Positions 1 to 64,000 of a stretch of 64,000 nucleotides of DNA are shown here, piece by piece (position 1 is the first letter of the stretch; each line of letters starts with the position of its first letter). This DNA is from Maricaulis sp. (GTDB taxonomy: Bacteria > Pseudomonadota > Alphaproteobacteria > Caulobacterales > Maricaulaceae). The stretch lies in contig NZ_JAEPOL010000007.1 of assembly GCF_017642925.1 (NCBI RefSeq), positions 62,001 to 126,000 on the forward strand. The letters run 5' to 3'. Both the position numbers and the translations under genes were made by a program. The notes under the pieces are model-generated. The model worked only from the letters and a program-made list of their open reading frames with translations, made no database searches and was not told the origin of the DNA.

Positions 1-2
1 CG

Positions 3-395
3 GCCCGCGCGGAAGGCGACATGACGCGCTATCCGCTGAAGGAAAAGAAAAAGCCCAAACCGGTGCGCCTCGGTACGGCCTGGCTGGTCAGGGGCGAGCA
101 GGGACTCTGGCTGCGCCGGCGGCCCGACAAGGGCCTGCTCGGCGGCATGGTCGAAGTGCCCTCGACGTCCTGGGCGGAGGGGCCGCCGGATGAAGCCCCA
201 CCCTTCAAGGCAGACTGGGTCTCGCGCGGCGAGGTGCGCCACGTCTTCACCCATTTCGAACTCCGGCTCGACGTGCGCGAAACCACCCCCGCCCCGGACT
301 GGCAACCGGAAGACGGCTACTGGGCCGCCGAAGACCAGCTCGACAACCAGGCCCTGCCCAGCGTCATGCGCAAGGTGGTCAAGCTGAGGCGATAA
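3..395 (+). CDS. mutY: A/G-specific adenine glycosylase MutY, C-terminal part
   Basis: The frame is open to the left edge, so only the last ~130 residues are present. They match the C-terminal Nudix-like domain of MutY, which recognises 8-oxoG opposite the adenine that the enzyme removes. Visible signs are the linker rich in Lys and Pro, the segment GTAWLVRGEQGLWLRRRP, then RPDKGLLGGMVEVPS (the usual 'GLLGGLWEFP' region) and HVFTHFELRL, the typical end of MutY. The catalytic HhH domain and the Fe-S cluster lie outside the window. An internal ATG at 21 is not the true start. The gene ends in TAA at 393-395 and is followed by a long non-coding gap. Confidence 0.88.
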   Translation, partial: ARAEGDMTRYPLKEKKKPKPVRLGTAWLVRGEQGLWLRRRPDKGLLGGMVEVPSTSWAEGPPDEAPPFKADWVSRGEVRHVFTHFELRLDVRETTPAPDWQPEDGYWAAEDQLDNQALPSVMRKVVKLRR

Positions 396-448
396 GACGA
401 GCGCCGACCGGGGGGCTGAAGTGGCGACCATCCCCCAAACATCCCGCC

Positions 449-580
449 TTCTCCCGGCCGGACGCCCGGCGAAGGCCGGGCGGAGTGCCGGGATCTACGG
501 GAAACGCATCGCTTGAAATGACCTTCGGTCGGTCCCGGATCTGCGGCCTGCCTGCGCAGGCCTCCGTCCGGGAAAAATAA
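449..580. repeat. Dispersed intergenic repeat, copy 1 (inverted copy at 37526-37653)
   Basis: About 130 bases here are close to the reverse complement of 37526-37653; I estimate roughly nine in ten positions match by eye. Both copies contain the GC-rich palindrome with GGCCGGGCGGAGTGCCGGGA, the block GGGAAACGCATCGCTTGAAA and the end CTGCGCAGGC...CCGGGAAAAA. There is no open frame with coding character. It is a dispersed palindromic element in a non-coding gap. Confidence 0.8.
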
Positions 581-617
581 GGCGGTTGGAAGAGAGAGTG
601 AGAGTGCCGCACCAAGC

Positions 618-791
618 ACCGTCACCCTGACACCCGCTTTCGCGGGCGCAGGCTTCAGTCAGGGCCCAGTTCATAGGGCGCGGTGGCCGCGAGCTCGCAC
701 TTATCCCGCACATCGCCGCCGCTCGGACTGAGCCCGCCTCGCCCAAATCTCCCTTTACGATCTGGGTCCTGACTTTCGTCAGGATGACGGT
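618..791. repeat. REPIN/MITE-like inverted-repeat element, copy 1
   Basis: The element begins with ACCGTCACCCTGAC and ends with GTCCTGACTTTCGTCAGGATGACGGT, so its ends are imperfect inverted repeats. Its right half matches the reverse complement of the left half of the element at 37901-38052, which has perfect 30-bp arms. Each arm contains the small hairpin CTGACgaaaGTCAG. No transposase lies inside. This architecture is like a REP doublet or a small non-autonomous element. Confidence 0.7.
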
Positions 792-1455
792 TTGTGGGGC
801 GGATATCGGAAACTTATCCCCGCCCGCTCAACTGCGCGTATGCTCGCAGACGGTTTCCGGGATGGGAGGCATGAGCTCAGTCCCTTGTGCCCGGGAGCGA
901 GCGGAGCCTGTCCGCGCTGCGGTGTGACACCCGTGGTTCCGGCAGGGCCTCCCCGACGGGTCCGACGGCACTAAACGCCCGACCGGAGTACCTGTGGGGA
1001 TTGGAAACGGGGCGGAGACGGTCCGGGAAAACTCCGCGTGCGGGATGCCGGACGGTGTCACCCACACTCACATATGCGCACCCGATGCCCGACGGCATCC
1101 CGCACCCCTCTCATCGCTCCAGGGTTCTGCCCGTGGAGGGTTTCGTGCTGACACGCCTTTCCTCCCCATTCCATGGGGAGGTGGATCGCCGCAAGGCGGC
1201 GAGACGGAGGGGCGCCGCGTAGCGGCGATGTGTTTGAGACACGCTCCACCACCCTCCGGCGCACACGCGCCGGCCCCTTCGACCCGCGGCTGACGCCGCG
1301 GCCCACTTCCCCACGAGGTGGGGAAGAAAGAGCGCTACCGCTTTCCCCGGACTTGTCCGGGGTCTGGCGGCGTTTCAGATGCAGGCTCAGCCGGGCCCCG
1401 GCACAAGGCCGGGGGAAGTGGAGCGGACCGGGAAAAGGAGCGCTGTGGCGAGAAC
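792..1455. repeat. Non-coding stretch with a cluster of palindromes (1160-1440)
   Basis: No credible gene is present. From about 1160 there is a row of hairpins: CCTCCCCAttccaTGGGGAGG (1162-1182), a GATCGCCGCAAGGCGGCGA unit, CCGGCGCACACGCGCCGG, CCGCGGCTGACGCCGCGG, CTTCCCCACGAGGTGGGGAAG and CCCCGGACTTGTCCGGGG (1343-1360). Such palindrome strings are typical of intergenic repeats in this bacterial group. In 792-1150 I see no clear repeat partner, promoter or RNA signature. Confidence 0.6.
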
Positions 1456-2580
<1,125 letters not shown>

Positions 2581-2604
2581 CTATGGCTAACGGGCCGTTA
2601 AGCA

Positions 2605-3267
2605 TCAATCAAGTTTTCCACAGTCGGGCGCATCTGGGGATAACTCGGCGATTCGCAGGGCTTCGCGTACCGGCGCATAACTTGTTCTGTGGATCGGACA
2701 GGGGCCGAGGGCCATCAGGGCCTCGCGGTGGGCCTTGCTGGGATAGCCCTTGTGGCCTTCGAACCCGTAGCCGGCAAAGCGCCGGGCGGCTTCTTCCATC
2801 AGGGCATCACGCAGCGTTTTCGCGATGATCGACGCCGCGCCGATCGCCGGCTCACGGGCATCGCCCTTCACGATTGCCTCGGCCGGGCAGGGCAGGCCTT
2901 CGGGCACGCGATTGCCGTCGATCAGCACACGCTCGGGCCGCACGGGCAGTCGGGCGACAGCGCGGGCCATCGCCGTCATCGTGGCGTGAAGGATGTTCAG
3001 CCGGTCGATCTCGGCCGGCTCGGCAATGCCGATGCCCACCCAGGCCTTCTCGCGGATCTCGCGGGCCAGCGCCTCGCGACGCCGCGCCGTCAACGTTTTG
3101 GAATCGCCCAGTCCGGCGATCGGCCGGGTGGGGTCGAGGATGACGGCGGCGGTCACAACCGGCCCCGCAAGCGGCCCCCGGCCGGCCTCGTCAACGCCGG
3201 CGACGCGCATGTCTGCAGCGTTTTCCACAGCGTTAAGGCAATCCTTGTCTTTTGCTGAGAGGGTCAT
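2605..3267 (-). CDS. rnhB: Ribonuclease HII
   Basis: A 220-residue RNase HII, which cuts RNA at ribonucleotides embedded in DNA and in RNA-DNA hybrids. The signature [15 protein letters not shown] supplies the first two acidic ligands (about Asp26 and Glu27). VLIDGNRVP and the block [17 protein letters not shown]...[19 protein letters not shown] are typical of the family. The frame stays open far upstream, but that part overlaps the divergent gene at 3295 and has no family similarity, so ATG 3267 is the start. Only 27 bases separate the two divergent starts, so their promoters must overlap or lie inside the neighbouring gene. Confidence 0.95.
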
Positions 3268-3294
3268 GGCCAAGCAGATCCTTCGAGGCGCCGA

Positions 3295-5727
3295 GTGTAT
3301 CGCGTTTTCTATTGCGTGACGGTCGAACACGACCTTCGGCTCGTCGCGGTTGCCGCCCTTTTGTGCGCCTTGTCGGCCTTTGCGGCCGTCGGGATGGCGC
3401 GCCGCGGGCAGTCGGCACCGGACGACCGGCAGTCCTTGTGGCTGATCGTGACCGGATTCGTCACGGGCGTCGGCATCTGGGGCACACACTTCGTCTCCAT
3501 GCTGGCCTATGAAGCGCCGGTGCCGGTCGAGTACGGCCTGTTCGGCACGGTTGGCTCGCTCCTGCTCGCCATCTTCGTGACCAGTTGCGGCTGGACCTAT
3601 GCCGTGCGCATGCCGCAGGCCTATGGCGCCCCGCTGGGCGGGGCTGTCGTCGGCGCCGGGATCGCGACCATGCACTTCATGGGCATCGACGCGATGAATG
3701 TCGGTGCAAACATCGTCTGGGACGCACCGCTGGTACTGGCTTCCATCGGGGCGGGCATGCTGTTTGCGGCGTCGAGCGCAACGGTTCTGGTCCGCGTGCG
3801 CAGCCTGGCAGGGCTGGCCGGCGCGGGTGCACTGCTCGTCCTGGGCGTGGTGAGCCTGCACTTCACGGCCATGACGGCGATGCAGCTGGTGCCGTCCGTT
3901 CCCGGCGTGCTCTACGACGCCGCGGTCTCTTCCAAACTGCTGGCCATTACCGTGGCGCTGGCCGTGGTCTTCGTGATCAGTGTCGGTCTGGCTGCAGCGG
4001 CGCTGGATGTCATTCTGGGCGCGCGCCGCCAGGCCGAGGCCATGCGTCTGCAGGCACTGGCCGATGCGACCTTCGAAGGCATTGCCGTCGTCCGCGAGGG
4101 CCTGGTGCGCGAGGTCAACGAGCCGCTGTGTGAAATGCTCAGCCTGCGGCGCACCGATCTCCTCGACATGCCGGTCAGCAAGCTGGCGCTCGACGCGGCG
4201 GCGATTTCAGCCCTGGCGGATATCGATGACACGCGGCCGGTGACCTGCCGTCTGCGCGGCCGCAATGGCGGGGGGCTGACGGTGCAGGTGCGGGCCCGCA
4301 AGATCGATTTCAGCGGCGAGGCGTCGGACGTGCTGGTTTTCCGGGATGTCTCCGCAGAGGAGCGGGTGCGGGCACGGATGACCCATCTGGCCCACCACGA
4401 CGCCCTGACGGGGCTGCCCAACCGGTTGCGTTTCCGCGAAGCCCTCGACGACGCCATCGAGGAGGCCTGGCAGAACGACACCATGGTCGCAGTGGTGATT
4501 TTCGATCTCGACCGGTTCAAGGAAGTCAATGACGTCCATGGCCATGCGACCGGGGACGCGCTGCTGAAAACGGTCGCCGAACGCATGCTCGATACGCTGC
4601 CGGACAAGGCGATCCCGGCGCGCCTGAGCGGCGATGAATTTGCTGTCCTGCTGCCGGACGTGTCCGGGCATGACGAGGTGCTCGGCACCGCACAGCGCGT
4701 GGTCGACCACATCGGCGTGCCGGTGGTCATCGACCAGTTGACGCTGAATGTCAGTGCGTCCGGCGGGGCGACGGTTTTCCCGCTCGATGGCGAGGATCCG
4801 GACAGGCTGATGAACCAGGCGGATCTGGCCCTCTATCATGCCAAGGGGCAGGGCCGGAACCAGGTGCGCGGCTTCGATCCCCAGCTTGGCCGGATGCTGC
4901 AGGAACGCCGCCTGCTGGAAGCCGACCTGGCCATGGCGATCGAGGACGAACTTCTGGAACTCCACTTCCAGCCCCAGGTGCGTCTCGGCGATGGCGCTAT
5001 CGTCGGTTACGAGGCGCTGGTGCGCTGGAATGACGAGAAGCGGGGCTATGTCTCGCCGGCCGAATTCGTGCAGATCGCCGAGGAAACCGGCCAGATCCTG
5101 AAAATGGGCGAATGGGTGATGCGCGCGGCTTGCCGGGAGGCGGTCAACTGGCCCGAAAGCCGCCGCGTTTCCGTCAATGTCAGCCCGGCGCAGTTCCGCC
5201 AGGGCAATCTCGTGCTCAGTGTCCAGCAGGCGCTGCGGGCGTCCGGTCTCGAACCGGGGCGCCTGGTGGTCGAGATCACAGAGGGTGTTCTCATCGACGA
5301 CGAGGCCCGGGCGCTGGAAGTCATGCAGGCGCTGAAGGATCTCGGCGTGCGTCTGGCGATCGACGATTTCGGGACGGGCTATTCCTCGCTGGCCTATCTG
5401 CGCACCTTCCCCTTCGACAAGATCAAGATCGACCGCTCCTTCATCACAGGGATCGAGGATGATCGCGAAGCACAGATCATCGTCCAGGCGACGATCGATC
5501 TGGCACGGGCGCTGGGTATCAGCGTCGTGGTGGAAGGCGTCGAGACGTTCGGTGAGCTCGCCGCGCTGGGCTGCCAGCCCGACCTCGTGCTGCAGGGCTT
5601 CCTGGTCTCGCGTCCGGTTTCACGCGGGCATGTGCCCGGTTTCGACAGCTTCTCGGCCGAACAGCGCCAGGCCATTGCCGACCAGGTCAATGGCGGCAGC
5701 GGCGACCTGCTGCGCGACCGCGCCTGA
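3295..5727 (+). CDS. MHYT-PAS-GGDEF-EAL cyclic-di-GMP signalling protein
   Basis: An 810-residue inner-membrane sensor. The N-terminus (about 1-245) is a MHYT domain of several helices with repeated motifs [17 protein letters not shown] and [10 protein letters not shown], thought to bind a metal and sense a diatomic gas. A PAS-like part (about 250-355) follows. Next come a diguanylate cyclase domain with SGDEF at 445-449 and a phosphodiesterase domain with YEALVRW (EAL at 573-575), plus the later [10 protein letters not shown] and KIDRSFI motifs. The first Gly of GGDEF is Ser, which is common in this architecture, and I see no RxxD inhibitory site before it. The EAL side looks complete, so net c-di-GMP hydrolysis is likely (inference). 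Start is GTG 3295, preceded by a GAGG element. Confidence 0.93.
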
Positions 5728-5728
5728 T

Positions 5729-6571
5729 CTAGCGCGGCACTTTCTCAGCCTTGCGCGTCGGACCGCCGCGCATCACACGGTACCAGAACAGGATTGCGCC
5801 GATCGGTACGCCAAGCTCCAGTATGACGGGCTCGACCGGGGAGGCATCGACAAAACTGGCGCCGAAGAAGGCGATCTCCAGAAACCGGAAGTAGACGCCG
5901 GCTTCCGATGAGGAAATGCCGGGTGCTACCAGATACCAGGCCTCGCTGGTCCAGTTGAAGCCGAACACCGGGAAGCCGGCGATGATGAAGAGCGGCCACA
6001 GGATACGCCGCTTGATCCGCCGGAAGCGGAAGGTTGCAATCAGCGTGATTACAATAAAGACGAAATTTGCCAGTACGGCTGCCAGGGAAGCCAGGCGGAC
6101 CGGCGTCATCGTCCCGTCCGTGAAGGAAATGCCCGGGTTGGGCTGGAACGCATAGGCGTTGACGTGATGCAACGCCCAGGGCTGTTCGCCGGTTCGGGTA
6201 AAGGTCAGATCGATCCTCACATGCTCGGCTCCGGTCCGCGTGATGTAGACGAGCGATTGGTTGTCGAGTGACTGGCCCCCGACAACCTGCGAACGCGAGC
6301 GATGGGCGCCTGCCAGTTCCGGCGTATCGAGCCATTCACCGGCCGGCATCCCGGCGAGGAACGCGTCAAGCCTGCCCCGGAATTCCTCCGTGTCTGCCCA
6401 GTCCCCGAAATGCGTGATCAGGGCTTCGGTATCCCGACCTTCCATGGCCTCGAGCACGCTCGTGCGCGTCTCGCGCAGGTCTTCGGCGACGAAGTTTTCA
6501 TACAGATCCGACTTGCGGCAGCTGGCCAGACCAGCTGCCAGTACGAGCACCAGGCACACGAACAGGCGCAT
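5729..6571 (-). CDS. Predicted lipoprotein with C-terminal membrane helices, unknown function
   Basis: A 280-residue protein that I do not recognise. It starts MRLFVCLVLVLAAGLASC, a lipoprotein signal with lipobox LASC. A soluble part of ~150 residues follows, with the look of a DUF3887-like or NTF2-like fold (helical start SDLYENFVAEDLRETRTS, then strands such as IDLTFTRTGEQPWALHHV), but this is only an impression. The last ~110 residues contain about three hydrophobic helices. ATG 6571 follows GGGGGATATGGA, a good ribosome site. The gene converges on the c-di-GMP protein, with one base between the stops. Confidence 0.7.
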   Translation of the reverse strand: MRLFVCLVLVLAAGLASCRKSDLYENFVAEDLRETRTSVLEAMEGRDTEALITHFGDWADTEEFRGRLDAFLAGMPAGEWLDTPELAGAHRSRSQVVGGQSLDNQSLVYITRTGAEHVRIDLTFTRTGEQPWALHHVNAYAFQPNPGISFTDGTMTPVRLASLAAVLANFVFIVITLIATFRFRRIKRRILWPLFIIAGFPVFGFNWTSEAWYLVAPGISSSEAGVYFRFLEIAFFGASFVDASPVEPVILELGVPIGAILFWYRVMRGGPTRKAEKVPR

Positions 6572-6645
6572 TCCATATCCCCCAGACTTGGACGAACAAG
6601 GAGCGTGTTTTGCGGCTTGTTTGCAAGCTTTGGTTTTCGTCAGGC

Positions 6646-7800
6646 TCAGAAAAGACTTGGTTGACCGGCTGAGCCGAGAGGGCGTTCGAATTTGGAAAAG
6701 TCGAGTTCGGTGCGCGGTGCGGTCAGGCGGTATCGGCGTATGGCAGCGCGCACGCGGTTGACGATCAGCTCGGCGAGCGGGCCCTGGCCGCGGCCGCGCG
6801 TGCCCCATTGCGGATCGTAGTCACGCCCGCCGCGCATCTGGCGGATCAGCGACATGACGCGTCCGGCCGCATCGGGCCGGGCCGTCTGCAGCCATTCGCG
6901 GAACAGGTCCTTGATCTCGAGCGGCAGGCGCAGCAGCACGTAGGACGCGTTCACCGCGCCGGCCTCGGCGCCGGCCTTGAAGACCGCCTCGATCTCGTTG
7001 TCGTTGAGGGCGGGAATAATCGGCGCCATCATCAGCGTGACCGGCAGGCCGGCCTCCGAGAGACCCCGGATGGCGTCGAGCCGGCGGTGCGGCGCTGCCG
7101 CACGCGGCTCCATGTCCCGGGCCAGACGCCGGTCGAGCGTGGTGACGGAAATCGCACCCTTTGCGAGGCCGTCGGCGGCCATCGGTCCGAGAATGTCCAG
7201 ATCGCGCAGGACAAGCGCCGACTTGGTGATGAAGCTGACCGGGTGCCGGTAGCGGGCGAAGACTTTCAGGATTTCCCGCGTGTGCTGCAGGCGGCGCTCG
7301 ACCGGCTGCCAGGCGTCGGTATTGGCACCGATCACGATCGGTTTGGGCCGATAGCCCGGCCGGTTGAAGAAGGCCTCCAGCAAGGCCGGCCCGTCGGGTT
7401 TGGCGAAGATCACGCTTTCGAAGTCGAGGCCCGGTGAATAGCCCCAATAGGCATGGCTGGGCCGGGCATAGCAGTAGATGCAACCATGCTCGCAGCCGCG
7501 ATAGGGGTTGATCGACTGGTCGAAGGAGATGTCGGGTGAGCTGTTGGTCGCGACGATGGACCGCGACGCATCCTTCAGGATGGTCGTTCCAAGGCGCGGC
7601 GCCGGCGCATCCGCCTCGGTCCATCCGTCATCGAAGGCTTCGCGGGCAAAGGCCTCGTACCGGCCCGATGCGTTAGACCGAGCGCCCCGGCCCCGGACGC
7701 CGGCCCCCGGGGCGGTGGGGGATCCGGCAGAGGGGGCCGCCTGAGGGGCGTTTAGGGCGTAGCCACCTGGGCGCTCGGTCATGAGCGCACTATGACTCAT
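6646..7800 (-). CDS. Radical SAM protein of the PA0069 / SplB-like family
   Basis: A 384-residue radical SAM enzyme. The cluster motif is CEHGCIYCYA (CxxxCxxC) in the context SINPYRGCEHGCIYCYARP, diagnostic for the PA0069 family, which is related to spore photoproduct lyase and is of unknown substrate. Other family blocks are FAKPDGPALLEAFF, IGANTDAWQPVER, TKSALVLRDLDIL and APIIPALNDNEIEAV. The N-terminal ~60 residues are low complexity. ATG 7800 gives the longest frame; ATG 7782 is also possible, and neither has a strong ribosome site. The C-terminus SAGQPSLF is the typical end of this family. Confidence 0.88.
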   Translation of the reverse strand: MSHSALMTERPGGYALNAPQAAPSAGSPTAPGAGVRGRGARSNASGRYEAFAREAFDDGWTEADAPAPRLGTTILKDASRSIVATNSSPDISFDQSINPYRGCEHGCIYCYARPSHAYWGYSPGLDFESVIFAKPDGPALLEAFFNRPGYRPKPIVIGANTDAWQPVERRLQHTREILKVFARYRHPVSFITKSALVLRDLDILGPMAADGLAKGAISVTTLDRRLARDMEPRAAAPHRRLDAIRGLSEAGLPVTLMMAPIIPALNDNEIEAVFKAGAEAGAVNASYVLLRLPLEIKDLFREWLQTARPDAAGRVMSLIRQMRGGRDYDPQWGTRGRGQGPLAELIVNRVRAAIRRYRLTAPRTELDFSKFERPLGSAGQPSLF

Positions 7801-7862
7801 AACGAGAACAAATCAAGAACAAATTTCGGGCCGAACCCGAAAAAAGTGGAAGGCGGGCCGGG

Positions 7863-9023
7863 TCAGCCCACCTTCCGCAGGTCAACCAGGAAGCTGGAGA
7901 TATTGTCTCGCAGCGTGTTCAGGCTGCGTTCCTGGCGCAGGAGGATGTCGGTCGAGCTGATCACCGTTTCGACCGAGGCCTGGGTGGACTCGGTGGCGGA
8001 GTGAACCACACCGATACCGCTGGAAACCTCGCCGGTTCCGGTGGCGGCCTCGTTGACATTGCGGGCGATCTCGCTGGTCGCGGCGCTTTGCTCGGTGACG
8101 GCGGCGGCGATGGCATTGCACGCCGTATTGATGTCCTCGATCGCCGAGGAGATCACGGAATTGGCCGACACCGCGCCGGTCATGGTGCGCTGCAGGTCCT
8201 GGATCTGGTGGCCGATATCGTCCGTCGCCTGGGCGGTCTGGCCGGCCAGCGTCTTTACTTCCTGGGCGACGATGGCGAAGCCCTTGCCGGCCTCGCCCGC
8301 CCGGGCCGCTTCGATGGTCGCGTTCAGCGCGAGCAGGTTGGTCTGGTCGGCAATGGCCTCGATCAGGCGAACGACATCGCCGATCTTGCCGGTCACGCCG
8401 GTCAGGCCCTCGATCGTCGCATTCATCGCCCGCGACTTCTCGACAGCACCCGCGGCAAGGTCAGCCGAGCTGACCACCTGGCGATTGATCTCGGAGATCG
8501 AGGAGGTGAGCTCTTCTGCCGAAGCCGCGATGCTTTGCATGTTCGTGGATGCCTGTTCGGCGCCGGCCGCGGCGCTGGTGCAGCGCTCGGAGGCATCGCT
8601 GGAGCGGGCATAGAGCTGGTCTGCAGTCTCGCGCAGGGAGCCGATCGTGTCCGACACCTTGTCCATGACATCTGCCAGTTGCGCTTCCAGGCCACCGGCC
8701 AGTTCGATGAAACTCTCATGGCGGGATTTGATACCGAAGAGCGTCGTGTTCACGGCCTGCGCGGCATTGCGGAAGGAGCCGACCATGCCGGTTTCCGGGA
8801 TCAGGCGGAAGTGCTTGTTCTTGCGGACATACTCGACGCAGGTCTGGCTTTCGCGCAGATAGGCGTCGGTGCGGTCGATCAGAAGATTGATGGCCAGTTC
8901 CAGCTCCGCGATCTCGGCATCGTCGGACACGCCGATGATACGCTTCTCGAAATCGCCTTCGGCGACGGCACGGACAATGGCGGCAGCGCGGCGGATGGCC
9001 TTGCGTTCCTTGGTGACGAACAT
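7863..9023 (-). CDS. Soluble methyl-accepting chemotaxis protein
   Basis: A 386-residue chemoreceptor with no transmembrane segment. Residues 1-60 resemble a HAMP-like helical region. The long coiled coil contains the signalling hairpin [20 protein letters not shown] followed by [13 protein letters not shown], which contacts CheA and CheW. It lies 11 bases after the stop of the PAS gene at 9035, and its ribosome site GGAGC sits in that gap. The two probably form one receptor unit, with PAS sensing in trans and the MCP module signalling, like Aer split over two genes (inference). No C-terminal CheR-binding pentapeptide is visible. Confidence 0.9.
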
Positions 9024-9034
9024 TGAACGGGCTC

Positions 9035-9586
9035 CTAGCGATCACCGCGACGCTGGCCCTGGCCGAGCGTGCAGATGAATTCGTCGTATTCGAGGCCAAG
9101 GTCGGCCAGGTGGCGGGTCAGCTTGTCGGTGGAGGCGGCGAGACCCTGTTTGGCATTCTCGTGCCGGGCCTCTTCCTCGCGCAGGGCGGCGTAGAGCGGG
9201 ATCACCTCTTCATTGAGGATGCGCTCTTCCGGTTTGCGGCGGTTGGAGTGGTATCCGACAATCTCGCCGGCATCGTTGAAGCTGGGCGTGACGTGGGCAT
9301 AGACCCAGTAGTGATCGCCATTGGTGGCGCGATTGATCACATAGGCGAAAATCTCGTTTCCGCCCTGGATCGTCTCCCAGAACATCTTGAAGATGCAGCG
9401 CGGCATGTCCGGGTGCCGGATAAAACTGTGCGGCTGACCGAGGGACTGTTTCTCGGTGACGTTCGACAATTGCTGGAAGATGTCGTTGGCGTAGGTGATG
9501 CGGCCTTTCAGGTCCGTCTTCGTGACGATGACCTGGTCCTTGTCGAACCGGCGCTCGACGCCTGTGAGATGCGTGTCCCGGGGCAT
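9035..9586 (-). CDS. PAS-domain protein, sensor partner of the adjacent chemoreceptor
   Basis: A 183-residue protein that is mainly one PAS domain (about 15-125) of the Aer type. Typical blocks are [20 protein letters not shown], the start of the fold and its first conserved Asn, then [24 protein letters not shown] and [26 protein letters not shown] and FWETI are hallmarks of Aer-like PAS domains, which often bind FAD and report redox state. A helical tail of ~50 residues follows. The chemoreceptor gene starts 11 bases downstream. ATG 9586 is used; an AGGAAGG element lies somewhat far upstream. Confidence 0.87.
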
Positions 9587-9802
9587 GAGGAAAGAGCCTT
9601 CCTGCTCAAGAGTACGGCCGGGCCCGGCAAGCCGGATTGGGGCCAGATTTCGCGGAAGACCGTCGCGCTTTTAGGGTTAATCAACGGTTGCGGATCGGAG
9701 GTCATAATAGTTTATTACAAGCGTGGGCTGCATCACAAATCCATCCCTTTTCTCTTGCTTTTCAAATCGTTGAAGGGGCCGCACACGGAATGCGTGCTGC
9801 AT
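9587..9802. other. Short intergenic region, no feature recognised
   Basis: This gap separates the PAS gene from the 3' end of the glycosylase gene on the same strand. It contains an AT-rich patch around 9700-9770 (AATAGTTTATTACAAG), which could hold the promoter of the PAS-receptor pair. I see no gene. Confidence 0.4.
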
Positions 9803-10675
9803 CTAGCCCGCGAGCCGGCCTTCCAGGGCCAGCATGTCCTGCCACGCTAGACGCTTCTCCGGTGGCCGCCGGAGCAGGTAGGAGGGATGGAAGACGGGCA
9901 GGACCGGAATGGTTCGGCCTGCCGGCTCGCCTGCCGCATCCCGCACGGCATACTCGCCCCACTGGCCGCGCAGCCGGGTGATCCCGGTTGATGTCCGCAT
10001 CAGGGACTGGGCGGAGATACCGCCGGCGACGACGAGAATGTCTGGTGCCTTGAGAGCGATGTGCCGTTCGATGAAGGGCAGGCACATCGTGATCTCTTCC
10101 TGGGTCGGCGTGCGATTACCGGGCGGCCGCCAGTTCAGGATGTTGGAAATATACAGATCGTCCGGCCCCAGACCGATCGATGCGAACATGCGGTCCAGCA
10201 ATTGCCCGGACCGGCCGACAAAGGGCAGGCCCTGTTCGTCCTCTTCCTTGCCGGGCGCTTCTCCGACCACCATGATCCGTGCTTCGCGATTGCCGCGGGC
10301 GAAAACCGTGTTGCGGGCGGTGCGCTTGAGCGGGCAGCCCTCGAATTGCGCAATGGCGGCCTGCAGGGCATCCAGAGTTGAGGCGCCGGCCGCGAGTTCG
10401 CGTGCTGAAGGGCCATCATCGGATGCCTGGCCGTAGCCGGCTGCCCGCGCGGCTGCCGCGGTGGCGGTGCGCTGGGGCGCAGCCTGTTGCGTGTCGCGGA
10501 CAGTGGCGGGTGTTGTCGAGGGTGCCGTCCGGCCACGCGCCGCGCCGGCCGCCGGCGCAGGCCGGGGCCTCTGGACCGGAGCATCAAGCTCGATCCCGGC
10601 TTCCTCCCACCACGCGATCAGGGCCTTGAGAGCCTTTTCGTCGTGCGGGTCGAGTGTGGCACCAGGGTTGGACAT
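9803..10675 (-). CDS. Uracil-DNA glycosylase, family 4 type
   Basis: A 290-residue member of the family 4 uracil-DNA glycosylase / SPO1 polymerase-related superfamily. The active-site motif is VVGEAPGKEEDEQGLPFVG, then SGQLLDRMF, and the C-terminal motif FHPSYLLRRPPEKR. The first ~100 residues are a low-complexity Pro/Ala-rich extension. Classical family 4 enzymes use four cysteines for a 4Fe-4S cluster. By eye alignment two are kept (in EGCPLKRT and TMCLPF), while the other two positions hold Phe (FEGC) and Trp (NWRPPGNRTP). The cluster is therefore probably absent or altered. It reads divergently from etfD with 136 bases between starts. Confidence 0.88.
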   Translation of the reverse strand: MSNPGATLDPHDEKALKALIAWWEEAGIELDAPVQRPRPAPAAGAARGRTAPSTTPATVRDTQQAAPQRTATAAAARAAGYGQASDDGPSARELAAGASTLDALQAAIAQFEGCPLKRTARNTVFARGNREARIMVVGEAPGKEEDEQGLPFVGRSGQLLDRMFASIGLGPDDLYISNILNWRPPGNRTPTQEEITMCLPFIERHIALKAPDILVVAGGISAQSLMRTSTGITRLRGQWGEYAVRDAAGEPAGRTIPVLPVFHPSYLLRRPPEKRLAWQDMLALEGRLAG

Positions 10676-10811
10676 GGCTTACGCGTACGTCAACGTAATA
10701 ACTTTGATCCGGACAGCCGGACACGCTAGATGGGTATTCGATCCTAAGGTATGACCGAAGGCCTGCAAGCGGGGCAGTGCTGAAACCGATGAGAAAAGAG
10801 TGGGAGCTGGA

Positions 10812-12485
10812 ATGACCGACGCACCGATCGAACGCGAATCCATGGAATACGATGTGGTGATCGTCGGGGGTGGCCCCGCCGGTCTGTCAGCCGCGATCCG
10901 TCTGAAACAGCTCGCCGACGAAGCGGGGCAGGAGCTGTCGATCGCCGTGCTGGAAAAGGGCGCCGAGGTCGGTGCACACATCCTGTCCGGTGCGGTCGTC
11001 GATCCCAAGGCGCTTAACGAACTGATCCCCGACTGGGCCGAAAAAGGCGCGCCGCTCAACGATCCGGTGAAGACGGATATTTTCGAAGTGCTCGGTGCGG
11101 CCGGTTCGATCAGCCTGCCGACGGTCTTCTTCCCGCCGCTGATGAGCAATCATGGCTGCCACATCGTCTCGCTGGGCAATGTGTGCCGCTGGCTGGGCGA
11201 GCAAGCCGAGGCGCTGGGCGTGGAAATCTATCCCGGCTTCCCCGCTGCCGACGTGATCGAGGAAGATGGTGCCATCAAGGGCGTGGTGACCGGTGATTTC
11301 GGTCTGGCCCGCGATGGCAGTCACAAGGATGGCTACCAGCCCGGCATGGAGCTGCGCGGCAAGTACACGCTGATTGCCGAAGGCGCCCGCGGCTCGCTCG
11401 CCAAGAAGCTGATCGGCCGCTACGGCCTGTCCGAGGGCAAGGAGCCGCAGAAATTCGGCATCGGCCTGAAAGAGCTCTGGCGCGTGAAGCCGGAGAACCA
11501 CAAGCCCGGCATGGTGAAGCACACGATGGGCTGGCCGCTCGACAATTCCACCGGCGGCGGCTCCTTCATGTATCACTATGGCGACAATCTGGTCTCGATC
11601 GGTTTTGTCGTTCACCTCAACTACAAGAACCCCTGGATCTCGCCCTTCGAGGAATTCCAGCGCCTGAAGACGCATCCGGCGATCCGCGATGTGTTGGAAG
11701 GCGGCGAGCGTATCTCCTATGGCGCCCGGGCGATCACCGAAGGCGGTTTCCAGTCGGTCCCGAAACTGGCCTTCCCGGGCGGTGCGCTGATCGGCTGTTC
11801 GGCGGGATTCGTGAACGTGCCGCGCATCAAGGGCAGCCACAACGCGATGAAGACCGGCATGCTGGCGGCAGAAAGCGTGTTTGCCGCCATCGGCGCCGGC
11901 CGCGCGCATGACGAGCTGGCGGAATACCAGACGGCCTACGAGAATTCCTGGGTCGCCAGGGACCTCAAGGCCGTGCGCAATGCCAAGCCGCTCTGGTCGA
12001 AATTCGGCACCACGATCGGTATCGCCCTGGGCGGGCTGGACATGTGGTGCAACACGCTGTTCGGCGGCTGGTCGCCCTTCGGCACGATGGGCCACGGCAA
12101 GACCGACGCCGAAAGCACCCAGCCGGCGGACAAGTTCCGCAAGATCGAATACCCCAAGCCGGACGGAAAGCTGACCTTCGACCGTCTGTCCTCGGTCTTC
12201 ATTTCCAACACCAATCACGAGGAGGACCAGCCGGTTCACCTCAAGGTGGCCGATATGGATCTGCAGAAGGCATCCGAATGGGAGGTCTATGCCGGCCCCT
12301 CCGCGCGCTATTGCCCGGCGGCCGTGTATGAGTGGATCGAGGATGAGACGACCGGAGAACGGCGCTTCCAGATCAACGCCCAGAACTGCGTGCACTGCAA
12401 GACCTGCGACATCAAGGACCCCAACCAGAACATCAACTGGACCACGCCGGAAGGCGGCGGCGGTCCGATGTATGCGGGAATGTAA
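10812..12485 (+). CDS. Electron transfer flavoprotein-ubiquinone oxidoreductase
   Basis: A 557-residue ETF-QO, which passes electrons from ETF (fatty acid and amino acid oxidation) to ubiquinone at the inner membrane. The N-terminal FAD motif is VVIVGGGPAGLSAAIRL and is followed by GAHILSGAVVDP. The ubiquinone-binding half includes GWPLDNSTGGGSFMYH. The C-terminal ferredoxin-like part has the cysteines of ARYCPAAVYEW and CVHCKTCDIKDP for the 4Fe-4S cluster, and the ending GGGGPMYAGM is typical. ATG 10812 follows GGGAGC; the GTG at 10800 lies within that ribosome site and is rejected. Confidence 0.96.
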   Translation: MTDAPIERESMEYDVVIVGGGPAGLSAAIRLKQLADEAGQELSIAVLEKGAEVGAHILSGAVVDPKALNELIPDWAEKGAPLNDPVKTDIFEVLGAAGSISLPTVFFPPLMSNHGCHIVSLGNVCRWLGEQAEALGVEIYPGFPAADVIEEDGAIKGVVTGDFGLARDGSHKDGYQPGMELRGKYTLIAEGARGSLAKKLIGRYGLSEGKEPQKFGIGLKELWRVKPENHKPGMVKHTMGWPLDNSTGGGSFMYHYGDNLVSIGFVVHLNYKNPWISPFEEFQRLKTHPAIRDVLEGGERISYGARAITEGGFQSVPKLAFPGGALIGCSAGFVNVPRIKGSHNAMKTGMLAAESVFAAIGAGRAHDELAEYQTAYENSWVARDLKAVRNAKPLWSKFGTTIGIALGGLDMWCNTLFGGWSPFGTMGHGKTDAESTQPADKFRKIEYPKPDGKLTFDRLSSVFISNTNHEEDQPVHLKVADMDLQKASEWEVYAGPSARYCPAAVYEWIEDETTGERRFQINAQNCVHCKTCDIKDPNQNINWTTPEGGGGPMYAGM

Positions 12486-12542
12486 TCCGGCTCACAGCCA
12501 TCAGGCCTTGCGCGCCGGGCGGTGCGGAGCGAGCATGACGCC

Positions 12543-14270
12543 ATGACAAGCATCCTGCGCGCCTGGCCCGCACTGCTCGCGGCAACGGCCCTGACATCCT
12601 GCGTGACCGTGCCGGCCGAGGAGGAAACCTCGGCCTATGGCGCCTTTCTGGCTGCCCGCTATGCCGGTGTGAACCGTGACGCGGCGGGAGCGGCGGACTA
12701 TTATCTCGAGGCGCTCGACCGGTTGCCGGGCAATTCGGTGCTCGCCGACCGGGCCTTTATAACATCGGTCATCGCCGGCGATCTTGACCGGGCCTCGGCC
12801 CTGGCCGTTTCGGCAAGCGAGGCGGGCGATCCCAGCCGGCTGGCGACCCTGTTTCGCGCTTCCGACCGGATCTCGCGCCACGACTATCGCACGGCCCTGA
12901 GCGTTCTCGACGCGGCGCCGGACTATGGCCCCTACAATACCTTCTTCCAGGACATACTGCGCCACTGGGCGCTGATGGGCGCCGGCCGGGGCGACGAAGC
13001 CCTGACCGAGGTCGGCGACATGCAGGCGCCGGGCTTTCTGGCGTCCCATCTGTGGCTGCACAAGGCGATGCTGTTCGAGGCCGCGGGCAATCCGGCGGCG
13101 GCCGAGGCGGCTTACCGTTCGGCGGTCTTCACCTCGACCTTCCGCCGCCTGTCGACGGAAATGTATGGCGGTTTCCTGATGCGCGAAGGGCGTCGCGCCG
13201 AGGCCGCCACCCTGTTCGAGACCTATCTGGAAGACGATCCGAACGAGGCCAGCATCCAGGCGCTCTACGAGACCGCCAGCCAGGGGCGTCGGGCTCCGCG
13301 CCGGCCGGACATTCCGGGACTGGCAGCCCGCGCCGTGCTGGGGCCGACGGCGGATCTGGCGGCCCAGGCCGACATGGACCTCACGATCATCTATATGCGC
13401 ATGGTCCAGCGAATGGACCCGGACCTCGCGCCTTTGCACATCGTGCTGGCCGGCTCGCTCGACCGGATCGGCCTGCACGATCTCGCCCTGGCCGAATATG
13501 CCTCGGTTCCCGAGGGTCCGTTCCGCTTGGGTGCGCAGATCGACCGGATCGTGCTGATGGCGACGCTGGGCCGGATCGAGGCGGCCCATGCCGCCGCGCG
13601 CGATCTTGCCGAGCGGACGGGAGCCGCAGAGGCCATCTTGCTCTACGCCGACATGTCCCGGATCTCCGGAGAATGGGCAGCAGCGGTTGATCTCTATGGT
13701 CAGGCCATGACGCTCAACCGTGAACAGGGCTTGCCGGACGACTGGCGCTATCACTATTTCCGGGCGTCCTGCTATCTGATGCTGGACAACTGGGAAGCCG
13801 CCGAGGCCGAGTATCTTGCTGCGCTGGAGCTGGCCCCGGGCCAGTCCACCGTGCTCAACGATCTGGGCTATATGTGGATCGATCGTGGCGAGCGGGTCGA
13901 CGAGGCCTTCGAGATGATCGCGCAGGCCGCCGACATGGCACCGGAGAACGGCAATGTGATCGACAGCCTGGGCTGGGCCTACTACCAGCTGGGCCATTAC
14001 GATCTGGCGGTGCAGGAGCTGGAGCGGGCGGCGGAACTCAATCCGGGCAGTGCGACGGCCAATTACCATCTCGGCGATGCCTACTGGCAGGTCGGCCGCC
14101 GGCTGGAGGCGGGCTTCCAGTGGCGCCGGGCCATCGATCTCGATCCCACGGACGAGCAGCGCGAGGGGTTGGAATACCGCCTCGAGCACGGTCAGCCGCC
14201 GGAACACACGCCTGTCTATGCCGCCAATGGCGACGCACCGGCCGATCCCGCCGAGGTGCCGGAGCCGTGA
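12543..14270 (+). CDS. Tetratricopeptide-repeat lipoprotein
   Basis: A 575-residue exported protein. The start MTSILRAWPALLAATALTSC is a lipoprotein signal with lipobox LTSC. The mature part is almost wholly helical TPR-like repeats. The clearest units are near the C-terminus, for example NWEAAEAEYLAALELAPGQ, then NVIDSLGWAYYQLGHYDLAV and ANYHLGDAYWQVGRRLEAGF. TPRs mediate protein contacts; the partner is unknown. The stop TGA overlaps the GTG start of ispE by three bases, so the genes are translationally coupled. The same pairing occurs in related bacteria. ATG 12543 is preferred over 12522 because it gives a clean signal peptide. Confidence 0.83.
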   Translation: MTSILRAWPALLAATALTSCVTVPAEEETSAYGAFLAARYAGVNRDAAGAADYYLEALDRLPGNSVLADRAFITSVIAGDLDRASALAVSASEAGDPSRLATLFRASDRISRHDYRTALSVLDAAPDYGPYNTFFQDILRHWALMGAGRGDEALTEVGDMQAPGFLASHLWLHKAMLFEAAGNPAAAEAAYRSAVFTSTFRRLSTEMYGGFLMREGRRAEAATLFETYLEDDPNEASIQALYETASQGRRAPRRPDIPGLAARAVLGPTADLAAQADMDLTIIYMRMVQRMDPDLAPLHIVLAGSLDRIGLHDLALAEYASVPEGPFRLGAQIDRIVLMATLGRIEAAHAAARDLAERTGAAEAILLYADMSRISGEWAAAVDLYGQAMTLNREQGLPDDWRYHYFRASCYLMLDNWEAAEAEYLAALELAPGQSTVLNDLGYMWIDRGERVDEAFEMIAQAADMAPENGNVIDSLGWAYYQLGHYDLAVQELERAAELNPGSATANYHLGDAYWQVGRRLEAGFQWRRAIDLDPTDEQREGLEYRLEHGQPPEHTPVYAANGDAPADPAEVPEP

Positions 14271-15127
14271 GCCCGGGCGAGGTCCGGGAATTCGCACCGG
14301 CGAAGGTCAACCTCACCCTCCGGGTCGGACGCGTGCGGACGGACGGCTATCACCCCCTCGACAGTCTTGTCGTGTTCGCTGACTGGGGCGACGAGGTCCG
14401 CGTCAATGACAGTCCGGCCTTCCTGCTGACCATGTCCGGCGAACCGTCGCGGCGGCTGACCGGGGGGCACGACAATCTCGTCATGAAGGCGGCTGTGGCC
14501 CTGCAGCGCGCAGCAGGCCTCGATCGCGCGGCGCGTATCCATCTGCACAAGGCGATCCCGGTGGAAGCCGGGCTGGGCGGCGGTTCGGCCGATGCTGCTG
14601 CGGCGCTGCGGGCGCTCAACCGGTTCTGGAAGCTGGACTGGCCGCTCGACCGCTTGGCCGAGCTGGGGCTTGACCTGGGCGCGGATGTGCCGGCGTGTCT
14701 CTATTCCCGGCCGCTGCGCATGCGCGGGATCGGCGAATGGATCGAGATGGTCGAGATCGGGCCGGGCCTGCCGGCTGTCATCGTCAATCCTGGCGTGGCT
14801 GTCCCGACGGGACCGGTCTTCGTCGCCTTCGACAGCCGGGAACCCAGACCGCTTGCGGACGGGCCCTGGTATCAGGGCGATCTGGCGGGCTGGCTGGCCG
14901 GCGAGGCCAATGATCTGGAAGCTGTCGTGATCGGCCGGGAAGGTGTGATCGGCGATACGCTGGAATGGCTGCACGCCCAGCCGGGCGCCTGGCTGGCCCG
15001 GATGACCGGGTCTGGTGCCAGCTGCTTCGCCCTGTTCGATACGATCGACGAGGCGCAAAGCGCCGCTGAAGCCTATCCCGGTTTCGCGCAGGCGGTGACC
15101 CTGGGAGCGCCGGAGATGCCGGCATGA
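14267..15127 (+). CDS. ispE: 4-diphosphocytidyl-2-C-methyl-D-erythritol kinase
   Basis: A 286-residue GHMP kinase that phosphorylates CDP-methylerythritol in the MEP isoprenoid pathway. The substrate motif EFAPAKVNLTLRV is at the N-terminus, the ATP-binding loop PVEAGLGGGSADAAAALRAL is mid-protein, and the C-terminal motif ARMTGSGASCFALF closes the active site. The GTG start overlaps the TGA of the upstream TPR gene (GTGA), and its own TGA overlaps the next ATG (ATGA), so three genes form a tightly coupled operon. Confidence 0.96.
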   Translation: MSPGEVREFAPAKVNLTLRVGRVRTDGYHPLDSLVVFADWGDEVRVNDSPAFLLTMSGEPSRRLTGGHDNLVMKAAVALQRAAGLDRAARIHLHKAIPVEAGLGGGSADAAAALRALNRFWKLDWPLDRLAELGLDLGADVPACLYSRPLRMRGIGEWIEMVEIGPGLPAVIVNPGVAVPTGPVFVAFDSREPRPLADGPWYQGDLAGWLAGEANDLEAVVIGREGVIGDTLEWLHAQPGAWLARMTGSGASCFALFDTIDEAQSAAEAYPGFAQAVTLGAPEMPA

Positions 15128-16140
15128 TGGCGGGGCTCATTTCCGCCCTGACGGCCTTCCTCGTTGCGCTGGCGGTGGCCGGCATGATGTTGCGCGCGGG
15201 TATTCTGGATCGTCCGAATGAGCGTTCCAATCATCGCGATCCGACACCGCGCGGTGGCGGGCTGGGCGCGATGGCGGGCGTGTTTGCGGCCTGGGCCCTG
15301 CTGGATGCGGGGAGTCCGGCGGCGGGTGCGGCGCTGGCCGGGATTGCGCTGGGAGGCGGGATCGCGGCCGGGCTGGGCTTGCTGGACGATCTCGTCACTT
15401 TATCCGAGACGCTCAAATTCGCGGTTCTGGCCCTGGTCTCGATTGCCGTTGCAGGCATGGCGGGACCCGTGACCGAGTTGGGGATTGCCTTGCCCTGGCT
15501 GGCCGGACTGGCCGGCTCGGCGCTGTGGATTTTCACCACCGCGAATGCGGTGAATTTCATGGACGGGTCGGACGGTCTGATTGCCGCAGTCCTGATCCCG
15601 GCCGCTCTGGCGCTAGGTGTTCTGGCCGGGGGCAGTGTTGCCGTGGCCGCTTTCGGTGTGGCTGGCGCAATGGCCGGATTTGCCGTGTGGAATGCGCCGC
15701 TGGCCAGCGCGCGTGGACGGCTGTTCTGCGGCGATGTGGGGGCGTTGGGGATGGCGGTTATCTTTGCCGGACTGGCGCTGGTCTGGGCGCGGATGTCGGG
15801 CGAGGGGGCGGTCTGGCTGGCGCCGCTGCTGATCCTGCCGCTTCTGGCTGATGTTCTTCTGACCATGGCCGCACGGGTACGCGCCGGACGGTCAGCCTTT
15901 GTGGCGCACCGGGCGCATGCCTATCAGCTGATGATCGCGCTGGGGGCCAGTCATCGCCGGGTGGCGGGGCTGTGGGCGGTGTGGAGTGCGGGCTGCGGCG
16001 TGGGGGCGCTGACGGCCCAGGCGCTGGGCGGAGGCTGGATCAATGCGCTGGCCCTGGTGGCCGGGATTGCGGCCTTCTGGATCTTCCACCGCCAGGTCCG
16101 TAAACGGGCCGACGCAGCCGGTCTGGACGTCTATCAGTAG
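15124..16140 (+). CDS. WecA/MraY-family undecaprenyl-phosphate sugar-1-phosphate transferase
   Basis: A 338-residue polytopic membrane protein of the glycosyltransferase 4 family, which moves a sugar-1-phosphate from a UDP-sugar to undecaprenyl phosphate to begin glycan synthesis. Diagnostic motifs are LDRPNERSNHRDPTPRGGG, then GLGLLDDLVTL (the DD Mg-binding pair), NAVNFMDGSDGL and the C-terminal HRAHAYQ. Length and the WecA-like HRAHAYQ motif favour O-antigen or exopolysaccharide initiation rather than MraY, and no mur genes are near. The ATGA overlap with ispE shows translational coupling. The polyprenyl carrier links it loosely to the isoprenoid gene upstream. Confidence 0.9.
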   Translation: MMAGLISALTAFLVALAVAGMMLRAGILDRPNERSNHRDPTPRGGGLGAMAGVFAAWALLDAGSPAAGAALAGIALGGGIAAGLGLLDDLVTLSETLKFAVLALVSIAVAGMAGPVTELGIALPWLAGLAGSALWIFTTANAVNFMDGSDGLIAAVLIPAALALGVLAGGSVAVAAFGVAGAMAGFAVWNAPLASARGRLFCGDVGALGMAVIFAGLALVWARMSGEGAVWLAPLLILPLLADVLLTMAARVRAGRSAFVAHRAHAYQLMIALGASHRRVAGLWAVWSAGCGVGALTAQALGGGWINALALVAGIAAFWIFHRQVRKRADAAGLDVYQ

Positions 16141-16212
16141 CGAAATTGCTGCATCACAAGCCTGACATAAGTGCACCATAAGGGACACATGACGCACCCA
16201 TTGCGGTGACGA

Positions 16213-17004
16213 TCAGGCATCACGTTCGCGCAGGATCCCGGCATCGCGTTCGCGGCGCGTCGGGAAGCGGTAGAAGATGTGCGTGCCGATCCGGCGCGTG
16301 CGCACCAGATTGTCGTTCCAGTAGGGATCGACGGCGACGGTGTGATAGTGCGTCGCGCGGCGGGTGACGTCGCGGCCGAAGCCCATGAAGGCGTGCTGGG
16401 CGACCAGCTGCGAGCGGCGCCAGGAGCGGCCGCGCGGTTCGCGGATCATCGAGCCGTCGCAGGTGAAGGTGAACTGGCAGCCGGTCATCCGTTCGGCGCC
16501 TTCGAACACCACACCGCAGATCGTGCCGGGATAGGCCGGATGGCGCACCCGGTTCATGATGACCTGGGCGACGGCCAGCTGGCCGACAAAGCTCTCCGAG
16601 CGCGCTTCGTAATAGATGGCGCGCGACAGGCAATCGACCTCGGAGGTCAGATTGGCGGCGGTGGAAAAGTGCGAGCTGTCGAAGGTCTGCAGATCGTCGA
16701 GCGAGCGGGCGCGCAGAATGGCACCGGCCTCGCTGTCGGACTCGAGCAGGATGGAGGCGACGCGCAGCGTGCGCGGGGCCTGCCAGTCGGTGCCGACATC
16801 GCCGCGGGCGAGATAGGTGCCGGCCAGGCGCTGCCATTGCAGCGTCTCGTCCTGTTCGCGGGCGCGGGCCGAGGCCAGGTTCAGGACCAGGATGGTCAGC
16901 GCGCACAGCACCAGGGCGGCCAGCATGTGGAATGCGGTCGCGAGCTGCTTCTGCTGGCTGCGTGCGTCGTCCAGATTCATCCGATCACTGTTCGTTCTGA
17001 CCAT
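16213..17004 (-). CDS. SleB/CwlJ-type cell wall hydrolase with N-terminal membrane anchor
   Basis: About 263 residues. One membrane helix (LATAFHMLAALVLCALTILVLNL) near residue 30 anchors the protein, leaving a periplasmic domain. The Hydrolase_2 (SleB) domain is shown by CLSRAIYYEARSESFVGQLAVAQVIMNRV (the conserved Glu is in YYEARSE), then HPAYPGTICGVVFEG and GCQFTFTCDGS. Members cleave peptidoglycan as lytic transglycosylases or amidases. The start is unclear: GTG 17016, ATG 17004 and ATG 16980 are all in frame, and none has a strong ribosome site. It converges with the glycosyltransferase operon. Confidence 0.87.
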   Translation of the reverse strand: MVRTNSDRMNLDDARSQQKQLATAFHMLAALVLCALTILVLNLASARAREQDETLQWQRLAGTYLARGDVGTDWQAPRTLRVASILLESDSEAGAILRARSLDDLQTFDSSHFSTAANLTSEVDCLSRAIYYEARSESFVGQLAVAQVIMNRVRHPAYPGTICGVVFEGAERMTGCQFTFTCDGSMIREPRGRSWRRSQLVAQHAFMGFGRDVTRRATHYHTVAVDPYWNDNLVRTRRIGTHIFYRFPTRRERDAGILRERDA

Positions 17005-17235
17005 TCGTCGAATCACTCTGTAGATTCCACGAATCTATCATGGCCGCTGCTTACTGAATCCTTCATGAAATAAGGAGCGCGTATCTATGGGCGTGCGCCG
17101 GTCAGGTCAATATCACCCGTCGATTACAAATAAGAAATGACTCTCCCCTGACAAGGGAAGAGCCGATTTCTCTTGTGTTTTTCTTGCCTTGCCTTGGCCA
17201 TCCGCAAAGGAATGGCTGGCTTGCACCCGCTCTCC

Positions 17236-19908
<2,673 letters not shown>

Positions 19909-19939
19909 GCTATCGAACTCCCGGAGTTAGATGTGCGAC

Positions 19940-20160
19940 GTGGCCTGCGCCACGACCTTCTTCTCCCAGGGGAGAAGGTGCCCGAAGGGCGGATGAGGGG
20001 GAAACCCCGCTCAGGGATTGAAGGGCGAAAGACGGTGTCTTCCCCCTCTCCCTCGATCCCTCTCCCAAGGGAGAGGGAGGTGTTCGTGGTGTCGCCACGA
20101 CCTTCTTCTCCCCGACCGGGGAGAAGGTGGCCCGAAGGGCCGGATGAGGGGCCTCGGACG
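19940..20160. repeat. Cluster of CTTCTCCCC/GGGGAGAAG palindromic units
   Basis: Three related hairpins follow one another: CTTCTCCCAGGGGAGAAG with the tail GTGCCCGAAGGGCGGATGAG, then CCTCTCCCAAGGGAGAGG, then CTTCTCCCCGACCGGGGAGAAG with a second GGCCCGAAGGGCCGGATGAG tail. A related unit lies at 38118-38160. These are dispersed palindromes in the ppdK-glyS gap and are probably transcribed as stem-loops. Confidence 0.7.
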
Positions 20161-20176
20161 AAACCGCAAAATCCTT

Positions 20177-20342
20177 GTCATCCCGGACGCATGCCCGGCC
20201 CCGGGCCGGGCGGAGATCCGGGACCCATAATCCCCATGCGTGTCCAGCTGTCGCGGATATCGACCCTGCTTCCGGCCGGCATCGGCGCGTATGGGTCCCG
20301 GCTCTACGCCCCGCCAAAAGCGGGGCATCCGGCCGGGATGAC
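20177..20342. repeat. Inverted-repeat element ending in GTCATCCCGG / CCGGGATGAC
   Basis: The element has inverted ends GTCATCCCGG and CCGGGATGAC, with a second inner inverted pair (ATCCGGGACCCAT / ATGGGTCCCGGCT) and internal GC hairpins. Its layout resembles the REPIN-like element at 37901-38052, but the end sequence is different, so it is a second family. It fills the rest of the ppdK-glyS gap. Confidence 0.6.
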
Positions 20343-20432
20343 ACGGTGTTTGCTGCTTCCACGACGCGGCCGCAACCTGCCTCAGGCAGGTGCGCGACGG
20401 AACGGTCGTGGTCAATCGGAAACATGATGCCT

Positions 20433-22691
20433 CTAGCCTGCAATCCGGTCGAAATCTGCGACGGCGCGGACGGCCGTGCGGATTTGCGACAATAAGAAAA
20501 GCCGGTTGCGGCGCAACGCGGCATCTTCACTGTTGACGGTGACATGCTCGAAAAAGGCATCGATCGGTGCACGCAGCGTTGCCAGGGCCGCCATGGCCGC
20601 CTCGAAATTCTCCGCGACCAGCGCCTGCTGCGCCTCGCCCTTCACCGTGTTGACGGCGGCGATCAGCGCGCGTTCCTGGTCTTCCGGGGCGGCAGCGAGA
20701 TAGTCCGCTTCCAGCGCGCCCTCGAAGGCGCCTTCGCCATCCTTCTTCTCTTCCGCCCGCACGATGTTCGAGGCGCGGTTATACCCGGCCAGCAGCGCCG
20801 CGCCGTCCTCGGTGTCGAGGAAGGCCTGCAGCGCGCGGGCCTTGGCCGTGACGCGCACGAGGTCGTCATCGCCGAGGGCGAAGACGGCGTCGATCACGTC
20901 ATAGCGGATGCCTTCGTCGCGCAGGTGGACCTTGAGACGGTCGGCGAAGAAGGCGAGGACACCTGCTTGAGTTTCGTCAGCAAAGTCAAACTGGTAGGGG
21001 GCGTGAAACAAGTCAGATCCCAGTTTCTCGCCGGAGCGCACTTGATCTCGTTCAGCTTGAAGCGTCACGCCAGCCGAGTCGAGCAGTGCATCTGCCAGTT
21101 CCATTTCTCCACGCTCGGCGGAGAAATGGATCGCATCAAAGAACGCGCGCCCGGCGGCAAGTTGAAGAGTATAGCTGCCTCGGTTGGGTCCATTGAAGCT
21201 GGTCAGACCAAGTCGGAACCCGCCCTCAAGCAAAATCCGGATCACCCCCAGCGCAGCCCGGCGCAGCGCGAACGGGTCTTTCGAGCCTGTCGGTTTTTCG
21301 TCGATCGCCCAGAAGCCGACCAGCGTGTCCAGCTTGTCAGCCAGCGCGACGGCGGCCGAGACCGGTGCGGTCGGCACCTCGTCCGAGGGGCCCTGCGGCT
21401 TGTAGTGGTCCTTGATCGCGTCGGCGACGGCGGCGTCCTCGCCCTGGTCGAGGGCGTAGTAGCGGCCCATCGCGCCCTGCAGTTCGGGGAATTCATAGAC
21501 CATCTCGGAGACGAGATCGGCCTTGGCCAGGCGCGCGGCCTTTTCGGCCAGATCGGCATCTGCGCCCACCACAGGCGCCAGCTCGCGCGCCAGCGCGGCG
21601 ACGCGCTCGACCTTGTCGGCGACCGTGCCCAGTTTTTCGTGGAACGTCACTTTCGACAGCTCTTTCGCCATCTCGTCGAGCGGCGTCTTGCGGTCGTTAT
21701 CCCAGAAATGCCGCGCATCGGAGAGGCGGGCCGAGAGGACGCGGGCATTGCCCGCCGCGATGGCCTTGCCACCATCCGGGGCGACCTGGTTGGCGATGAC
21801 GACGAATTTCGACGTCACGCCGGTCTCGCCCGGCTTTTTCACCGCGAAATACTTCTGGTGGGTCTTCATGGTGAGGGTGATGACTTCCGGCGGCAGGTCC
21901 AGGAAGTCCGGATCCATCTCGCCCAGCAGCGGCACCGGCCATTCCACCAGACCGGCGACTTCGGTCAGAAGCCCCGGATCCTCGACCAGTTCCAGACCGG
22001 CCTCGGCGCACACCCTGCGCGCACCGTCCAGAATGATCGCCTCGCGCTCTTCGCGCTGCTGGATCACATGGCCGTCCTCGCGCAGCACTTTCGTGTATTG
22101 CGCAAAATCCGTGATCTCGAAGGGGCCGCGGCCCATGCGGCGATGGCCCTCGGTGAGATTGCCTGACTTGATGCCATAGACCTCGAAATCCACCACCTGA
22201 CCGTCGAACAGGCACAGAAGACGCTGGATCGGACGCACCCAGCGCTGGGCCTTGCCGTCCTCGCCGAACTTCATGGATTTGGGCCAGGGGAAGGCTTTCA
22301 TCACCTCGGGGATCGCCTCTGCGATCACCTCGGCCGTGGCGCGGCCGGGTTTTTCGATGATGGCGACCCAGAATTCGCCCTTCTTGTCCTCGCGCTTTTC
22401 GCAGGCGTCCAGACTGTCGACACCGGCCCCGCGCAGGAAGCCTTCCACCGCCTTGTCCGGCGCGCCGACGCGCGGACCCTTGCGCTCCTCGCGCACATCT
22501 TCCGTCTTCACCGGCAGGCCGTCGATGGCGAGGCCGAGGCGGCGCGGTCCGGCAAATGTGGTCAGCGAGGACCAGGCGAGACCCGCCGCCGTCAGCTTCT
22601 CGCCCAGCAGACGCTCGAGATCGGCCTCGGCCTTCGGCTGCATGCGGGCGGGGATTTCCTCGCAGAAGATTTCAAACAGGAGTTCGGACAT
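20433..22691 (-). CDS. glyS: Glycyl-tRNA synthetase beta subunit
   Basis: A 752-residue beta subunit of the bacterial heterotetrameric glycyl-tRNA synthetase, which with GlyQ charges tRNA-Gly. The start MSELLFEIFCEEIPARMQPK is characteristic, followed by FAGPRRLGLAIDGLP, LFDGQVVDFEV, GHRRMG and the HD-like core SKVTFHEKLGTVADKVER. The C-terminal ~100 residues form the DALR-like anticodon-binding domain (FFEHVTVNSEDAALRRNRLFLL). Length is slightly above the usual ~690. Two small genes separate it from glyQ upstream, all on the same strand. Confidence 0.96.
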   Translation of the reverse strand: MSELLFEIFCEEIPARMQPKAEADLERLLGEKLTAAGLAWSSLTTFAGPRRLGLAIDGLPVKTEDVREERKGPRVGAPDKAVEGFLRGAGVDSLDACEKREDKKGEFWVAIIEKPGRATAEVIAEAIPEVMKAFPWPKSMKFGEDGKAQRWVRPIQRLLCLFDGQVVDFEVYGIKSGNLTEGHRRMGRGPFEITDFAQYTKVLREDGHVIQQREEREAIILDGARRVCAEAGLELVEDPGLLTEVAGLVEWPVPLLGEMDPDFLDLPPEVITLTMKTHQKYFAVKKPGETGVTSKFVVIANQVAPDGGKAIAAGNARVLSARLSDARHFWDNDRKTPLDEMAKELSKVTFHEKLGTVADKVERVAALARELAPVVGADADLAEKAARLAKADLVSEMVYEFPELQGAMGRYYALDQGEDAAVADAIKDHYKPQGPSDEVPTAPVSAAVALADKLDTLVGFWAIDEKPTGSKDPFALRRAALGVIRILLEGGFRLGLTSFNGPNRGSYTLQLAAGRAFFDAIHFSAERGEMELADALLDSAGVTLQAERDQVRSGEKLGSDLFHAPYQFDFADETQAGVLAFFADRLKVHLRDEGIRYDVIDAVFALGDDDLVRVTAKARALQAFLDTEDGAALLAGYNRASNIVRAEEKKDGEGAFEGALEADYLAAAPEDQERALIAAVNTVKGEAQQALVAENFEAAMAALATLRAPIDAFFEHVTVNSEDAALRRNRLFLLSQIRTAVRAVADFDRIAG

Positions 22692-22703
22692 TATCGGGTT
22701 CCG

Positions 22704-23165
22704 TTACGAGGCGTGCTCTTGTGCCGCCCAGCGCTCCATCAGCGCGTAATAACTGTCGTCGGGCGCCTTGTCATAGGTCAGCGCGTTTTCGTCGAAATTC
22801 ATCCAGCCCTGGGCCGAACGGGTCCAGATATGGCCGACGGGGCGCAGCTTGGCGCGATCGTCCAGCGTGCCGGCCTTCAGCGACAGGGCCGGGCGGCCCT
22901 CGGTGTCGTTGGCAATGCGCGTGCCGCACTTGCCGCAGAACAGGCCCAGCTTGTTCGATCTGGACTCGGTGGGAATGGTGAAGGCCGCCACCTCGCCCTT
23001 GAGGAAGCGGAAGCCGTCGCGCTCGACCAGCATCGACATGCCGAAGGCCGAGGAGGACTGCTGCTGGCAGGTCGTGCAATGGCAGGTGTACAGCGTCAGC
23101 GGCTGTTTGGTGACCTCATAGCGCACCTCGCCACACTGGCAGCCGCCGCGAAGGGGAAGTTTCAT
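22704..23165 (-). CDS. GFA/CENP-V family zinc protein
   Basis: A 153-residue member of the GFA (glutathione-dependent formaldehyde-activating enzyme-like) family. The zinc cysteines are clear: GGCQCGEVRYEV, CHCTTCQQQSSSAFG, and FCGKCGTRIA. The C-terminal part HIWTRSAQGWMNFD is typical. Most family members have no proven reaction, so a formaldehyde role should not be assumed. ATG 23165 overlaps the TGA of the upstream unknown gene (ATGA), and glyS starts 12 bases after its stop, so it sits inside the glyQ-glyS operon. Confidence 0.88.
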   Translation of the reverse strand: MKLPLRGGCQCGEVRYEVTKQPLTLYTCHCTTCQQQSSSAFGMSMLVERDGFRFLKGEVAAFTIPTESRSNKLGLFCGKCGTRIANDTEGRPALSLKAGTLDDRAKLRPVGHIWTRSAQGWMNFDENALTYDKAPDDSYYALMERWAAQEHAS

Positions 23166-23638
23166 GATGCGGCCTCCGTGGGTTCGGTGCATGCGCGGGA
23201 CGTGGTTCCAACAAACAAAGCGCCTCCTGAACCGGTCTCGGCGATATGGTATCGCCAAGCGGCGCCGTCTTCACACACATCGCCAAAAACAAGTGTGCGC
23301 CCGGTCGCTCGCGCTGTGCTAAGTTCACCGGCTTCGTCCGCACGCGGGGTGTGGGGAATTTCCCGAACCTGCGACAGCCATTCGTCTTGCAGAGGCGAGC
23401 CGAGTTCAAATGTCACAAGTAGATACTCACCACCACAGCAATCGCGCGTGATGCTATTGATGGTCGCGTCGGCCGGCAAAGAAGACGGGATGAGGCCCTG
23501 CTCGATATATGAGGTTCGTTCGTGCGCTGCTGGCGGCGCAACCCCGACAACCGAGCCGTCGCCAGTGAGCATGCGTGCGTAGGACAGCCCCGCGACGAGC
23601 ACCAGCACAAGCGCGCCAAGTAGGGCGAAACGTACCAT
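23162..23638 (-). CDS. Hypothetical membrane-anchored protein between glyQ and the GFA gene
   Basis: A 158-residue protein that I do not recognise. It begins [21 protein letters not shown], a signal peptide or single anchor, followed by a periplasmic domain with several cysteines (RDCCGG, GDVCEDG, SRACTEP) that could form disulphides. Its ATG shares one base with the glyQ stop (TGATG) and its stop overlaps the next start (ATGA). This coupling supports a real gene despite the lack of a known family. Confidence 0.7.
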   Translation of the reverse strand: MVRFALLGALVLVLVAGLSYARMLTGDGSVVGVAPPAAHERTSYIEQGLIPSSLPADATINSITRDCCGGEYLLVTFELGSPLQDEWLSQVREIPHTPRADEAGELSTARATGRTLVFGDVCEDGAAWRYHIAETGSGGALFVGTTSRACTEPTEAAS

Positions 23639-24525
23639 CACGCCTGCTCCAGCAGCGCGCGTTCGCTCTTCACCCAGGCTTCCGCGCAGCCCTTGGCGAG
23701 CTCGCGGACGCGGGCGATCCAGCTGGCGCGTTCGGCCACGGAAATGGCGCCGCGGGCGTCGACCAGGTTGAACAGGTGCGAGGCCTTCAGGCAGAAATCA
23801 TAGGCGGGCAGGGGCAGGGGTTTGTCCAGCGACAGCAGCGCCTTGCACTGGTTCTCCGCACCCTTGAACCACTCGATCAGCATGTCGACATCGGCATGCT
23901 CGAAATTGAATTCGGAATACTGGCGTTCGGCTTCCTGGAAGACGTCGCCGTATTTGAGGCCGGCGCCGTTGAAGTCCAGATCGTAGACATTCTCCACGCC
24001 CTGGACATACATCGCCAGACGTTCCAGCCCGTAGGTCAGCTCGCCGGAGACGAGGTCGACATCCAGCCCGCCGACCTGCTGGAAATAGGTGAACTGGCTG
24101 ACTTCCATCCCGTCGCACCAGACTTCCCAGCCCAGGCCCCAGGCGCCCACGGTGGGGTTCTCCCAGTCGTCCTCGACAAAGCGCACATCGTGCAGGTCGC
24201 GATCGATGCCGATGGCGTCGAGCGAACCGAGATAGAGGTCCTGGATGTCGGCCGGGCAGGGCTTCAACAGCACCTGAAACTGGTAATAATGCTGCAGCCG
24301 GTTGGGGTTCTCGCCATAGCGCCCGTCGCCGGGGCGGCGTGAAGGCTGGACATAGGCGGCGCGCCAGGGGCGCGGGCCGAGCGAGCGCAGCGTCGTGGCC
24401 GGATGCAGCGTGCCGGCGCCGACCTCCAAATCATAGGGCTGCAGGATGGCACAGCCCTTCCCCGCCCAATAGGTCTGAAGACGCAGGATCAGCTCCTGGA
24501 AGGAGGGCGCAGTGTCGGCGGCCAT
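23638..24525 (-). CDS. glyQ: Glycyl-tRNA synthetase alpha subunit
   Basis: A 295-residue class II synthetase alpha subunit that forms glycyl-adenylate. Signature stretches are [21 protein letters not shown], followed by [20 protein letters not shown], then [21 protein letters not shown] and [16 protein letters not shown], and [14 protein letters not shown] (motif 3, binding ATP). Length is as expected. It is the first gene of the minus-strand run glyQ-unknown-GFA-glyS. Confidence 0.97.
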
Positions 24526-24594
24526 ATCTCAAAGTCCCGGCGAAAGAATACGCGGCAGAAATCGGGCGGACACTAGGCAAGCCCGCCCGCCTAA

Positions 24595-24774
24595 TCAAGC
24601 ACGGGAGTCCCTGTCCCGCTGCGCTTCCTGTTGCGGCGCAGCACCGCCATCGAGCCGCGCTTGCACCGCCCGGCGCGCCGCATCGGCGGCGGCATCGCGG
24701 CTGGCCGTCTTCCGGCGCCCGAAAGCCAGCCAGAGAATGACGGCCAGAAGGAGGAGGAGCGCGGTGGCGATCAT
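24595..24774 (-). CDS. Small single-pass membrane protein (59 aa), unknown
   Basis: The protein begins MIATALLLLLAVILWLAFGRR, one transmembrane helix followed by a short charged cytoplasmic tail rich in Ala, Arg and Asp. The ATG at 24774 overlaps the TGA of the methyltransferase gene (ATGA), which argues that it is translated. No family is recognised; a role as a small membrane peptide is all that can be said. Confidence 0.6.
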   Translation of the reverse strand: MIATALLLLLAVILWLAFGRRKTASRDAAADAARRAVQARLDGGAAPQQEAQRDRDSRA

Positions 24775-25511
24775 CCGCCCATCTCCACCACGGCGCGGCC
24801 GCGCATTATGGCTTCGGCCTCGGGGGTGTGGCGCTCGCCGGCGTGCAGGATGAGCGGCGGCAACAGTACCAGCGGGGCGCGTCCGCCGATGCGGGCGGAG
24901 ACGATGACGCGCTTGGCCGGCTTGTCGATGCGCGGATGGACGGGCTTGATCACGACCGAGCCGAAGCTCTTTTCCAGCCCGTGACAGATATCGCCCAGAC
25001 GGTCGGCGCGGTGGATCAGGGTCAGCTTTCCCTTGGCGCTGAGACTGCGCGCGGCGGCCTGGATCCAGATGCCCAGCGGCGCACTGCCCGACAGCCAGGC
25101 GTCGCGCTTGCCGTCCTTGGGCGCGCGCAGAACGCCCGGATCGTCGAAATAGGGCGGGTTGAAGAAGACCTGGTCGGCGCCGTGCCCGGCGCCCAGGCGG
25201 GCGATATCCGCCGTCTCGATCTCGACATTGCCGTCCAGCGCGTTGGCGGCGACATTCTCGCGCGCCAGCCCGGCCGTGGCGGCGTCCTTCTCGTAGCCGG
25301 TGATGCGCACGCCCGGCATCCGCCAGGCCGCACACAGCAGCGCTGCACCGGCACCGCAGCCGAACTCGACCAGCTGCTCGCCGGGACGGGCATCGATGGC
25401 TGCGGCCAGCAGGACGGCATCCATGCCGGCGCGATAACCGTCCGCGCCCTGGCGCAGCAGCACCTGTCCGTCCAGCAGCCGGTCCTCGGTGATTTTCGCC
25501 GCCGCGCTCAT
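24771..25511 (-). CDS. SAM-dependent methyltransferase, TrmN6/YfiC-like
   Basis: A 246-residue class I methyltransferase. The protein begins with a segment LLDGQVLLRQGADGYRAGMDAVLLAAA typical of tRNA1(Val) adenine-37 N6-methyltransferases. Motif I is LVEFGCGAGAALLCAAWRMPG and the catalytic motif is VFFNPPYFDDP (NPPY, for amino-group methylation). A tRNA or similar RNA adenine target is likely by family; the exact substrate is not proven. Its ATG overlaps the TGA of the DUF2007 gene upstream, and its own stop overlaps the start of the small membrane protein. Confidence 0.85.
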   Translation of the reverse strand: MSAAAKITEDRLLDGQVLLRQGADGYRAGMDAVLLAAAIDARPGEQLVEFGCGAGAALLCAAWRMPGVRITGYEKDAATAGLARENVAANALDGNVEIETADIARLGAGHGADQVFFNPPYFDDPGVLRAPKDGKRDAWLSGSAPLGIWIQAAARSLSAKGKLTLIHRADRLGDICHGLEKSFGSVVIKPVHPRIDKPAKRVIVSARIGGRAPLVLLPPLILHAGERHTPEAEAIMRGRAVVEMGG

Positions 25512-25723
25512 TCGCTCTGCGCCAGCGCTTCGTCGATCAGGCGCTGTGCGCGATCGGCCTCCTCGTCGATGACGGACAGGCGCTTCTTCACGAATTCAAT
25601 GCCGTCGCCATACATCGAGGCCATGCCCTCATCGAGCACGAAACTCTCGATCCCGGCATCGCGCAGCACCGAGCGGGCGAAGGAGAGTTTCACCGGATCG
25701 GCCGTCTTGAGGACATCTTTCAC
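25508..25723 (-). CDS. DUF2007 family small protein
   Basis: A 71-residue protein matching the DUF2007 (putative signal-transducing) family: MKDVLKTADPVKLSFARSVL, then AGIESFVLDEGMASM, with the pattern 'L..t.d.v...f....L...gI..f..de'. Members are small ferredoxin-like folds of unknown function, often next to TrmN6-like methyltransferases, as here. The stop overlaps the methyltransferase start (ATGA). It reads divergently from the polyprenyl synthase gene. Confidence 0.82.
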   Translation of the reverse strand: MKDVLKTADPVKLSFARSVLRDAGIESFVLDEGMASMYGDGIEFVKKRLSVIDEEADRAQRLIDEALAQSE

Positions 25724-25831
25724 GGGCTTTTCATTCCCTGTGCTGTTTCGTCACCGCCTCCGCGGCTTGCCGCGCGGGGATCGGATTTCTATTGTCTCGA
25801 TCCGTTTCACCCGGTGCAAGAGGAAGCTGGC

Positions 25832-26854
25832 TTGGACAGCATGCTGAAAGCCGACGCGGCAGACGTTCCGGCGCGGGAAAATGCCGCCGAACGCCTGGCC
25901 GTCCTGGCCTATGACGACATGCGCCGTGTCGACGCGCTCATTCTCGAGCGCCTGGACAGCCATGTCGCGCTGATCCCGGAACTGGCCCGCTACCTGATCG
26001 AGGCCGGCGGCAAGCGCGTGCGTCCGATGATCACCGTCGCGGCGGCCAATATGCTCGGCCATACCGATATGGCGCCGATCCGCCTGGCCGCTGCCGTGGA
26101 ATTCATCCACACCGCTACCCTGCTGCACGATGATGTCGTCGACGAGAGCGGCATGCGCCGCGGCAAGGTCGCGGCCAATCTGGTCTGGGGCAATGCGTCC
26201 AGCGTGCTGGTCGGCGATTTCCTGTTCGCGCGCTCCTTCTCGCTGATGGTCGAGGCCGGGTCGATGAAGGCGCTGGGCGTGCTGTCCGCCGCCGCGTCCA
26301 CGATTGCCGAGGGCGAGGTGCGCCAGCTCTCCGCGGTCAAGGATATCGGCGTCTCCGTCGACACTTACATGCAGATCATCGATGCCAAGACCGCCGCGCT
26401 CTTTGCCGCCGCGGCGCAGGTCTCGGGCATTGTCGCGGCGCGCCCGTCCGACGAGGAAGCCGCGCTGGAAACCTATGGCCGCGAACTGGGCCTGGCCTTC
26501 CAGCTGGTCGACGATGCGCTGGATTATGGCGGAGCCGCCGCCAAGCTGGGCAAGTCGACCGGGGATGATTTCCGCGAGGGCAAGGTCACCCTGCCGGTCG
26601 CGCTGAGCCTGAAACAGGCCGGTCCGGACGAGGCCGCCTTCTGGCGCCGTGTGATTGCCGAGACCGATCAGAAGGACGGCGATTTCGAGCGCGCACTGGA
26701 CTATATGAACGGACACGGCGCGCTGGCTGCCACCGTCGAGCAGGCCCGCGACCACGCGGCCCGCGCCCGGGCGGCCCTGTCCGGTTTCCCGGACAATGCC
26801 TGGCGCCGGGCGCTGGGCGATCTCGCCGATTTCGTGGTCGAACGCGCTTACTAG
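25832..26854 (+). CDS. Octaprenyl-diphosphate synthase-like polyprenyl synthetase
   Basis: About 340 residues. This trans-prenyltransferase makes the long isoprenoid tail of ubiquinone. The first Asp-rich motif is LLHDDVVDESGMRRG and the second is FQLVDDALDYGG; GGKRVRPM binds the diphosphate. The residues before the first motif (AVEFIHTATLLHDD) are those of long-chain synthases such as IspB. The start is uncertain: TTG 25832 has AGGAAG five bases upstream, while GTG 25814 and ATG 25841 are also in frame. It reads divergently from the DUF2007 gene and converges on the GST gene. Confidence 0.92.
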   Translation: MDSMLKADAADVPARENAAERLAVLAYDDMRRVDALILERLDSHVALIPELARYLIEAGGKRVRPMITVAAANMLGHTDMAPIRLAAAVEFIHTATLLHDDVVDESGMRRGKVAANLVWGNASSVLVGDFLFARSFSLMVEAGSMKALGVLSAAASTIAEGEVRQLSAVKDIGVSVDTYMQIIDAKTAALFAAAAQVSGIVAARPSDEEAALETYGRELGLAFQLVDDALDYGGAAAKLGKSTGDDFREGKVTLPVALSLKQAGPDEAAFWRRVIAETDQKDGDFERALDYMNGHGALAATVEQARDHAARARAALSGFPDNAWRRALGDLADFVVERAY

Positions 26855-26881
26855 GTCGCTACCAAGCCGGGTTTTTGACGG

Positions 26882-26932
26882 TCGCGTGATCGAACCGGTG
26901 AACCGGGTTCCACTTCACCTGATCACGCTCCT
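26882..26932. terminator. Hairpin between converging genes
   Basis: An imperfect dyad, CGTGATCgaaccGGTGAAccgggttccactTTCACCTGATCACG-like, lies between the stop of the polyprenyl synthase and that of the GST gene, running just into the end of the latter. The outer arms CGTGATC / GATCACG and inner arms GGTGAA / TTCACC are clear. There is no T-run, so it may be a bidirectional processing or terminator hairpin, or a dispersed palindrome. Confidence 0.5.
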
Positions 26933-27546
26933 TCCATCTCCGGCAGCGCATTGGTGAAGGCCTCGATGGCGCACATGCGCGCATACCAGTCCTTCAGCCG
27001 CCCCGTCGCCGGCCGCCAGCCGGCCAGGCCCAGCTGGGCGATATTGCTGGCAATGGCCAGGTCGGCGATGGTCGGCGTGGCGGTGCCGGCGATCCAGGCC
27101 CGGTCGGCCAGGCGTTTCTCGATCATCGGGGCCAGTTCCGCCATCCGCGACTTGCCGCGCGCGATCGCATCCTCGTCGCGCAGGCTCGGCGGCGCGAAGA
27201 CCGAGTTGAAGACGATATCGATCACGGGCTGGGCCATGCGGCTCTGGCACCAGTCGGTCCACTGGTCGACTTCCGCGCGCACGGTCGGCGCCGACGGATA
27301 CCAGTTTTCCAGCGCATGGCGATTGCACAGGAAGCGCAGGATGGCGGTGGATTCGTGGATTTTCAGATCGCCCTCGACGAGGGTCGGAACCTGGTGGTTG
27401 GGATTGATGGCCAGATAGGCGTCGGACAGGTGCTCGCCCTTGTCCATCGCGACATGGCGGGCGGTCCAGGGCAGGCCCTCGGCCTCCAGCAGCGTGATGA
27501 CGCGCCGGGCGTGCTGGGAGAAGGGGAAGGTGTAGAGGACGTACAT
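26923..27546 (-). CDS. Glutathione S-transferase family protein
   Basis: A 207-residue GST. The thioredoxin-like N-terminal domain reads YVLYTFPFSQHARRVITLLE and has the glutathione-binding block NHQVPTLVEGDLKIHESTAILRFL (cis-Pro and the ES pair). The helical C-terminal domain has the capping motif TIADLAIASNIAQL. Substrates are unknown. ATG 27546 is supported by the conserved thioredoxin-fold start; the longer open frame upstream lacks similarity. It reads divergently from the gene at 27750. Confidence 0.9.
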   Translation of the reverse strand: MYVLYTFPFSQHARRVITLLEAEGLPWTARHVAMDKGEHLSDAYLAINPNHQVPTLVEGDLKIHESTAILRFLCNRHALENWYPSAPTVRAEVDQWTDWCQSRMAQPVIDIVFNSVFAPPSLRDEDAIARGKSRMAELAPMIEKRLADRAWIAGTATPTIADLAIASNIAQLGLAGWRPATGRLKDWYARMCAIEAFTNALPEMEGA

Positions 27547-27749
27547 GGTGGGCGGATCCCGATAGTCCGGCGCTGCCCCGCGCAGCACCGTTCGCCCAAT
27601 GTTCTTACGCCGTGCGCCCTGACAGCATGGCGTCAGCAGTCTCGTCGTCAGCGTGCATTTGCGCGAACATCGCGGGACAGTCATTGTTAATCATATCGCG
27701 GCATGCTCCGGCCAAACGCGAATTGCGCGAAACCCGAAGCGGAGACGAC

Positions 27750-28646
27750 ATGGCGATCGCCGACACCGGCACTCCCGACCGTATCTGGCTGTGCATGGCC
27801 GACAGCAACCGCACCCGCGTCGTGTCGCGGGCCCTGGCCAAGGGGCTGGGCATGACGGTCTATATGGGCCCGACCATGGACGAGGAAGGCCCCGTCGCGC
27901 TGGTCGTCGCCGACGATGCCCACGCCGCGCGCATCGCCGAGGCGAAGGGCAATGCCGCTCCCGGCCAGGTCTCGCTGCTGGTGACGGCCGCAGCCCGCCG
28001 GTCCGGCGCCGACGTCTTTCTCGATCACGACACCGATGCCGGCACGCTGACCAATGCCATCGAGGGCCTGCGGGCCTGGCGGGCCTATTCGCTCGCCGTC
28101 CCGCCCGCGCACGATATCGGCCATGGTGCCATGGCGGCCTTTGCGGGCGGCGAGTTTTCCGTGCAGACGCTGGAACAGGCGCGCGATGTCGCGATCTTCA
28201 TCGGCCATGCCTGCCCCGACCCGCGCCGGGCCGCCGTCGGGCTCTATGTGCTGATCGCGAACGGGATCGAGCACGGCAATCTGGAATTCGATGCGACCGA
28301 GAAGGCCAAGGGCCTCGCCGATGGCAGCTGGGCGCGCAAGCTGAATGCCCGTATGTCGGAGCCGGCCTTTGCCGGCCGGCGCGTCCGGGTCGGCTTCCAT
28401 CGCGGCATGCGCACGATCAGCGTGCTGGTGCAGGATGACGGGCAGGGCATCGATGCGGAGACCGCAGAAATGGCCAATCCGGCCCGGGCCGGCTATCGCG
28501 GCAAGACGGCCCGTCTGGCCCGCTCGATGGGGTTCTCGCAGGTGAACTGGCTGGGCACCGGCAATACGGTCGAGGCGTCGATCGTCCTGCCCGATACGGA
28601 TAACGGTGCCACGGCGGCCCCGCGCCGCACGGCCGCAGCCTCCTGA
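27750..28646 (+). CDS. HATPase-type regulator with N-terminal receiver-like region
   Basis: A 298-residue protein. Residues ~1-115 have the alternating strand-helix pattern of a receiver (RIWLCMADSNRTRVVSRALA, VALVVADDA) but lack a clear phospho-acceptor triad, so this may be a pseudo-receiver. Residues ~125-290 look like an RsbW/SpoIIAB-type ATP-binding domain: VQTLEQARDVAIFIGHACP, then GLYVLIANGIEHGNLEF (N box) and VQDDGQGIDAE (G1 box). Such domains bind ATP and often act as anti-sigma or partner-switching kinases; that role is inferred. ATG 27750 follows GGAGACGAC. It reads divergently from the GST gene. Confidence 0.75.
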   Translation: MAIADTGTPDRIWLCMADSNRTRVVSRALAKGLGMTVYMGPTMDEEGPVALVVADDAHAARIAEAKGNAAPGQVSLLVTAAARRSGADVFLDHDTDAGTLTNAIEGLRAWRAYSLAVPPAHDIGHGAMAAFAGGEFSVQTLEQARDVAIFIGHACPDPRRAAVGLYVLIANGIEHGNLEFDATEKAKGLADGSWARKLNARMSEPAFAGRRVRVGFHRGMRTISVLVQDDGQGIDAETAEMANPARAGYRGKTARLARSMGFSQVNWLGTGNTVEASIVLPDTDNGATAAPRRTAAAS

Positions 28647-28754
28647 TCCTCGCCTTCCAGCGACAAAGATGAACGCCAGCTGACCGGACGGGTCATCGCA
28701 GGCTCAGCGCCGTTGCGGGATAGTGTCCTCGTATCATTCACGAGGACGACCGAC

Positions 28755-29306
28755 ATGCCGCGCACATCATCCCGATCCATCGCTGCCGCCGCCCTGGCCG
28801 CCCTGCTGGGCCTGCCCGGCCTGGTGTCGGCCCAGACCGTGCCTGTGGTCGACGGGGTTCGCGGTGTGCCGCTGGCCGCCGGCGAAACCTGCGGCATGCA
28901 ATTCTACCGCGCCTACCGTTCCGGTCCGCTGCTGGCGAAAGTCGAGGGCGGCCATCAGGGCCACTATACGCTGACGCTCTGGCGCCGCGGGCCGGGCAAT
29001 GCCGTTCTGGCCGAACTGGCGGGCGATTATGACAGCCGCGGCCGCCGCGAGGCGGTGCTTGCCGAGTCGCAGCTGGAACGTCACTTCATCCAGATGCGCG
29101 CACCGGGACCGCAGATGGGCACGCCCCAGGTGGACCCGTCGCGTATCGCTGCCCAGCTCGACGTCTATGACGCGCGCGGCCGCCGGATCTGCACCAGCCG
29201 CCGTGTCGATGCGATCGGCATCGGCGCCTTGCGTCCGGCTCCCTCTGCCCGCCCGGGCCTGAGCGCACCGGCGCCCGTCCGGCAGCCCCTCGCACGCCGA
29301 TACTAG
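28755..29306 (+). CDS. Exported CsgH-like protein beside the curlin gene
   Basis: A 183-residue secreted protein. Its signal peptide is RSIAAAALAALLGLPGLVSAQ, cleaved near residue 28. The mature part resembles the pattern of the CsgH protein at 30116: a first Cys (GETCGMQFYRA), a run of strands with GGHQGHYTLTLWRRGPGN, GDYDSRG, and a last Cys after LDVYDARGRRIC. This suggests a second chaperone-like beta-sandwich for curli, but similarity was judged by eye and is weak. A disordered Pro/Ala tail ends the protein. A strong terminator follows at 29339. Confidence 0.6.
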   Translation: MPRTSSRSIAAAALAALLGLPGLVSAQTVPVVDGVRGVPLAAGETCGMQFYRAYRSGPLLAKVEGGHQGHYTLTLWRRGPGNAVLAELAGDYDSRGRREAVLAESQLERHFIQMRAPGPQMGTPQVDPSRIAAQLDVYDARGRRICTSRRVDAIGIGALRPAPSARPGLSAPAPVRQPLARRY

Positions 29307-29338
29307 TTTCAGCCGCTCTCCATGCGACCCCGACTGAA

Positions 29339-29371
29339 GGCCCGGAACATCCTGTTCCGGGCCACTTTTTT
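29339..29371 (+). terminator. Rho-independent terminator
   Basis: The perfect stem GGCCCGGAAC / GTTCCGGGCC with a short loop is followed by ACTTTTTT. It ends the transcript of the gene at 28755 and insulates it from the curlin gene. Confidence 0.85.
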
Positions 29372-29515
29372 GGTCCGGACAAGCCGGGTCAGCTGGCGTT
29401 CATCCACCTGATCGAAGTCTGAACGCCGCCCTCAGCATCCGCTCATCGGGCCTTCGCTAAACAAGGGTCAGGCTTCGATGCATTGGGCGTCGGCCAGTTG
29501 GAAGGAGTACAGATC

Positions 29516-30028
29516 ATGAAAGCACGTCTTCTCATCGCCAGCGCCCTCGCGGCGGTTTCGGTTCTTGGAACGGTGGGCGCCGCCGAGGCGCAGTCGCGCA
29601 ACCGCGTGAGCATCGCCCAGGAAGGCTACCGCAACGACATCGCCGGCCGTCAGACGGGCTATCGCCAGCACATGGTGATCAATCAGCGCGGCGAGCGCCA
29701 GTACGTCACCGTCATCCAGGACGGCGCGCGCAACGGCACCACGGTTGGCCAGCAGGGCCGCTACAACGAGGCCCATGTCGATCAGTACGGCCGCGACAAT
29801 GACGCCGTGGTCGGCCAGCAGGGCCGCAACAATTACGCGACCAGCGTCCAGACCGGCCGCCGCAACATCTCCGGCATCTCGCAGATGGGTGCGAACAACA
29901 CGGCCGTCACCGACCAATATGGCTCGAACAACGCCGCCGGCGTGATCCAGGTCGGCAATGGCCAGAACGCCCGCGTCACGCAGACGGGCAGCGGCAATGT
30001 GACCCTGGTCATCCAGGGGGACCACTAG
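29516..30028 (+). CDS. Curlin-repeat protein, curli amyloid subunit (CsgA/CsgB-like)
   Basis: A 170-residue secreted protein. It has a signal peptide (KARLLIASALAAVSVLGTV..AEAQ) and a mature region made of ~22-residue curlin repeats with the pattern Q.G..N.A.V.Q.G: for example VIQDGARNGTTVGQQGRYNE, HVDQYGRDNDAVVGQQGRNN and GISQMGANNTAVTDQYGSNN. Gln and Asn ladders of this type form the extracellular beta-helical amyloid of biofilm. ATG 29516 follows GGAAGGAG, a strong ribosome site. No csgE, csgF or csgG secretion genes are in the window. Confidence 0.9.
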   Translation: MKARLLIASALAAVSVLGTVGAAEAQSRNRVSIAQEGYRNDIAGRQTGYRQHMVINQRGERQYVTVIQDGARNGTTVGQQGRYNEAHVDQYGRDNDAVVGQQGRNNYATSVQTGRRNISGISQMGANNTAVTDQYGSNNAAGVIQVGNGQNARVTQTGSGNVTLVIQGDH

Positions 30029-30038
30029 CCCGGCGACC

Positions 30039-30074
30039 GTCCCGGGGGAGCCTGGCTGCCAGGCTTCCCGGGAC
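30039..30074 (+). other. Strong intercistronic hairpin between curlin and csgH genes
   Basis: A long near-perfect stem, GTCCCGGGggAGCCTGG / CCAGGCTTCCCGGGAC with a tiny loop, starts 11 bases after the curlin stop. There is no U-run, so it could protect the curlin mRNA from 3' decay or partly attenuate transcription, giving more fibre subunit than CsgH (inference). Confidence 0.65.
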
Positions 30075-30115
30075 CCGTCCGGGACAGGAAGACAGCAAGC
30101 AAAAAGGAGGCTGTC

Positions 30116-30502
30116 ATGACAGGTAAACTGGCAATTCTCGCATCGGCCGCTTCGGCCGCCGGCCTCTGGTTCGTCGCCCAGGCCGATCCGCTTCCCGATC
30201 TCGTTTCGGATCATATCCGCGGCGGCGAGGCGGCCTGCGGCATCGACGTCTCGCAGACCTCTGACGGTCTTCTGCTGACGGCCTGGAGCGCCCCCTCCCG
30301 GACCCGGACCTGGCGGATGGTTGTCACCCAGCGCACCGGCGGTGGCGGTTTCGATATCGTCCAGGAAGGCGATGTGCCGCCCGGCGACGGCGCGGTCGCG
30401 GTCTCCGATCTCCTGATCGATACCGGCGCGGACTTCTCCGCCCGGCTGACCGCCTGGGACGCCAATGGCGATCCGGTCTGCCGCTTCGGCGACCGCATCT
30501 AG
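30116..30502 (+). CDS. csgH: Curli assembly chaperone CsgH
   Basis: A 128-residue exported protein. After the signal peptide (ILASAASAAGLWFVAQA) the mature domain follows the CsgH pattern: GEAACGIDVSQTSDGLLLTAW, GFDIVQEGDV, and a last segment SARLTAWDANGDPVCRF with a second Cys that could bond to the first. CsgH is the alphaproteobacterial periplasmic inhibitor of premature curlin polymerisation. It lies 87 bases downstream of the curlin gene, with AAAAAGGAGG as ribosome site. Confidence 0.8.
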   Translation: MTGKLAILASAASAAGLWFVAQADPLPDLVSDHIRGGEAACGIDVSQTSDGLLLTAWSAPSRTRTWRMVVTQRTGGGGFDIVQEGDVPPGDGAVAVSDLLIDTGADFSARLTAWDANGDPVCRFGDRI

Positions 30503-30645
30503 CCAGCCTCGACGACGCTCATGTCCCCGGCTGCCCGGCCGGGGACAGGCGTGTCCAGCAATATCGGTGTATTGCCTCCATTCTCTTGCAACACCGGACC
30601 GGCTTCCCATCTCCTGCCGGTCAACTGGTCTTGCGGGAGGAAACC

Positions 30646-31170
30646 ATGACCATAACCCTGTCTGACATTGCCCGGATCCAGCTCGATCAGACCTTCCGGG
30701 CTCTCGATACCATCCTGGCCAAGGGGGCTGCGCACGCAAAAGAGCGCGGTGTCGATGAGACGGTCTATCTGGACTGGCGTCTGGCCGCCGACATGTACCC
30801 GCTCACCAAACAGATCCAGCTTGTCAGCGACTTCTCCGTGCGCGGTCTGTCACGGCTGGCCGGGCGCGACCCGGTTTCGATGGCCGATGACGAGACGTCC
30901 TTCGAGGCGCTGCGTCTCCGGCTCGCGAAGGCGCGCGAAGCGATCTGGGCGCTCGATCCGGCGGCCTTGAGCGCCGATCCCGAAGGCTCGATCACCTTTC
31001 CGGCCGGGGCGATCGGCGATCTGACCCTGCCGCGCGGGCGCTATCTGCAGAACTTCGTACTCGCCAACGCCCAGTTTCATGCCGCAACGGCCTACAACAT
31101 CCTGCGCAATATCGGCGTGCCGCTGGGCAAGGCCGACATGATGGGGGCGACACAACTTGTGGCAGAATAA
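30646..31170 (+). CDS. DUF1993 family protein
   Basis: A 174-residue, all-helical protein of the DUF1993 family, a DinB-like four-helix bundle. Typical blocks are FRALDTILAKGAAHAKERGV, LDWRLAADMYPLTKQIQLV, and the C-terminal FVLANAQFHAATAYNILRNIGVPLGKADM. Function is unknown. ATG 30646 has GGGAGG upstream. An AT-rich gap of 180 bases follows, with no gene but probably the promoter of the BLUF-like gene. Confidence 0.85.
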   Translation: MTITLSDIARIQLDQTFRALDTILAKGAAHAKERGVDETVYLDWRLAADMYPLTKQIQLVSDFSVRGLSRLAGRDPVSMADDETSFEALRLRLAKAREAIWALDPAALSADPEGSITFPAGAIGDLTLPRGRYLQNFVLANAQFHAATAYNILRNIGVPLGKADMMGATQLVAE

Positions 31171-31350
31171 TATTATACTACACATAAATCGTTGAAAATA
31201 AACGGCAATAATAGTCAAATTTAATTGGATGTTAACAGGGCGGGCCGAACCTCCGGGACATCTTGTCACGGGAGGGACAGATGTCTGCAACTGATTGCTC
31301 GGTTCGCCCTGCTTTCCGCTTGTCTTCACGCACGGGTTAGGGGGGCGGCG

Positions 31351-31797
31351 ATGTTTCTGTGCCGTCTTGCCTTCTTCAGCCGCCGCAACTGGTATTTCGA
31401 CACGCCGGACGAAAACAACGGTATCCTCCGCTCGATCCTGACGGCCGGCCTGCGCAACAACCCCAAGCGCGGCCTGAGCGGCGTGCTCGTGGTCGACGGC
31501 AATCTCTTCGTGCAGATTCTCGAAGGGCCGCGCGGCATGCTGTCGAACACCTTCTGCCGGATCCAGAATGACAGCCGCCATGGCGGTCTGGTTCTGGCCG
31601 GTTTCGAGGAGGTTTCCGAGCGCCTGTTTCCCGACTGGAGCGTGATCGTGCGGGACGCGCCGAAGATCCAGCGCCGCCTGCCCTGGATCCCGGAGCCTGA
31701 GTCCGCGACGTTCGAAACGCTTGTGCACAACGCCCACCGGCTCCTGAAATCCGGTTCCGAATTCAGACGTATAACCGTAGAGCGCGAAGTGCCCTGA
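31351..31797 (+). CDS. BLUF-like domain protein lacking the photoactive tyrosine
   Basis: A 148-residue protein with the BLUF fold: CRLAFFSRRN, then ILRSILTAGLRNNPKRGLSGVLVVDG, then LFVQILEGPRGML and LFPDWSV. BLUF domains bind FAD and sense blue light through a Tyr-Gln-FAD hydrogen-bond network. The Gln is kept (about Gln55), and Asn residues are at 36-37. The Tyr position (Tyr8 in the cyanobacterial Slr1694 numbering) is Phe8 here, and the conserved Met of the WSM motif is Val. In studied proteins Tyr-to-Phe change blocks the photocycle, so this may be a flavin or protein-binding relic. ATG 31351 follows a G-rich ribosome site. Confidence 0.85.
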   Translation: MFLCRLAFFSRRNWYFDTPDENNGILRSILTAGLRNNPKRGLSGVLVVDGNLFVQILEGPRGMLSNTFCRIQNDSRHGGLVLAGFEEVSERLFPDWSVIVRDAPKIQRRLPWIPEPESATFETLVHNAHRLLKSGSEFRRITVEREVP

Positions 31798-31880
31798 TAG
31801 TAAAATACTTCTGGCTTGGCGGAGCCGGATGCGCTTGGTAGCTTCGTATAAAGACATACAAAAACTGCGGTTACTGGGTA

Positions 31881-32489
31881 ATGGATTGGTCGCGTAAAAT
31901 CAAAGAGTTACGGTTTCTGGAAAATCTCAAGCAGGACGCGTTGGCACAGCAGCTGGGGGTCAGCCAGGCCAGCGTGTCGCAATGGGAGCGAAGCGTTGCC
32001 CAGCCCCCGGCCCACATCAAGGCCAAGCTGAGACGCCGTCTTCTGGTCTCGCCCGGCGAGCGGCTGAATGCGGCCGTGCGAACCAGCGTTGTCGAGAGCC
32101 CCAATCTGTGCGGCCTGCTCACCATGCGCGATGGCGAGGTGGTCGTTGAACTGCTCAGCCATGACAGCTATCGCCTGTTTCCCCTCCTGACGCCCGCCGA
32201 TCTGGGTCAGTCCCTGCGCGGAAAGCTGGGCCGGGACATCGACCGCATGCTCGACCGGCTGGTGGGGGAGGGGGCGTTCAATGGCCGCGTGCAGTACGCC
32301 AAGCTGGCCGTGACCGCCCACCGGAATGGATTGTCGGCAGCGGGTATCGCGACTGTGACGCCTGTATGCAGCCAGGGTGAGGCCTGTGTGCTGCGATGCG
32401 AGGTCCGGCTTCTCGCGCCCGGCGAAGCGGTTCCGAAGCTGGAACAGATCACGCATTTTTCATGGGACGAGGAAGACGCGGACGCCTAG
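31881..32489 (+). CDS. XRE-family transcriptional regulator
   Basis: A 202-residue protein. Its N-terminal helix-turn-helix reads LKQDALAQQLGVSQASVSQWE (about residues 17-37), typical of the Cro/CI family. The following ~150 residues are not a family I recognise; they hold a short sensor-like alpha/beta pattern (LLTMRDGEVVVELLSHDSYR). It lies 83 bases after the BLUF-like gene on the same strand, and the two could be one unit, although the gap has its own AT-rich stretch. Confidence 0.82.
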   Translation: MDWSRKIKELRFLENLKQDALAQQLGVSQASVSQWERSVAQPPAHIKAKLRRRLLVSPGERLNAAVRTSVVESPNLCGLLTMRDGEVVVELLSHDSYRLFPLLTPADLGQSLRGKLGRDIDRMLDRLVGEGAFNGRVQYAKLAVTAHRNGLSAAGIATVTPVCSQGEACVLRCEVRLLAPGEAVPKLEQITHFSWDEEDADA

Positions 32490-32498
32490 CGCGACTTC

Positions 32499-32593
32499 AC
32501 CGCAAAACCGGTGCCCACTTTTGCTGAAAATGCCGGTCCTTGGCGGTCGCATTTTCGAACCGCGAAACCGGTGCCCACTTTCGCTGAAAATGC
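32499..32593. repeat. Two direct copies of the ACCGGTGCCCACTT repeat
   Basis: Copies at 32499-32533 and 32557-32593 share CCG(C)(A/G)AAACCGGTGCCCACTT followed by T(T/C)GCTGAAAATGC. An exact inverted copy occurs at 34321-34366 and a divergent tandem pair at 36415-36540. It is a dispersed alphaproteobacterial intergenic repeat. Confidence 0.85.
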
Positions 32594-32625
32594 TCTAATC
32601 TGCCCGGTAAAACGGGGAGGACAGG

Positions 32626-33186
32626 ATGATGTCTTTGCTTGCGACGCTTGCCGTCGGCCTTGCGGCCGTGCAGGAGCCGGCCGAGGTGCAGGCCTTCGAG
32701 CCGCAGGGTTTCGTGACGTCTGTCACCGTCGAGATCGCGGCGCCTGTCGCCGAAGTGTTCGACGCGGCCACGGGCGATGTGACCGGCTGGTGGGATCACA
32801 GTTTCTCGGAAAATCCGGCAGAAATGGTCATCGAGCCGCGCTTTGACGGGCGCTTCTACGAGCGTTTCGAAGCCGGTAGCGACAATGGCAGCCTGCATGC
32901 GCGGGTGATTTTCGTGAATGCGCCGAACCAGCTGCGCCTGCACGGCCCGCTGGGCCTGTCCGGCCGGGCCGTGGATCTCGTCTCGTCCTGGCAGCTGGAA
33001 GAGGCCGCAGAGGGCGAGGCGACACGCTTCACGGTGGAACTGCACATGAGCGGCGAGATCGATGCGGAGCTGGCCGGCATTGTCCGCAATGTGTGGCAGC
33101 ACTTCATCGGGGCGCGGCTGAAGCCCTATGTCGAGGCCGGCTGTCATCTGGCCCCCGAGACGCCCTGCAGCGCCTTTGCCGGCTAG
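32626..33186 (+). CDS. SRPBCC / AHSA1-like domain protein
   Basis: A 186-residue protein with a START/AHSA1-like fold: VTVEIAAPVAEVFDAATGDVTGWW and then FDGRFYERFEAGS, GSLHARVIFVNAPNQLRLHGPLG, and WQHFIGARLKPYVEAG at the end. These folds bind hydrophobic ligands; no catalytic residue is evident. The first ~20 residues (MMSLLATLAVGLAAVQ) look like a short signal peptide, so a periplasmic location is possible. ATGATG follows GGGAGGACAGG. Confidence 0.8.
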   Translation: MMSLLATLAVGLAAVQEPAEVQAFEPQGFVTSVTVEIAAPVAEVFDAATGDVTGWWDHSFSENPAEMVIEPRFDGRFYERFEAGSDNGSLHARVIFVNAPNQLRLHGPLGLSGRAVDLVSSWQLEEAAEGEATRFTVELHMSGEIDAELAGIVRNVWQHFIGARLKPYVEAGCHLAPETPCSAFAG

Positions 33187-33228
33187 CCGGGGTTGGCGCG
33201 GCCGGGCCCGGGACCTATTTCCTCCGGT

Positions 33229-33864
33229 ATGAGCAAGACACGGACACTTCCGGACGAACTGCCGCTCTTTCCCCTGGGCGGTACGATCCTGCTGCCCGGC
33301 GAACGGCTGCCGCTCAACGTGTTCGAACCGCGCTATCTCAACATGCTGGACGATGTGCGGGCCGGCGACGGGTTCATCGGTATCATCCAGGTGCGCCCCG
33401 GCGGGACGCCGGATCGCCCGGTCCTGGCCGGCGTGGGCACGGCGGGCCGCCTTGACCATTTCGAGGAAACCGATGACGGCCGCTATCTGATTGCGCTGAC
33501 CGGGGTGTGCCGCTTCGTCCTGACCGGCGAGGTGAAGGCGCAGACGCCCTATCGCGTCGCGCAGGCGAATTACGGTCCCTTCTTCACGGATATCGAGCCG
33601 CGGCGCGAGGTGGAGGCGGACCGGACCCGTCTGATCCGCATGCTGCAGGCCTGGTTCCAGAGCGAGCATGTGGCGGCGGACTGGGAGAGTGTCGCCGAAG
33701 CGCCGCTGGTCACCGTGGTCGATCAGCTGTCGATGTCGGCACCCTTCGGGGCGCTGGACCGGCAGCGCCTGCTCGAGGCGGCCGACAGCGCGGCACGGCT
33801 GGGCGAGATGGAGGCGATCCTGGCGGAGCGCTTGGCCGGCGGTGCCGGCGGGCCGGTGCAATAG
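33229..33864 (+). CDS. Lon substrate-binding-domain (LON_substr_bdg) protein
   Basis: A 211-residue protein that is a free-standing Lon N-terminal domain without ATPase or protease parts. Evidence is ELPLFPLGGTILLPGERLPLNVFEPRYLNM, typical of the domain, then GRYLIALTGVCRFVL and the C-terminal helices LDRQRLLEAADSAARLGEME. Such proteins are widespread in alphaproteobacteria and have no proven function. ATG 33229 is the conserved start. Confidence 0.9.
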   Translation: MSKTRTLPDELPLFPLGGTILLPGERLPLNVFEPRYLNMLDDVRAGDGFIGIIQVRPGGTPDRPVLAGVGTAGRLDHFEETDDGRYLIALTGVCRFVLTGEVKAQTPYRVAQANYGPFFTDIEPRREVEADRTRLIRMLQAWFQSEHVAADWESVAEAPLVTVVDQLSMSAPFGALDRQRLLEAADSAARLGEMEAILAERLAGGAGGPVQ

Positions 33865-33869
33865 GCGGG

Positions 33870-34247
33870 TTATTCGCCCTTTAGCCAGGCGCGGGCGGCG
33901 GCCTTGGACGTGAACCAGGCGGCCGTATCGCCCAGGCGTTCATGCGCTTCGACGAATTTCTCGACGCCTTTCACCTGGTCCGGGCGGACGACATAGGCGG
34001 TCTGGTAGCCCCGCTGTACGCGCGCAATAAAGCGCATCCGCTCCTCCCATTCGAAGGAGGACAGGCTGAACACGGCACTGCGGACATCATTGAGGATCAG
34101 GCGCGAGTCGATGCGGCTTGTGAGGGTGGAGAAGGCGCGCGCCGGCGCTTCTTCCGATCCCCGGCCGCGTTCGCCGTCGGTATAGAGTTCGATGATGCCG
34201 TCATTCAGCGTCAGCGAGAACCCTTCCATGGAATAGCTGGCCGTCAC
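33870..34247 (-). CDS. STAS/SpoIIAA-like hypothetical protein
   Basis: A 125-residue protein with an alternating strand-helix pattern like the SpoIIAA/STAS-like family: SRLILNDVRSAVFSLSSFEWEERMRF, then TAYVVRPDQVKGVEKFVEAHER and ARAWL at the end, a typical C-terminus. Function is unknown. I prefer GTG 34247, which has GAGGGA five bases upstream; ATG 34292 is in frame but lacks such a site. It converges with the Lon-domain gene, with five bases between stops. Confidence 0.65.
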   Translation of the reverse strand: MTASYSMEGFSLTLNDGIIELYTDGERGRGSEEAPARAFSTLTSRIDSRLILNDVRSAVFSLSSFEWEERMRFIARVQRGYQTAYVVRPDQVKGVEKFVEAHERLGDTAAWFTSKAAARAWLKGE

Positions 34248-34320
34248 GATTCCCTCTTCGTCTGCTGCGCGTGCGCAGGTGCGGTGCCGCATGATCCGGT
34301 CTCAGCGATGCCGGGCCAAA

Positions 34321-34366
34321 GCATTTTCAGCAAAAGTGGGCACCGGTTTTGCGGTTCGAAAATGCG
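34321..34366. repeat. Inverted copy of the ACCGGTGCCCACTT repeat
   Basis: GCATTTTCAGCAAAAGTGGG followed by CACCGGTTTTGCGG and TTCGAAAATGCG is the reverse complement of the copies at 32499-32593. The three genes between are thus bracketed by opposing repeats. The rest of 34367-34552 is non-coding with nothing recognised. Confidence 0.85.
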
Positions 34367-34552
34367 CCTACCCAAAAGGCCGCAGCGGAGCGAAATCGGG
34401 AGAGAGAAGAAGGGGTTGTTGAAACAAGAATGCGGCATATCCCCCTCGATCGCGCTTTATTGTTACGAGAACGGGGCGTTTTAACGTCAATCTTGCCGAG
34501 AATGTGGCAAAATCGAAATGCTCTCGCGTCGCGCGGACATGGCGGCCATGCG

Positions 34553-35017
34553 TCAAAGCAGGTCCGGCATCTCCGGACGGGCCTTCAGACACGCACAATG
34601 GCGCATCTCGGTTTCGCACAGCCGGTCGAGCCAGGCATCCAGCGCGGCCGACAGGATACGTTGCTGGGACTGGCCTGTCTGCACCGAAACGGTCCGCAGC
34701 CGCCGTTTCTGCTCGGCCGTCAGACGCACTTCGGCGCGGCCGGAGCGGGCGATCCCGGCATGCGGGTCCTCCACGAGGTCGGGCAGATCGCCGCCGCCGC
34801 AGCAGGCCGGCGGCAGTGCGTCCGCCATGTCGGCAGGCTTGCGGGGCAGGAGCGGCCGGTCGCTGCGCTGTTCGACATCGCGCCGCTCGTCGGGCACCGG
34901 GACGGGCTGGGCCGGCCGGTCGACATAGCTGGCGCCGGCAAAGCCGGACGGGATGGCAGGCGCGGCCTCGCCCTTGCGGGCAAGCAGTCCGGCGTGAAGG
35001 CTGGCATATTTTCTCAT
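34553..35017 (-). CDS. Small protein with C-terminal ribbon-helix-helix-like region, partner of ParA
   Basis: A 154-residue protein. The first ~90 residues are Pro/Ala-rich and probably disordered. Residues ~95-135 (AEVRLTAEQKRRLRTVSVQTGQSQQRILSAALDAWL) resemble a ribbon-helix-helix DNA-binding unit, with one strand followed by two helices. It lies 15 bases downstream of the ParA-type gene with GGAGACGG as ribosome site, the position where ParB-like adaptors are encoded. A role as the ParA partner or cargo adaptor is inference. Confidence 0.7.
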   Translation of the reverse strand: MRKYASLHAGLLARKGEAAPAIPSGFAGASYVDRPAQPVPVPDERRDVEQRSDRPLLPRKPADMADALPPACCGGGDLPDLVEDPHAGIARSGRAEVRLTAEQKRRLRTVSVQTGQSQQRILSAALDAWLDRLCETEMRHCACLKARPEMPDLL

Positions 35018-35032
35018 CGACCGTCTCCGTCC

Positions 35033-36007
35033 TCAGGCCAGGTGGCGGCGTCCGAAGGGCATGTGCGGGCGGCGGCGATCGGCCTGGCCCTTCGGCGGCC
35101 CCTGATCGCTCTTGCGCCGCTCCACCCCGTCCCAGTTCGAGTTCGAGGCTTCCGGTGCGGCGGGGGCTGCGGTGCGCGGTGGCGGCTGGCCGCCCGTGCC
35201 GAAGCGCGGCGGCAGGGCATAACCCGGCCGGTCCTCCATCGCGATCTCCTCCTCGCCATCGTCCAGACCGGCCATGCCGGCGCGGGCGGGGGTGAGAATG
35301 TCCTGTTCGAAGGTCTGGCGCGGTGCCCGGTCGAGCATCGCCATGGCGTCACCGCGCAGGCGGAACAGGCGGTCCTCGAAATAGGCCCACAGATTGGCGA
35401 CTTCCTCGGCCGAGCGGCCGGTCTCGTTGACCTCGCCCACCGTGCGCCCGTCAATCATCGAGGCGGCGAAATCGACCCGGTGGTGCAGGGTGACCGGGGC
35501 GACGGTGCCGTGCTGGGAGAGGGCGACAGCGGTCTCGCCGGTGATCCGTGCCCGCGCCGTGGCGGAATTGACCACGAAGACCAGCGGCTTGCCCTGCATC
35601 TGCACGATATCCACCGTCGGACCGACGGCGCGCAGATCGTGCGGGCTGGGCCGCGTCGGGATCACGACGAGATCGGCATGGGTGATCACTTCGGCAATCG
35701 TCGAGGTGACCGCCGGCGGCGTGTCGATCACGATCAGCCGGTAGCCGGCGCGCTCGAGAAAATCGATATCGCGGCCGAGATCGGGCACCGAGACCTGGGC
35801 GAAGGCCGGCGTCTCGCTGGCCCGGGCATTCCACCATTTCGCCATCGAGCCCTGCGGGTCGGTGTCGATCAGCGCGACCGGACCGGCGCCGCAGCGCTCG
35901 GCCTCGACGGCCATGTGGGCCGACACGGTGGTCTTGCCGGATCCGCCCTTCTGCGAGGCAAACACGACGACCTGGGCCATGCGCCGGCGCGGTTTTTCTT
36001 CGGACAT
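35033..36007 (-). CDS. Orphan ParA/MinD-family ATPase
   Basis: A 324-residue P-loop ATPase. The deviant Walker A is FASQKGGSGKTTVSAHMA, followed by VALIDTDPQGSMAKWW (Walker A') and LIVIDTPPA (Walker B), then the dimer-interface region. The last ~70 residues are a Pro-rich tail ending in GVERRKSDQGPPKGQADRRR. It is not MipZ, whose P-loop context differs, and no parB or parS is nearby. Orphan ParA proteins position cargo such as receptor arrays, plasmids or enzymes on the nucleoid. The gene is followed by a small RHH-like protein. Confidence 0.9.
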   Translation of the reverse strand: MSEEKPRRRMAQVVVFASQKGGSGKTTVSAHMAVEAERCGAGPVALIDTDPQGSMAKWWNARASETPAFAQVSVPDLGRDIDFLERAGYRLIVIDTPPAVTSTIAEVITHADLVVIPTRPSPHDLRAVGPTVDIVQMQGKPLVFVVNSATARARITGETAVALSQHGTVAPVTLHHRVDFAASMIDGRTVGEVNETGRSAEEVANLWAYFEDRLFRLRGDAMAMLDRAPRQTFEQDILTPARAGMAGLDDGEEEIAMEDRPGYALPPRFGTGGQPPPRTAAPAAPEASNSNWDGVERRKSDQGPPKGQADRRRPHMPFGRRHLA

Positions 36008-36231
36008 CGCTCACCTCTCAACCCGTCCGTCCTGGACGGTCCCTCTGGTGCATCCGCCATGGATGAAAGCAGCGATGTGTTGCGGCCCGGTTCAGCGCAG
36101 CACCCGGATTTGAGGCGAATTTTCGCCGTATTGTCGCAGTTTGCTGCGATGCACGTGCTGCAGGCCGCGCGGGAACGCTTTTCTGCGTCCGCACGTTGCA
36201 AGCGCAGGATCAATCAGAAGGGACGCATGTC

Positions 36232-36417
36232 ATGGCACAAGAACAGACCGTCACCGGCGGCGATATTCTCCGCATCATCGCCGCCATCCTCCTGCCGCCC
36301 CTGGGCGTCTTCCTGCAGGTGGGTATCGGCGCCCAGTTCTGGATCAACATCATCCTGACCATTCTGGGCTATATCCCGGGTATTGTGCATGCGGTGTGGA
36401 TTATCGCGCGTCGTTGA
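36232..36417 (+). CDS. YqaE/Pmp3 family small membrane protein
   Basis: A 61-residue protein with two helices. The diagnostic segment is ILRIIAAILLPPLGVFLQVG, followed by WINIILTILGYIPGIVHAVW. Pmp3-family proteins are stress-associated membrane proteolipids in bacteria and yeast. ATG 36232 follows AGAAGGGA. Its TGA stop is the first base triplet of the tandem repeat downstream. Confidence 0.93.
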   Translation: MAQEQTVTGGDILRIIAAILLPPLGVFLQVGIGAQFWINIILTILGYIPGIVHAVWIIARR

Positions 36418-36540
36418 CCTGTCCAGCGGAAGTGGGCACCGGTTCCGCGGTTCGGACGGGTCGACCACTCAAGACTTGTTGACCTGTCCAGCGGAAGTGG
36501 GCACCGGTTCCGCGGTTCGGACAGGTCGACCACCAAAGAC
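36415..36540. repeat. 65-bp tandem duplication of an intergenic palindrome
   Basis: Two copies begin at 36415 and 36480 with TGACCTGTCCAGCGGAAGTG and share GGGCACCGGTTCCGCGGTTCGGAC. Each unit has arms ACCTGTCC / GGACAGGT, so it folds to a hairpin. The core AGTGGGCACCGGTT-CGCGGTTCG is a variant of the repeat at 32499 and 34321. Tandem placement suggests recent slippage or duplication. Confidence 0.85.
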
Positions 36541-36557
36541 CATCTCTAGAGGAAGAC

Positions 36558-36920
36558 ATGGCGAAACTTCCCGTCTCGCGGGCGGAAGAGAAGGCGCGGA
36601 TCGAGCGGCTGGCACGCTGGCTCGATGCGCGCTTTGTCATTCCCGGCACCGGCATCCGTTTCGGACTGGACAGCCTGATCGGCCTCGTGCCGGGCGTGGG
36701 CGATCTCGCCATGTTCGCCCCGGCGGTCTGGATCATCGCCCGCGCCGTGGCGCTGGGCGCACCGGCGCATCTCATTGTCCGCATGGCGATCAATACCGGG
36801 CTCGACCTGGTGATCGGCGCCATCCCGGTGCTCGGCGATCTGTTCGACCTGGGCTTCAAGGCCAATCTCAGAAATGCCCGCCTCCTGTCGCGCTGGCTGG
36901 AAAGGTCCGACGACGGCTAG
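36558..36920 (+). CDS. DUF4112 family membrane protein
   Basis: A 120-residue protein of the DUF4112 family: RLARWLDARFVIPGTGIRFGLDSLIG, LVPGVGDLAMFAPAVWII, and GLDLVIGAIPVLGDLFDLGFKANLRN. It has two or three hydrophobic segments and no known function. Lys-rich start MAKLPVSRAEEKAR. ATG 36558 has AGAGGAAG upstream. Confidence 0.9.
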   Translation: MAKLPVSRAEEKARIERLARWLDARFVIPGTGIRFGLDSLIGLVPGVGDLAMFAPAVWIIARAVALGAPAHLIVRMAINTGLDLVIGAIPVLGDLFDLGFKANLRNARLLSRWLERSDDG

Positions 36921-36973
36921 CCAGGCGGCCGCCAGCTGCCTACATCCCTGTCACGGCCAACGGGGAGACAGCC

Positions 36974-37489
36974 ATGATATCGCCGGACCATGTGCGCCTG
37001 ATGGCGCAATACAATCGCTGGCAGAACCGCTCGCTCTATGCGGCCGCCAATACGCTGGACGAGGCGGCGCGGCGGGCCGATCGCGGCGCCTTCTTCAAAT
37101 CCATCCACATCACGCTGGCGCATATCCTCTGGGGCGACGAGGCCTGGATGTCCCGCCTGGCCGGGCGGCCCTTCCCGGACGGGAAAGGCCTCGAGGCCGA
37201 CTATCTGGAAACCCGCGACTGGGAGACGCTGAACCGCGACCGTGCGGCCTTCGACGCCTGGCTGATCGACTGGGCGGCCGGCCTCACCGCGGCGGATATC
37301 GAGCCCGACCTGCACTGGACCTCCTCGACCGGCAAGGGCCGTTTCGTCACCCCGCGCTGGGTCTGCCTCACCCACCTCTTCAACCACCAGACCCACCACC
37401 GCGGCCAGGTCCACGCCCTGCTCACCGCCGCGGGTGCCAGGCCCGAGGACACGGACATCCCCTTCATGCCGGATGCGCCGTGGAAGTGA
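36974..37489 (+). CDS. DinB family protein
   Basis: A 171-residue DinB/YfiT-like four-helix bundle. Evidence is HVRLMAQYNRWQNRSLYAAA with the metal-binding His in SIHITLAHILWGDEAWMSRL and in THLFNHQTHHRGQVHALL near the C-terminus, giving the three-His site of the family. Such proteins are metal-dependent thiol transferases in some cases, otherwise uncharacterised. ATG 36974 follows GGGGAGACA. It is separated from the next gene by a repeat-rich gap. Confidence 0.92.
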   Translation: MISPDHVRLMAQYNRWQNRSLYAAANTLDEAARRADRGAFFKSIHITLAHILWGDEAWMSRLAGRPFPDGKGLEADYLETRDWETLNRDRAAFDAWLIDWAAGLTAADIEPDLHWTSSTGKGRFVTPRWVCLTHLFNHQTHHRGQVHALLTAAGARPEDTDIPFMPDAPWK

Positions 37490-37525
37490 GGGGGGGGCTC
37501 CTGTCATGCTCCACTTCCCTCTCCA

Positions 37526-37653
37526 TTTTTCCCGGATGAAAGCCTGCGCAGGCAGGCTGCAGATCCGGGATCGACCGAAGATCATTTCAAGCGATGCGTT
37601 TCCCGTCGATCCCGGCACTCCGCCCGGCCCAAGGCCGGGCTTCCGGCCGGGAA
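37526..37653. repeat. Dispersed intergenic repeat, copy 2 (inverted relative to 449-580)
   Basis: This block matches the reverse complement of 449-580 with only scattered differences, including TTTCAAGCGATGCGTTTCCC and the flanking GC-rich palindrome. It contains no gene. From 37654 to 37900 the sequence is GC-rich and non-coding, with further palindromes and a GGGATGACAGG end like other elements here. Confidence 0.8.
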
Positions 37654-37900
37654 AAGCGCCCAGGGCTTCCCCTGCGGCAGCGGGGGAAGTGGCCGAGCCC
37701 GGCCTCGGGCCGGGTGAGGTCGAAGGGGGCAAGTCCATGCGCGCTGCCGCGCTCCGCGGCGCTTCGCACCGCCCCCTCAGTCCGCTCCGCGGACAGCTCC
37801 CCGGCAAGCGGGGCGGCCGCGAAACGCAGGCCTGGCCTTGAGCTGGGTATCCATGCGGGATGACAGGAGAGGCTGTTGAAGCTCTCAACCACACCCAAAC

Positions 37901-38052
37901 ACCGTCATCCTGACGAAAGTCAGGACCCAGATCGCAAAGGGAGACCTCGGCGAGGCGGGCGCAAACGCGCGCTCACCACCGCGCGGGACAAACGCGAGCT
38001 CGCGCCCACCCGGCCCTACGAACTGGGTCCTGACTTTCGTCAGGATGACGGT
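37901..38052. repeat. REPIN/MITE-like element with perfect 30-bp inverted ends
   Basis: The left end (37901-37930) starts ACCGTCATCCTGACGAAAGT and the right end (38023-38052) is its exact reverse complement over 30 bases. Each arm carries the small hairpin CTGACgaaaGTCAG. About 90 bases lie between, with no gene. A related element in the opposite orientation is at 618-791. This layout is that of a REP doublet or small non-autonomous mobile element. Confidence 0.8.
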
Positions 38053-38117
38053 GGAAGTTGGGGAATTTGGCGTCCAAAAGCCGGCAAGCGGGTGACGGTG
38101 AATGTTGCGGCATCAAC

Positions 38118-38160
38118 ACCCCCTCTCCCCCACCGGGGAGAGGGCAGGGTGAGGGGCAGC
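38118..38160. repeat. CCCTCTCCC/GGGAGAGGG palindromic unit
   Basis: CCCCTCTCCCCCACCGGGGAGAGGGC followed by AGGGTGAGGGGC is related to the units at 19940-20160. It marks the left side of the AT-richer segment that begins about 38165. Confidence 0.65.
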
Positions 38161-38209
38161 CGCGCAGCGGCCACCACAAATATTATGCCGTCGAGCGGAT
38201 TTTGGACGC

Positions 38210-39175
38210 CTACTTGCGCGCGAGTTTTTGAAGGGCCTTCAGATCCGAGGCGCCGATCTTGTGGATGACGCGATGGCAGCTGGGGCAGAGAAGGGCGAAA
38301 TCTTCTGGCACTCAGAAGGATGTGATCTGGCCTGTTGCAAGTGTTTCAAGTGGGATGAGGTGGTGAACCTCAAGCACTTTGGGGCCGATGTCGCCATAGA
38401 GGTCTGTCATGCTGCGATCACAGCCCATGCAGACGTCCGTGTTGAAGTAGGCTTTGACCTTCTTGGCGTGTGACGCATCACGCTCCACCGTCCGGTGCGC
38501 GACATATTTCTTTTTAAAGGGCAGGTCTTCGCCCTCGAACCCGTCGCCGTCGGCTTCCTCGATGATGTCTTCTGTGGAGCGGTAGCCGCCGTTCGCTACG
38601 AGGAATTTGTAGTGCGCTAAAGCTTCTTCGAGGTCAGCAACCAGTTCGGTCTCTGATGGAAGCGCATCGGTTTGATAGTGCGCTCCGACCACATGGCCCG
38701 CTTCGTATAGAGGTCCGAGACGATGGCTTGGCGGAGTGCCAAGTGTGATCGGGTTGACGCCTAGGCGCGCCAAGCGCCCTCTCAAGCGCGCTCGCATAAT
38801 CGCGGCCCGCCGCTCGAGTTCATCCTTTGCGGAAGGTTTGCCGATATCCTTGCTAAGCTGCTCGCAGCCCTGGTTGAGCGTCAAGTAAAGGCGGTCGCCG
38901 TCCTGGCTCAAGAGGTAGACTATGTAGTAACCGCGCCGGTTTGTTTCAGTTACGGCGCGGTCAAGTATAGCAACCCAAGAGACTGCTGCCCAATTTGTAG
39001 AACCTGTGCTACCTTTGATGATATAGCGATCTGGTTCCGCAACTCTAAGGCCAATGGCGGCGGGTAGCGCTTTTGTCACGCTAACGTGGGATAGCGTATT
39101 CCTCTTACCTTTAGCCAAGTCGCCCCGGCTGTCGTGCGGGTATTTTGCTACCCAGTCTAAAATTTCTGCCCGCAT
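38210..39175 (-). pseudogene. MrcB_N-HNH endonuclease gene with in-frame stop in the HNH motif
   Basis: The first 287 codons (to 38315) encode a MrcB-like N-terminal domain (about 1-105: YIIKGSTGSTNWAAVSWVAI and GYYIVYLLSQDGDRLYLTLN) as found in McrB-related and type IV restriction proteins. The start of an HNH nuclease follows (CMGCDRSM, KVLEVHHLIPLETL). A TGA at 38312-38314 stops it. In the same frame the sequence continues VPEDFALLCPSCHRVIHKIG and ends in TAG at 38210, which is exactly the missing second half of the HNH motif. Without readthrough the nuclease would lack its CxxC-H metal and catalytic part. Base composition is visibly lower in GC than the neighbours, suggesting transfer. 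Confidence 0.8.
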
Positions 39176-39246
39176 TGCTTGCCCGTTTTGAAAAAATTTG
39201 AATTTATATTATTATTTATACAAATAAATTGATATTGCTACAGTTT
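39176..39246 (-). promoter_or_regulatory. AT-rich gap, probable promoter of the HNH gene
   Basis: The 71 bases between the TIR gene stop and the HNH gene start are strongly AT-rich. Read on the minus strand they contain TATAAATAATAATATAAATT, which could supply a -10 element. No clear -35 was identified. Confidence 0.4.
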
Positions 39247-40338
39247 CTAGAATGTTATCTTATCATCAAGATCGGGTTTGATCTCAATTATCTTTTTGTC
39301 GCGGAATTCGAGCTTTTTACCTGTGGCATCTTCGAGGTAACGTTTAAACCAATAGCCGCGGGTGTGAATCCCCGCGCAATTGTGGAGTTGGTCATTACGT
39401 TCGTAGCCATCTGCAATTGCCTGAAACTCTTTGTCACTCAACCGATCCGTTGTTTCGATCAGGCGTTTTAATCTTTCCATAGATTCAACAAAATTAGGTG
39501 AAGATACAAATGCTTCAATCATAATACTTTTTAGACGGCCTTCTTGACCAATTTCGTTCACAAGAAGTTTGTGGACTTCAGGAGCCGAATCCTCCAGTGG
39601 CGGCGTTGTAATTTTCATAGCCTGCTTTGAACTTATGAATCCTTTTGGATCGGTTTTTCCTACTTTTAGAGCGATAATAGGAATTCCTTTTCCGAGAGCA
39701 AAGCCTATCTCTTGGTTTGTCCAGTTGCTCTCATGAAAATCGTCTGTCAAGATAATAAGCATAACCTCCATGGTCATGAGGCCATTCAGTATTTCTAATT
39801 GCCACTCTTTCATTGGCTTGATGGTGTCGTGTGCTACGAAAGAGCAGACTCCAAATGGTTCGAGGGCATTGGCCAAGCCGTGAGCCGCGGCCTTGTCTTT
39901 ATCTCTATGACTAATAAATAACCTCAGACAATTTTCTTTCCAAAGGCCAACGGCATTCGGATGGGCGCGAGGTTCTCGCGTGAAAGGCACCGCAGCTTGC
40001 GATTGGATGTCTAAAGCGTCGGTGAGGCTGAAGTGAACAGCTCGTACATACTCGTTCTCAACATCTGTAGTTGCTTTGTTCAAGTCTTCACGAAATCGGT
40101 TCGATATCTCTTGTTGTTCGTCAAGGTCAATTAATGCCATCGCTTCATCAGAGACAAAAAGGTGTACGTCGTGCCCGTAGGTGCCCCCGTTCCAGTTGTC
40201 GTAGTCTGTTTCCGGTTCCACATGGACTGATGACGCATCAATAAAGTCGCGTAATTCGTTCTCACCCTTTTTGTCATAGTGGGCGCGAAGCCGTCTGAGG
40301 GCTGGCATAATTTTTGGCAACAATGCGTAATCGATCAA
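39247..40338 (-). CDS. TIR-domain protein, candidate defence effector
   Basis: A 363-residue protein. Residues ~138-260 form a TIR domain: NCLRLFISHRDKDKAAAHGL, EPFGVCSFVAHDTIKPMKEW, EVMLIILTDDFHESNWTNQE and IGFALGKGIPIIALKVGK. Glu210 in SNWTNQE is placed like the catalytic Glu of NAD-cleaving TIRs, so NAD hydrolysis on phage sensing is a reasonable hypothesis. The N-terminal ~110 residues, with DYDNWNGGTYGHDVHLFV, form a separate domain I cannot name. The C-terminal ~100 residues are helical. The start is TTG 40338 with a very strong ribosome site, GGGGGGAG, overlapping the uvrB 3' end; ATG 40308 is an alternative. GC content is low. Confidence 0.85.
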   Translation of the reverse strand: MIDYALLPKIMPALRRLRAHYDKKGENELRDFIDASSVHVEPETDYDNWNGGTYGHDVHLFVSDEAMALIDLDEQQEISNRFREDLNKATTDVENEYVRAVHFSLTDALDIQSQAAVPFTREPRAHPNAVGLWKENCLRLFISHRDKDKAAAHGLANALEPFGVCSFVAHDTIKPMKEWQLEILNGLMTMEVMLIILTDDFHESNWTNQEIGFALGKGIPIIALKVGKTDPKGFISSKQAMKITTPPLEDSAPEVHKLLVNEIGQEGRLKSIMIEAFVSSPNFVESMERLKRLIETTDRLSDKEFQAIADGYERNDQLHNCAGIHTRGYWFKRYLEDATGKKLEFRDKKIIEIKPDLDDKITF

Positions 40339-40339
40339 A

Positions 40340-42499
<2,160 letters not shown>

Positions 42500-42664
42500 G
42501 CGCCGAATATGCGCACTCCGGCGCCGCTCGGCCAGTGCTGCGGGTGCAGGCGGGGGAAGGTCCCTGCCAGCGTTATGTCATGAGGGGTCATACGGAATGA
42601 TCCGCCGGTCACCGGGCGTTAAGCATGCAGCGCGCATAGTGGAGCCTCAACAAGGGAGGCCCCG

Positions 42665-43096
42665 ATGTCCGAGCTTGCAGACAGTGCCGTCAACATTCTT
42701 CTGGTCGATGACAGCCCTTCGGTGCGCACCGTCCTGCGAACCCTGCTCTGCGGCCTCGGTGTCACCCGGATCTATGAAGCGACCGACCGCGAAGAGGCCT
42801 TCATCATGGCCCGCGTCTGCCGCCCCGATCTGGCGCTGATCGATCATGATCTGGGCCGGACGAGCGGGGTGGAACTGGTCGCCGCCTTCCGCGATACCGC
42901 GATCAGCCCGATGCCGGAACTGCCGCTCATCCTGCTGGCGCCGACGGGTATGGAATACCTGGCCGAACAGGCGCGTGAAGCCGGTGCGGACGCTGTCCTG
43001 CCCAAGCCGGTCACGGCACGCCTGCTCGGCGAGCGCATCCTGCAGCTGACCGGTCAGGCCGAAGCCGACGAAGCGCTGGCCCGCAAACAGGCCTGA
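42665..43096 (+). CDS. Stand-alone receiver protein with altered switch residue
   Basis: A 143-residue single receiver domain. ILLVDDSPSVRTVLRTLL gives the acidic pair (Asp15, Asp16), LALIDHDLG the phospho-acceptor Asp60, and DAVLPKPV the Lys. At the switch position, where Thr or Ser is normal, the sequence LILLAPTG has Ala, so the conformational response may differ. There is no output domain. ATG 42665 follows GGGAGG. It lies 43 bases before another receiver gene, the two likely forming one unit. Confidence 0.88.
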   Translation: MSELADSAVNILLVDDSPSVRTVLRTLLCGLGVTRIYEATDREEAFIMARVCRPDLALIDHDLGRTSGVELVAAFRDTAISPMPELPLILLAPTGMEYLAEQAREAGADAVLPKPVTARLLGERILQLTGQAEADEALARKQA

Positions 43097-43139
43097 TCCC
43101 CCTCGCGCTCACTCACCGGCGCCGTGGAGCGGGCCGGTC

Positions 43140-43616
43140 ATGTACGGCGGTTCCATGCTGGATGGACTGAGAATCCTGGTCGTCGAGGACATCCCCTCGA
43201 TCCGCAGCCTCATTGCCCGATTGCTGGAGCGTCTCGGCTGCAGCGATGTCTATGCGGTCGGCAATATCGCCGATGCCTTCACCTATCTCGACACGCTCGG
43301 CTTTGACGCCGTGCTGCTCGACTACGAGCTGGAGCACGAGAACGGGCTGACCCTGGTGCGCCGCCTGCGGCGCGATGCAGCCGCCCGCAATCACGACGTC
43401 TCCATCATCGTTCTCACCGGTCACACCGAAACCGCCGTCATGCAGGCGGCCGTGCAGTCGGGGGCGAATTCCTACCTCGTCAAACCGGTCAAGCCGGACC
43501 GGCTGGGCGAGCGCATCCTGGACGTGCTGGCGGCGCGTCACGAGCCGCGCCCCGGCGATGATCCGGACGCGCCGGACCGCCCCGACGCCGATACCTACTG
43601 GGTGCTGGAAGGCTGA
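43140..43616 (+). CDS. Stand-alone receiver protein
   Basis: A 158-residue receiver domain with short C-terminal tail. LRILVVEDIPSIRSLIARLL gives the acidic pocket, VLLDYELEHENG the phospho-acceptor (about Asp61), IIVLTGHTE the switch Thr and YLVKPVKPDRLG the Lys. The tail is Asp/Pro-rich and ends ADTYWVLEG. Start ATG 43140 or the in-frame ATG 43155. Its 3' end overlaps the convergent lipocalin gene by 22 bases. Confidence 0.88.
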   Translation: MYGGSMLDGLRILVVEDIPSIRSLIARLLERLGCSDVYAVGNIADAFTYLDTLGFDAVLLDYELEHENGLTLVRRLRRDAAARNHDVSIIVLTGHTETAVMQAAVQSGANSYLVKPVKPDRLGERILDVLAARHEPRPGDDPDAPDRPDADTYWVLEG

Positions 43617-44206
43617 TCGACGGCCGCGGCCGGCAGCCCGTCGCGCGGCATCACCTCGATATTCTCCCATTGCTGCGGCCGGATCAGGCCCTCGGTATCG
43701 AAGCCCCGCTCGCGCAGATCCGCGAGGCGGGCCTCGATGAAGGCGTCGCCGGGCTGCGGTTCGCGGGCGAGGATCCACAGATAGCGGCCCTGCGCTTCGG
43801 AAATCACCGCCCAGCTATAGTCGTCGGCCAGGTCGATCACCCAATAGTCCCCGAAAAAGGGGCCGAAAAAGCTTACTTCCAGCTTGGCCGTGTCGGCCGG
43901 GTCGGGATAGCGGGCACGGCCCTCGGCGATGTCCAGCTCGCCGTCCAGCGTGTCTTTCCAGCAGCGGTTGATGACGCCGACCGTGCCGTCCGGCTGCGGC
44001 GTGTAGAAGGCGGTCACGCCCTGGCAGTCGCGCTCGAAACTGTGATCGGCGCGGACGATCTCGAACCACAGCCCGGCATAGCGCTCCAGATCGACGGCCT
44101 CGACGGTCTGCGGCGGCGTGTCGCCGGCCAGGCGGTCGCGCGGCGGCGAACAGGCGGCCAGTGCCAGCACGGGCAGGATGAGGGGCAGGATCAGGGCAGG
44201 GCGCAT
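43595..44206 (-). CDS. Outer-membrane lipocalin (Blc-like lipoprotein)
   Basis: A 203-residue lipocalin. The signal MRPALILPLILPVLALAAC has lipobox LAAC. The lipocalin start motif is VDLERYAGLWFEIVR (GxW), followed by CQGVTAFYTPQPDGTVGVINRCW and LEVSFFGPFFGDYWVIDLADDYSWAVI, which are typical of Blc. The family binds lysophospholipids and fatty acids in envelope repair. ATG 44206 has GGAGATCCC upstream. The gene overlaps the convergent receiver gene by 22 bases. Confidence 0.92.
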   Translation of the reverse strand: MRPALILPLILPVLALAACSPPRDRLAGDTPPQTVEAVDLERYAGLWFEIVRADHSFERDCQGVTAFYTPQPDGTVGVINRCWKDTLDGELDIAEGRARYPDPADTAKLEVSFFGPFFGDYWVIDLADDYSWAVISEAQGRYLWILAREPQPGDAFIEARLADLRERGFDTEGLIRPQQWENIEVMPRDGLPAAAVDQPSSTQ

Positions 44207-44298
44207 GGGATCTCCGGACATCTGGCGATGCCGGTACAACTAGTGCGGTCGTGTGACGGTTCCAGCGCCGGGCGGAGACGTGCCTGTCGGGGCGCGTG

Positions 44299-44691
44299 TC
44301 AGGCGTCGTCGTAGACGTCGGCCTCGATCACGGCGTCCAGGCCGATCTCCAGCTGGTCGCCCAGCAGCGGCGCGCCGAGCAGGTATTCCGCGGTCGAACC
44401 GGTACGGCGGGCGCGCGCCTCGCGCACGGCGTCGGGGAAGTCCGCGCCGTCATAATCGCCACGGCCGATCCAGTAGAGCGCGACGAGTTCGGCCTGGGCC
44501 TCCTCGTCCAGCGAATCGATCCAGTCCTCCAGCTCGGAGCGGATCGGGTCGTTATCGCCGGTCTGCAGCGTTTCGACGGCATCCGTCTCGCCGCTGTCCG
44601 GGTCGCGCTCATAATCCTCGATCGTTTCCTTGCTGTCATAAGCCCGGGCCTGAAAGACCAGTTTCCGGACCATTTCTTCCGCAATATTCAT
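44299..44691 (-). CDS. DUF3775 family protein
   Basis: A 130-residue acidic protein of the DUF3775 family. Typical blocks are VRKLVFQARAYDSKE, then DPIRSELEDWIDSLDEEAQAELVALYWIGRGDY, and REARARRTGSTAEYLLGAPLLGDQLE. Function is unknown. ATG 44691 is preceded by a weak purine-rich site. It reads divergently from the receiver gene at 44898. Confidence 0.88.
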   Translation of the reverse strand: MNIAEEMVRKLVFQARAYDSKETIEDYERDPDSGETDAVETLQTGDNDPIRSELEDWIDSLDEEAQAELVALYWIGRGDYDGADFPDAVREARARRTGSTAEYLLGAPLLGDQLEIGLDAVIEADVYDDA

Positions 44692-44897
44692 GACGACGCC
44701 CTTTCGGTCGGTTGCGACAGCCTTGGCGGTACTTGAAAAACACTAGCACGGATTAGGCGGTGCGCGGAGCGGCGAGACGGGGATGCGGCACTTCGGCACA
44801 TCCGCGCGGTTCTGGCCAGCGCGGTCAAGACTTGGTTAAGGACGAATTGGCACTATCGCGGTGCACACCTGATTCACCGCGGCCTCCAAGAGATTCC

Positions 44898-45404
44898 ATG
44901 TCCGGCAGCTTCGACCGTATCCGCGTCCTGATCGTCGAGGACAATGCGCACATGTCGACCATCCTGCGCACCATCCTGCAGGGGTTCGGCGTGCGCACGA
45001 TCGTGGAGGTGCGCGATGCTGCTGATGCGTTCGAGACCATGCGCGACGTCAATCCGGACTTTGCCCTGGTCGACTACATGCTGGGCGATCTGAACGGGCT
45101 GGAATTCACCCGTCTCGTCCGCACCGCGTCGGACAGCGCCAACAAATATCTGCCGATCATCATGGTGACGGGCCACACGGACCGTTCGAAAGTGATCGAG
45201 GCGATCAATGCGGGCGTCAATGAATACCTGGCCAAGCCGGTACGCCCGGTCGACCTCTTCCACCGCATCACGGCGCTGATCGAGCGCCCGCGGCGTTTCA
45301 TCAAGGCCTCGACCTATTTCGGTCCGGACCGCCGCCGCCGCCAGGATCCGCGTTACACCGGCCCGTGGCGCCGGTCGACGGATGAGGAAAAGGCCACGGG
45401 CTGA
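44898..45404 (+). CDS. Stand-alone receiver protein (CheY-like)
   Basis: A 168-residue receiver. IRVLIVEDNAHMSTILRTIL, FALVDYMLGDLNGLEF (phospho-acceptor about Asp59), IIMVTGHTDRSK (switch Thr) and EYLAKPVRPVDLFHRI are all intact. The C-terminal tail with YFGPDRRRRQDPRYTGPWRR is characteristic of a group of alphaproteobacterial CheY-like proteins of unknown partner. ATG 44898. This is the third lone receiver within 2.8 kb. Confidence 0.9.
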   Translation: MSGSFDRIRVLIVEDNAHMSTILRTILQGFGVRTIVEVRDAADAFETMRDVNPDFALVDYMLGDLNGLEFTRLVRTASDSANKYLPIIMVTGHTDRSKVIEAINAGVNEYLAKPVRPVDLFHRITALIERPRRFIKASTYFGPDRRRRQDPRYTGPWRRSTDEEKATG

Positions 45405-45412
45405 GACCGCGC

Positions 45413-45745
45413 TCAGGCTGCCGCATCCAGATCCACTTTCCGGTAGACCGAGAAGACGATGACCACGTCCTGGGCACCCACCGCCTTGCGCTTGCGGATG
45501 ATGGTGCCGAAATCGGGATTGTTGACCAGATAGTCCGGTCCGATACGCACCAGTTCCTCGCGCGCGATCAGGGCAGTGTCACAGCTCAGAGGCGCACCGC
45601 ATCCGGAATGGCAGGCCATGGCGTCGGCCTGTTCCAGCACCCCCGCCATGCGCGCGCCGGCAGCCCGGTCCGAAATCACCACCCGGCCATAGGGATCGAA
45701 GCCGAGCTGGTCCAGATCGAAGACGATACCGACATTCGCAGACAT
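45413..45745 (-). CDS. Hypothetical protein with Cys-rich motif
   Basis: A 110-residue protein that I do not recognise. It starts MSANVGIVFDLDQLGFDPYG and contains AMACHSGCGAPLSCD, which might bind a metal, before a strand-rich end (QDVVIVFSVYRKVDLD). ATG 45745 has GGAGGTCGCC upstream. It converges with the receiver gene, eight bases between stops. Confidence 0.62.
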   Translation of the reverse strand: MSANVGIVFDLDQLGFDPYGRVVISDRAAGARMAGVLEQADAMACHSGCGAPLSCDTALIAREELVRIGPDYLVNNPDFGTIIRKRKAVGAQDVVIVFSVYRKVDLDAAA

Positions 45746-45833
45746 GGCGACCTCCCGCGTTGCACGCACAGGATGTACACCTTTTGTTCCGCCCGTTCAA
45801 GGGGAGGGAGATCCGGAAAATCTATCCGAAAAT

Positions 45834-46856
45834 CTACGCCCGTGCTGCATCCAGCAGCGCGGAAACCTCGCTGGCCTGGGTGCACCAGCTGGTGACGAAG
45901 CGGCAGGAGCCGTCCGGCCACTGATAGAAGCGGGCTCCGGCCGCCACGAGACGGTCGCCCAGCGCTTCGGGCAGGCGGATGAACACCTCATTGCCCTGCA
46001 CCGGATGCATCACCTCGACACCGTCGAGTGCATCGAGCCCGCCAGCCAGGGTCCGGGCATGGGCATTGGCGGTGCCGGCCAGGTCGAGCCAGAGATCATC
46101 CTTCAGCCAGGCTTCGAACTGGGCCGCAAGGAAGCGCATTTTCGGAGCCATGTGGCCTGCCCGCTTCTGGCGGGCCTGAAGCTCTTCGAACCGGTCCATG
46201 ACGGAGGGGAAGAGGATGATGGCCTCGGCGCCGAGCGCGCCATTCTTGGTCGCCCCGAAGCACAACGCATCCACCCCCGCTCTCCAGGTCAGCTCGGCCG
46301 GCGTGCAGCCCAGCGTCACCAGCGCGTTGGAGAAACGGGCCCCGTCCATGTGAACGAAGGCCGGGCGGGCATGGATACGATCCGCCCGTTCGGCGACTTC
46401 GGCCGGCGTATAGGCCGTACCGCTTTCAGTGAGATTGGAGAGTGACAGCACGCGGGCCGGGCTGGAATGGACGAAGCCTTCGGGAATCTCGCCGAGTGCC
46501 CGGTCGAGCGCCTCGAGCGAAATCTTCGCATGGGCGCCGGCGAGGGGGATCAGCTTGGCGCCGCCGGTGAAGAATTCCGGCGCGCCGCGTTCGTCACGAT
46601 GAATATGGGCCTCGTCATGACACAGGATCGCACCATGCGCCGGACACAGGGCTGACAGGGCGAGCGCATTCGACGCCGTGCCCGAGACTGCAAAGAGCAG
46701 CTTCAGATCCGTCTCGAAAATCGTCTTCAGGCGGGCCTCGACCCGGGCCGATATCTCGTCGGCGCCGTAGGAGGCGGCAAAGCCGGCATTGGCGGCGCCG
46801 ATCGCCTCGATCAGCGCCGGGTGGGCGGGGGCAGTGGTGTCGGACAGGAAATTCAT
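45834..46856 (-). CDS. Low-specificity threonine aldolase family PLP enzyme
   Basis: A 340-residue PLP enzyme that cleaves L-threonine or allo-threonine to glycine and acetaldehyde. It starts MNFLSDTTAPAHPALIEAI, then YGADEISARVEARL, LFAVSGTASNALALSAL, AILCHDEAHIHRDERGAPEF, FVHMDGARFSNAL, and the PLP Lys in CFGATKNGALGAEAI. These are standard family motifs. The related beta-eliminating lyases are less likely given the ATKNG context. Confidence 0.93.
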   Translation of the reverse strand: MNFLSDTTAPAHPALIEAIGAANAGFAASYGADEISARVEARLKTIFETDLKLLFAVSGTASNALALSALCPAHGAILCHDEAHIHRDERGAPEFFTGGAKLIPLAGAHAKISLEALDRALGEIPEGFVHSSPARVLSLSNLTESGTAYTPAEVAERADRIHARPAFVHMDGARFSNALVTLGCTPAELTWRAGVDALCFGATKNGALGAEAIILFPSVMDRFEELQARQKRAGHMAPKMRFLAAQFEAWLKDDLWLDLAGTANAHARTLAGGLDALDGVEVMHPVQGNEVFIRLPEALGDRLVAAGARFYQWPDGSCRFVTSWCTQASEVSALLDAARA

Positions 46857-46887
46857 GGCCGCAATGGACGTTGCCTCCGCGATGGCG

Positions 46888-47667
46888 TCAATCGCCGAAT
46901 GCCGGGTCCGGCACCAGCGGTGGCAGGCTGTCGCGCATCTGGTCGGCCGAGGAGGTCATGCGGCCCGTCGGATCGGCGAGCGTGGACTGACCCTCCAGGT
47001 CGCGCACGGGCAGGCCGCGGCCGGCATAGAGGGCGCGGATCTGCATGTCGGTCAGATTGGCGAAAGCGGCTTCTGCCTTGGCGATATTCTCAGGGCTGGC
47101 GAACTGCAGCATGGGCAGGCCCTCGGACGCGTCGCTGGGCGGGCAGCCAAGTGCGTCGCGATTGGCGTCCGATGTCGAGAGACAGAAAACATCCCGTACG
47201 ACACCTCTGGCGCCACCACCATTGATGCCATTGGGAAGAGGCACGGCGTCGCCGATGAACTCGGTCGGCCGTTGCGGCGCGCCGCCACCACCGGCGGGCG
47301 TCTCGTCCTCTTCGACCTGTTCCTCGGGCTCTGCAGGGGCAGTCACCTCTGCGCGCTCTGTCGAAGGCGCGGGCGGGATGGCCTCCACGGTCTCGTCCGG
47401 CGGCTCTTCGGCGACAGGTTCCGGCGTGTCGGGTTCGGGCTGAGCGACCGGTTCAGGCTCCGGTTCCACAGCCTCTACGGGCTGTGGCGGTCGCGGCAGG
47501 GTCACGAAAACCACATCGATTGCGTCCGGTCGCTCAGTGGAGGCGAACCGGTGTGGCAACAGGATGAGAAGAAGCAGCAAAGCCCCGTTTGCGGCGATCG
47601 ACAGCGCACCGGCGAGCAAGCGGCGGCGCAGGACCTCGGTCGGGGGCGCGAACAACGCTACGCCCAA
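46888..47667 (-). CDS. TonB-like membrane protein with Pro/Glu-rich spacer
   Basis: A 259-residue protein. The N-terminal helix LLAGALSIAANGALLLLLILLPH anchors it. A long spacer of Pro-Glu repeats (about 55-125, e.g. PVEAVEPEPEPVAQPEPDTP) follows, as in TonB or TolA, so it could span the periplasm. The last ~110 residues contain two cysteines (VFCLSTSDAN, LGCPPSDA) and do not look like the TonB C-terminal fold. It may be a TonB-type energy transducer variant or an unrelated periplasm-spanning protein. It precedes the threonine aldolase gene on the same strand. Confidence 0.72.
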   Translation of the reverse strand: MGVALFAPPTEVLRRRLLAGALSIAANGALLLLLILLPHRFASTERPDAIDVVFVTLPRPPQPVEAVEPEPEPVAQPEPDTPEPVAEEPPDETVEAIPPAPSTERAEVTAPAEPEEQVEEDETPAGGGGAPQRPTEFIGDAVPLPNGINGGGARGVVRDVFCLSTSDANRDALGCPPSDASEGLPMLQFASPENIAKAEAAFANLTDMQIRALYAGRGLPVRDLEGQSTLADPTGRMTSSADQMRDSLPPLVPDPAFGD

Positions 47668-47770
47668 TCCAGCCTCCCTTCGGCCCCCGCCGTGACCCTA
47701 GGGTTACCCGAAACCGGACACGCGGACCAGTCAGGCCGGATGAAAATACAGCAAGCCCGGCGCGGGCCCG

Positions 47771-49123
47771 TTATTCCCTGTCGCGCGGATAAGTGAAGAG
47801 AATCGCCCGTCCGTGCGGGCCGGACAGCTCGCGATCGCCGATCCAGTCGACCAGCAGGTCGAGATAGCCGCCGGCATATCCGCTGCCCAGCCGCGGCTGA
47901 CCGTCGGCGTCCGTCTCGACGGCGATAATGCCGTGCTCGGCGTCAGGAAAGACAGCCAAGTCTACCGGTATTCCGTCCGCCTGCAGTTCAAGCAGCATCT
48001 GCCGCGTGCTCTTCGGTGGGGCCTCCGTGTCTGCATCGCCCAGTACCCAGAGCAGGGGCACGTCGATCGCTTCCAGCGCGGGGCGCGGATCGTAGGTCAG
48101 GTCGTAGGGAAAATCGAGCATCTGCCGGAGGGCGCCCATCTCCGCATCCGGCGTCGAGGTCAGCAGGCTGGTGATGTCGCCGCCCAGCGCGTCGAACCAG
48201 GCTTCGCCCCGGTATTGCGCCTTCAGGGCCGCCAATTCTTCCATCCCGTCCTCGAAGCGCGAATTGGCAACCCGCATGACGGCGTGGTGCATCTGTTCGC
48301 CCAGCGCCAGTACGTCGGGGCCGTATCCGGCCGCTTCCAGGCTCTGGGCCACTTCCATGCGGTCCTCTTCCTGCATCGACACGGTGAGGCCGTAGGAGAC
48401 GACCACAAAGTCGGTCTCGGTATATCCGGCGGCGAGCGGTGCAACCCAGCCCCCCTGGCTCTCGCCCATCACGCCGACCGGGATCCCGTCCACCCTGTTC
48501 GGCAAGGCGTCGACCATCGCGGCCATGTCGTGAGCCATGGTGACGATATCGGCTGTGAACGCGCCTGTGGACCGCCCGGTGCCCCGCTTGTCGAAGACCA
48601 GGACAGCGATGCCGTGCAGGGGAAGGAAATGTTGCAGGTAATTGTGGGCGATAGCGCTGTCCGGCCCGCTGCCATACTGGAGCACGACGACTGCTGCAGG
48701 CGAGGCGTCTGCCGGCATGACGAGTTCACCATAAAGGCGCGCCTCGCCGGACATGGCGGTAACGGGATAGGCGGGAAGGGTGATTTTCTCGCCCTGCAAC
48801 GCCGTGCCATCCGTGTAAGTCAAACGAAGCCAGTCCTCTCCGCATTCGCCTGTCCGCGCTTCCAGTTCGACCGGTTCGCGTGCGGCCCAGCCATGGCCTG
48901 AAACATAGTGGTTCTCGCCATCGCGATAGAGGCGTCCGCTGCGGCCACTCTCGAACCGGTAGCGCAGATTGGGATCGTCGCTGGGCGTCAGGATGAGGCG
49001 CGATCCGTCGGACATGGCGTAGGCGCCGGCGTGACAGAATCCTGACGGCGGAGTCCATTCAGCGGCCGCCGGTGCGGCAAACAGAAGGGTGATGGCGGGC
49101 AGAAGGGGGCGAAGGCCGGGCAT
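47771..49123 (-). CDS. Secreted alpha/beta hydrolase
   Basis: A 450-residue exported hydrolase. The signal peptide is GLRPLLPAITLLFAAPAAAEW. A beta-rich N-terminal part (to about 135) precedes an alpha/beta hydrolase fold: VVVLQYGSGPDSAIAHNYLQ, GIAVLVFDKRGTGRSTG, nucleophile elbow GVMGESQGGWVAPLAA (Ser in GESQG), PLLWVLGDADTEAPP (acid) and FPDAEHGI (His). The family resembles dienelactone hydrolase or peptidase-like esterases; substrate unknown. ATG 49123 follows GAGGAGAG. Confidence 0.9.
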   Translation of the reverse strand: MPGLRPLLPAITLLFAAPAAAEWTPPSGFCHAGAYAMSDGSRLILTPSDDPNLRYRFESGRSGRLYRDGENHYVSGHGWAAREPVELEARTGECGEDWLRLTYTDGTALQGEKITLPAYPVTAMSGEARLYGELVMPADASPAAVVVLQYGSGPDSAIAHNYLQHFLPLHGIAVLVFDKRGTGRSTGAFTADIVTMAHDMAAMVDALPNRVDGIPVGVMGESQGGWVAPLAAGYTETDFVVVSYGLTVSMQEEDRMEVAQSLEAAGYGPDVLALGEQMHHAVMRVANSRFEDGMEELAALKAQYRGEAWFDALGGDITSLLTSTPDAEMGALRQMLDFPYDLTYDPRPALEAIDVPLLWVLGDADTEAPPKSTRQMLLELQADGIPVDLAVFPDAEHGIIAVETDADGQPRLGSGYAGGYLDLLVDWIGDRELSGPHGRAILFTYPRDRE

Positions 49124-49166
49124 GGTCTCTCCTCTGGAAGCCCGACCATGATGCGTCCGGTGGCGC

Positions 49167-49772
49167 TTATGGATGCAGACCGGCTGTTTGCAGGTCCCCG
49201 GCCGGTTCAGCCCAGACCACATAGCGCAGCGGGCCGGGGGTGACGGCATCGAAGGGCCAGCAGGTCACCAGGGCCAGCCGGGCTGGCCCGCCATTGCCGG
49301 TCTCGATGCCGGAGCGGGCCGCCTCGACGATCTCGCTGCCGGTGACCCGGAAGGCGAGCGGCGGTGCGTCCGTCCGTTCGATGATGACGGTCTGGCCCGG
49401 TTCGACATGCTGCAGGAAGCGGAAATGCGTATCGCGATGGGCGGCGATCACCGAGATGCCGGGTTCGCCGGGCGTGGCGGACGCCGTGAGCAAGGAGGGG
49501 CCGAAGGCCAGGGCTTCGCCTCCGGCCTCGGCCAGCACGATGGCGTGTTCGCCCAGATCCGGAACGGAGAGCCGCGCCACGGGCCAGGTATCGGCCCAGG
49601 GCCATGGTGTGGGCGCGGACTCTCCGTCGATCGCACGGGCCCAGGCTCTTGCGAGCAGGGCCTGTGCAATTTCAGCCTTGGCGCCGATCCAGACACCCTG
49701 CCCGACAAGGGCGGTGCCGGCGGCAATCAGGGCCAGCGAGGCGGTCTTGGCGAACAGGGTGGGGTTCAGCAT
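49167..49772 (-). CDS. Class GN (marine proteobacterial) sortase
   Basis: A 201-residue transpeptidase with an N-terminal membrane helix (FAKTASLALIAAGTALVGQG). Catalytic residues are His112 (IAAHRDTHFRFL), Cys171 (LALVTCWPFDA) and Arg183 (PLRYVVW). Class GN sortases are found in marine proteobacteria and act on one dedicated target. The gene starts within the last codons of that target gene (overlap 49766-49772), so the two are translated together. Confidence 0.93.
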   Translation of the reverse strand: MLNPTLFAKTASLALIAAGTALVGQGVWIGAKAEIAQALLARAWARAIDGESAPTPWPWADTWPVARLSVPDLGEHAIVLAEAGGEALAFGPSLLTASATPGEPGISVIAAHRDTHFRFLQHVEPGQTVIIERTDAPPLAFRVTGSEIVEAARSGIETGNGGPARLALVTCWPFDAVTPGPLRYVVWAEPAGDLQTAGLHP

Positions 49773-51991
49773 GTGGACTGCCTCCGCTGCGCCACCCGCC
49801 AGGCCAGGCCGGCGAGGGCCAGCAGGAGGCCCAGCAGGATCAGCCATTCTCGCGGTGTGGCGGTCGCCGGCAGAGCCAGACCCTCGCGTGCCCGCGCATC
49901 GCCGGCTGCCGGCGGCGTGCCGGGGGCGAGGCGGTCGATGAGGGCGGGGTCGAGTGCGGCGCGGTGCTGCCGCTCCGGACTGCGGTTCATCACGGCCTCG
50001 AAGTCCCAGCCGTGCGGCACCATCAGGGGAACATCGCGTGCGGCCAGAGCCTCGTCCGCCGGCCGCGCGGGCGTCACATCGACGGCCACGAGGCTGGTCA
50101 GGCGGGAGACGAGATGAAAGTCGAGCGCGGTCTGGAGGACTTCGGCATTGATAGCTTCGGGGCTGGCGCCCTGGTAGCGGAGCTCCTCGATTGCGCGGAT
50201 CCGGTTGCGGGCCCACAGCGTGGCGATTCCGTTCGCGGGCCGGGCATCGGACAGGGACAGATCCGCCTGCCACAGGGCCTCACCCATCCGGCCTTCCAGC
50301 CGCATGCTGCCGGCCGGATTGTCGAGGCGGGCCGTCATCAGCACCGGTTCGCCATAGTAGAGGTCCGGCAGCGGCGCAGGCCAGATCTCGCTCAGCGCGC
50401 CTTCGGGGAAGAGCGCGTCCAGGTCGGTCATCACCGGGCGTTCCAGTGCCGCAAAGAGCGCGTCCATCGCGCCGGCGACTTCAGAGATATCGCCGATATG
50501 GGTGAAAGTGCCGCGGCCGGCGCGCGCTGCGCGGCTCATGAAATAGGTGTTGGGGGCCGAACCGATGCCGACCGGGAAGAGCCGCGACCGGCCCAGCCCG
50601 TCATGGATGGCGGCGAACAGCGCATCCTCATTGCCGATAGCGCCGTCCGTCAGGAAGACCACCTGGCGCACGCGCGCCGTGTCCTGCGGCGTGGCATCGA
50701 CCAGGGCGGCCTGCATGGCAGGCAGCATCTCGGTGCCGCCATTGGCGTCGAGGCCGCGAACGAAGCGCCGCGCCCGGTCGAGATTGTCCCGGCTTGCGTC
50801 GACCGGCGCAGGAAAGACCTGTTCCATCGTATTGTCGAAACGGATGACGTTGAACCGGTCGCCGGGCTGCATGCGGTCGAGTGCGCTCAGCAGGGCCTGC
50901 TTCGCCTGGCGCATGGAGGCGCCCGCCATCGATCCCGAATTGTCGATCACGAACACCGTCTCGCGCGGCCGGCGCTGCGTGTCCGCGCCGAGCATGGCCG
51001 GTGGCAGGACCTGGGCGAGAAGATAGGTTTCGCCATTCAGAGTCTGTGTGAAGAGGGCGGCGCTGGGGCGGTCTTCCTCGGCCGGGCGCCAGGTCAGGAC
51101 GAAGTCGCGATTGGCCGGCACCGGACCGTCGGCGAGCGATATCCGCGCATCGCCATCGCCCAGGTGCTCGACCAGGGTGGCGTGATAGAGGCTGGCGATC
51201 TCTCCCGGCACGAAACCCGGCTGCAGGCGGGCGGTGATGGAGACGGGCAGGCGCAGGGCGTTTTCCGGTTCGCCATCGGGGTGCATCAAGGGCGGCGTGA
51301 TGCGGTGGGCGTCCGGCACTGCGGCCGGACGGTTGCGGCCTTCGGCGACAAATTGCGGTGCATCGGCCGGGATGTAGCGCGGCGTGATCGCCAGCGGCAC
51401 GCGCAGCTCGAATGTGCCATCGGCGAGGCGGGCCACGTCCTGGTATTCGATCTGGACGATGATGGTTTCGCCGGGGCCGATATTGGCGACCGATGTGGTG
51501 AACATGTTGGGGCGTTCCTGCTCGAGCAGGCTGGCGCGCTGGCCGTTCGCCCGGGCTTCCTCATAGATCCGCCGCGCCTGGCGCCGTTCATGGATCTCGC
51601 CTTCGATGAAACGGTCGCCGATCTGCATGCGCAGCCGGTCGACGCCGGCATCGGCGGGTAGGGGGAAGACGTAAATTCCCTCGACCCAGGCATCCGACGG
51701 GTTCTCGAATCGCTGGGTCACCGTGGCGCGCGCGACCGGGCCGGCAATATCGAGCGCGATATCGGTCGCGACCAGCGGGGCAGGGATGTAGAGCCCCGCA
51801 TCGACGGTGCGGATCAGCAGCGCGCTTTCCTCCATCTCCGAAAGACGGACCAGGCCGGCGTCCGGCGGGGCCGGCGCGTCGGCCCGGGCTTCTGCCCACA
51901 GAAAGAGCGATACGATAAAGACGGCGGCGGCCAGAACGAGCGCGAAACCGCCCTGCGAACCGGACCCGCGGCTGCGGTGTGTGGATGTCAT
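49766..51991 (-). CDS. Marine proteobacterial sortase target protein (VIT-vWA)
   Basis: A 741-residue exported protein. After an N-terminal hydrophobic segment (GFALVLAAAVFIVSLFLW) comes a VIT domain (about 65-190: ATVTQRFENPSDAWVEGIYV, GEIHERRQARRIYEEARANG). A vWA domain follows with MIDAS motif VFVIDNSGSMAGASMRQAK and RQVVFLTDGAIGNED. The C-terminus carries the sorting signal LPATATP, a membrane helix (EWLILLGLLLALAGLAW) and a positively charged tail, the target pattern for the adjacent sortase. It is presumably anchored in the envelope and may mediate adhesion. ATG 51991 follows GGGGAG. Confidence 0.93.
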   Translation of the reverse strand: MTSTHRSRGSGSQGGFALVLAAAVFIVSLFLWAEARADAPAPPDAGLVRLSEMEESALLIRTVDAGLYIPAPLVATDIALDIAGPVARATVTQRFENPSDAWVEGIYVFPLPADAGVDRLRMQIGDRFIEGEIHERRQARRIYEEARANGQRASLLEQERPNMFTTSVANIGPGETIIVQIEYQDVARLADGTFELRVPLAITPRYIPADAPQFVAEGRNRPAAVPDAHRITPPLMHPDGEPENALRLPVSITARLQPGFVPGEIASLYHATLVEHLGDGDARISLADGPVPANRDFVLTWRPAEEDRPSAALFTQTLNGETYLLAQVLPPAMLGADTQRRPRETVFVIDNSGSMAGASMRQAKQALLSALDRMQPGDRFNVIRFDNTMEQVFPAPVDASRDNLDRARRFVRGLDANGGTEMLPAMQAALVDATPQDTARVRQVVFLTDGAIGNEDALFAAIHDGLGRSRLFPVGIGSAPNTYFMSRAARAGRGTFTHIGDISEVAGAMDALFAALERPVMTDLDALFPEGALSEIWPAPLPDLYYGEPVLMTARLDNPAGSMRLEGRMGEALWQADLSLSDARPANGIATLWARNRIRAIEELRYQGASPEAINAEVLQTALDFHLVSRLTSLVAVDVTPARPADEALAARDVPLMVPHGWDFEAVMNRSPERQHRAALDPALIDRLAPGTPPAAGDARAREGLALPATATPREWLILLGLLLALAGLAWRVAQRRQSTC

Positions 51992-52163
51992 CTGGATACT
52001 CCCCGAAACGCGCCGGCCGCCCCGCCTCTGCGAGGGTGCGGCAGGGGGCGGCCGGCCTCCCTGTCCGAGCAAACGCTGGACTGCGATCACGGATGCGGCA
52101 GGGCGGGAATGCGGCGATCAGGGGGAAAAGTAGGGCGATTGCGGGGCGGCTGAGCGGCCCCGG

Positions 52164-52209
52164 CAGCCATGCAAAAACGCTGCGCGGTTTTGGCGATACT
52201 GCATGGCTG
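52164..52209. other. Long imperfect hairpin between divergent genes
   Basis: CAGCCATGCA and TGCATGGCTG form the outer arms, with the inner arms AAAAC / GTTTT. It lies between the divergent sortase-target gene and the aminotransferase gene, 68 bases before the latter's ATG. It could be a protein-binding dyad or a leader structure; it has no terminator-type T-run. Confidence 0.45.
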
Positions 52210-52240
52210 GGCTATTGGCGGGCCCGGCAAGCCCGACTAG

Positions 52241-53482
<1,242 letters not shown>

Positions 53483-53521
53483 GTATAGGCGAAGTTTATG
53501 GATGACCCAATTAATCCTCAT

Positions 53522-53550
53522 TTGAATTATGGAGGTCAGGGGCTCATATA
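53522..53550 (+). promoter_or_regulatory. Probable promoter of dps
   Basis: TTGAAT (53522-53527) and CATATA (53545-53550) are separated by 17 bases, matching a housekeeping-type promoter, 50 bases upstream of the dps start. No OxyR or Fur site could be recognised. Confidence 0.5.
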
Positions 53551-53600
53551 AGTGTCGATGCCGCGGCCCGGCCGCACGCGAACCACAAATGGAGAACACA

Positions 53601-54068
53601 ATGAGCATCAATATGGGTCTGTCCGAAACGCAACGCGAAACCATGGCCAAGGCCGTGACGGCCGTTCTGGCCGACACTTACGCGCTCTACTTCAAGACGC
53701 ACGCCTATCACTGGAACGTCACGGGCCCGCGCTTCCACGATCTGCACGGCCTGTTCGAAGCCCAGTACAACGAGTTGTGGACCGCGACGGACGAAATCGC
53801 CGAACGCATCCGCGCCCTCGGCCTTGTCGCGCCGCGCACCTACAACGAGATGGCCGAAGCCGCCTCGATCAAGTCCGGCGGCGAGGAAACCCAGGCCAAT
53901 GACATGCTGAAGGATCTGGTGAAGGGCCATGAGGCCGTCGTCGCCACGATCCGCAAGGCGCTGTCCCTGGCGGACGAGAATAATGACGAAGCGACGGCCG
54001 ATCTGCTCGCGCCGCGCGTGACGGCGCACGAGAAGGCGGCGTGGATGTTGCGCTCCACCGTCGGCTGA
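53601..54068 (+). CDS. dps: Dps ferritin-like DNA-protection protein
   Basis: A 155-residue Dps. It binds DNA and oxidises ferrous iron with hydrogen peroxide in a 12-subunit shell. The ferroxidase signature is YALYFKTHAYHWNVTGPRFHDLHGLFE followed by LWTATDEIAERIRALG, holding the intersubunit His and Asp/Glu ligands. The C-terminus DLLAPRVTAHEKAAWMLRSTV is typical. ATG 53601 follows GGAGAACAC. An in-frame ATG at 53589 overlaps the ribosome site and is rejected. Confidence 0.95.
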   Translation: MSINMGLSETQRETMAKAVTAVLADTYALYFKTHAYHWNVTGPRFHDLHGLFEAQYNELWTATDEIAERIRALGLVAPRTYNEMAEAASIKSGGEETQANDMLKDLVKGHEAVVATIRKALSLADENNDEATADLLAPRVTAHEKAAWMLRSTVG

Positions 54069-54125
54069 TACGCCAAACCCCATGCCATGGCGCCAGGTTC
54101 ACTGGCGGAAGAGACACTCCGGAGG

Positions 54126-54147
54126 CCCCGCTTCCGGGGTGTTTTTT
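54126..54147 (+). terminator. Rho-independent terminator of dps
   Basis: The hairpin CCCCGcttcCGGGG is followed by TGTTTTTT, 57 bases after the dps stop. Confidence 0.8.
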
Positions 54148-54158
54148 GTTTCGGGCAC

Positions 54159-54345
54159 AAAAAAGCGCCCCGGTCCTGAAGAACCGGGGCGCCAGAGAAG
54201 TTTGCGGGCGGGGTAGCCCGAAAAGGGTAGGCGCCGGACCCGAAAGGGGAGGAGACGGGGTCCGGCGCGAAGTGCATACCGTATGGGGAGGAGACGGGTA
54301 TGCAAAACTCAGATGGGGGATCTGAGAGCGCGACGTCGCCGCCGC
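54159..54345 (-). ncRNA. Probable small RNA with CUCCUCCCC-loop stem-loops
   Basis: Read on the minus strand, three stem-loops are followed by a terminator. SL1 (54308-54326) is CUCAGA / UCUGAG with loop UCCCCCA. SL2 (54273-54304) has perfect 8-bp arms UGCAUACC / GGUAUGCA with a 16-base loop. SL3 (54231-54268) has perfect 11-bp arms GCGCCGGACCC / GGGUCCGGCGC. The SL2 and SL3 loops share CGUCUCCUCCCC. The terminator (54165-54192, arms GCGCCCCGGU / ACCGGGGCGC) ends in UUUUUU at 54159-54164. Repeated loops with anti-Shine-Dalgarno CCUCC-type sequence are the hallmark of the alphaproteobacterial 'cuckoo'/CcsR-type sRNAs, which can base-pair with ribosome sites. The 5' end is uncertain; CATAAG at 54356-54361 might be a -10 element. 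Confidence 0.75.
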
Positions 54346-54469
54346 GTTGGCAAGGCTTATGCCGCAGTTGCGAAATAGCGACCAGAGCCATGCAGGCATG
54401 TCGGCCATGCAGAAACGCGGCAAGAACACATTCTTGCCATGCATTCCGGCCGATTTGGTCACAGTGTGG

Positions 54470-55363
54470 TCAGCTCTGCCAGCGGCGGGCCTGTTCGATC
54501 AGGAAATCGCGGAAGGCGACAATGCGCCGGGAGCCGCGCAGCTCGCTGGGATAAACGAAATAGACTTCGAAATCGGGGCCGACCAGATCGGGCAGGACGC
54601 GCTCGAGGCGCGGATTTTCTCGCGCGACATAGTCGGGCAGGGCGGCTATCCCCATGCCGGCCTCGACGGTCTTCATGACGCCATAGATCGTGTTGACCTC
54701 AACGACGGCCGGGCGTGGCGGCGCGTCCGGTTCGCGGCCGGCCTTGGCGGCCCAGTCCAGTCCCGGGATCGGGGCCAGCTGTGGCGGGCCGTAGTGGATG
54801 ATGGAATGATCGTCGAGGTCCTCGGGCGTCTGCGGCCGGCCATGACGTTCGAGATATTCGTGGCTGGCATAGAGGTGCTGGCGCACGGCCAGCAGCTTGC
54901 GCTGGACGAGATCGTTCTGCGTCGAAGCCCAGGGACGGATGCCGACTTCGGCCTCAAGCCCGGCGAGGTCGAGTTCGTGATCGTCCAGCATCAGCCGGAT
55001 ACGGATATTGGGATACTGGTCGTGGAATTCCGACAGGCGCGAGGCGAGCCAGATCGCGCCCAGCGCGGTCGGTGCCGTTACCTTGAGTTCGCCGGAAGGT
55101 TCGTCGCGGGCGTCATGAACGCGTGCCTCGGCGACGGCCACCTTGCCGTGGATCTCGCGGGCGGCCTCGTAAAGCAGATTGCCCGGCTCGGTCGGGATCA
55201 GACCGCGCGCATGGCGGTGGAAGAGGGTGACGCCGAGATCGTCCTCCAGTGCCGCGATCTGCCGGCTGACGGCCGATTGCGACAGGCCCAGTATTTCGGC
55301 GGCACGGGTCAGCGACCCGGCCTGTGCAGCGGCGTGGAAGGTTTTCAGCTTGTCCCAGTCCAT
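54470..55363 (-). CDS. LysR-type transcriptional regulator
   Basis: A 297-residue LysR protein. The helix-turn-helix is FHAAAQAGSLTRAAEILGLS followed by QSAVSRQIAALEDDLGVTLF (residues 9-48), and the effector domain includes GELKVTAPTALGAIWLASRL and YGVMKTVEAGMGIAALPDYV. The target is unknown; the sRNA and dps genes are downstream, and a DUF547 gene is upstream on the same strand. A GGCAAGAA / TTCTTGCC hairpin at 54419-54438 lies after its stop. Confidence 0.93.
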   Translation of the reverse strand: MDWDKLKTFHAAAQAGSLTRAAEILGLSQSAVSRQIAALEDDLGVTLFHRHARGLIPTEPGNLLYEAAREIHGKVAVAEARVHDARDEPSGELKVTAPTALGAIWLASRLSEFHDQYPNIRIRLMLDDHELDLAGLEAEVGIRPWASTQNDLVQRKLLAVRQHLYASHEYLERHGRPQTPEDLDDHSIIHYGPPQLAPIPGLDWAAKAGREPDAPPRPAVVEVNTIYGVMKTVEAGMGIAALPDYVARENPRLERVLPDLVGPDFEVYFVYPSELRGSRRIVAFRDFLIEQARRWQS

Positions 55364-55432
55364 GCCCTGCGTCTCCCCGGAATCGGCATCTCCCGGGGGC
55401 AGTCTATCTGTATGGGCACAAATCGCGAGGTG

Positions 55433-56617
55433 TTATTCGCTGTCGTCGGGGCTGTCGATCTCGGTTGGCTCAAGCCGGAGCTCATTGCCGTTCTCGTCGG
55501 TGGGAATATCGACCGTATAAACCTCGCCGTAGCGGCCCTCGCGCATCAGCTCGATCCGGCGTTCCTGAACGGCATTGAGAAGGACGAGTGCGTTCGACGG
55601 CAGTGCTGTGGAGCAGCTTGTGCCGGCAGCGACAATGCCTGATGACGGATCCGGGGAGCCAGAATACATCGTTGCAGCGCCGCCCGGACCGACGCACCGC
55701 GTCGAACCGTTGATCAGATCAGCGATGTGCCAGTCCTCGATTGTTGCGTAAACGGGGCGACCCGGGGCCAGTTGTTCGGCTGTATCCGCATTGGCAAATA
55801 CCGACAGGTGGGCCCGCAGGTCATTGTCGAAGTCGGGAAAGAAGTGCGCAGCTTCCTCATAGAGATGCGAGACGCGCAGTTCGCGCCGGGCAACCTCGAC
55901 ACCGCGCAGTGAATTGATGAATTCCTCGGCATTCCGGTCGAGTTGGGTCCAGACGCTATCCCCATCGAAAGCCGTGCGCGAAATTTCCGGACCGCCGATT
56001 GCACCGTTGAAGAAACCGTAGATCACCCGCGGATCATCCCACTGCCGGTAGACGATTCTCAGGCGGATATCGTTGAGGCTGAGGGGGACGCCGGCGATAT
56101 TGAGAATTTTGGCCTCGAACAAGTTCTCGTTGGTACCGTAGGCCTCCTGCCGATTAACTCGAGTGAGGGGATAGTTGAGCATGATCTGCTCAATCACTGC
56201 TACATTATGGAGGTTCAGCCAGTAGGCCAGCTGTTCATTGCTCGACAGCGTGGCCAGATCGACGTGGCCAGGTAGCGATTCGAGGTCCTGCCGGTAGGCC
56301 GAAATCGCCTCCTGATACTCATCGGACATCAGATGGTAGGCGACGCGGTTTGCCTCGAACCGATAGCGCGACTCGTTGGCGGTGGAGATCCGGGTGCCCG
56401 TATTGACCGCGCGGAGCCGCTCCGGCTCGCGATCCATCACCGGTACGTTCAGGACGATATCATACAGCAGATCAGTCCAGATTTCGTAGTCGACATGGCG
56501 GCTTGAGTTGTCATCGTATCGGGAAAACCGGGCCAGTTCGGACGATGAAACCTGCGCGGCAGCGCTTGTCGTTCCGAGCAGTACCGCAGACAGGCCGACC
56601 AGAAGTGCGCGTTTCAT
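55433..56617 (-). CDS. Exported DUF547 protein
   Basis: A 394-residue secreted protein. Signal peptide: KRALLVGLSAVLLGTTSAAAQ. The DUF547 domain (about 95-260) is shown by LATLSSNEQLAYWLNLHNVAVIEQIMLNYP, then ILNIAGVPLSLNDIRLRIVYRQWDDPRVIYGFFNGAIGGPEI. DUF547 has a conserved Cys-His-like site in some members, but in this one the Asn-Gly-Ala pattern (NGAIGGP) replaces the usual CASxSCP. The C-terminal third is Ser/Gly-rich with two Cys. ATG 56617 follows GGAGGATTACGAC. Confidence 0.83.
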   Translation of the reverse strand: MKRALLVGLSAVLLGTTSAAAQVSSSELARFSRYDDNSSRHVDYEIWTDLLYDIVLNVPVMDREPERLRAVNTGTRISTANESRYRFEANRVAYHLMSDEYQEAISAYRQDLESLPGHVDLATLSSNEQLAYWLNLHNVAVIEQIMLNYPLTRVNRQEAYGTNENLFEAKILNIAGVPLSLNDIRLRIVYRQWDDPRVIYGFFNGAIGGPEISRTAFDGDSVWTQLDRNAEEFINSLRGVEVARRELRVSHLYEEAAHFFPDFDNDLRAHLSVFANADTAEQLAPGRPVYATIEDWHIADLINGSTRCVGPGGAATMYSGSPDPSSGIVAAGTSCSTALPSNALVLLNAVQERRIELMREGRYGEVYTVDIPTDENGNELRLEPTEIDSPDDSE

Positions 56618-56698
56618 GTCGTAATCCTCCAAACTAGCGTACTGCATCCATAGGGTGTCGTGGTTTGGCGGGAGCTTACGTACTTATGACTCAATGTT

Positions 56699-56732
56699 AA
56701 GGGGGAAGCGTGACGCGCGCTTCCCCCTTTTT
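56699..56732. terminator. Strong GC hairpin downstream of the aldo/keto reductase gene
   Basis: The arms GGGGGAAGCG / CGCTTCCCCC form a perfect 10-bp stem, with TTTTT on the + side and a weaker TTAAC on the - side. It lies 34 bases beyond the reductase stop and would end that transcript. Confidence 0.65.
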
Positions 56733-56765
56733 ACACACGCGTGTGCAACCGTTAAGAGGGATGCG

Positions 56766-57758
56766 TCAGGCGTTGATATTCGCCATGCGGGCTTCGGGGT
56801 AACGGCCGCCTTTCACATCGTCCGCCAGGCGGTCGAGGCGTTCGGTCTGGGCCTCGCTCAGCTCCACGGCTCCTGCGCCGAGATTGATTTCCAGATTGGC
56901 AAGCTTCGTGGTGCCCGGGATGGACAGGATGTCGTCGCCGCGGGCGAGCACCCAGGCCAGTGCGACCTGCGAAGGATGCGCGCCGACTTCGCCGGCCACC
57001 GTCTTCACCTCCTCGACGAGGGCGAGATTCGCTTCGAATGCGCCTTCCGCAAAGCGCGGCTGGTGGGCGCCTTGGCGGAAGTCATGCTCGGCCGGTTTGT
57101 GGTCGCGGGTGTAACGGCCTGTCAGCAAGCCCCGGCCGAGTGGCGAATAGGCGACAAGCGAGGCGCCGATCTCCCGCACGGCCGGCAGCGGCCCGTCCTC
57201 GATATCGCGGCTGAAGATGGAATATTCCGACTGCAGCGCGCTGATCGGATGGACCGCATTGGCCCGGCGCAGCGTCTCGGCAGACGCTTCGGACAGGCCG
57301 AGCGCTCGGACCTTGCCTTCCTCGACCAGTTTCGCCATCGCGCCGACGGTTTCCTCAATCGGGCGCTTGAGATCGATCCGGTGCAGGTAGTAGAGATCGA
57401 CATGATCGGTCTTGAGGAATTGCAGCGACTCCTCGATGGCGCTGCGCATATTGGCTTCAGACCCGTCGACATCCAGGAAGGCGCCGGTTTCCTTGTCGCG
57501 CACGGGGCCGAACTTGGTGGCGATCACCACCTTGTCGCGGCGATCGTGGAAGGCTTCGCCCAGCAGGCGTTCATTGGCACCCATGCCGTAAAGCTGGGCG
57601 GTGTCGAAGTGATTGACGCCGGCGTCGATGGCAGCGTGCAGCAGGGCAACGCCGTCGCGCGTGTTGACGGCGGGGCCGTAGAATTCCGACAGGCCCATAC
57701 AGCCAAGGCCGATCGGGTTTACGAAAATGCCGGAATGTCCGATTTCGCGTGTCTGCAT
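56766..57758 (-). CDS. Aldo/keto reductase
   Basis: A 330-residue NADPH-dependent oxidoreductase with a TIM-barrel fold. Catalytic Asp, Tyr and Lys occur in HFDTAQLYGMGANERLLGEAF and VVIATKFGP, and the His in VDLYYLHRID. Cofactor motifs are YSPLGRGLLTGRYT and IPGTTKLANLEINLG. The AKR13/YakC-like subgroup is likely from GLGCMGLSEFYG. ATG 57758 follows GGGGAGACC. A TetR-type dyad sits in the upstream gap and the TetR gene lies just beyond, so the repressor probably controls this gene. Confidence 0.93.
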   Translation of the reverse strand: MQTREIGHSGIFVNPIGLGCMGLSEFYGPAVNTRDGVALLHAAIDAGVNHFDTAQLYGMGANERLLGEAFHDRRDKVVIATKFGPVRDKETGAFLDVDGSEANMRSAIEESLQFLKTDHVDLYYLHRIDLKRPIEETVGAMAKLVEEGKVRALGLSEASAETLRRANAVHPISALQSEYSIFSRDIEDGPLPAVREIGASLVAYSPLGRGLLTGRYTRDHKPAEHDFRQGAHQPRFAEGAFEANLALVEEVKTVAGEVGAHPSQVALAWVLARGDDILSIPGTTKLANLEINLGAGAVELSEAQTERLDRLADDVKGGRYPEARMANINA

Positions 57759-57824
57759 GATGGTCTCCCCTGGTGGAGATGAGGTTTGATGGATCGTGAG
57801 GCAGCGCAAGTGCGTGTAAATGAC

Positions 57825-57840
57825 GTGAGCGCTCACTCAC
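57825..57840. promoter_or_regulatory. Candidate TetR operator
   Basis: A perfect 12-bp palindrome GTGAGCGCTCAC is followed by TCAC, giving a repeated half-site. It lies 67 bases upstream of the reductase ATG and 61 bases downstream of the TetR stop, a position suited to repression of the reductase. The sequence resembles operators of several TetR proteins that bind TGAGTGA-type half-sites. Confidence 0.65.
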
Positions 57841-57900
57841 ATATGGGGCGCCCGATGAGAACGCGCAAGCCCTGCCGGTCGTCATAACGGTTCAGGTAGT

Positions 57901-58476
57901 CTAGCGGTTCAGGCGCCAGGAGTCCCAGGCGGTCTCGATTGCCATGTCGATTTCGGAGGCCGTCCAGTCGCGACCGGCATTGGCCTGTTTGAGCATCGAA
58001 ACCATGGGCGGGAAGAAGAAGGCGGTCAGCACGGTACCGGGAATATCCTTGATCTCGCCGTGGGCCTGGCCGTCCTCGATCAGCGTGCGGATATGGCGCA
58101 CGAAACCGTCATGGATCGGCGTGCTGTCGCGGTCCGACAGCGGATATTCCGAAAAGCGCTGGCCATAGGTGAAGGCGGCCGGATCGGCCCGGTAGGCATT
58201 CCAGACGCCGCGCCACAATTGCCGGAACCGGTCCCGGAAACTTCCCGAATCATCGGTCTCCGCCATGACGCTGCGGTAGACGGCTTCCTTGATGCCCGAA
58301 TAGACCGCGACGAACAGGGCGTCCTTGCTGTCGAAATGCCGGTAGAGCGTGCCCTCGGCCACGCCCGCACGTTTCGCGATGGCCGCTGTTGTCGCAGCGG
58401 AGAAACCGTCTTCGGCGACGAGTTCCAGCGCCGACCGCATCAGCTTGTCGCGAGTGGAGGCGAGCGGAGCGTTCAT
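57901..58476 (-). CDS. TetR-family transcriptional repressor
   Basis: A 191-residue TetR protein. The helix-turn-helix region is ALELVAEDGFSAATTAAIAKRAGVAEGTLYRHFDSKDALF (residues ~17-56). The C-terminal ligand-binding part includes FRDRFRQLWRGVWNAYRAD and LTAFFFPPMVSML. The nearest candidate target is the aldo/keto reductase, with a palindrome in the 142-base gap between them. Confidence 0.93.
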   Translation of the reverse strand: MNAPLASTRDKLMRSALELVAEDGFSAATTAAIAKRAGVAEGTLYRHFDSKDALFVAVYSGIKEAVYRSVMAETDDSGSFRDRFRQLWRGVWNAYRADPAAFTYGQRFSEYPLSDRDSTPIHDGFVRHIRTLIEDGQAHGEIKDIPGTVLTAFFFPPMVSMLKQANAGRDWTASEIDMAIETAWDSWRLNR

Positions 58477-58529
58477 GGAGGCAGCAGGCGCGATCGGGGC
58501 TCAAAAGTCCAGAGCCCCGACAGGGCGGC

Positions 58530-59474
58530 CTATTCCTGCGAGGCCAGATAGCGTTCCGCCTCGAGTGCCGCCATGCAGCCCATACCGGCCGCCGTGACGG
58601 CCTGGCGATAGACGTCGTCGGTCACGTCGCCGGCGGCAAACACGCCCGGAATGGAGGTTTTCGGTGTGCCCGGCTCGACGACGAGATAGCCGCCATCCTT
58701 GGTTTCCAGCTGATCGACGAACAGCTCGGTGGCGGGCGCGTGACCGATCGCCACGAAGAAGCCGTGCGCGGGGATGTCGGTCGTCTCGCCGGTATTGACG
58801 TTCTTCACGCGAACGGCCGTGACGCCCAGCGGATCCTCGTCGCCCAGCACTTCCTCGACCACTGAATCCCACACCACCTCGATCTTCTCGTGCTTGAACA
58901 GCCGGTCCTGCATCACCTTTTCGGCGCGCAGGCTGTCGCGGCGGTGTACCAGGGTGACCTTGGAGGCGAAATTGGTCAGGAACAGCGCTTCCTCGACCGC
59001 CGTATTGCCACCGCCCACGACCACGACTTCCTTGCCGCGATAGAAGAAACCGTCGCAGGTTGCACAGGCCGACACGCCGAAGCCCTGGAATTTCTGCTCG
59101 CTCTCAATGCCCAGCCACTTGGCCTGGGCGCCGGTCGCGATGATGACGCTGTCTGCGGTATAGGTCGTGCCGCTATCGCCCTTGAGCACGAAGGGACGGG
59201 TTTTCAGGTCGGCCTCGACGATGATGTCGGAAATCATCTCTGTGCCGACCTTCTCGGCCTGCTCGCGCATCTGCTCCATCAGCCAGGGGCCCTGGATGAC
59301 ATCGGCGAAGCCCGGATAGTTCTCAACATCCGTGGTGATGGTCAGCTGGCCGCCCGGCTGCAGGCCCGCGATCAGGACCGGTTTCAGCATGGCGCGGGCA
59401 GCATAGATGGCAGCCGTATAACCGGCGGCGCCGGAGCCGATGATGATCAGGCGTTCGTGACGCGTGTCGGACAT
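58530..59474 (-). CDS. trxB: Thioredoxin reductase
   Basis: A 314-residue FAD/NADPH enzyme. The FAD motif is IIIGSGAAGYTAAIYAARA, the redox-active pair is Cys137 and Cys140 in SACATCDGFFYRG, the NADPH motif is VVVVGGGNTAVEEALFL, and the C-terminal FAD motif is GVFAAGDVTDDVYRQAVTAAG. It keeps thioredoxin reduced in the cytoplasm. ATG 59474 is used. It lies 53 bases upstream of the TetR gene on the same strand. Confidence 0.97.
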   Translation of the reverse strand: MSDTRHERLIIIGSGAAGYTAAIYAARAMLKPVLIAGLQPGGQLTITTDVENYPGFADVIQGPWLMEQMREQAEKVGTEMISDIIVEADLKTRPFVLKGDSGTTYTADSVIIATGAQAKWLGIESEQKFQGFGVSACATCDGFFYRGKEVVVVGGGNTAVEEALFLTNFASKVTLVHRRDSLRAEKVMQDRLFKHEKIEVVWDSVVEEVLGDEDPLGVTAVRVKNVNTGETTDIPAHGFFVAIGHAPATELFVDQLETKDGGYLVVEPGTPKTSIPGVFAAGDVTDDVYRQAVTAAGMGCMAALEAERYLASQE

Positions 59475-59600
59475 GGAAAAACCTCTGGTCAGTCTTGCGG
59501 GCAGGCCAGTGCCGCTGTGTCTCTTGGATGTAATCGGACCCCTATATAGAGAGTCCCGCCGGACGTGCACGCCTCTCCTGCTGCAGACCGGCCATGCAGG

Positions 59601-60038
59601 TCAAAGCGGAAGCAGGGCCTGCACCAGCGCCATGTCGCGGCTGCCCGGCCAGCCCATTGTCTCGAATACGGTTTCCGGCGCCTCATCGGTCTGGATCAGC
59701 CAGGCGGCATAGAGGTGGGCCGAGCGGGTGCCGCTGCGGCAATGCAGGACGATCCCGCTATCCGGATGGGCTGCCAGCAGGGCGCCCAGCCGCACGGTCA
59801 GTTCCGGCGACGCGCCCCAGGGGCCGCCGATCGGCAGCTCGACATATTGCATGCCCCGGCTCGCGACAGCGTCGGCGAGGTCGAAGGGCAGGGCGGCAGT
59901 CTCTTCCGGCGTGCGCGAATTGACGACCAGCGCCACACCGTCTTCGGCCCAGTTGTCGAGATCGGCTTCGCGGGGCTGGCTGGCCAGCGCGATATGGCCG
60001 TGCCGGCACACGACCGGGTCGTTGGAAAGGAAAGACAT
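59601..60038 (-). CDS. Dual-specificity phosphatase-like protein
   Basis: A 145-residue small phosphatase-like protein. The CX5R signature is HCRSGTRSAHLYAAW, preceded by the strand SGIVL and the general fold ALVVNSRTPEETAALPFD. The family includes the phosphatase domain of BLH-type proteins (DUF442 / beta-lactamase hydrolase-like). Substrate unknown. Two starts are possible: ATG 60038, which has GAGG nine bases upstream, and ATG 60053, which overlaps the Elm1-like stop (ATGA). Close coupling to that gene is likely either way. Confidence 0.82.
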   Translation of the reverse strand: MSFLSNDPVVCRHGHIALASQPREADLDNWAEDGVALVVNSRTPEETAALPFDLADAVASRGMQYVELPIGGPWGASPELTVRLGALLAAHPDSGIVLHCRSGTRSAHLYAAWLIQTDEAPETVFETMGWPGSRDMALVQALLPL

Positions 60039-60049
60039 GAAAGGGAACC

Positions 60050-60991
60050 TCATTGCGGTGCGGGCTGCCACCGGTCGATGACGGCGTGCGCCATGCGGCG
60101 CGTCTCGTCCAGGGGCGGGTAGGTCCAGGTTTCAAGTGTGCCGAGGAAGGGACGCAGCGCGCCCTGTGCGGCCAACGCTGCGTGCAGACGCGAGAACTTG
60201 CCCGGTTTGCCGTCCATCGCCAGCAGGTAGACCGGCTTTCCGGTCGTGGCCGCTTCCAGGATCATGTTGGTGGATTCTTCGGTGACGAAGATCCAGTCGG
60301 CGGCGGCCAGGAAGGCGAAATAGGGATTGTCGCCCTCGCCATCGAAGAACCAGACACGCGGATCGGTGCCGAAGCGTTCGGCGAGCCGTTTGCGGATCGC
60401 GTCGGGCGTGCGCCGCGACACGGTCGCCATGACGCCGACGCCCTGGTCCAGCAGGCCGGCGATCCGCTCTTCCAGATAGCGGCCGATCTTCGGTGTCATG
60501 CGGTAGCGCTTGGAGGCGCCGCCGATCAGCACGGCGGCCCGCGGTGCCGGCAGCGCATCGATCTCGTTTGTGAACCAGGCTCTGGCTTCGTCGAGCTGTG
60601 ACGCTGCGATGCGGTTGGGCGAGCCGATCATCGACAGCGCATTGTCCCGGCGCAGCCGGTCATGCGCGGGCGCCACGATCAGGTCGAAGCTCGAATAGCG
60701 GCCGCGCGGATCCTGGACGTAAACAAAGAAGCAGTCCGGAAAGACACGGCGATGGCGCCGCGCCTCGGCGATGGCAGCGCGTCCGCAACCGATCCACAGA
60801 TCGGGGTGCGAGTTGGCGGGCAGGGTGACGAAACCGTCCTTGCGTACCGTCACGCGCTCGATCCGCGTCGGTGTGCCCAGTTCGCGCGCGACGGCTTCGG
60901 CCAGGCCGAGTGCCTGGTTCTCGATGCCGCGGCGGCCGTCCGAGACGACCCAGATGGTCAATGGCGCAAGTGTGGAAGACGGTTCGGACAT
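60050..60991 (-). CDS. Mitochondrial fission ELM1-family protein
   Basis: A 313-residue protein of the ELM1 family (DUF1022), named for a plant mitochondrial fission protein and common in alphaproteobacteria. Blocks are IWVVSDGRRGIENQALGLAEA, DLWIGCGRAAIAEA, FVYVQDPRGRYSSFDLIVAP, VLIGGASKRYRMT and FVTEESTNMILEAATTGKPVYLLAM. The fold resembles a GT-B glycosyltransferase, so an envelope glycan role is possible. ATG 60991. It reads divergently from the blaI-type gene. Confidence 0.88.
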   Translation of the reverse strand: MSEPSSTLAPLTIWVVSDGRRGIENQALGLAEAVARELGTPTRIERVTVRKDGFVTLPANSHPDLWIGCGRAAIAEARRHRRVFPDCFFVYVQDPRGRYSSFDLIVAPAHDRLRRDNALSMIGSPNRIAASQLDEARAWFTNEIDALPAPRAAVLIGGASKRYRMTPKIGRYLEERIAGLLDQGVGVMATVSRRTPDAIRKRLAERFGTDPRVWFFDGEGDNPYFAFLAAADWIFVTEESTNMILEAATTGKPVYLLAMDGKPGKFSRLHAALAAQGALRPFLGTLETWTYPPLDETRRMAHAVIDRWQPAPQ

Positions 60992-61033
60992 GTTCCGACT
61001 TAGACGGCGCAGGCGGGATCGCGTCAAGGCCGG

Positions 61034-61076
61034 TTGACGGGCTGCGCTACACGTGTAACAACGTGCGACATATGTA
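61034..61076 (+). promoter_or_regulatory. Promoter and candidate BlaI-type operator
   Basis: TTGACG (61034-61039) and TAACAA (61056-61061) form a plausible promoter. Two dyads overlap it: TACACGTGTA (61048-61057) and ACATATGT (61068-61075). Outer GCTACA / TGTAGC arms frame both. BlaI and MecI repressors bind TACA-N-TGTA-like dyads, so autoregulation is likely. A related dyad lies at 63656. Confidence 0.65.
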
Positions 61077-61100
61077 GCGCGACAAGGCTGGAGTAACCGC

Positions 61101-61496
61101 ATGTCTGCATCACCGCCCTCCCAGGCCGAGCTGGCCGTTCTCAAGCATCTCTGGAATGCCGGGCCGCAGAGCGCCCGCGAGGTGCAGGACGCAATCTCGG
61201 CCGATACCGGCTGGTCCTACTCCACCACGCGCACGCTGCTGACACGGATGACCGAGAAGGGGCTCATCCGTCGCAAGGACGTGCACGGCCTGTCGGTGTT
61301 CACGGCGAAGGTCGAGAAGGTCTCGATGATGAGCCGGATGATCCGCGAGTTCGCGGCTAATGTCCTGGACATGGACGGCCCGCTGCCCGGTACCGCTTTC
61401 GCGTCGAGCCGCCTGTTCAGCGAGGAGGAGGCCGCCGCGCTGACCCGCCTGCTCGAACAGGCCGATGAAGCGGAGCGCGGGGAGGACGAGGCATGA
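61101..61496 (+). CDS. BlaI/MecI-family repressor
   Basis: A 131-residue winged-helix repressor. The protein shows AELAVLKHLWNAGPQSAREVQDAI, then GWSYSTTRTLLTRMTEKGLIRRK, typical of BlaI. The region after residue 70 (FTAKVEKVSMMSRMIREFAANV) is the dimerisation and cleavage part of the family. ATG 61101 follows GGAGTAACC. The stop TGA overlaps the next start (ATGA), so the repressor is coupled to the BlaR1-like gene, as in bla operons. No beta-lactamase gene is nearby. Confidence 0.93.
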   Translation: MSASPPSQAELAVLKHLWNAGPQSAREVQDAISADTGWSYSTTRTLLTRMTEKGLIRRKDVHGLSVFTAKVEKVSMMSRMIREFAANVLDMDGPLPGTAFASSRLFSEEEAAALTRLLEQADEAERGEDEA

Positions 61497-63631
61497 TCGG
61501 CGGATTGATTGATGCGCTCCTCATCGGCGGTGCTCTGTCGCTGGTTGCCGGCGGCGCGGCTTGGGTGCTGGCCCGCCTGCAGCGGCGCGGTGAGGCGGAT
61601 ACAGACATCGCACTATGGCGCACGGCACGGCTTGTAGCCCTGCTGCCGGTACCGCTGGCGGCCATGATCTATGCTGTGCCGCAGACCGTGACCACCGGCG
61701 GCGCAGCGCTGGTTTTCGAGCCGCAATTTACCGAAGTGACAGGTCCGTTGCCGCTTGCGGTCGAGGCGGGCGGGTTGGTACTTCCGGCGCTGCCATCGCT
61801 GACGCAAACCGTTCTGGCGCTCTATCTGGCGGGTCTGTTGGTCAGCCTGGGACTGGCGGGCCTGCGCCACCTGGCGCGGCGTCGCATGATCGCGGCCAGC
61901 CGCCCGGCCAGCCGCGAGGAACGCCGGCCGCTCGAGGCGCTTGCCGAGGACATCGGCGTGCGTGCGCCGGAGATGCGGGTCGGGCCCGACACGGCTTCGC
62001 CCATCCTGACCGGCTGGCGCGGTGTCGTGCTGGTTCCGGCGGCGATGCTGGCGCGCGCCGACGCGCTGCGCTTTGCCCTGGCCCACGAGCTGACCCATCT
62101 GCGCCGCGGCGACGAGCGGGATCGCCTGGTCGGTGCCGCGCTGATTGCACTCTTCTGGTTCAACCTGCCGCTCCGCTGGATCGAGCGGGAGCTTAATGCG
62201 GCGCGGGAAATCGCCTGCGACCGCGACACGCTGGAGGCGCTGGGGGGCGCACGGCGCAAGGCCTATGCGGCCGCGCTGATCGAAACCATGCGGATCGCGG
62301 CGCCGCCGGCGTCTGCTTTCGGCCCTCACGACAGGAGACATCGTGAAATGCGGATCAAGGCCATCATGACTTCAACCGCCAGCCGGCGCGGCCGCGCGGC
62401 CTGGCTGGCTGCCACAATCCTCGCTGCCGGACTGCCGGTCGCCGGTGCCCAGGCGCTGATCACCGAACGGCGCGTCGTCGCCGAGCCGGCCGAGCATGTC
62501 GCGCCCGAACAGGACGCGCAGGCGCCGATACAGACCGCCTTCGCGGCCCAGCAGGACGAGGACTGGCAGGCCTCCATCGGCCAGCTCTCTGCAATCGTCG
62601 ATGCGCCCGAGAGTTCAGCTCATGACCGGGCGACTGCGCTGCAGATGCGCGGCCGGGCGCACTATGAACTCGGGCAGGTCGAGGCGGCGATTGCCGATTG
62701 GCAAAGCGCGATCGACACGGGCGCCATGGATGAAGATGGCAACCGTAATATGCGCATCAATATCAGCCAGCTGATGATCGCCAATGGCGATGCCGAGGCC
62801 GGCGCGGAAGCGCTTGAGGCTGCGCTCGGCGAGGATGAGCCCGATCTGCGCTTCATGCGGATGTTGGCCCAGGCCTATGGCCAGGCCGGCCGCTTCGAGG
62901 ACGGTCTGGGTTATGCCCGGGCGGTCTATTCCGACGATCCGGCCGAGGGCAATTTCCACCTGCTCTACTATTATCTCCAGGAATTGGGGATGGAACAGGA
63001 CCTGGCTGAACTGACGGCGTTGCAGGAAGAGCGCGGGACGTCCGGCGAACCCAAGATCAATCGCCGCGAGGCCCCGGTCGCACCGGTGGTGGCCGAGCCC
63101 TCGCCCGAGCCGCATCCGGCGCCGCGTGTAGAGCCGGCCTCCGAGCCCAGCCCGGTGCGCCAGGTCCGTCCGGCCCCGCAGGCCGAACCCCGCGCCGAGC
63201 CGCGTCCTGTCATGGCCCCGGCCCCGTCGCTGACCCACCGCGTTGCCCATGGCCGGATCAGCAGCCGCTATGGCGATCGTCCGGCCCGTCCGGCGGGCGC
63301 CCAGCAATTCCATCATGGCGTCGATATCGCGGCCGAGCGCGGCACGCCGATCGTGGCACCGGGACCGGGCGTTGTCGTTCATGCCGCGGCCGGGTTCAAC
63401 GGTGAGGCCGCCTGGGGCAATACCGTCGCGATCGATCACGGCAATGGCTGGCAGACGGTCTATGCCCATATGGAAGGGTTTGACGTCTCGGTCGGCGACC
63501 GCGTGTCGTCCGGCCAGCAGATCGGCCGTGTCGGCTCCACCGGCCGCTCGACCGGACCCCACGTCCATGTCGAGCTGCACCAGAACGGCCAGCGGATCGA
63601 TCCGGCCGAGTATCTTCCGGGCTTGCGCTAG
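61493..63631 (+). CDS. BlaR1-like M56 protease fused to TPR-like and M23 endopeptidase domains
   Basis: A 712-residue membrane protein. Residues 1-310 are BlaR1-like: three or four membrane helices and the M56 zinc motif AHELTHLRRGDE (HExxH), with the third ligand in REIACD. A further helix (AAWLAATILAAGLPVAGAQ) leads into the periplasm. Residues ~345-510 are TPR-like repeats (DWQASIGQLSAIVDAPESSA, ALQMRGRAHYELGQVEAAIA). A Pro-Ala-Glu linker (~525-580) precedes a complete M23/LytM domain (HHGVDIAAERGTPIVAPGPG, HVHVELHQNG). The usual BlaR1 C-terminal penicillin-binding sensor is absent. The M23 domain could cut or sense peptidoglycan (inference). Confidence 0.88.
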   Translation: MIGGLIDALLIGGALSLVAGGAAWVLARLQRRGEADTDIALWRTARLVALLPVPLAAMIYAVPQTVTTGGAALVFEPQFTEVTGPLPLAVEAGGLVLPALPSLTQTVLALYLAGLLVSLGLAGLRHLARRRMIAASRPASREERRPLEALAEDIGVRAPEMRVGPDTASPILTGWRGVVLVPAAMLARADALRFALAHELTHLRRGDERDRLVGAALIALFWFNLPLRWIERELNAAREIACDRDTLEALGGARRKAYAAALIETMRIAAPPASAFGPHDRRHREMRIKAIMTSTASRRGRAAWLAATILAAGLPVAGAQALITERRVVAEPAEHVAPEQDAQAPIQTAFAAQQDEDWQASIGQLSAIVDAPESSAHDRATALQMRGRAHYELGQVEAAIADWQSAIDTGAMDEDGNRNMRINISQLMIANGDAEAGAEALEAALGEDEPDLRFMRMLAQAYGQAGRFEDGLGYARAVYSDDPAEGNFHLLYYYLQELGMEQDLAELTALQEERGTSGEPKINRREAPVAPVVAEPSPEPHPAPRVEPASEPSPVRQVRPAPQAEPRAEPRPVMAPAPSLTHRVAHGRISSRYGDRPARPAGAQQFHHGVDIAAERGTPIVAPGPGVVVHAAAGFNGEAAWGNTVAIDHGNGWQTVYAHMEGFDVSVGDRVSSGQQIGRVGSTGRSTGPHVHVELHQNGQRIDPAEYLPGLR

Positions 63632-63655
63632 CGTCCGGTCTGCACGCCGTGCTGT

Positions 63656-63680
63656 CATGGTGTAGGATGTGCTACATCAT
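63656..63680. promoter_or_regulatory. Inverted repeat, candidate BlaI-type operator for the M23 lipoprotein
   Basis: CATGGTGTAG and CTACATCATG surround a short GATGTG centre, giving one mismatched arm pair. The TGTAG / CTACA core resembles the GCTACA / TGTAGC arms upstream of the blaI-type gene. It lies 24 bases before the next ATG, a position suited to repression. Confidence 0.6.
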
Positions 63681-63703
63681 GGCAGCATGGATAGGACATA
63701 GGG

Positions 63704-64000
63704 ATGCCATTGGCGCATCATTCATGTCACACAGTTTTACTCGGCACGCTGGGCCTGCTGGCGGCCTGCGCGCAGACACCGCGGCCCAATGAGACAGAGG
63801 CGACGTTTCCGGCCGGGATCGCCGTGCCCGGCGCGGAAACCGGGGAAGCCGCGCCCGCGGCAGCGGCGGGGAGTGTCCTGTTCAGCTATCCCGTCGTGTC
63901 CGGCATCGTCTATTCCGGGTTCGGCGCCGCGCGCAGCAGCGGTCGGTATCATTCCGGCATCGACATCTCCACGCAGTACGGAACCCCGGTCCGGGCGGCC
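63704..64000 (+). CDS. M23-family endopeptidase lipoprotein, N-terminal part
   Basis: The first 99 codons run off the window edge. The start MPLAHHSCHTVLLGTLGLLA followed by AC shows a lipoprotein signal with lipobox LAAC. After a low-complexity linker (ETGEAAPAAAAGS) a M23 domain begins: VLFSYPVVSGIVYSGFGAAR, then RYHSGIDISTQYGTPVRAA with the HxxxD zinc motif. The HxH part would be outside. It follows the BlaR1-M23 gene by 72 bases with its own dyad, so it is likely in the same regulon. Confidence 0.85.
   Translation, partial: MPLAHHSCHTVLLGTLGLLAACAQTPRPNETEATFPAGIAVPGAETGEAAPAAAAGSVLFSYPVVSGIVYSGFGAARSSGRYHSGIDISTQYGTPVRAA

What the first reader, a model, noticed from the sequence alone, without database searches (positions are those of the whole stretch)
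61101..63631. BlaI-type repressor coupled to a BlaR1-like protease carrying an M23 peptidoglycan hydrolase domain
Seen: M56 HELTH site, membrane helices, TPR-like repeats and a complete M23 domain in one 712-residue chain, overlapping a BlaI-type gene by ATGA. BlaR1 usually ends in a beta-lactam-binding sensor; here that is replaced by an endopeptidase module. Inference: the M23 part senses or edits peptidoglycan and controls repressor cleavage through the M56 site. I do not know of this fusion as a described system.
Basis: partly seen in the sequence, partly recalled or inferred. Interest (0 to 1): 0.82.

Follow-up and report, generated by a model that had tools for sequence, protein, structure and literature searches.

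The report
BlaR1-like receptor with cell-wall-hydrolase sensor
In a Maricaulis-like marine bacterium, a receptor related to the one that switches on penicillin resistance has a cell-wall-cutting domain where the penicillin sensor should be, which suggests that the cell uses it to monitor its own wall rather than the drug.

Summary
blaI (61101-61496) overlaps by ATGA a 712-residue protein (61493-63631) with predicted membrane helices, a complete M56/BlaR1 protease, a helical-repeat segment and a complete M23 domain. It is no one-off: 17 of 19 genomes of the genus (Maricaulis) and at least 40 of 120 sampled genomes of the order carry such a fusion.

Further results: (1) BlaR1's protease residues are kept in 51 of 51 fusions, the scissile-bond phenylalanine in 51 of 51 partner repressors and 49 of 51 receptor loops; the receptor very probably cuts its BlaI. 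(2) Two tandem operators before blaI are the only exact sites in the 3.6-Mb genome; the main target is probably the operon itself. (3) M23 is intact in the window's lineage, but an active-site histidine is replaced, zinc ligands kept, in 19 of 51 fusions, including 17 of 17 in one family; the free M23 proteins that could be scored in six such genomes keep it.

Best reading: a BlaR1-type receptor sensing the wall through M23, probably also an enzyme here. One review names the architecture; I found no description of the system.

The parts
61046..61059 (.). Operator dyad 1, GCTACACGTGTAAC on the + strand
   Evidence: Matches GYKACANNTGTAGC exactly on the - strand, with one mismatch on the + strand; the tandem pair lies at the blaI promoter in 18 of 19 genus genomes
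61065..61078 (.). Operator dyad 2, GCGACATATGTAGC on the + strand
   Evidence: Exact match on the + strand; with dyad 1 the only exact sites in the 3.6-Mb genome
61101..61496 (+). blaI-type repressor gene (131 aa); predicted cleavage bond A99-F100 at 61395-61400
   Evidence: Penicillinase_R 76.1 bits; ungapped MecI alignment, offset 2, up to residue 88, extended by me to put F100 on Phe102; Phe in 51 of 51 fusion partners
61493..63631 (+). M56-repeat-M23 receptor gene (712 aa), start overlapping blaI stop by ATGA
62084..62098 (+). M56 zinc site HELTH (residues 198-202); further residues D207, E239, D243, Y258
   Evidence: Present in 51 of 51 fusions; numbers are those of BlaR1 minus 3 in the alignment; roles
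62315..62320 (+). Predicted autocleavage bond A275-F276 of the receptor
   Evidence: Phe in 49 of 51 fusions, Leu in 2; compared with Ser283-Phe284 of BlaR1; placing inferred
62396..62464 (+). Fourth predicted membrane helix (residues 302-324), which would put the C-terminal part in the periplasm
   Evidence: AlphaFold model, modest confidence there (pLDDT about 56); arginine-rich stretch before it
62519..63040 (+). Helical (TPR-like) repeat segment, residues 343-516
   Evidence: Model; 38% identity to a TPR protein of the same genome; whole segment only in the window's protein and its closest relative among the 19 aligned, with a likely remnant in L014
63245..63628 (+). M23 peptidase domain, residues 585-712; His659 codon at 63467-63469
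   Evidence: 116.4 bits; all five active-site residues present; dN/dS 0.04
63704..64000 (+). M23 lipoprotein gene, possibly same operon (191 aa; runs on to about 64279)
   Evidence: a free M23 gene follows in 5 of 17 genus genomes with the fusion

Best explanation
A one-step BlaI/BlaR1-type envelope sensor. The membrane protein reads the state of the wall with a periplasmic M23 domain and passes the signal to its cytoplasmic M56 protease. The protease cuts BlaI at A99-F100 (and itself at A275-F276). Cut BlaI leaves two tandem operators, and the operon blaI / M56-M23 / M23 lipoprotein is expressed. Shown by sequence: gene order, domains, operator-like dyads, conservation of both catalytic sites here. 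Inferred from BlaR1 homology: membrane topology, BlaI cleavage, derepression. Inferred with less support: that the M23 ligand is peptidoglycan or a wall-bound protein, that its occupancy is the signal, and that the lipoprotein gene is co-transcribed. In the window's lineage the M23 domain is probably also an active endopeptidase; in one related family it has probably become a binding-only sensor.
For: M56: H198, E199, H202, D207, E239, D243, Y258 in 51 of 51 fusions, the residues described for BlaR1 (PMC9834060, passages); profile match to BlaR1 E 7e-8. Predicted cleavage-site Phe in 51 of 51 BlaI and 49 of 51 receptors; across 79 pairs the two positions go together (BlaI Phe, 56: receptor 54 Phe, 2 Leu; BlaI Leu, 23: receptor 0 Phe, 19 Leu, 1 Met, 3 gaps). 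Operators: sole exact sites in the genome; in the genus 16 of 18 exact hits lie at this promoter; a dyad scoring 10 or more of 12 lies before 30 of 32 further fusion partners. Sensor role: the protease site never varies while the M23 site does (His659-equivalent lost in 20 of 51; zinc ligands kept in 50 of 51), with at least 5 changes on the M56 tree, the degenerate Maricaulis copies included. Control: in six genomes of the Gln family 5 of 5 scored fused M23 have Gln and 21 of 21 scored other loci have His (4 others unscored). Genes next door differ by lineage (RND transporter in 12 of 14 of one family, M23 in some), as expected of a sensing module.
Against: No ligand, cleavage or expression data. 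All five M23 residues are intact in this species, and M23 is the most constrained domain between the two closest species, which fits an enzyme as well as a sensor. Gln at the His260 position is not proof of inactivity: the review says this His 'might participate' in water activation. The Phe/Leu covariation follows clade lines, so it may reflect one or two events. The operator type and the Phe are not tied to the M23 fusion as such: five non-fused pairs of family f3 have both. The tree is a quick search with long branches, and counts of changes cannot tell loss from gain.
Confidence: 0.55

Rival explanations
1. Autoregulated wall hydrolase. The M23 domain is the working enzyme; M56 and BlaI only set how much of it and of the neighbouring M23 lipoprotein is made, a feedback loop on hydrolase level.
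For: Intact M23 residues in 17 of 19 genus genomes; M23 dN/dS 0.04; the exact operators mark only this promoter in the own genome; a second M23 gene follows directly.
Against: In one family the H659-equivalent is replaced in 17 of 17 fusions with the receptor kept; in another family the next gene is an RND transporter in 12 of 14; the genome has 8 M23 domains, this one included, so hydrolase supply need not depend on it; only 5 of 17 genus genomes have the second M23 gene.
Confidence: 0.25
2. Muropeptide route. The M23 domain (and the lipoprotein) releases wall peptides that enter the cytoplasm and inactivate BlaI directly, as proposed for Bacillus licheniformis.
For: A peptidoglycan dipeptide dissociates the B. 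licheniformis BlaI-operator complex (PMC3305447, passages).
Against: The binding was in the millimolar range (about 2 and 8 mM for MecI); direct BlaI cutting by BlaR1 was shown later; fusions with a probably impaired M23 keep the M56 residues and the BlaI Phe.
Confidence: 0.1
3. Protein-docking sensor. The M23 domain binds a division or amidase protein, as the LytM domains of EnvC, NlpD and DipM do, and reports on division rather than on peptidoglycan itself.
For: Degenerate M23 folds act as protein hubs (PMC9662197, passages); Foldseek has DipM and EnvC LytM domains at ranks 2, 5 and 6.
Against: Zinc ligands are kept in 50 of 51 fusions, more than mere docking would need.
Confidence: 0.1

Closest known systems
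BlaI/BlaR1 and MecI/MecR1 of Staphylococcus aureus
   Same: Gene pair, repressor family, M56 receptor with the same protease residues and a Phe at both probable cleavage sites
   Different: No beta-lactam-binding domain; an M23 domain instead. No beta-lactamase gene next to it in the stretch read; apparently autoregulated, with an M23 lipoprotein gene behind it
BlaI/BlaR1 of Bacillus licheniformis (peptidoglycan coactivator model)
   Same: A link between a BlaI system and wall fragments (PMC3305447, passages)
   Different: There the wall fragment acts on BlaI in the cytoplasm; here a wall-hydrolase fold is built into the receptor
Mycobacterial BlaI (Rv1846c)
   Same: A BlaI regulator tied to division and wall (PMC12565901, abstract and outline seen)
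   Different: I did not examine the mycobacterial receptor; I know of no M23 fusion of it (recalled)
M23/LytM proteins (LytM, ShyA, MepM, EnvC, DipM)
   Same: M23 fold and, in this species, the five active-site residues
   Different: As far as I recall these are free or division-tethered proteins without an M56 protease
M23+M56 architecture in an InterPro survey
   Same: PMC9662197 names M56 peptidase among the other catalytic domains found with M23, together under 1% of hits (passages)
   Different: No repressor, operator, distribution or mechanism in the passages seen

Membership tests
BlaI/MecI repressors | Penicillinase_R domain with winged helix | tested here: met
   76.1 bits, residues 7-120; PDB match to MecI, E 8e-6
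BlaI/MecI repressors | TACA/TGTA-type inverted-repeat operator at its own promoter | tested here: met
   Two tandem dyads, only exact sites in the genome; the BlaI operator consensus is recalled; binding not tested
BlaI/MecI repressors | Phe at P1' of the cleavage site | tested here: met
   F100; Phe in 51 of 51 partners of fusions; placing by ungapped extension
BlaR1/M56 receptors | HExxH ... ExxxD gluzincin site plus Asp210 and Tyr261 equivalents | tested here: met
   All present here and in 51 of 51 fusions (residues)
BlaR1/M56 receptors | Four membrane helices with C-terminal domain outside | tested here: inconclusive
   Predicted helices 2-31, 39-61, 101-135, 302-324; topology not measured
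BlaR1/M56 receptors | Cuts its repressor | not testable with these tools
   Needs a cleavage assay
BlaR1 beta-lactam sensor (NCBIfam blaR1_generic) | C-terminal penicillin-binding sensor domain | tested here: not met
   Only residues 102-269 match: 43.6 bits of a 400-bit cut-off; C-terminus is M23
M23 peptidases | HxxxD and HxH zinc motifs plus the His about 30 residues before HxH | tested here: met
   H607, D611, H659, H690, H692; motif roles
M23 peptidases | Endopeptidase activity on peptidoglycan | not testable with these tools
   Needs zymography

The most novel reading that the evidence does not exclude
A separate class of BlaR1-type receptors that read peptidoglycan itself: a hydrolase fold was turned into the sensor, kept its zinc, and in one family dropped a catalytic histidine, while the cytoplasmic protease and the repressor's cleavage site stayed fixed. 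The output was re-wired by lineage (M23 enzymes, an RND transporter).
Probability: 0.45. Interest if true: 0.8.

Novelty: new variant of a known kind. Interest (0 to 1): 0.62.

Why it matters
BlaR1 systems are known as drug sensors. A conserved group, spread over three families of an order, with a wall-hydrolase domain as sensor would show how this receptor type can watch the wall directly, in Gram-negative bacteria. It gives a simple test bed: one repressor, one operator pair, one receptor with two zinc sites that can be switched off separately. It also offers a natural series of enzyme-like and probably enzyme-dead sensors for asking how a hydrolase becomes a receptor.

Tried and rejected
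Frame or fusion artefact: rejected; the same architecture in one frame occurs in 51 distinct fusions.

Plasmid-borne element: no plasmid record covers 80% of the protein in one place; 906 records match in part, and the 20 rows listed all cover only the M23 end.

Wider regulon: besides the two operators, one search lists 12 further places with one mismatch. I looked at 8 of the 12: 4 lie inside genes; 4 lie between genes, among them a symmetric dyad before a histidine kinase gene on contig 31, one between two divergent genes on contig 6 and one before a gene on contig 14. The tandem pattern with 2-3 mismatches also hits elsewhere in 9 of 19 genus genomes, once at the same kind of place in the two closest species (contig 32 here). 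In the genus 2 of 18 exact hits lie elsewhere (G005, G010), not examined. Further targets are thus possible but unproven.

Fusions outside the order: a class-wide search at E 1e-15 found the M56 group in 2 of 289 genomes, both of this order. It scored at most 7 candidates per genome, so independent fusions elsewhere are not excluded.

Signal-peptidase site after helix 4: AxA occurs in 48 of 51 fusions but also in 25 of 29 non-fused M56 proteins, so it does not discriminate; dropped. (xxA-Q: 42 of 51 against 4 of 29.)

Second structure aligner: library not available. Literature: seven searches; their listings showed no description of an M56-M23 receptor system. I opened four papers only, in passages or abstract.
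Full report
What is there. blaI (61101-61496) and the 712-residue receptor (61493-63631) overlap by ATGA. Pfam gives Penicillinase_R for the first, Peptidase_M56 and a full-length Peptidase_M23 for the second, all far over the cut-offs; TPR hits are below theirs. The AlphaFold model (19 sequences, mean pLDDT 72, pTM 0.44) shows helices 2-31, 39-61, 101-135 and 302-324 (the last at modest confidence), the protease between the third and fourth, a helical-repeat region 343-516 (confident at about 351-450), a disordered proline-rich linker 518-575 and the M23 fold. Foldseek finds M23 domains first and also cryo-EM BlaR1 8exs (E 1e-6, TM 0.28/0.35, rmsd 14.9). The single sequence finds only M23 chains in the PDB; a profile of the M56 part finds BlaR1 (E 7e-8). 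An M23 lipoprotein gene follows after 72 bp and runs out of the window (lipobox by eye). Upstream, a divergent Elm1-domain gene (PF06258) borders the promoter.

Where it occurs. The closest named record is a Maricaulis MAG (93% identity). All 19 genomes of the genus match the protein. In 17 of 19 one frame holds HExxH and a complete M23 motif set. A blaI-type start motif precedes it in 17 of 17, and the ORF calls overlap it by 1 or 4 bases in 16 of 17 (in L009 the receptor ORF was called too long). The other two genomes, G009 and G010, carry two tandem blaI-M56 pairs instead: one M56 protein ends in a degenerate M23 (in G010 Pfam still sees 44.6 bits, but the HxGxD and HxH motifs are gone), the other has no M23. 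In the order, 61 of 120 genomes match the M56 profile at E 1e-20, with 72 matches listed. I scanned 70 of the 72 with profiles built here: 40, in 40 genomes, are fused to M23, each with a blaI-type gene in the locus (in one, L083, the M23 match is weak and its motifs are gone). Of the two not scanned, one is a G010 copy read and one (G039) was not fetched, so 40 of 120 is a lower bound. Eight of the 40 repeat genomes already in my alignment and were dropped (seven by genome handle, L077 by its match to the Hyphobacterium row), which leaves 19 + 32 = 51 distinct fusions. By family code these are 17 in f2, 14 in f5 and 20 in the window's family f1 (two of the 20 are named records, Hyphobacterium and Woodsholea, whose code I assumed). 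The five f3 matches are not fused. A class-wide search found the group in 2 of 289 genomes, both of this order.

The protease and its targets. BlaR1's gluzincin signature is H201ExxH and E242xxxD; [quoted passage not shown] Here the residues are 198, 199, 202, 239, 243, 207 and 258, a constant offset of 3 in the alignment, and they are present in 51 of 51 fusions and 30 of 30 non-fused M56 proteins of the order. BlaR1 cuts BlaI between Asn101 and Phe102 and itself between Ser283 and Phe284, and Phe at P1' of BlaI is almost invariant. The MecI alignment is ungapped with offset 2 up to residue 88, so window F100 falls on Phe102; this last step is an extension of mine. F100 is Phe in 51 of 51 BlaI partners of fusions, and the receptor loop residue F276 is Phe in 49 of 51, Leu in 2. 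In the 28 non-fused pairs compared, 5 BlaI have Phe and 23 have Leu; their receptors have Phe in 5 of 5 and in 0 of 23 (19 Leu, 1 Met, 3 gaps). The two positions vary together, as expected if one protease site cuts both, but along clade lines.

The operators. Two dyads, 61046-61059 and 61065-61078, lie just before blaI. The pattern GYKACANNTGTAGC has two exact matches in the 3.6-Mb genome, these two. The tool's control, the pattern read backwards, is commoner (one mismatch: 102 and 115 against 10 and 8; exact: 6 and 7 against 1 and 1), so base composition does not explain the sites, though it is no like-for-like expectation. In the genus, 16 of 18 exact hits, in 14 of 19 genomes, lie at this promoter by their coordinates, and the tandem pattern with up to 3 mismatches is found there in 18 of 19; the nineteenth, G006, has a 4-base spacer. 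For the 32 further fusions, a dyad scoring 10 or more of 12 lies before blaI in 30 (L113 and L114 fail); shuffles of the same stretches reached each of those 30 scores in at most 2% of cases. For non-fused partners this is 7 of 28, and five of the seven are the f3 pairs whose BlaI also has Phe; most others show, by eye, an ACTACA...GTAGT type. So operator type and Phe mark a BlaI subgroup that includes but is not confined to the M23 fusions. In the own genome the repressor most probably controls its own operon.

The M23 domain. In this species all five residues are there: zinc ligands H607, D611, H692, and H659 and H690, the positions thought to act on the water (roles from PMC9662197, passages; H659 corresponds to LytM His260 by position, about 30 residues before HxH). 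Between the window's protein and its closest relative, M23 is the most constrained part (98% identity, dN/dS 0.04; M56 0.12; repeat segment 0.22). Across 51 fusions 31 have the complete set; 17 have Gln, 1 Arg and 1 Ser at the H659 position with the other four kept; 1 has lost all. Family f2 has lost this His in 17 of 17 and f5 in 3 of 14; the 20 fusions counted in f1 all keep it, besides the degenerate copies of G009 and G010. On an M56 tree of 84 rows the state changes at least 5 times (quick search, long branches flagged, direction not inferable). Control: in six f2 genomes, 30 of 47 M23 matches became loci. Five loci were scored on the fused domain: 5 of 5 Gln. Of the 25 others 21 scored His and 4 were not scored by the script (one of these shows His by eye). 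Two of the 21 are one gene, because the locus of the sixth fused domain (G081, Gln) was scored on its free neighbour. The 17 weaker matches were not looked at. Within this limit the replacement is a feature of the receptor-bound domain and not of M23 proteins in those genomes.

Neighbouring genes. A free M23 gene follows the fusion in 5 of 17 genus genomes (the flank scanned in G012 was short) and in 2 of 17 f2 genomes; both f2 genes keep their His. In f5 the next gene, on the same strand 73-214 bp on by ORF call, is an AcrB-type RND transporter in 12 of 14 by its shared N-terminus, with two checked by Pfam. In 12 of 17 f2 genomes the next gene called is on the other strand.

Mechanism. The M56 protease and the cleavage-site residues are constant in the fusions and an operator dyad nearly so; the M23 active site, the repeat or linker segment and the downstream genes vary. 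That is the pattern of a sensor-transducer with changeable input detail and output. I therefore favour sensing by the M23 domain as the shared function, with enzyme activity likely as well in Maricaulis. Shown: sequences, conservation, operator-like dyads. Inferred: topology, cleavage, ligand, signal. Rivals are an autoregulated hydrolase, the muropeptide route of B. licheniformis (PMC3305447, passages) and a protein-docking sensor.

Novelty. PMC9662197 lists M56 among the catalytic domains found with M23 and adds that a role of M56 in peptidoglycan cleavage has not been shown (passages). The listings of seven searches in an open-access library of 5.39 million papers showed no description of the system; most subscription papers are missing from it. 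I also recall, from no call, that NCBI uses a product name joining M23 and M56. I file it as a new variant of a known kind.

Noticed in passing
L046 (G010) 3886-8560 and L047 (G009): Two tandem blaI-M56 pairs; one receptor ends in a degenerate M23, the other in an acidic region without M23. Receptor duplication with loss of the M23 site.
   Followed up: partly
L005:4235-6282 (own genome, contig 13): A second BlaI-M56 pair whose receptor carries ankyrin repeats in place of a sensor; the next gene (L005:2614-4167) is a serine beta-lactamase-family protein.
   Followed up: partly
window 62519-63040; L045:2579-5798: The receptor's repeat segment is related (31-38% identity) to two TPR proteins that sit beside ExbB/TonB-like genes (by eye); among 19 aligned fusions the whole segment occurs only in the window's species and its closest relative.
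   Followed up: partly
L142-L147, L149, L150, L160-L163: In family f5 an AcrB-type RND transporter gene follows the M56-M23 gene in 12 of 14 genomes, a hint that wall state may control efflux there.
   Followed up: partly
L084, L089, L113, L132 and similar long fusions: Some fusions of families f5 and f2 have long charged, coiled-coil-like tails after the M23 domain; two f2 examples (L097, L106) end in a region that looks like a TonB C-terminal domain (by eye).
   Followed up: no
L059:2419 (own genome, contig 31): A symmetric dyad GCTACATTTGTAGG lies about 60 bp before a histidine kinase gene followed by a response-regulator-like gene; possible second target.
   Followed up: partly
L060:2013 (own genome, contig 6): A one-mismatch dyad lies between two divergent genes, one of them TetR-like by eye.
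   Followed up: no
L069:2246-2278 (own genome, contig 32) and G018:C14:5761: A dyad present in the two closest species; here near the start of a 642-aa ORF; regulator unknown.
   Followed up: no
L004:4886-8374: After the M23 lipoprotein come a PepSY-like membrane protein and a TonB-dependent receptor gene (by eye), probably a separate uptake unit.
   Followed up: no
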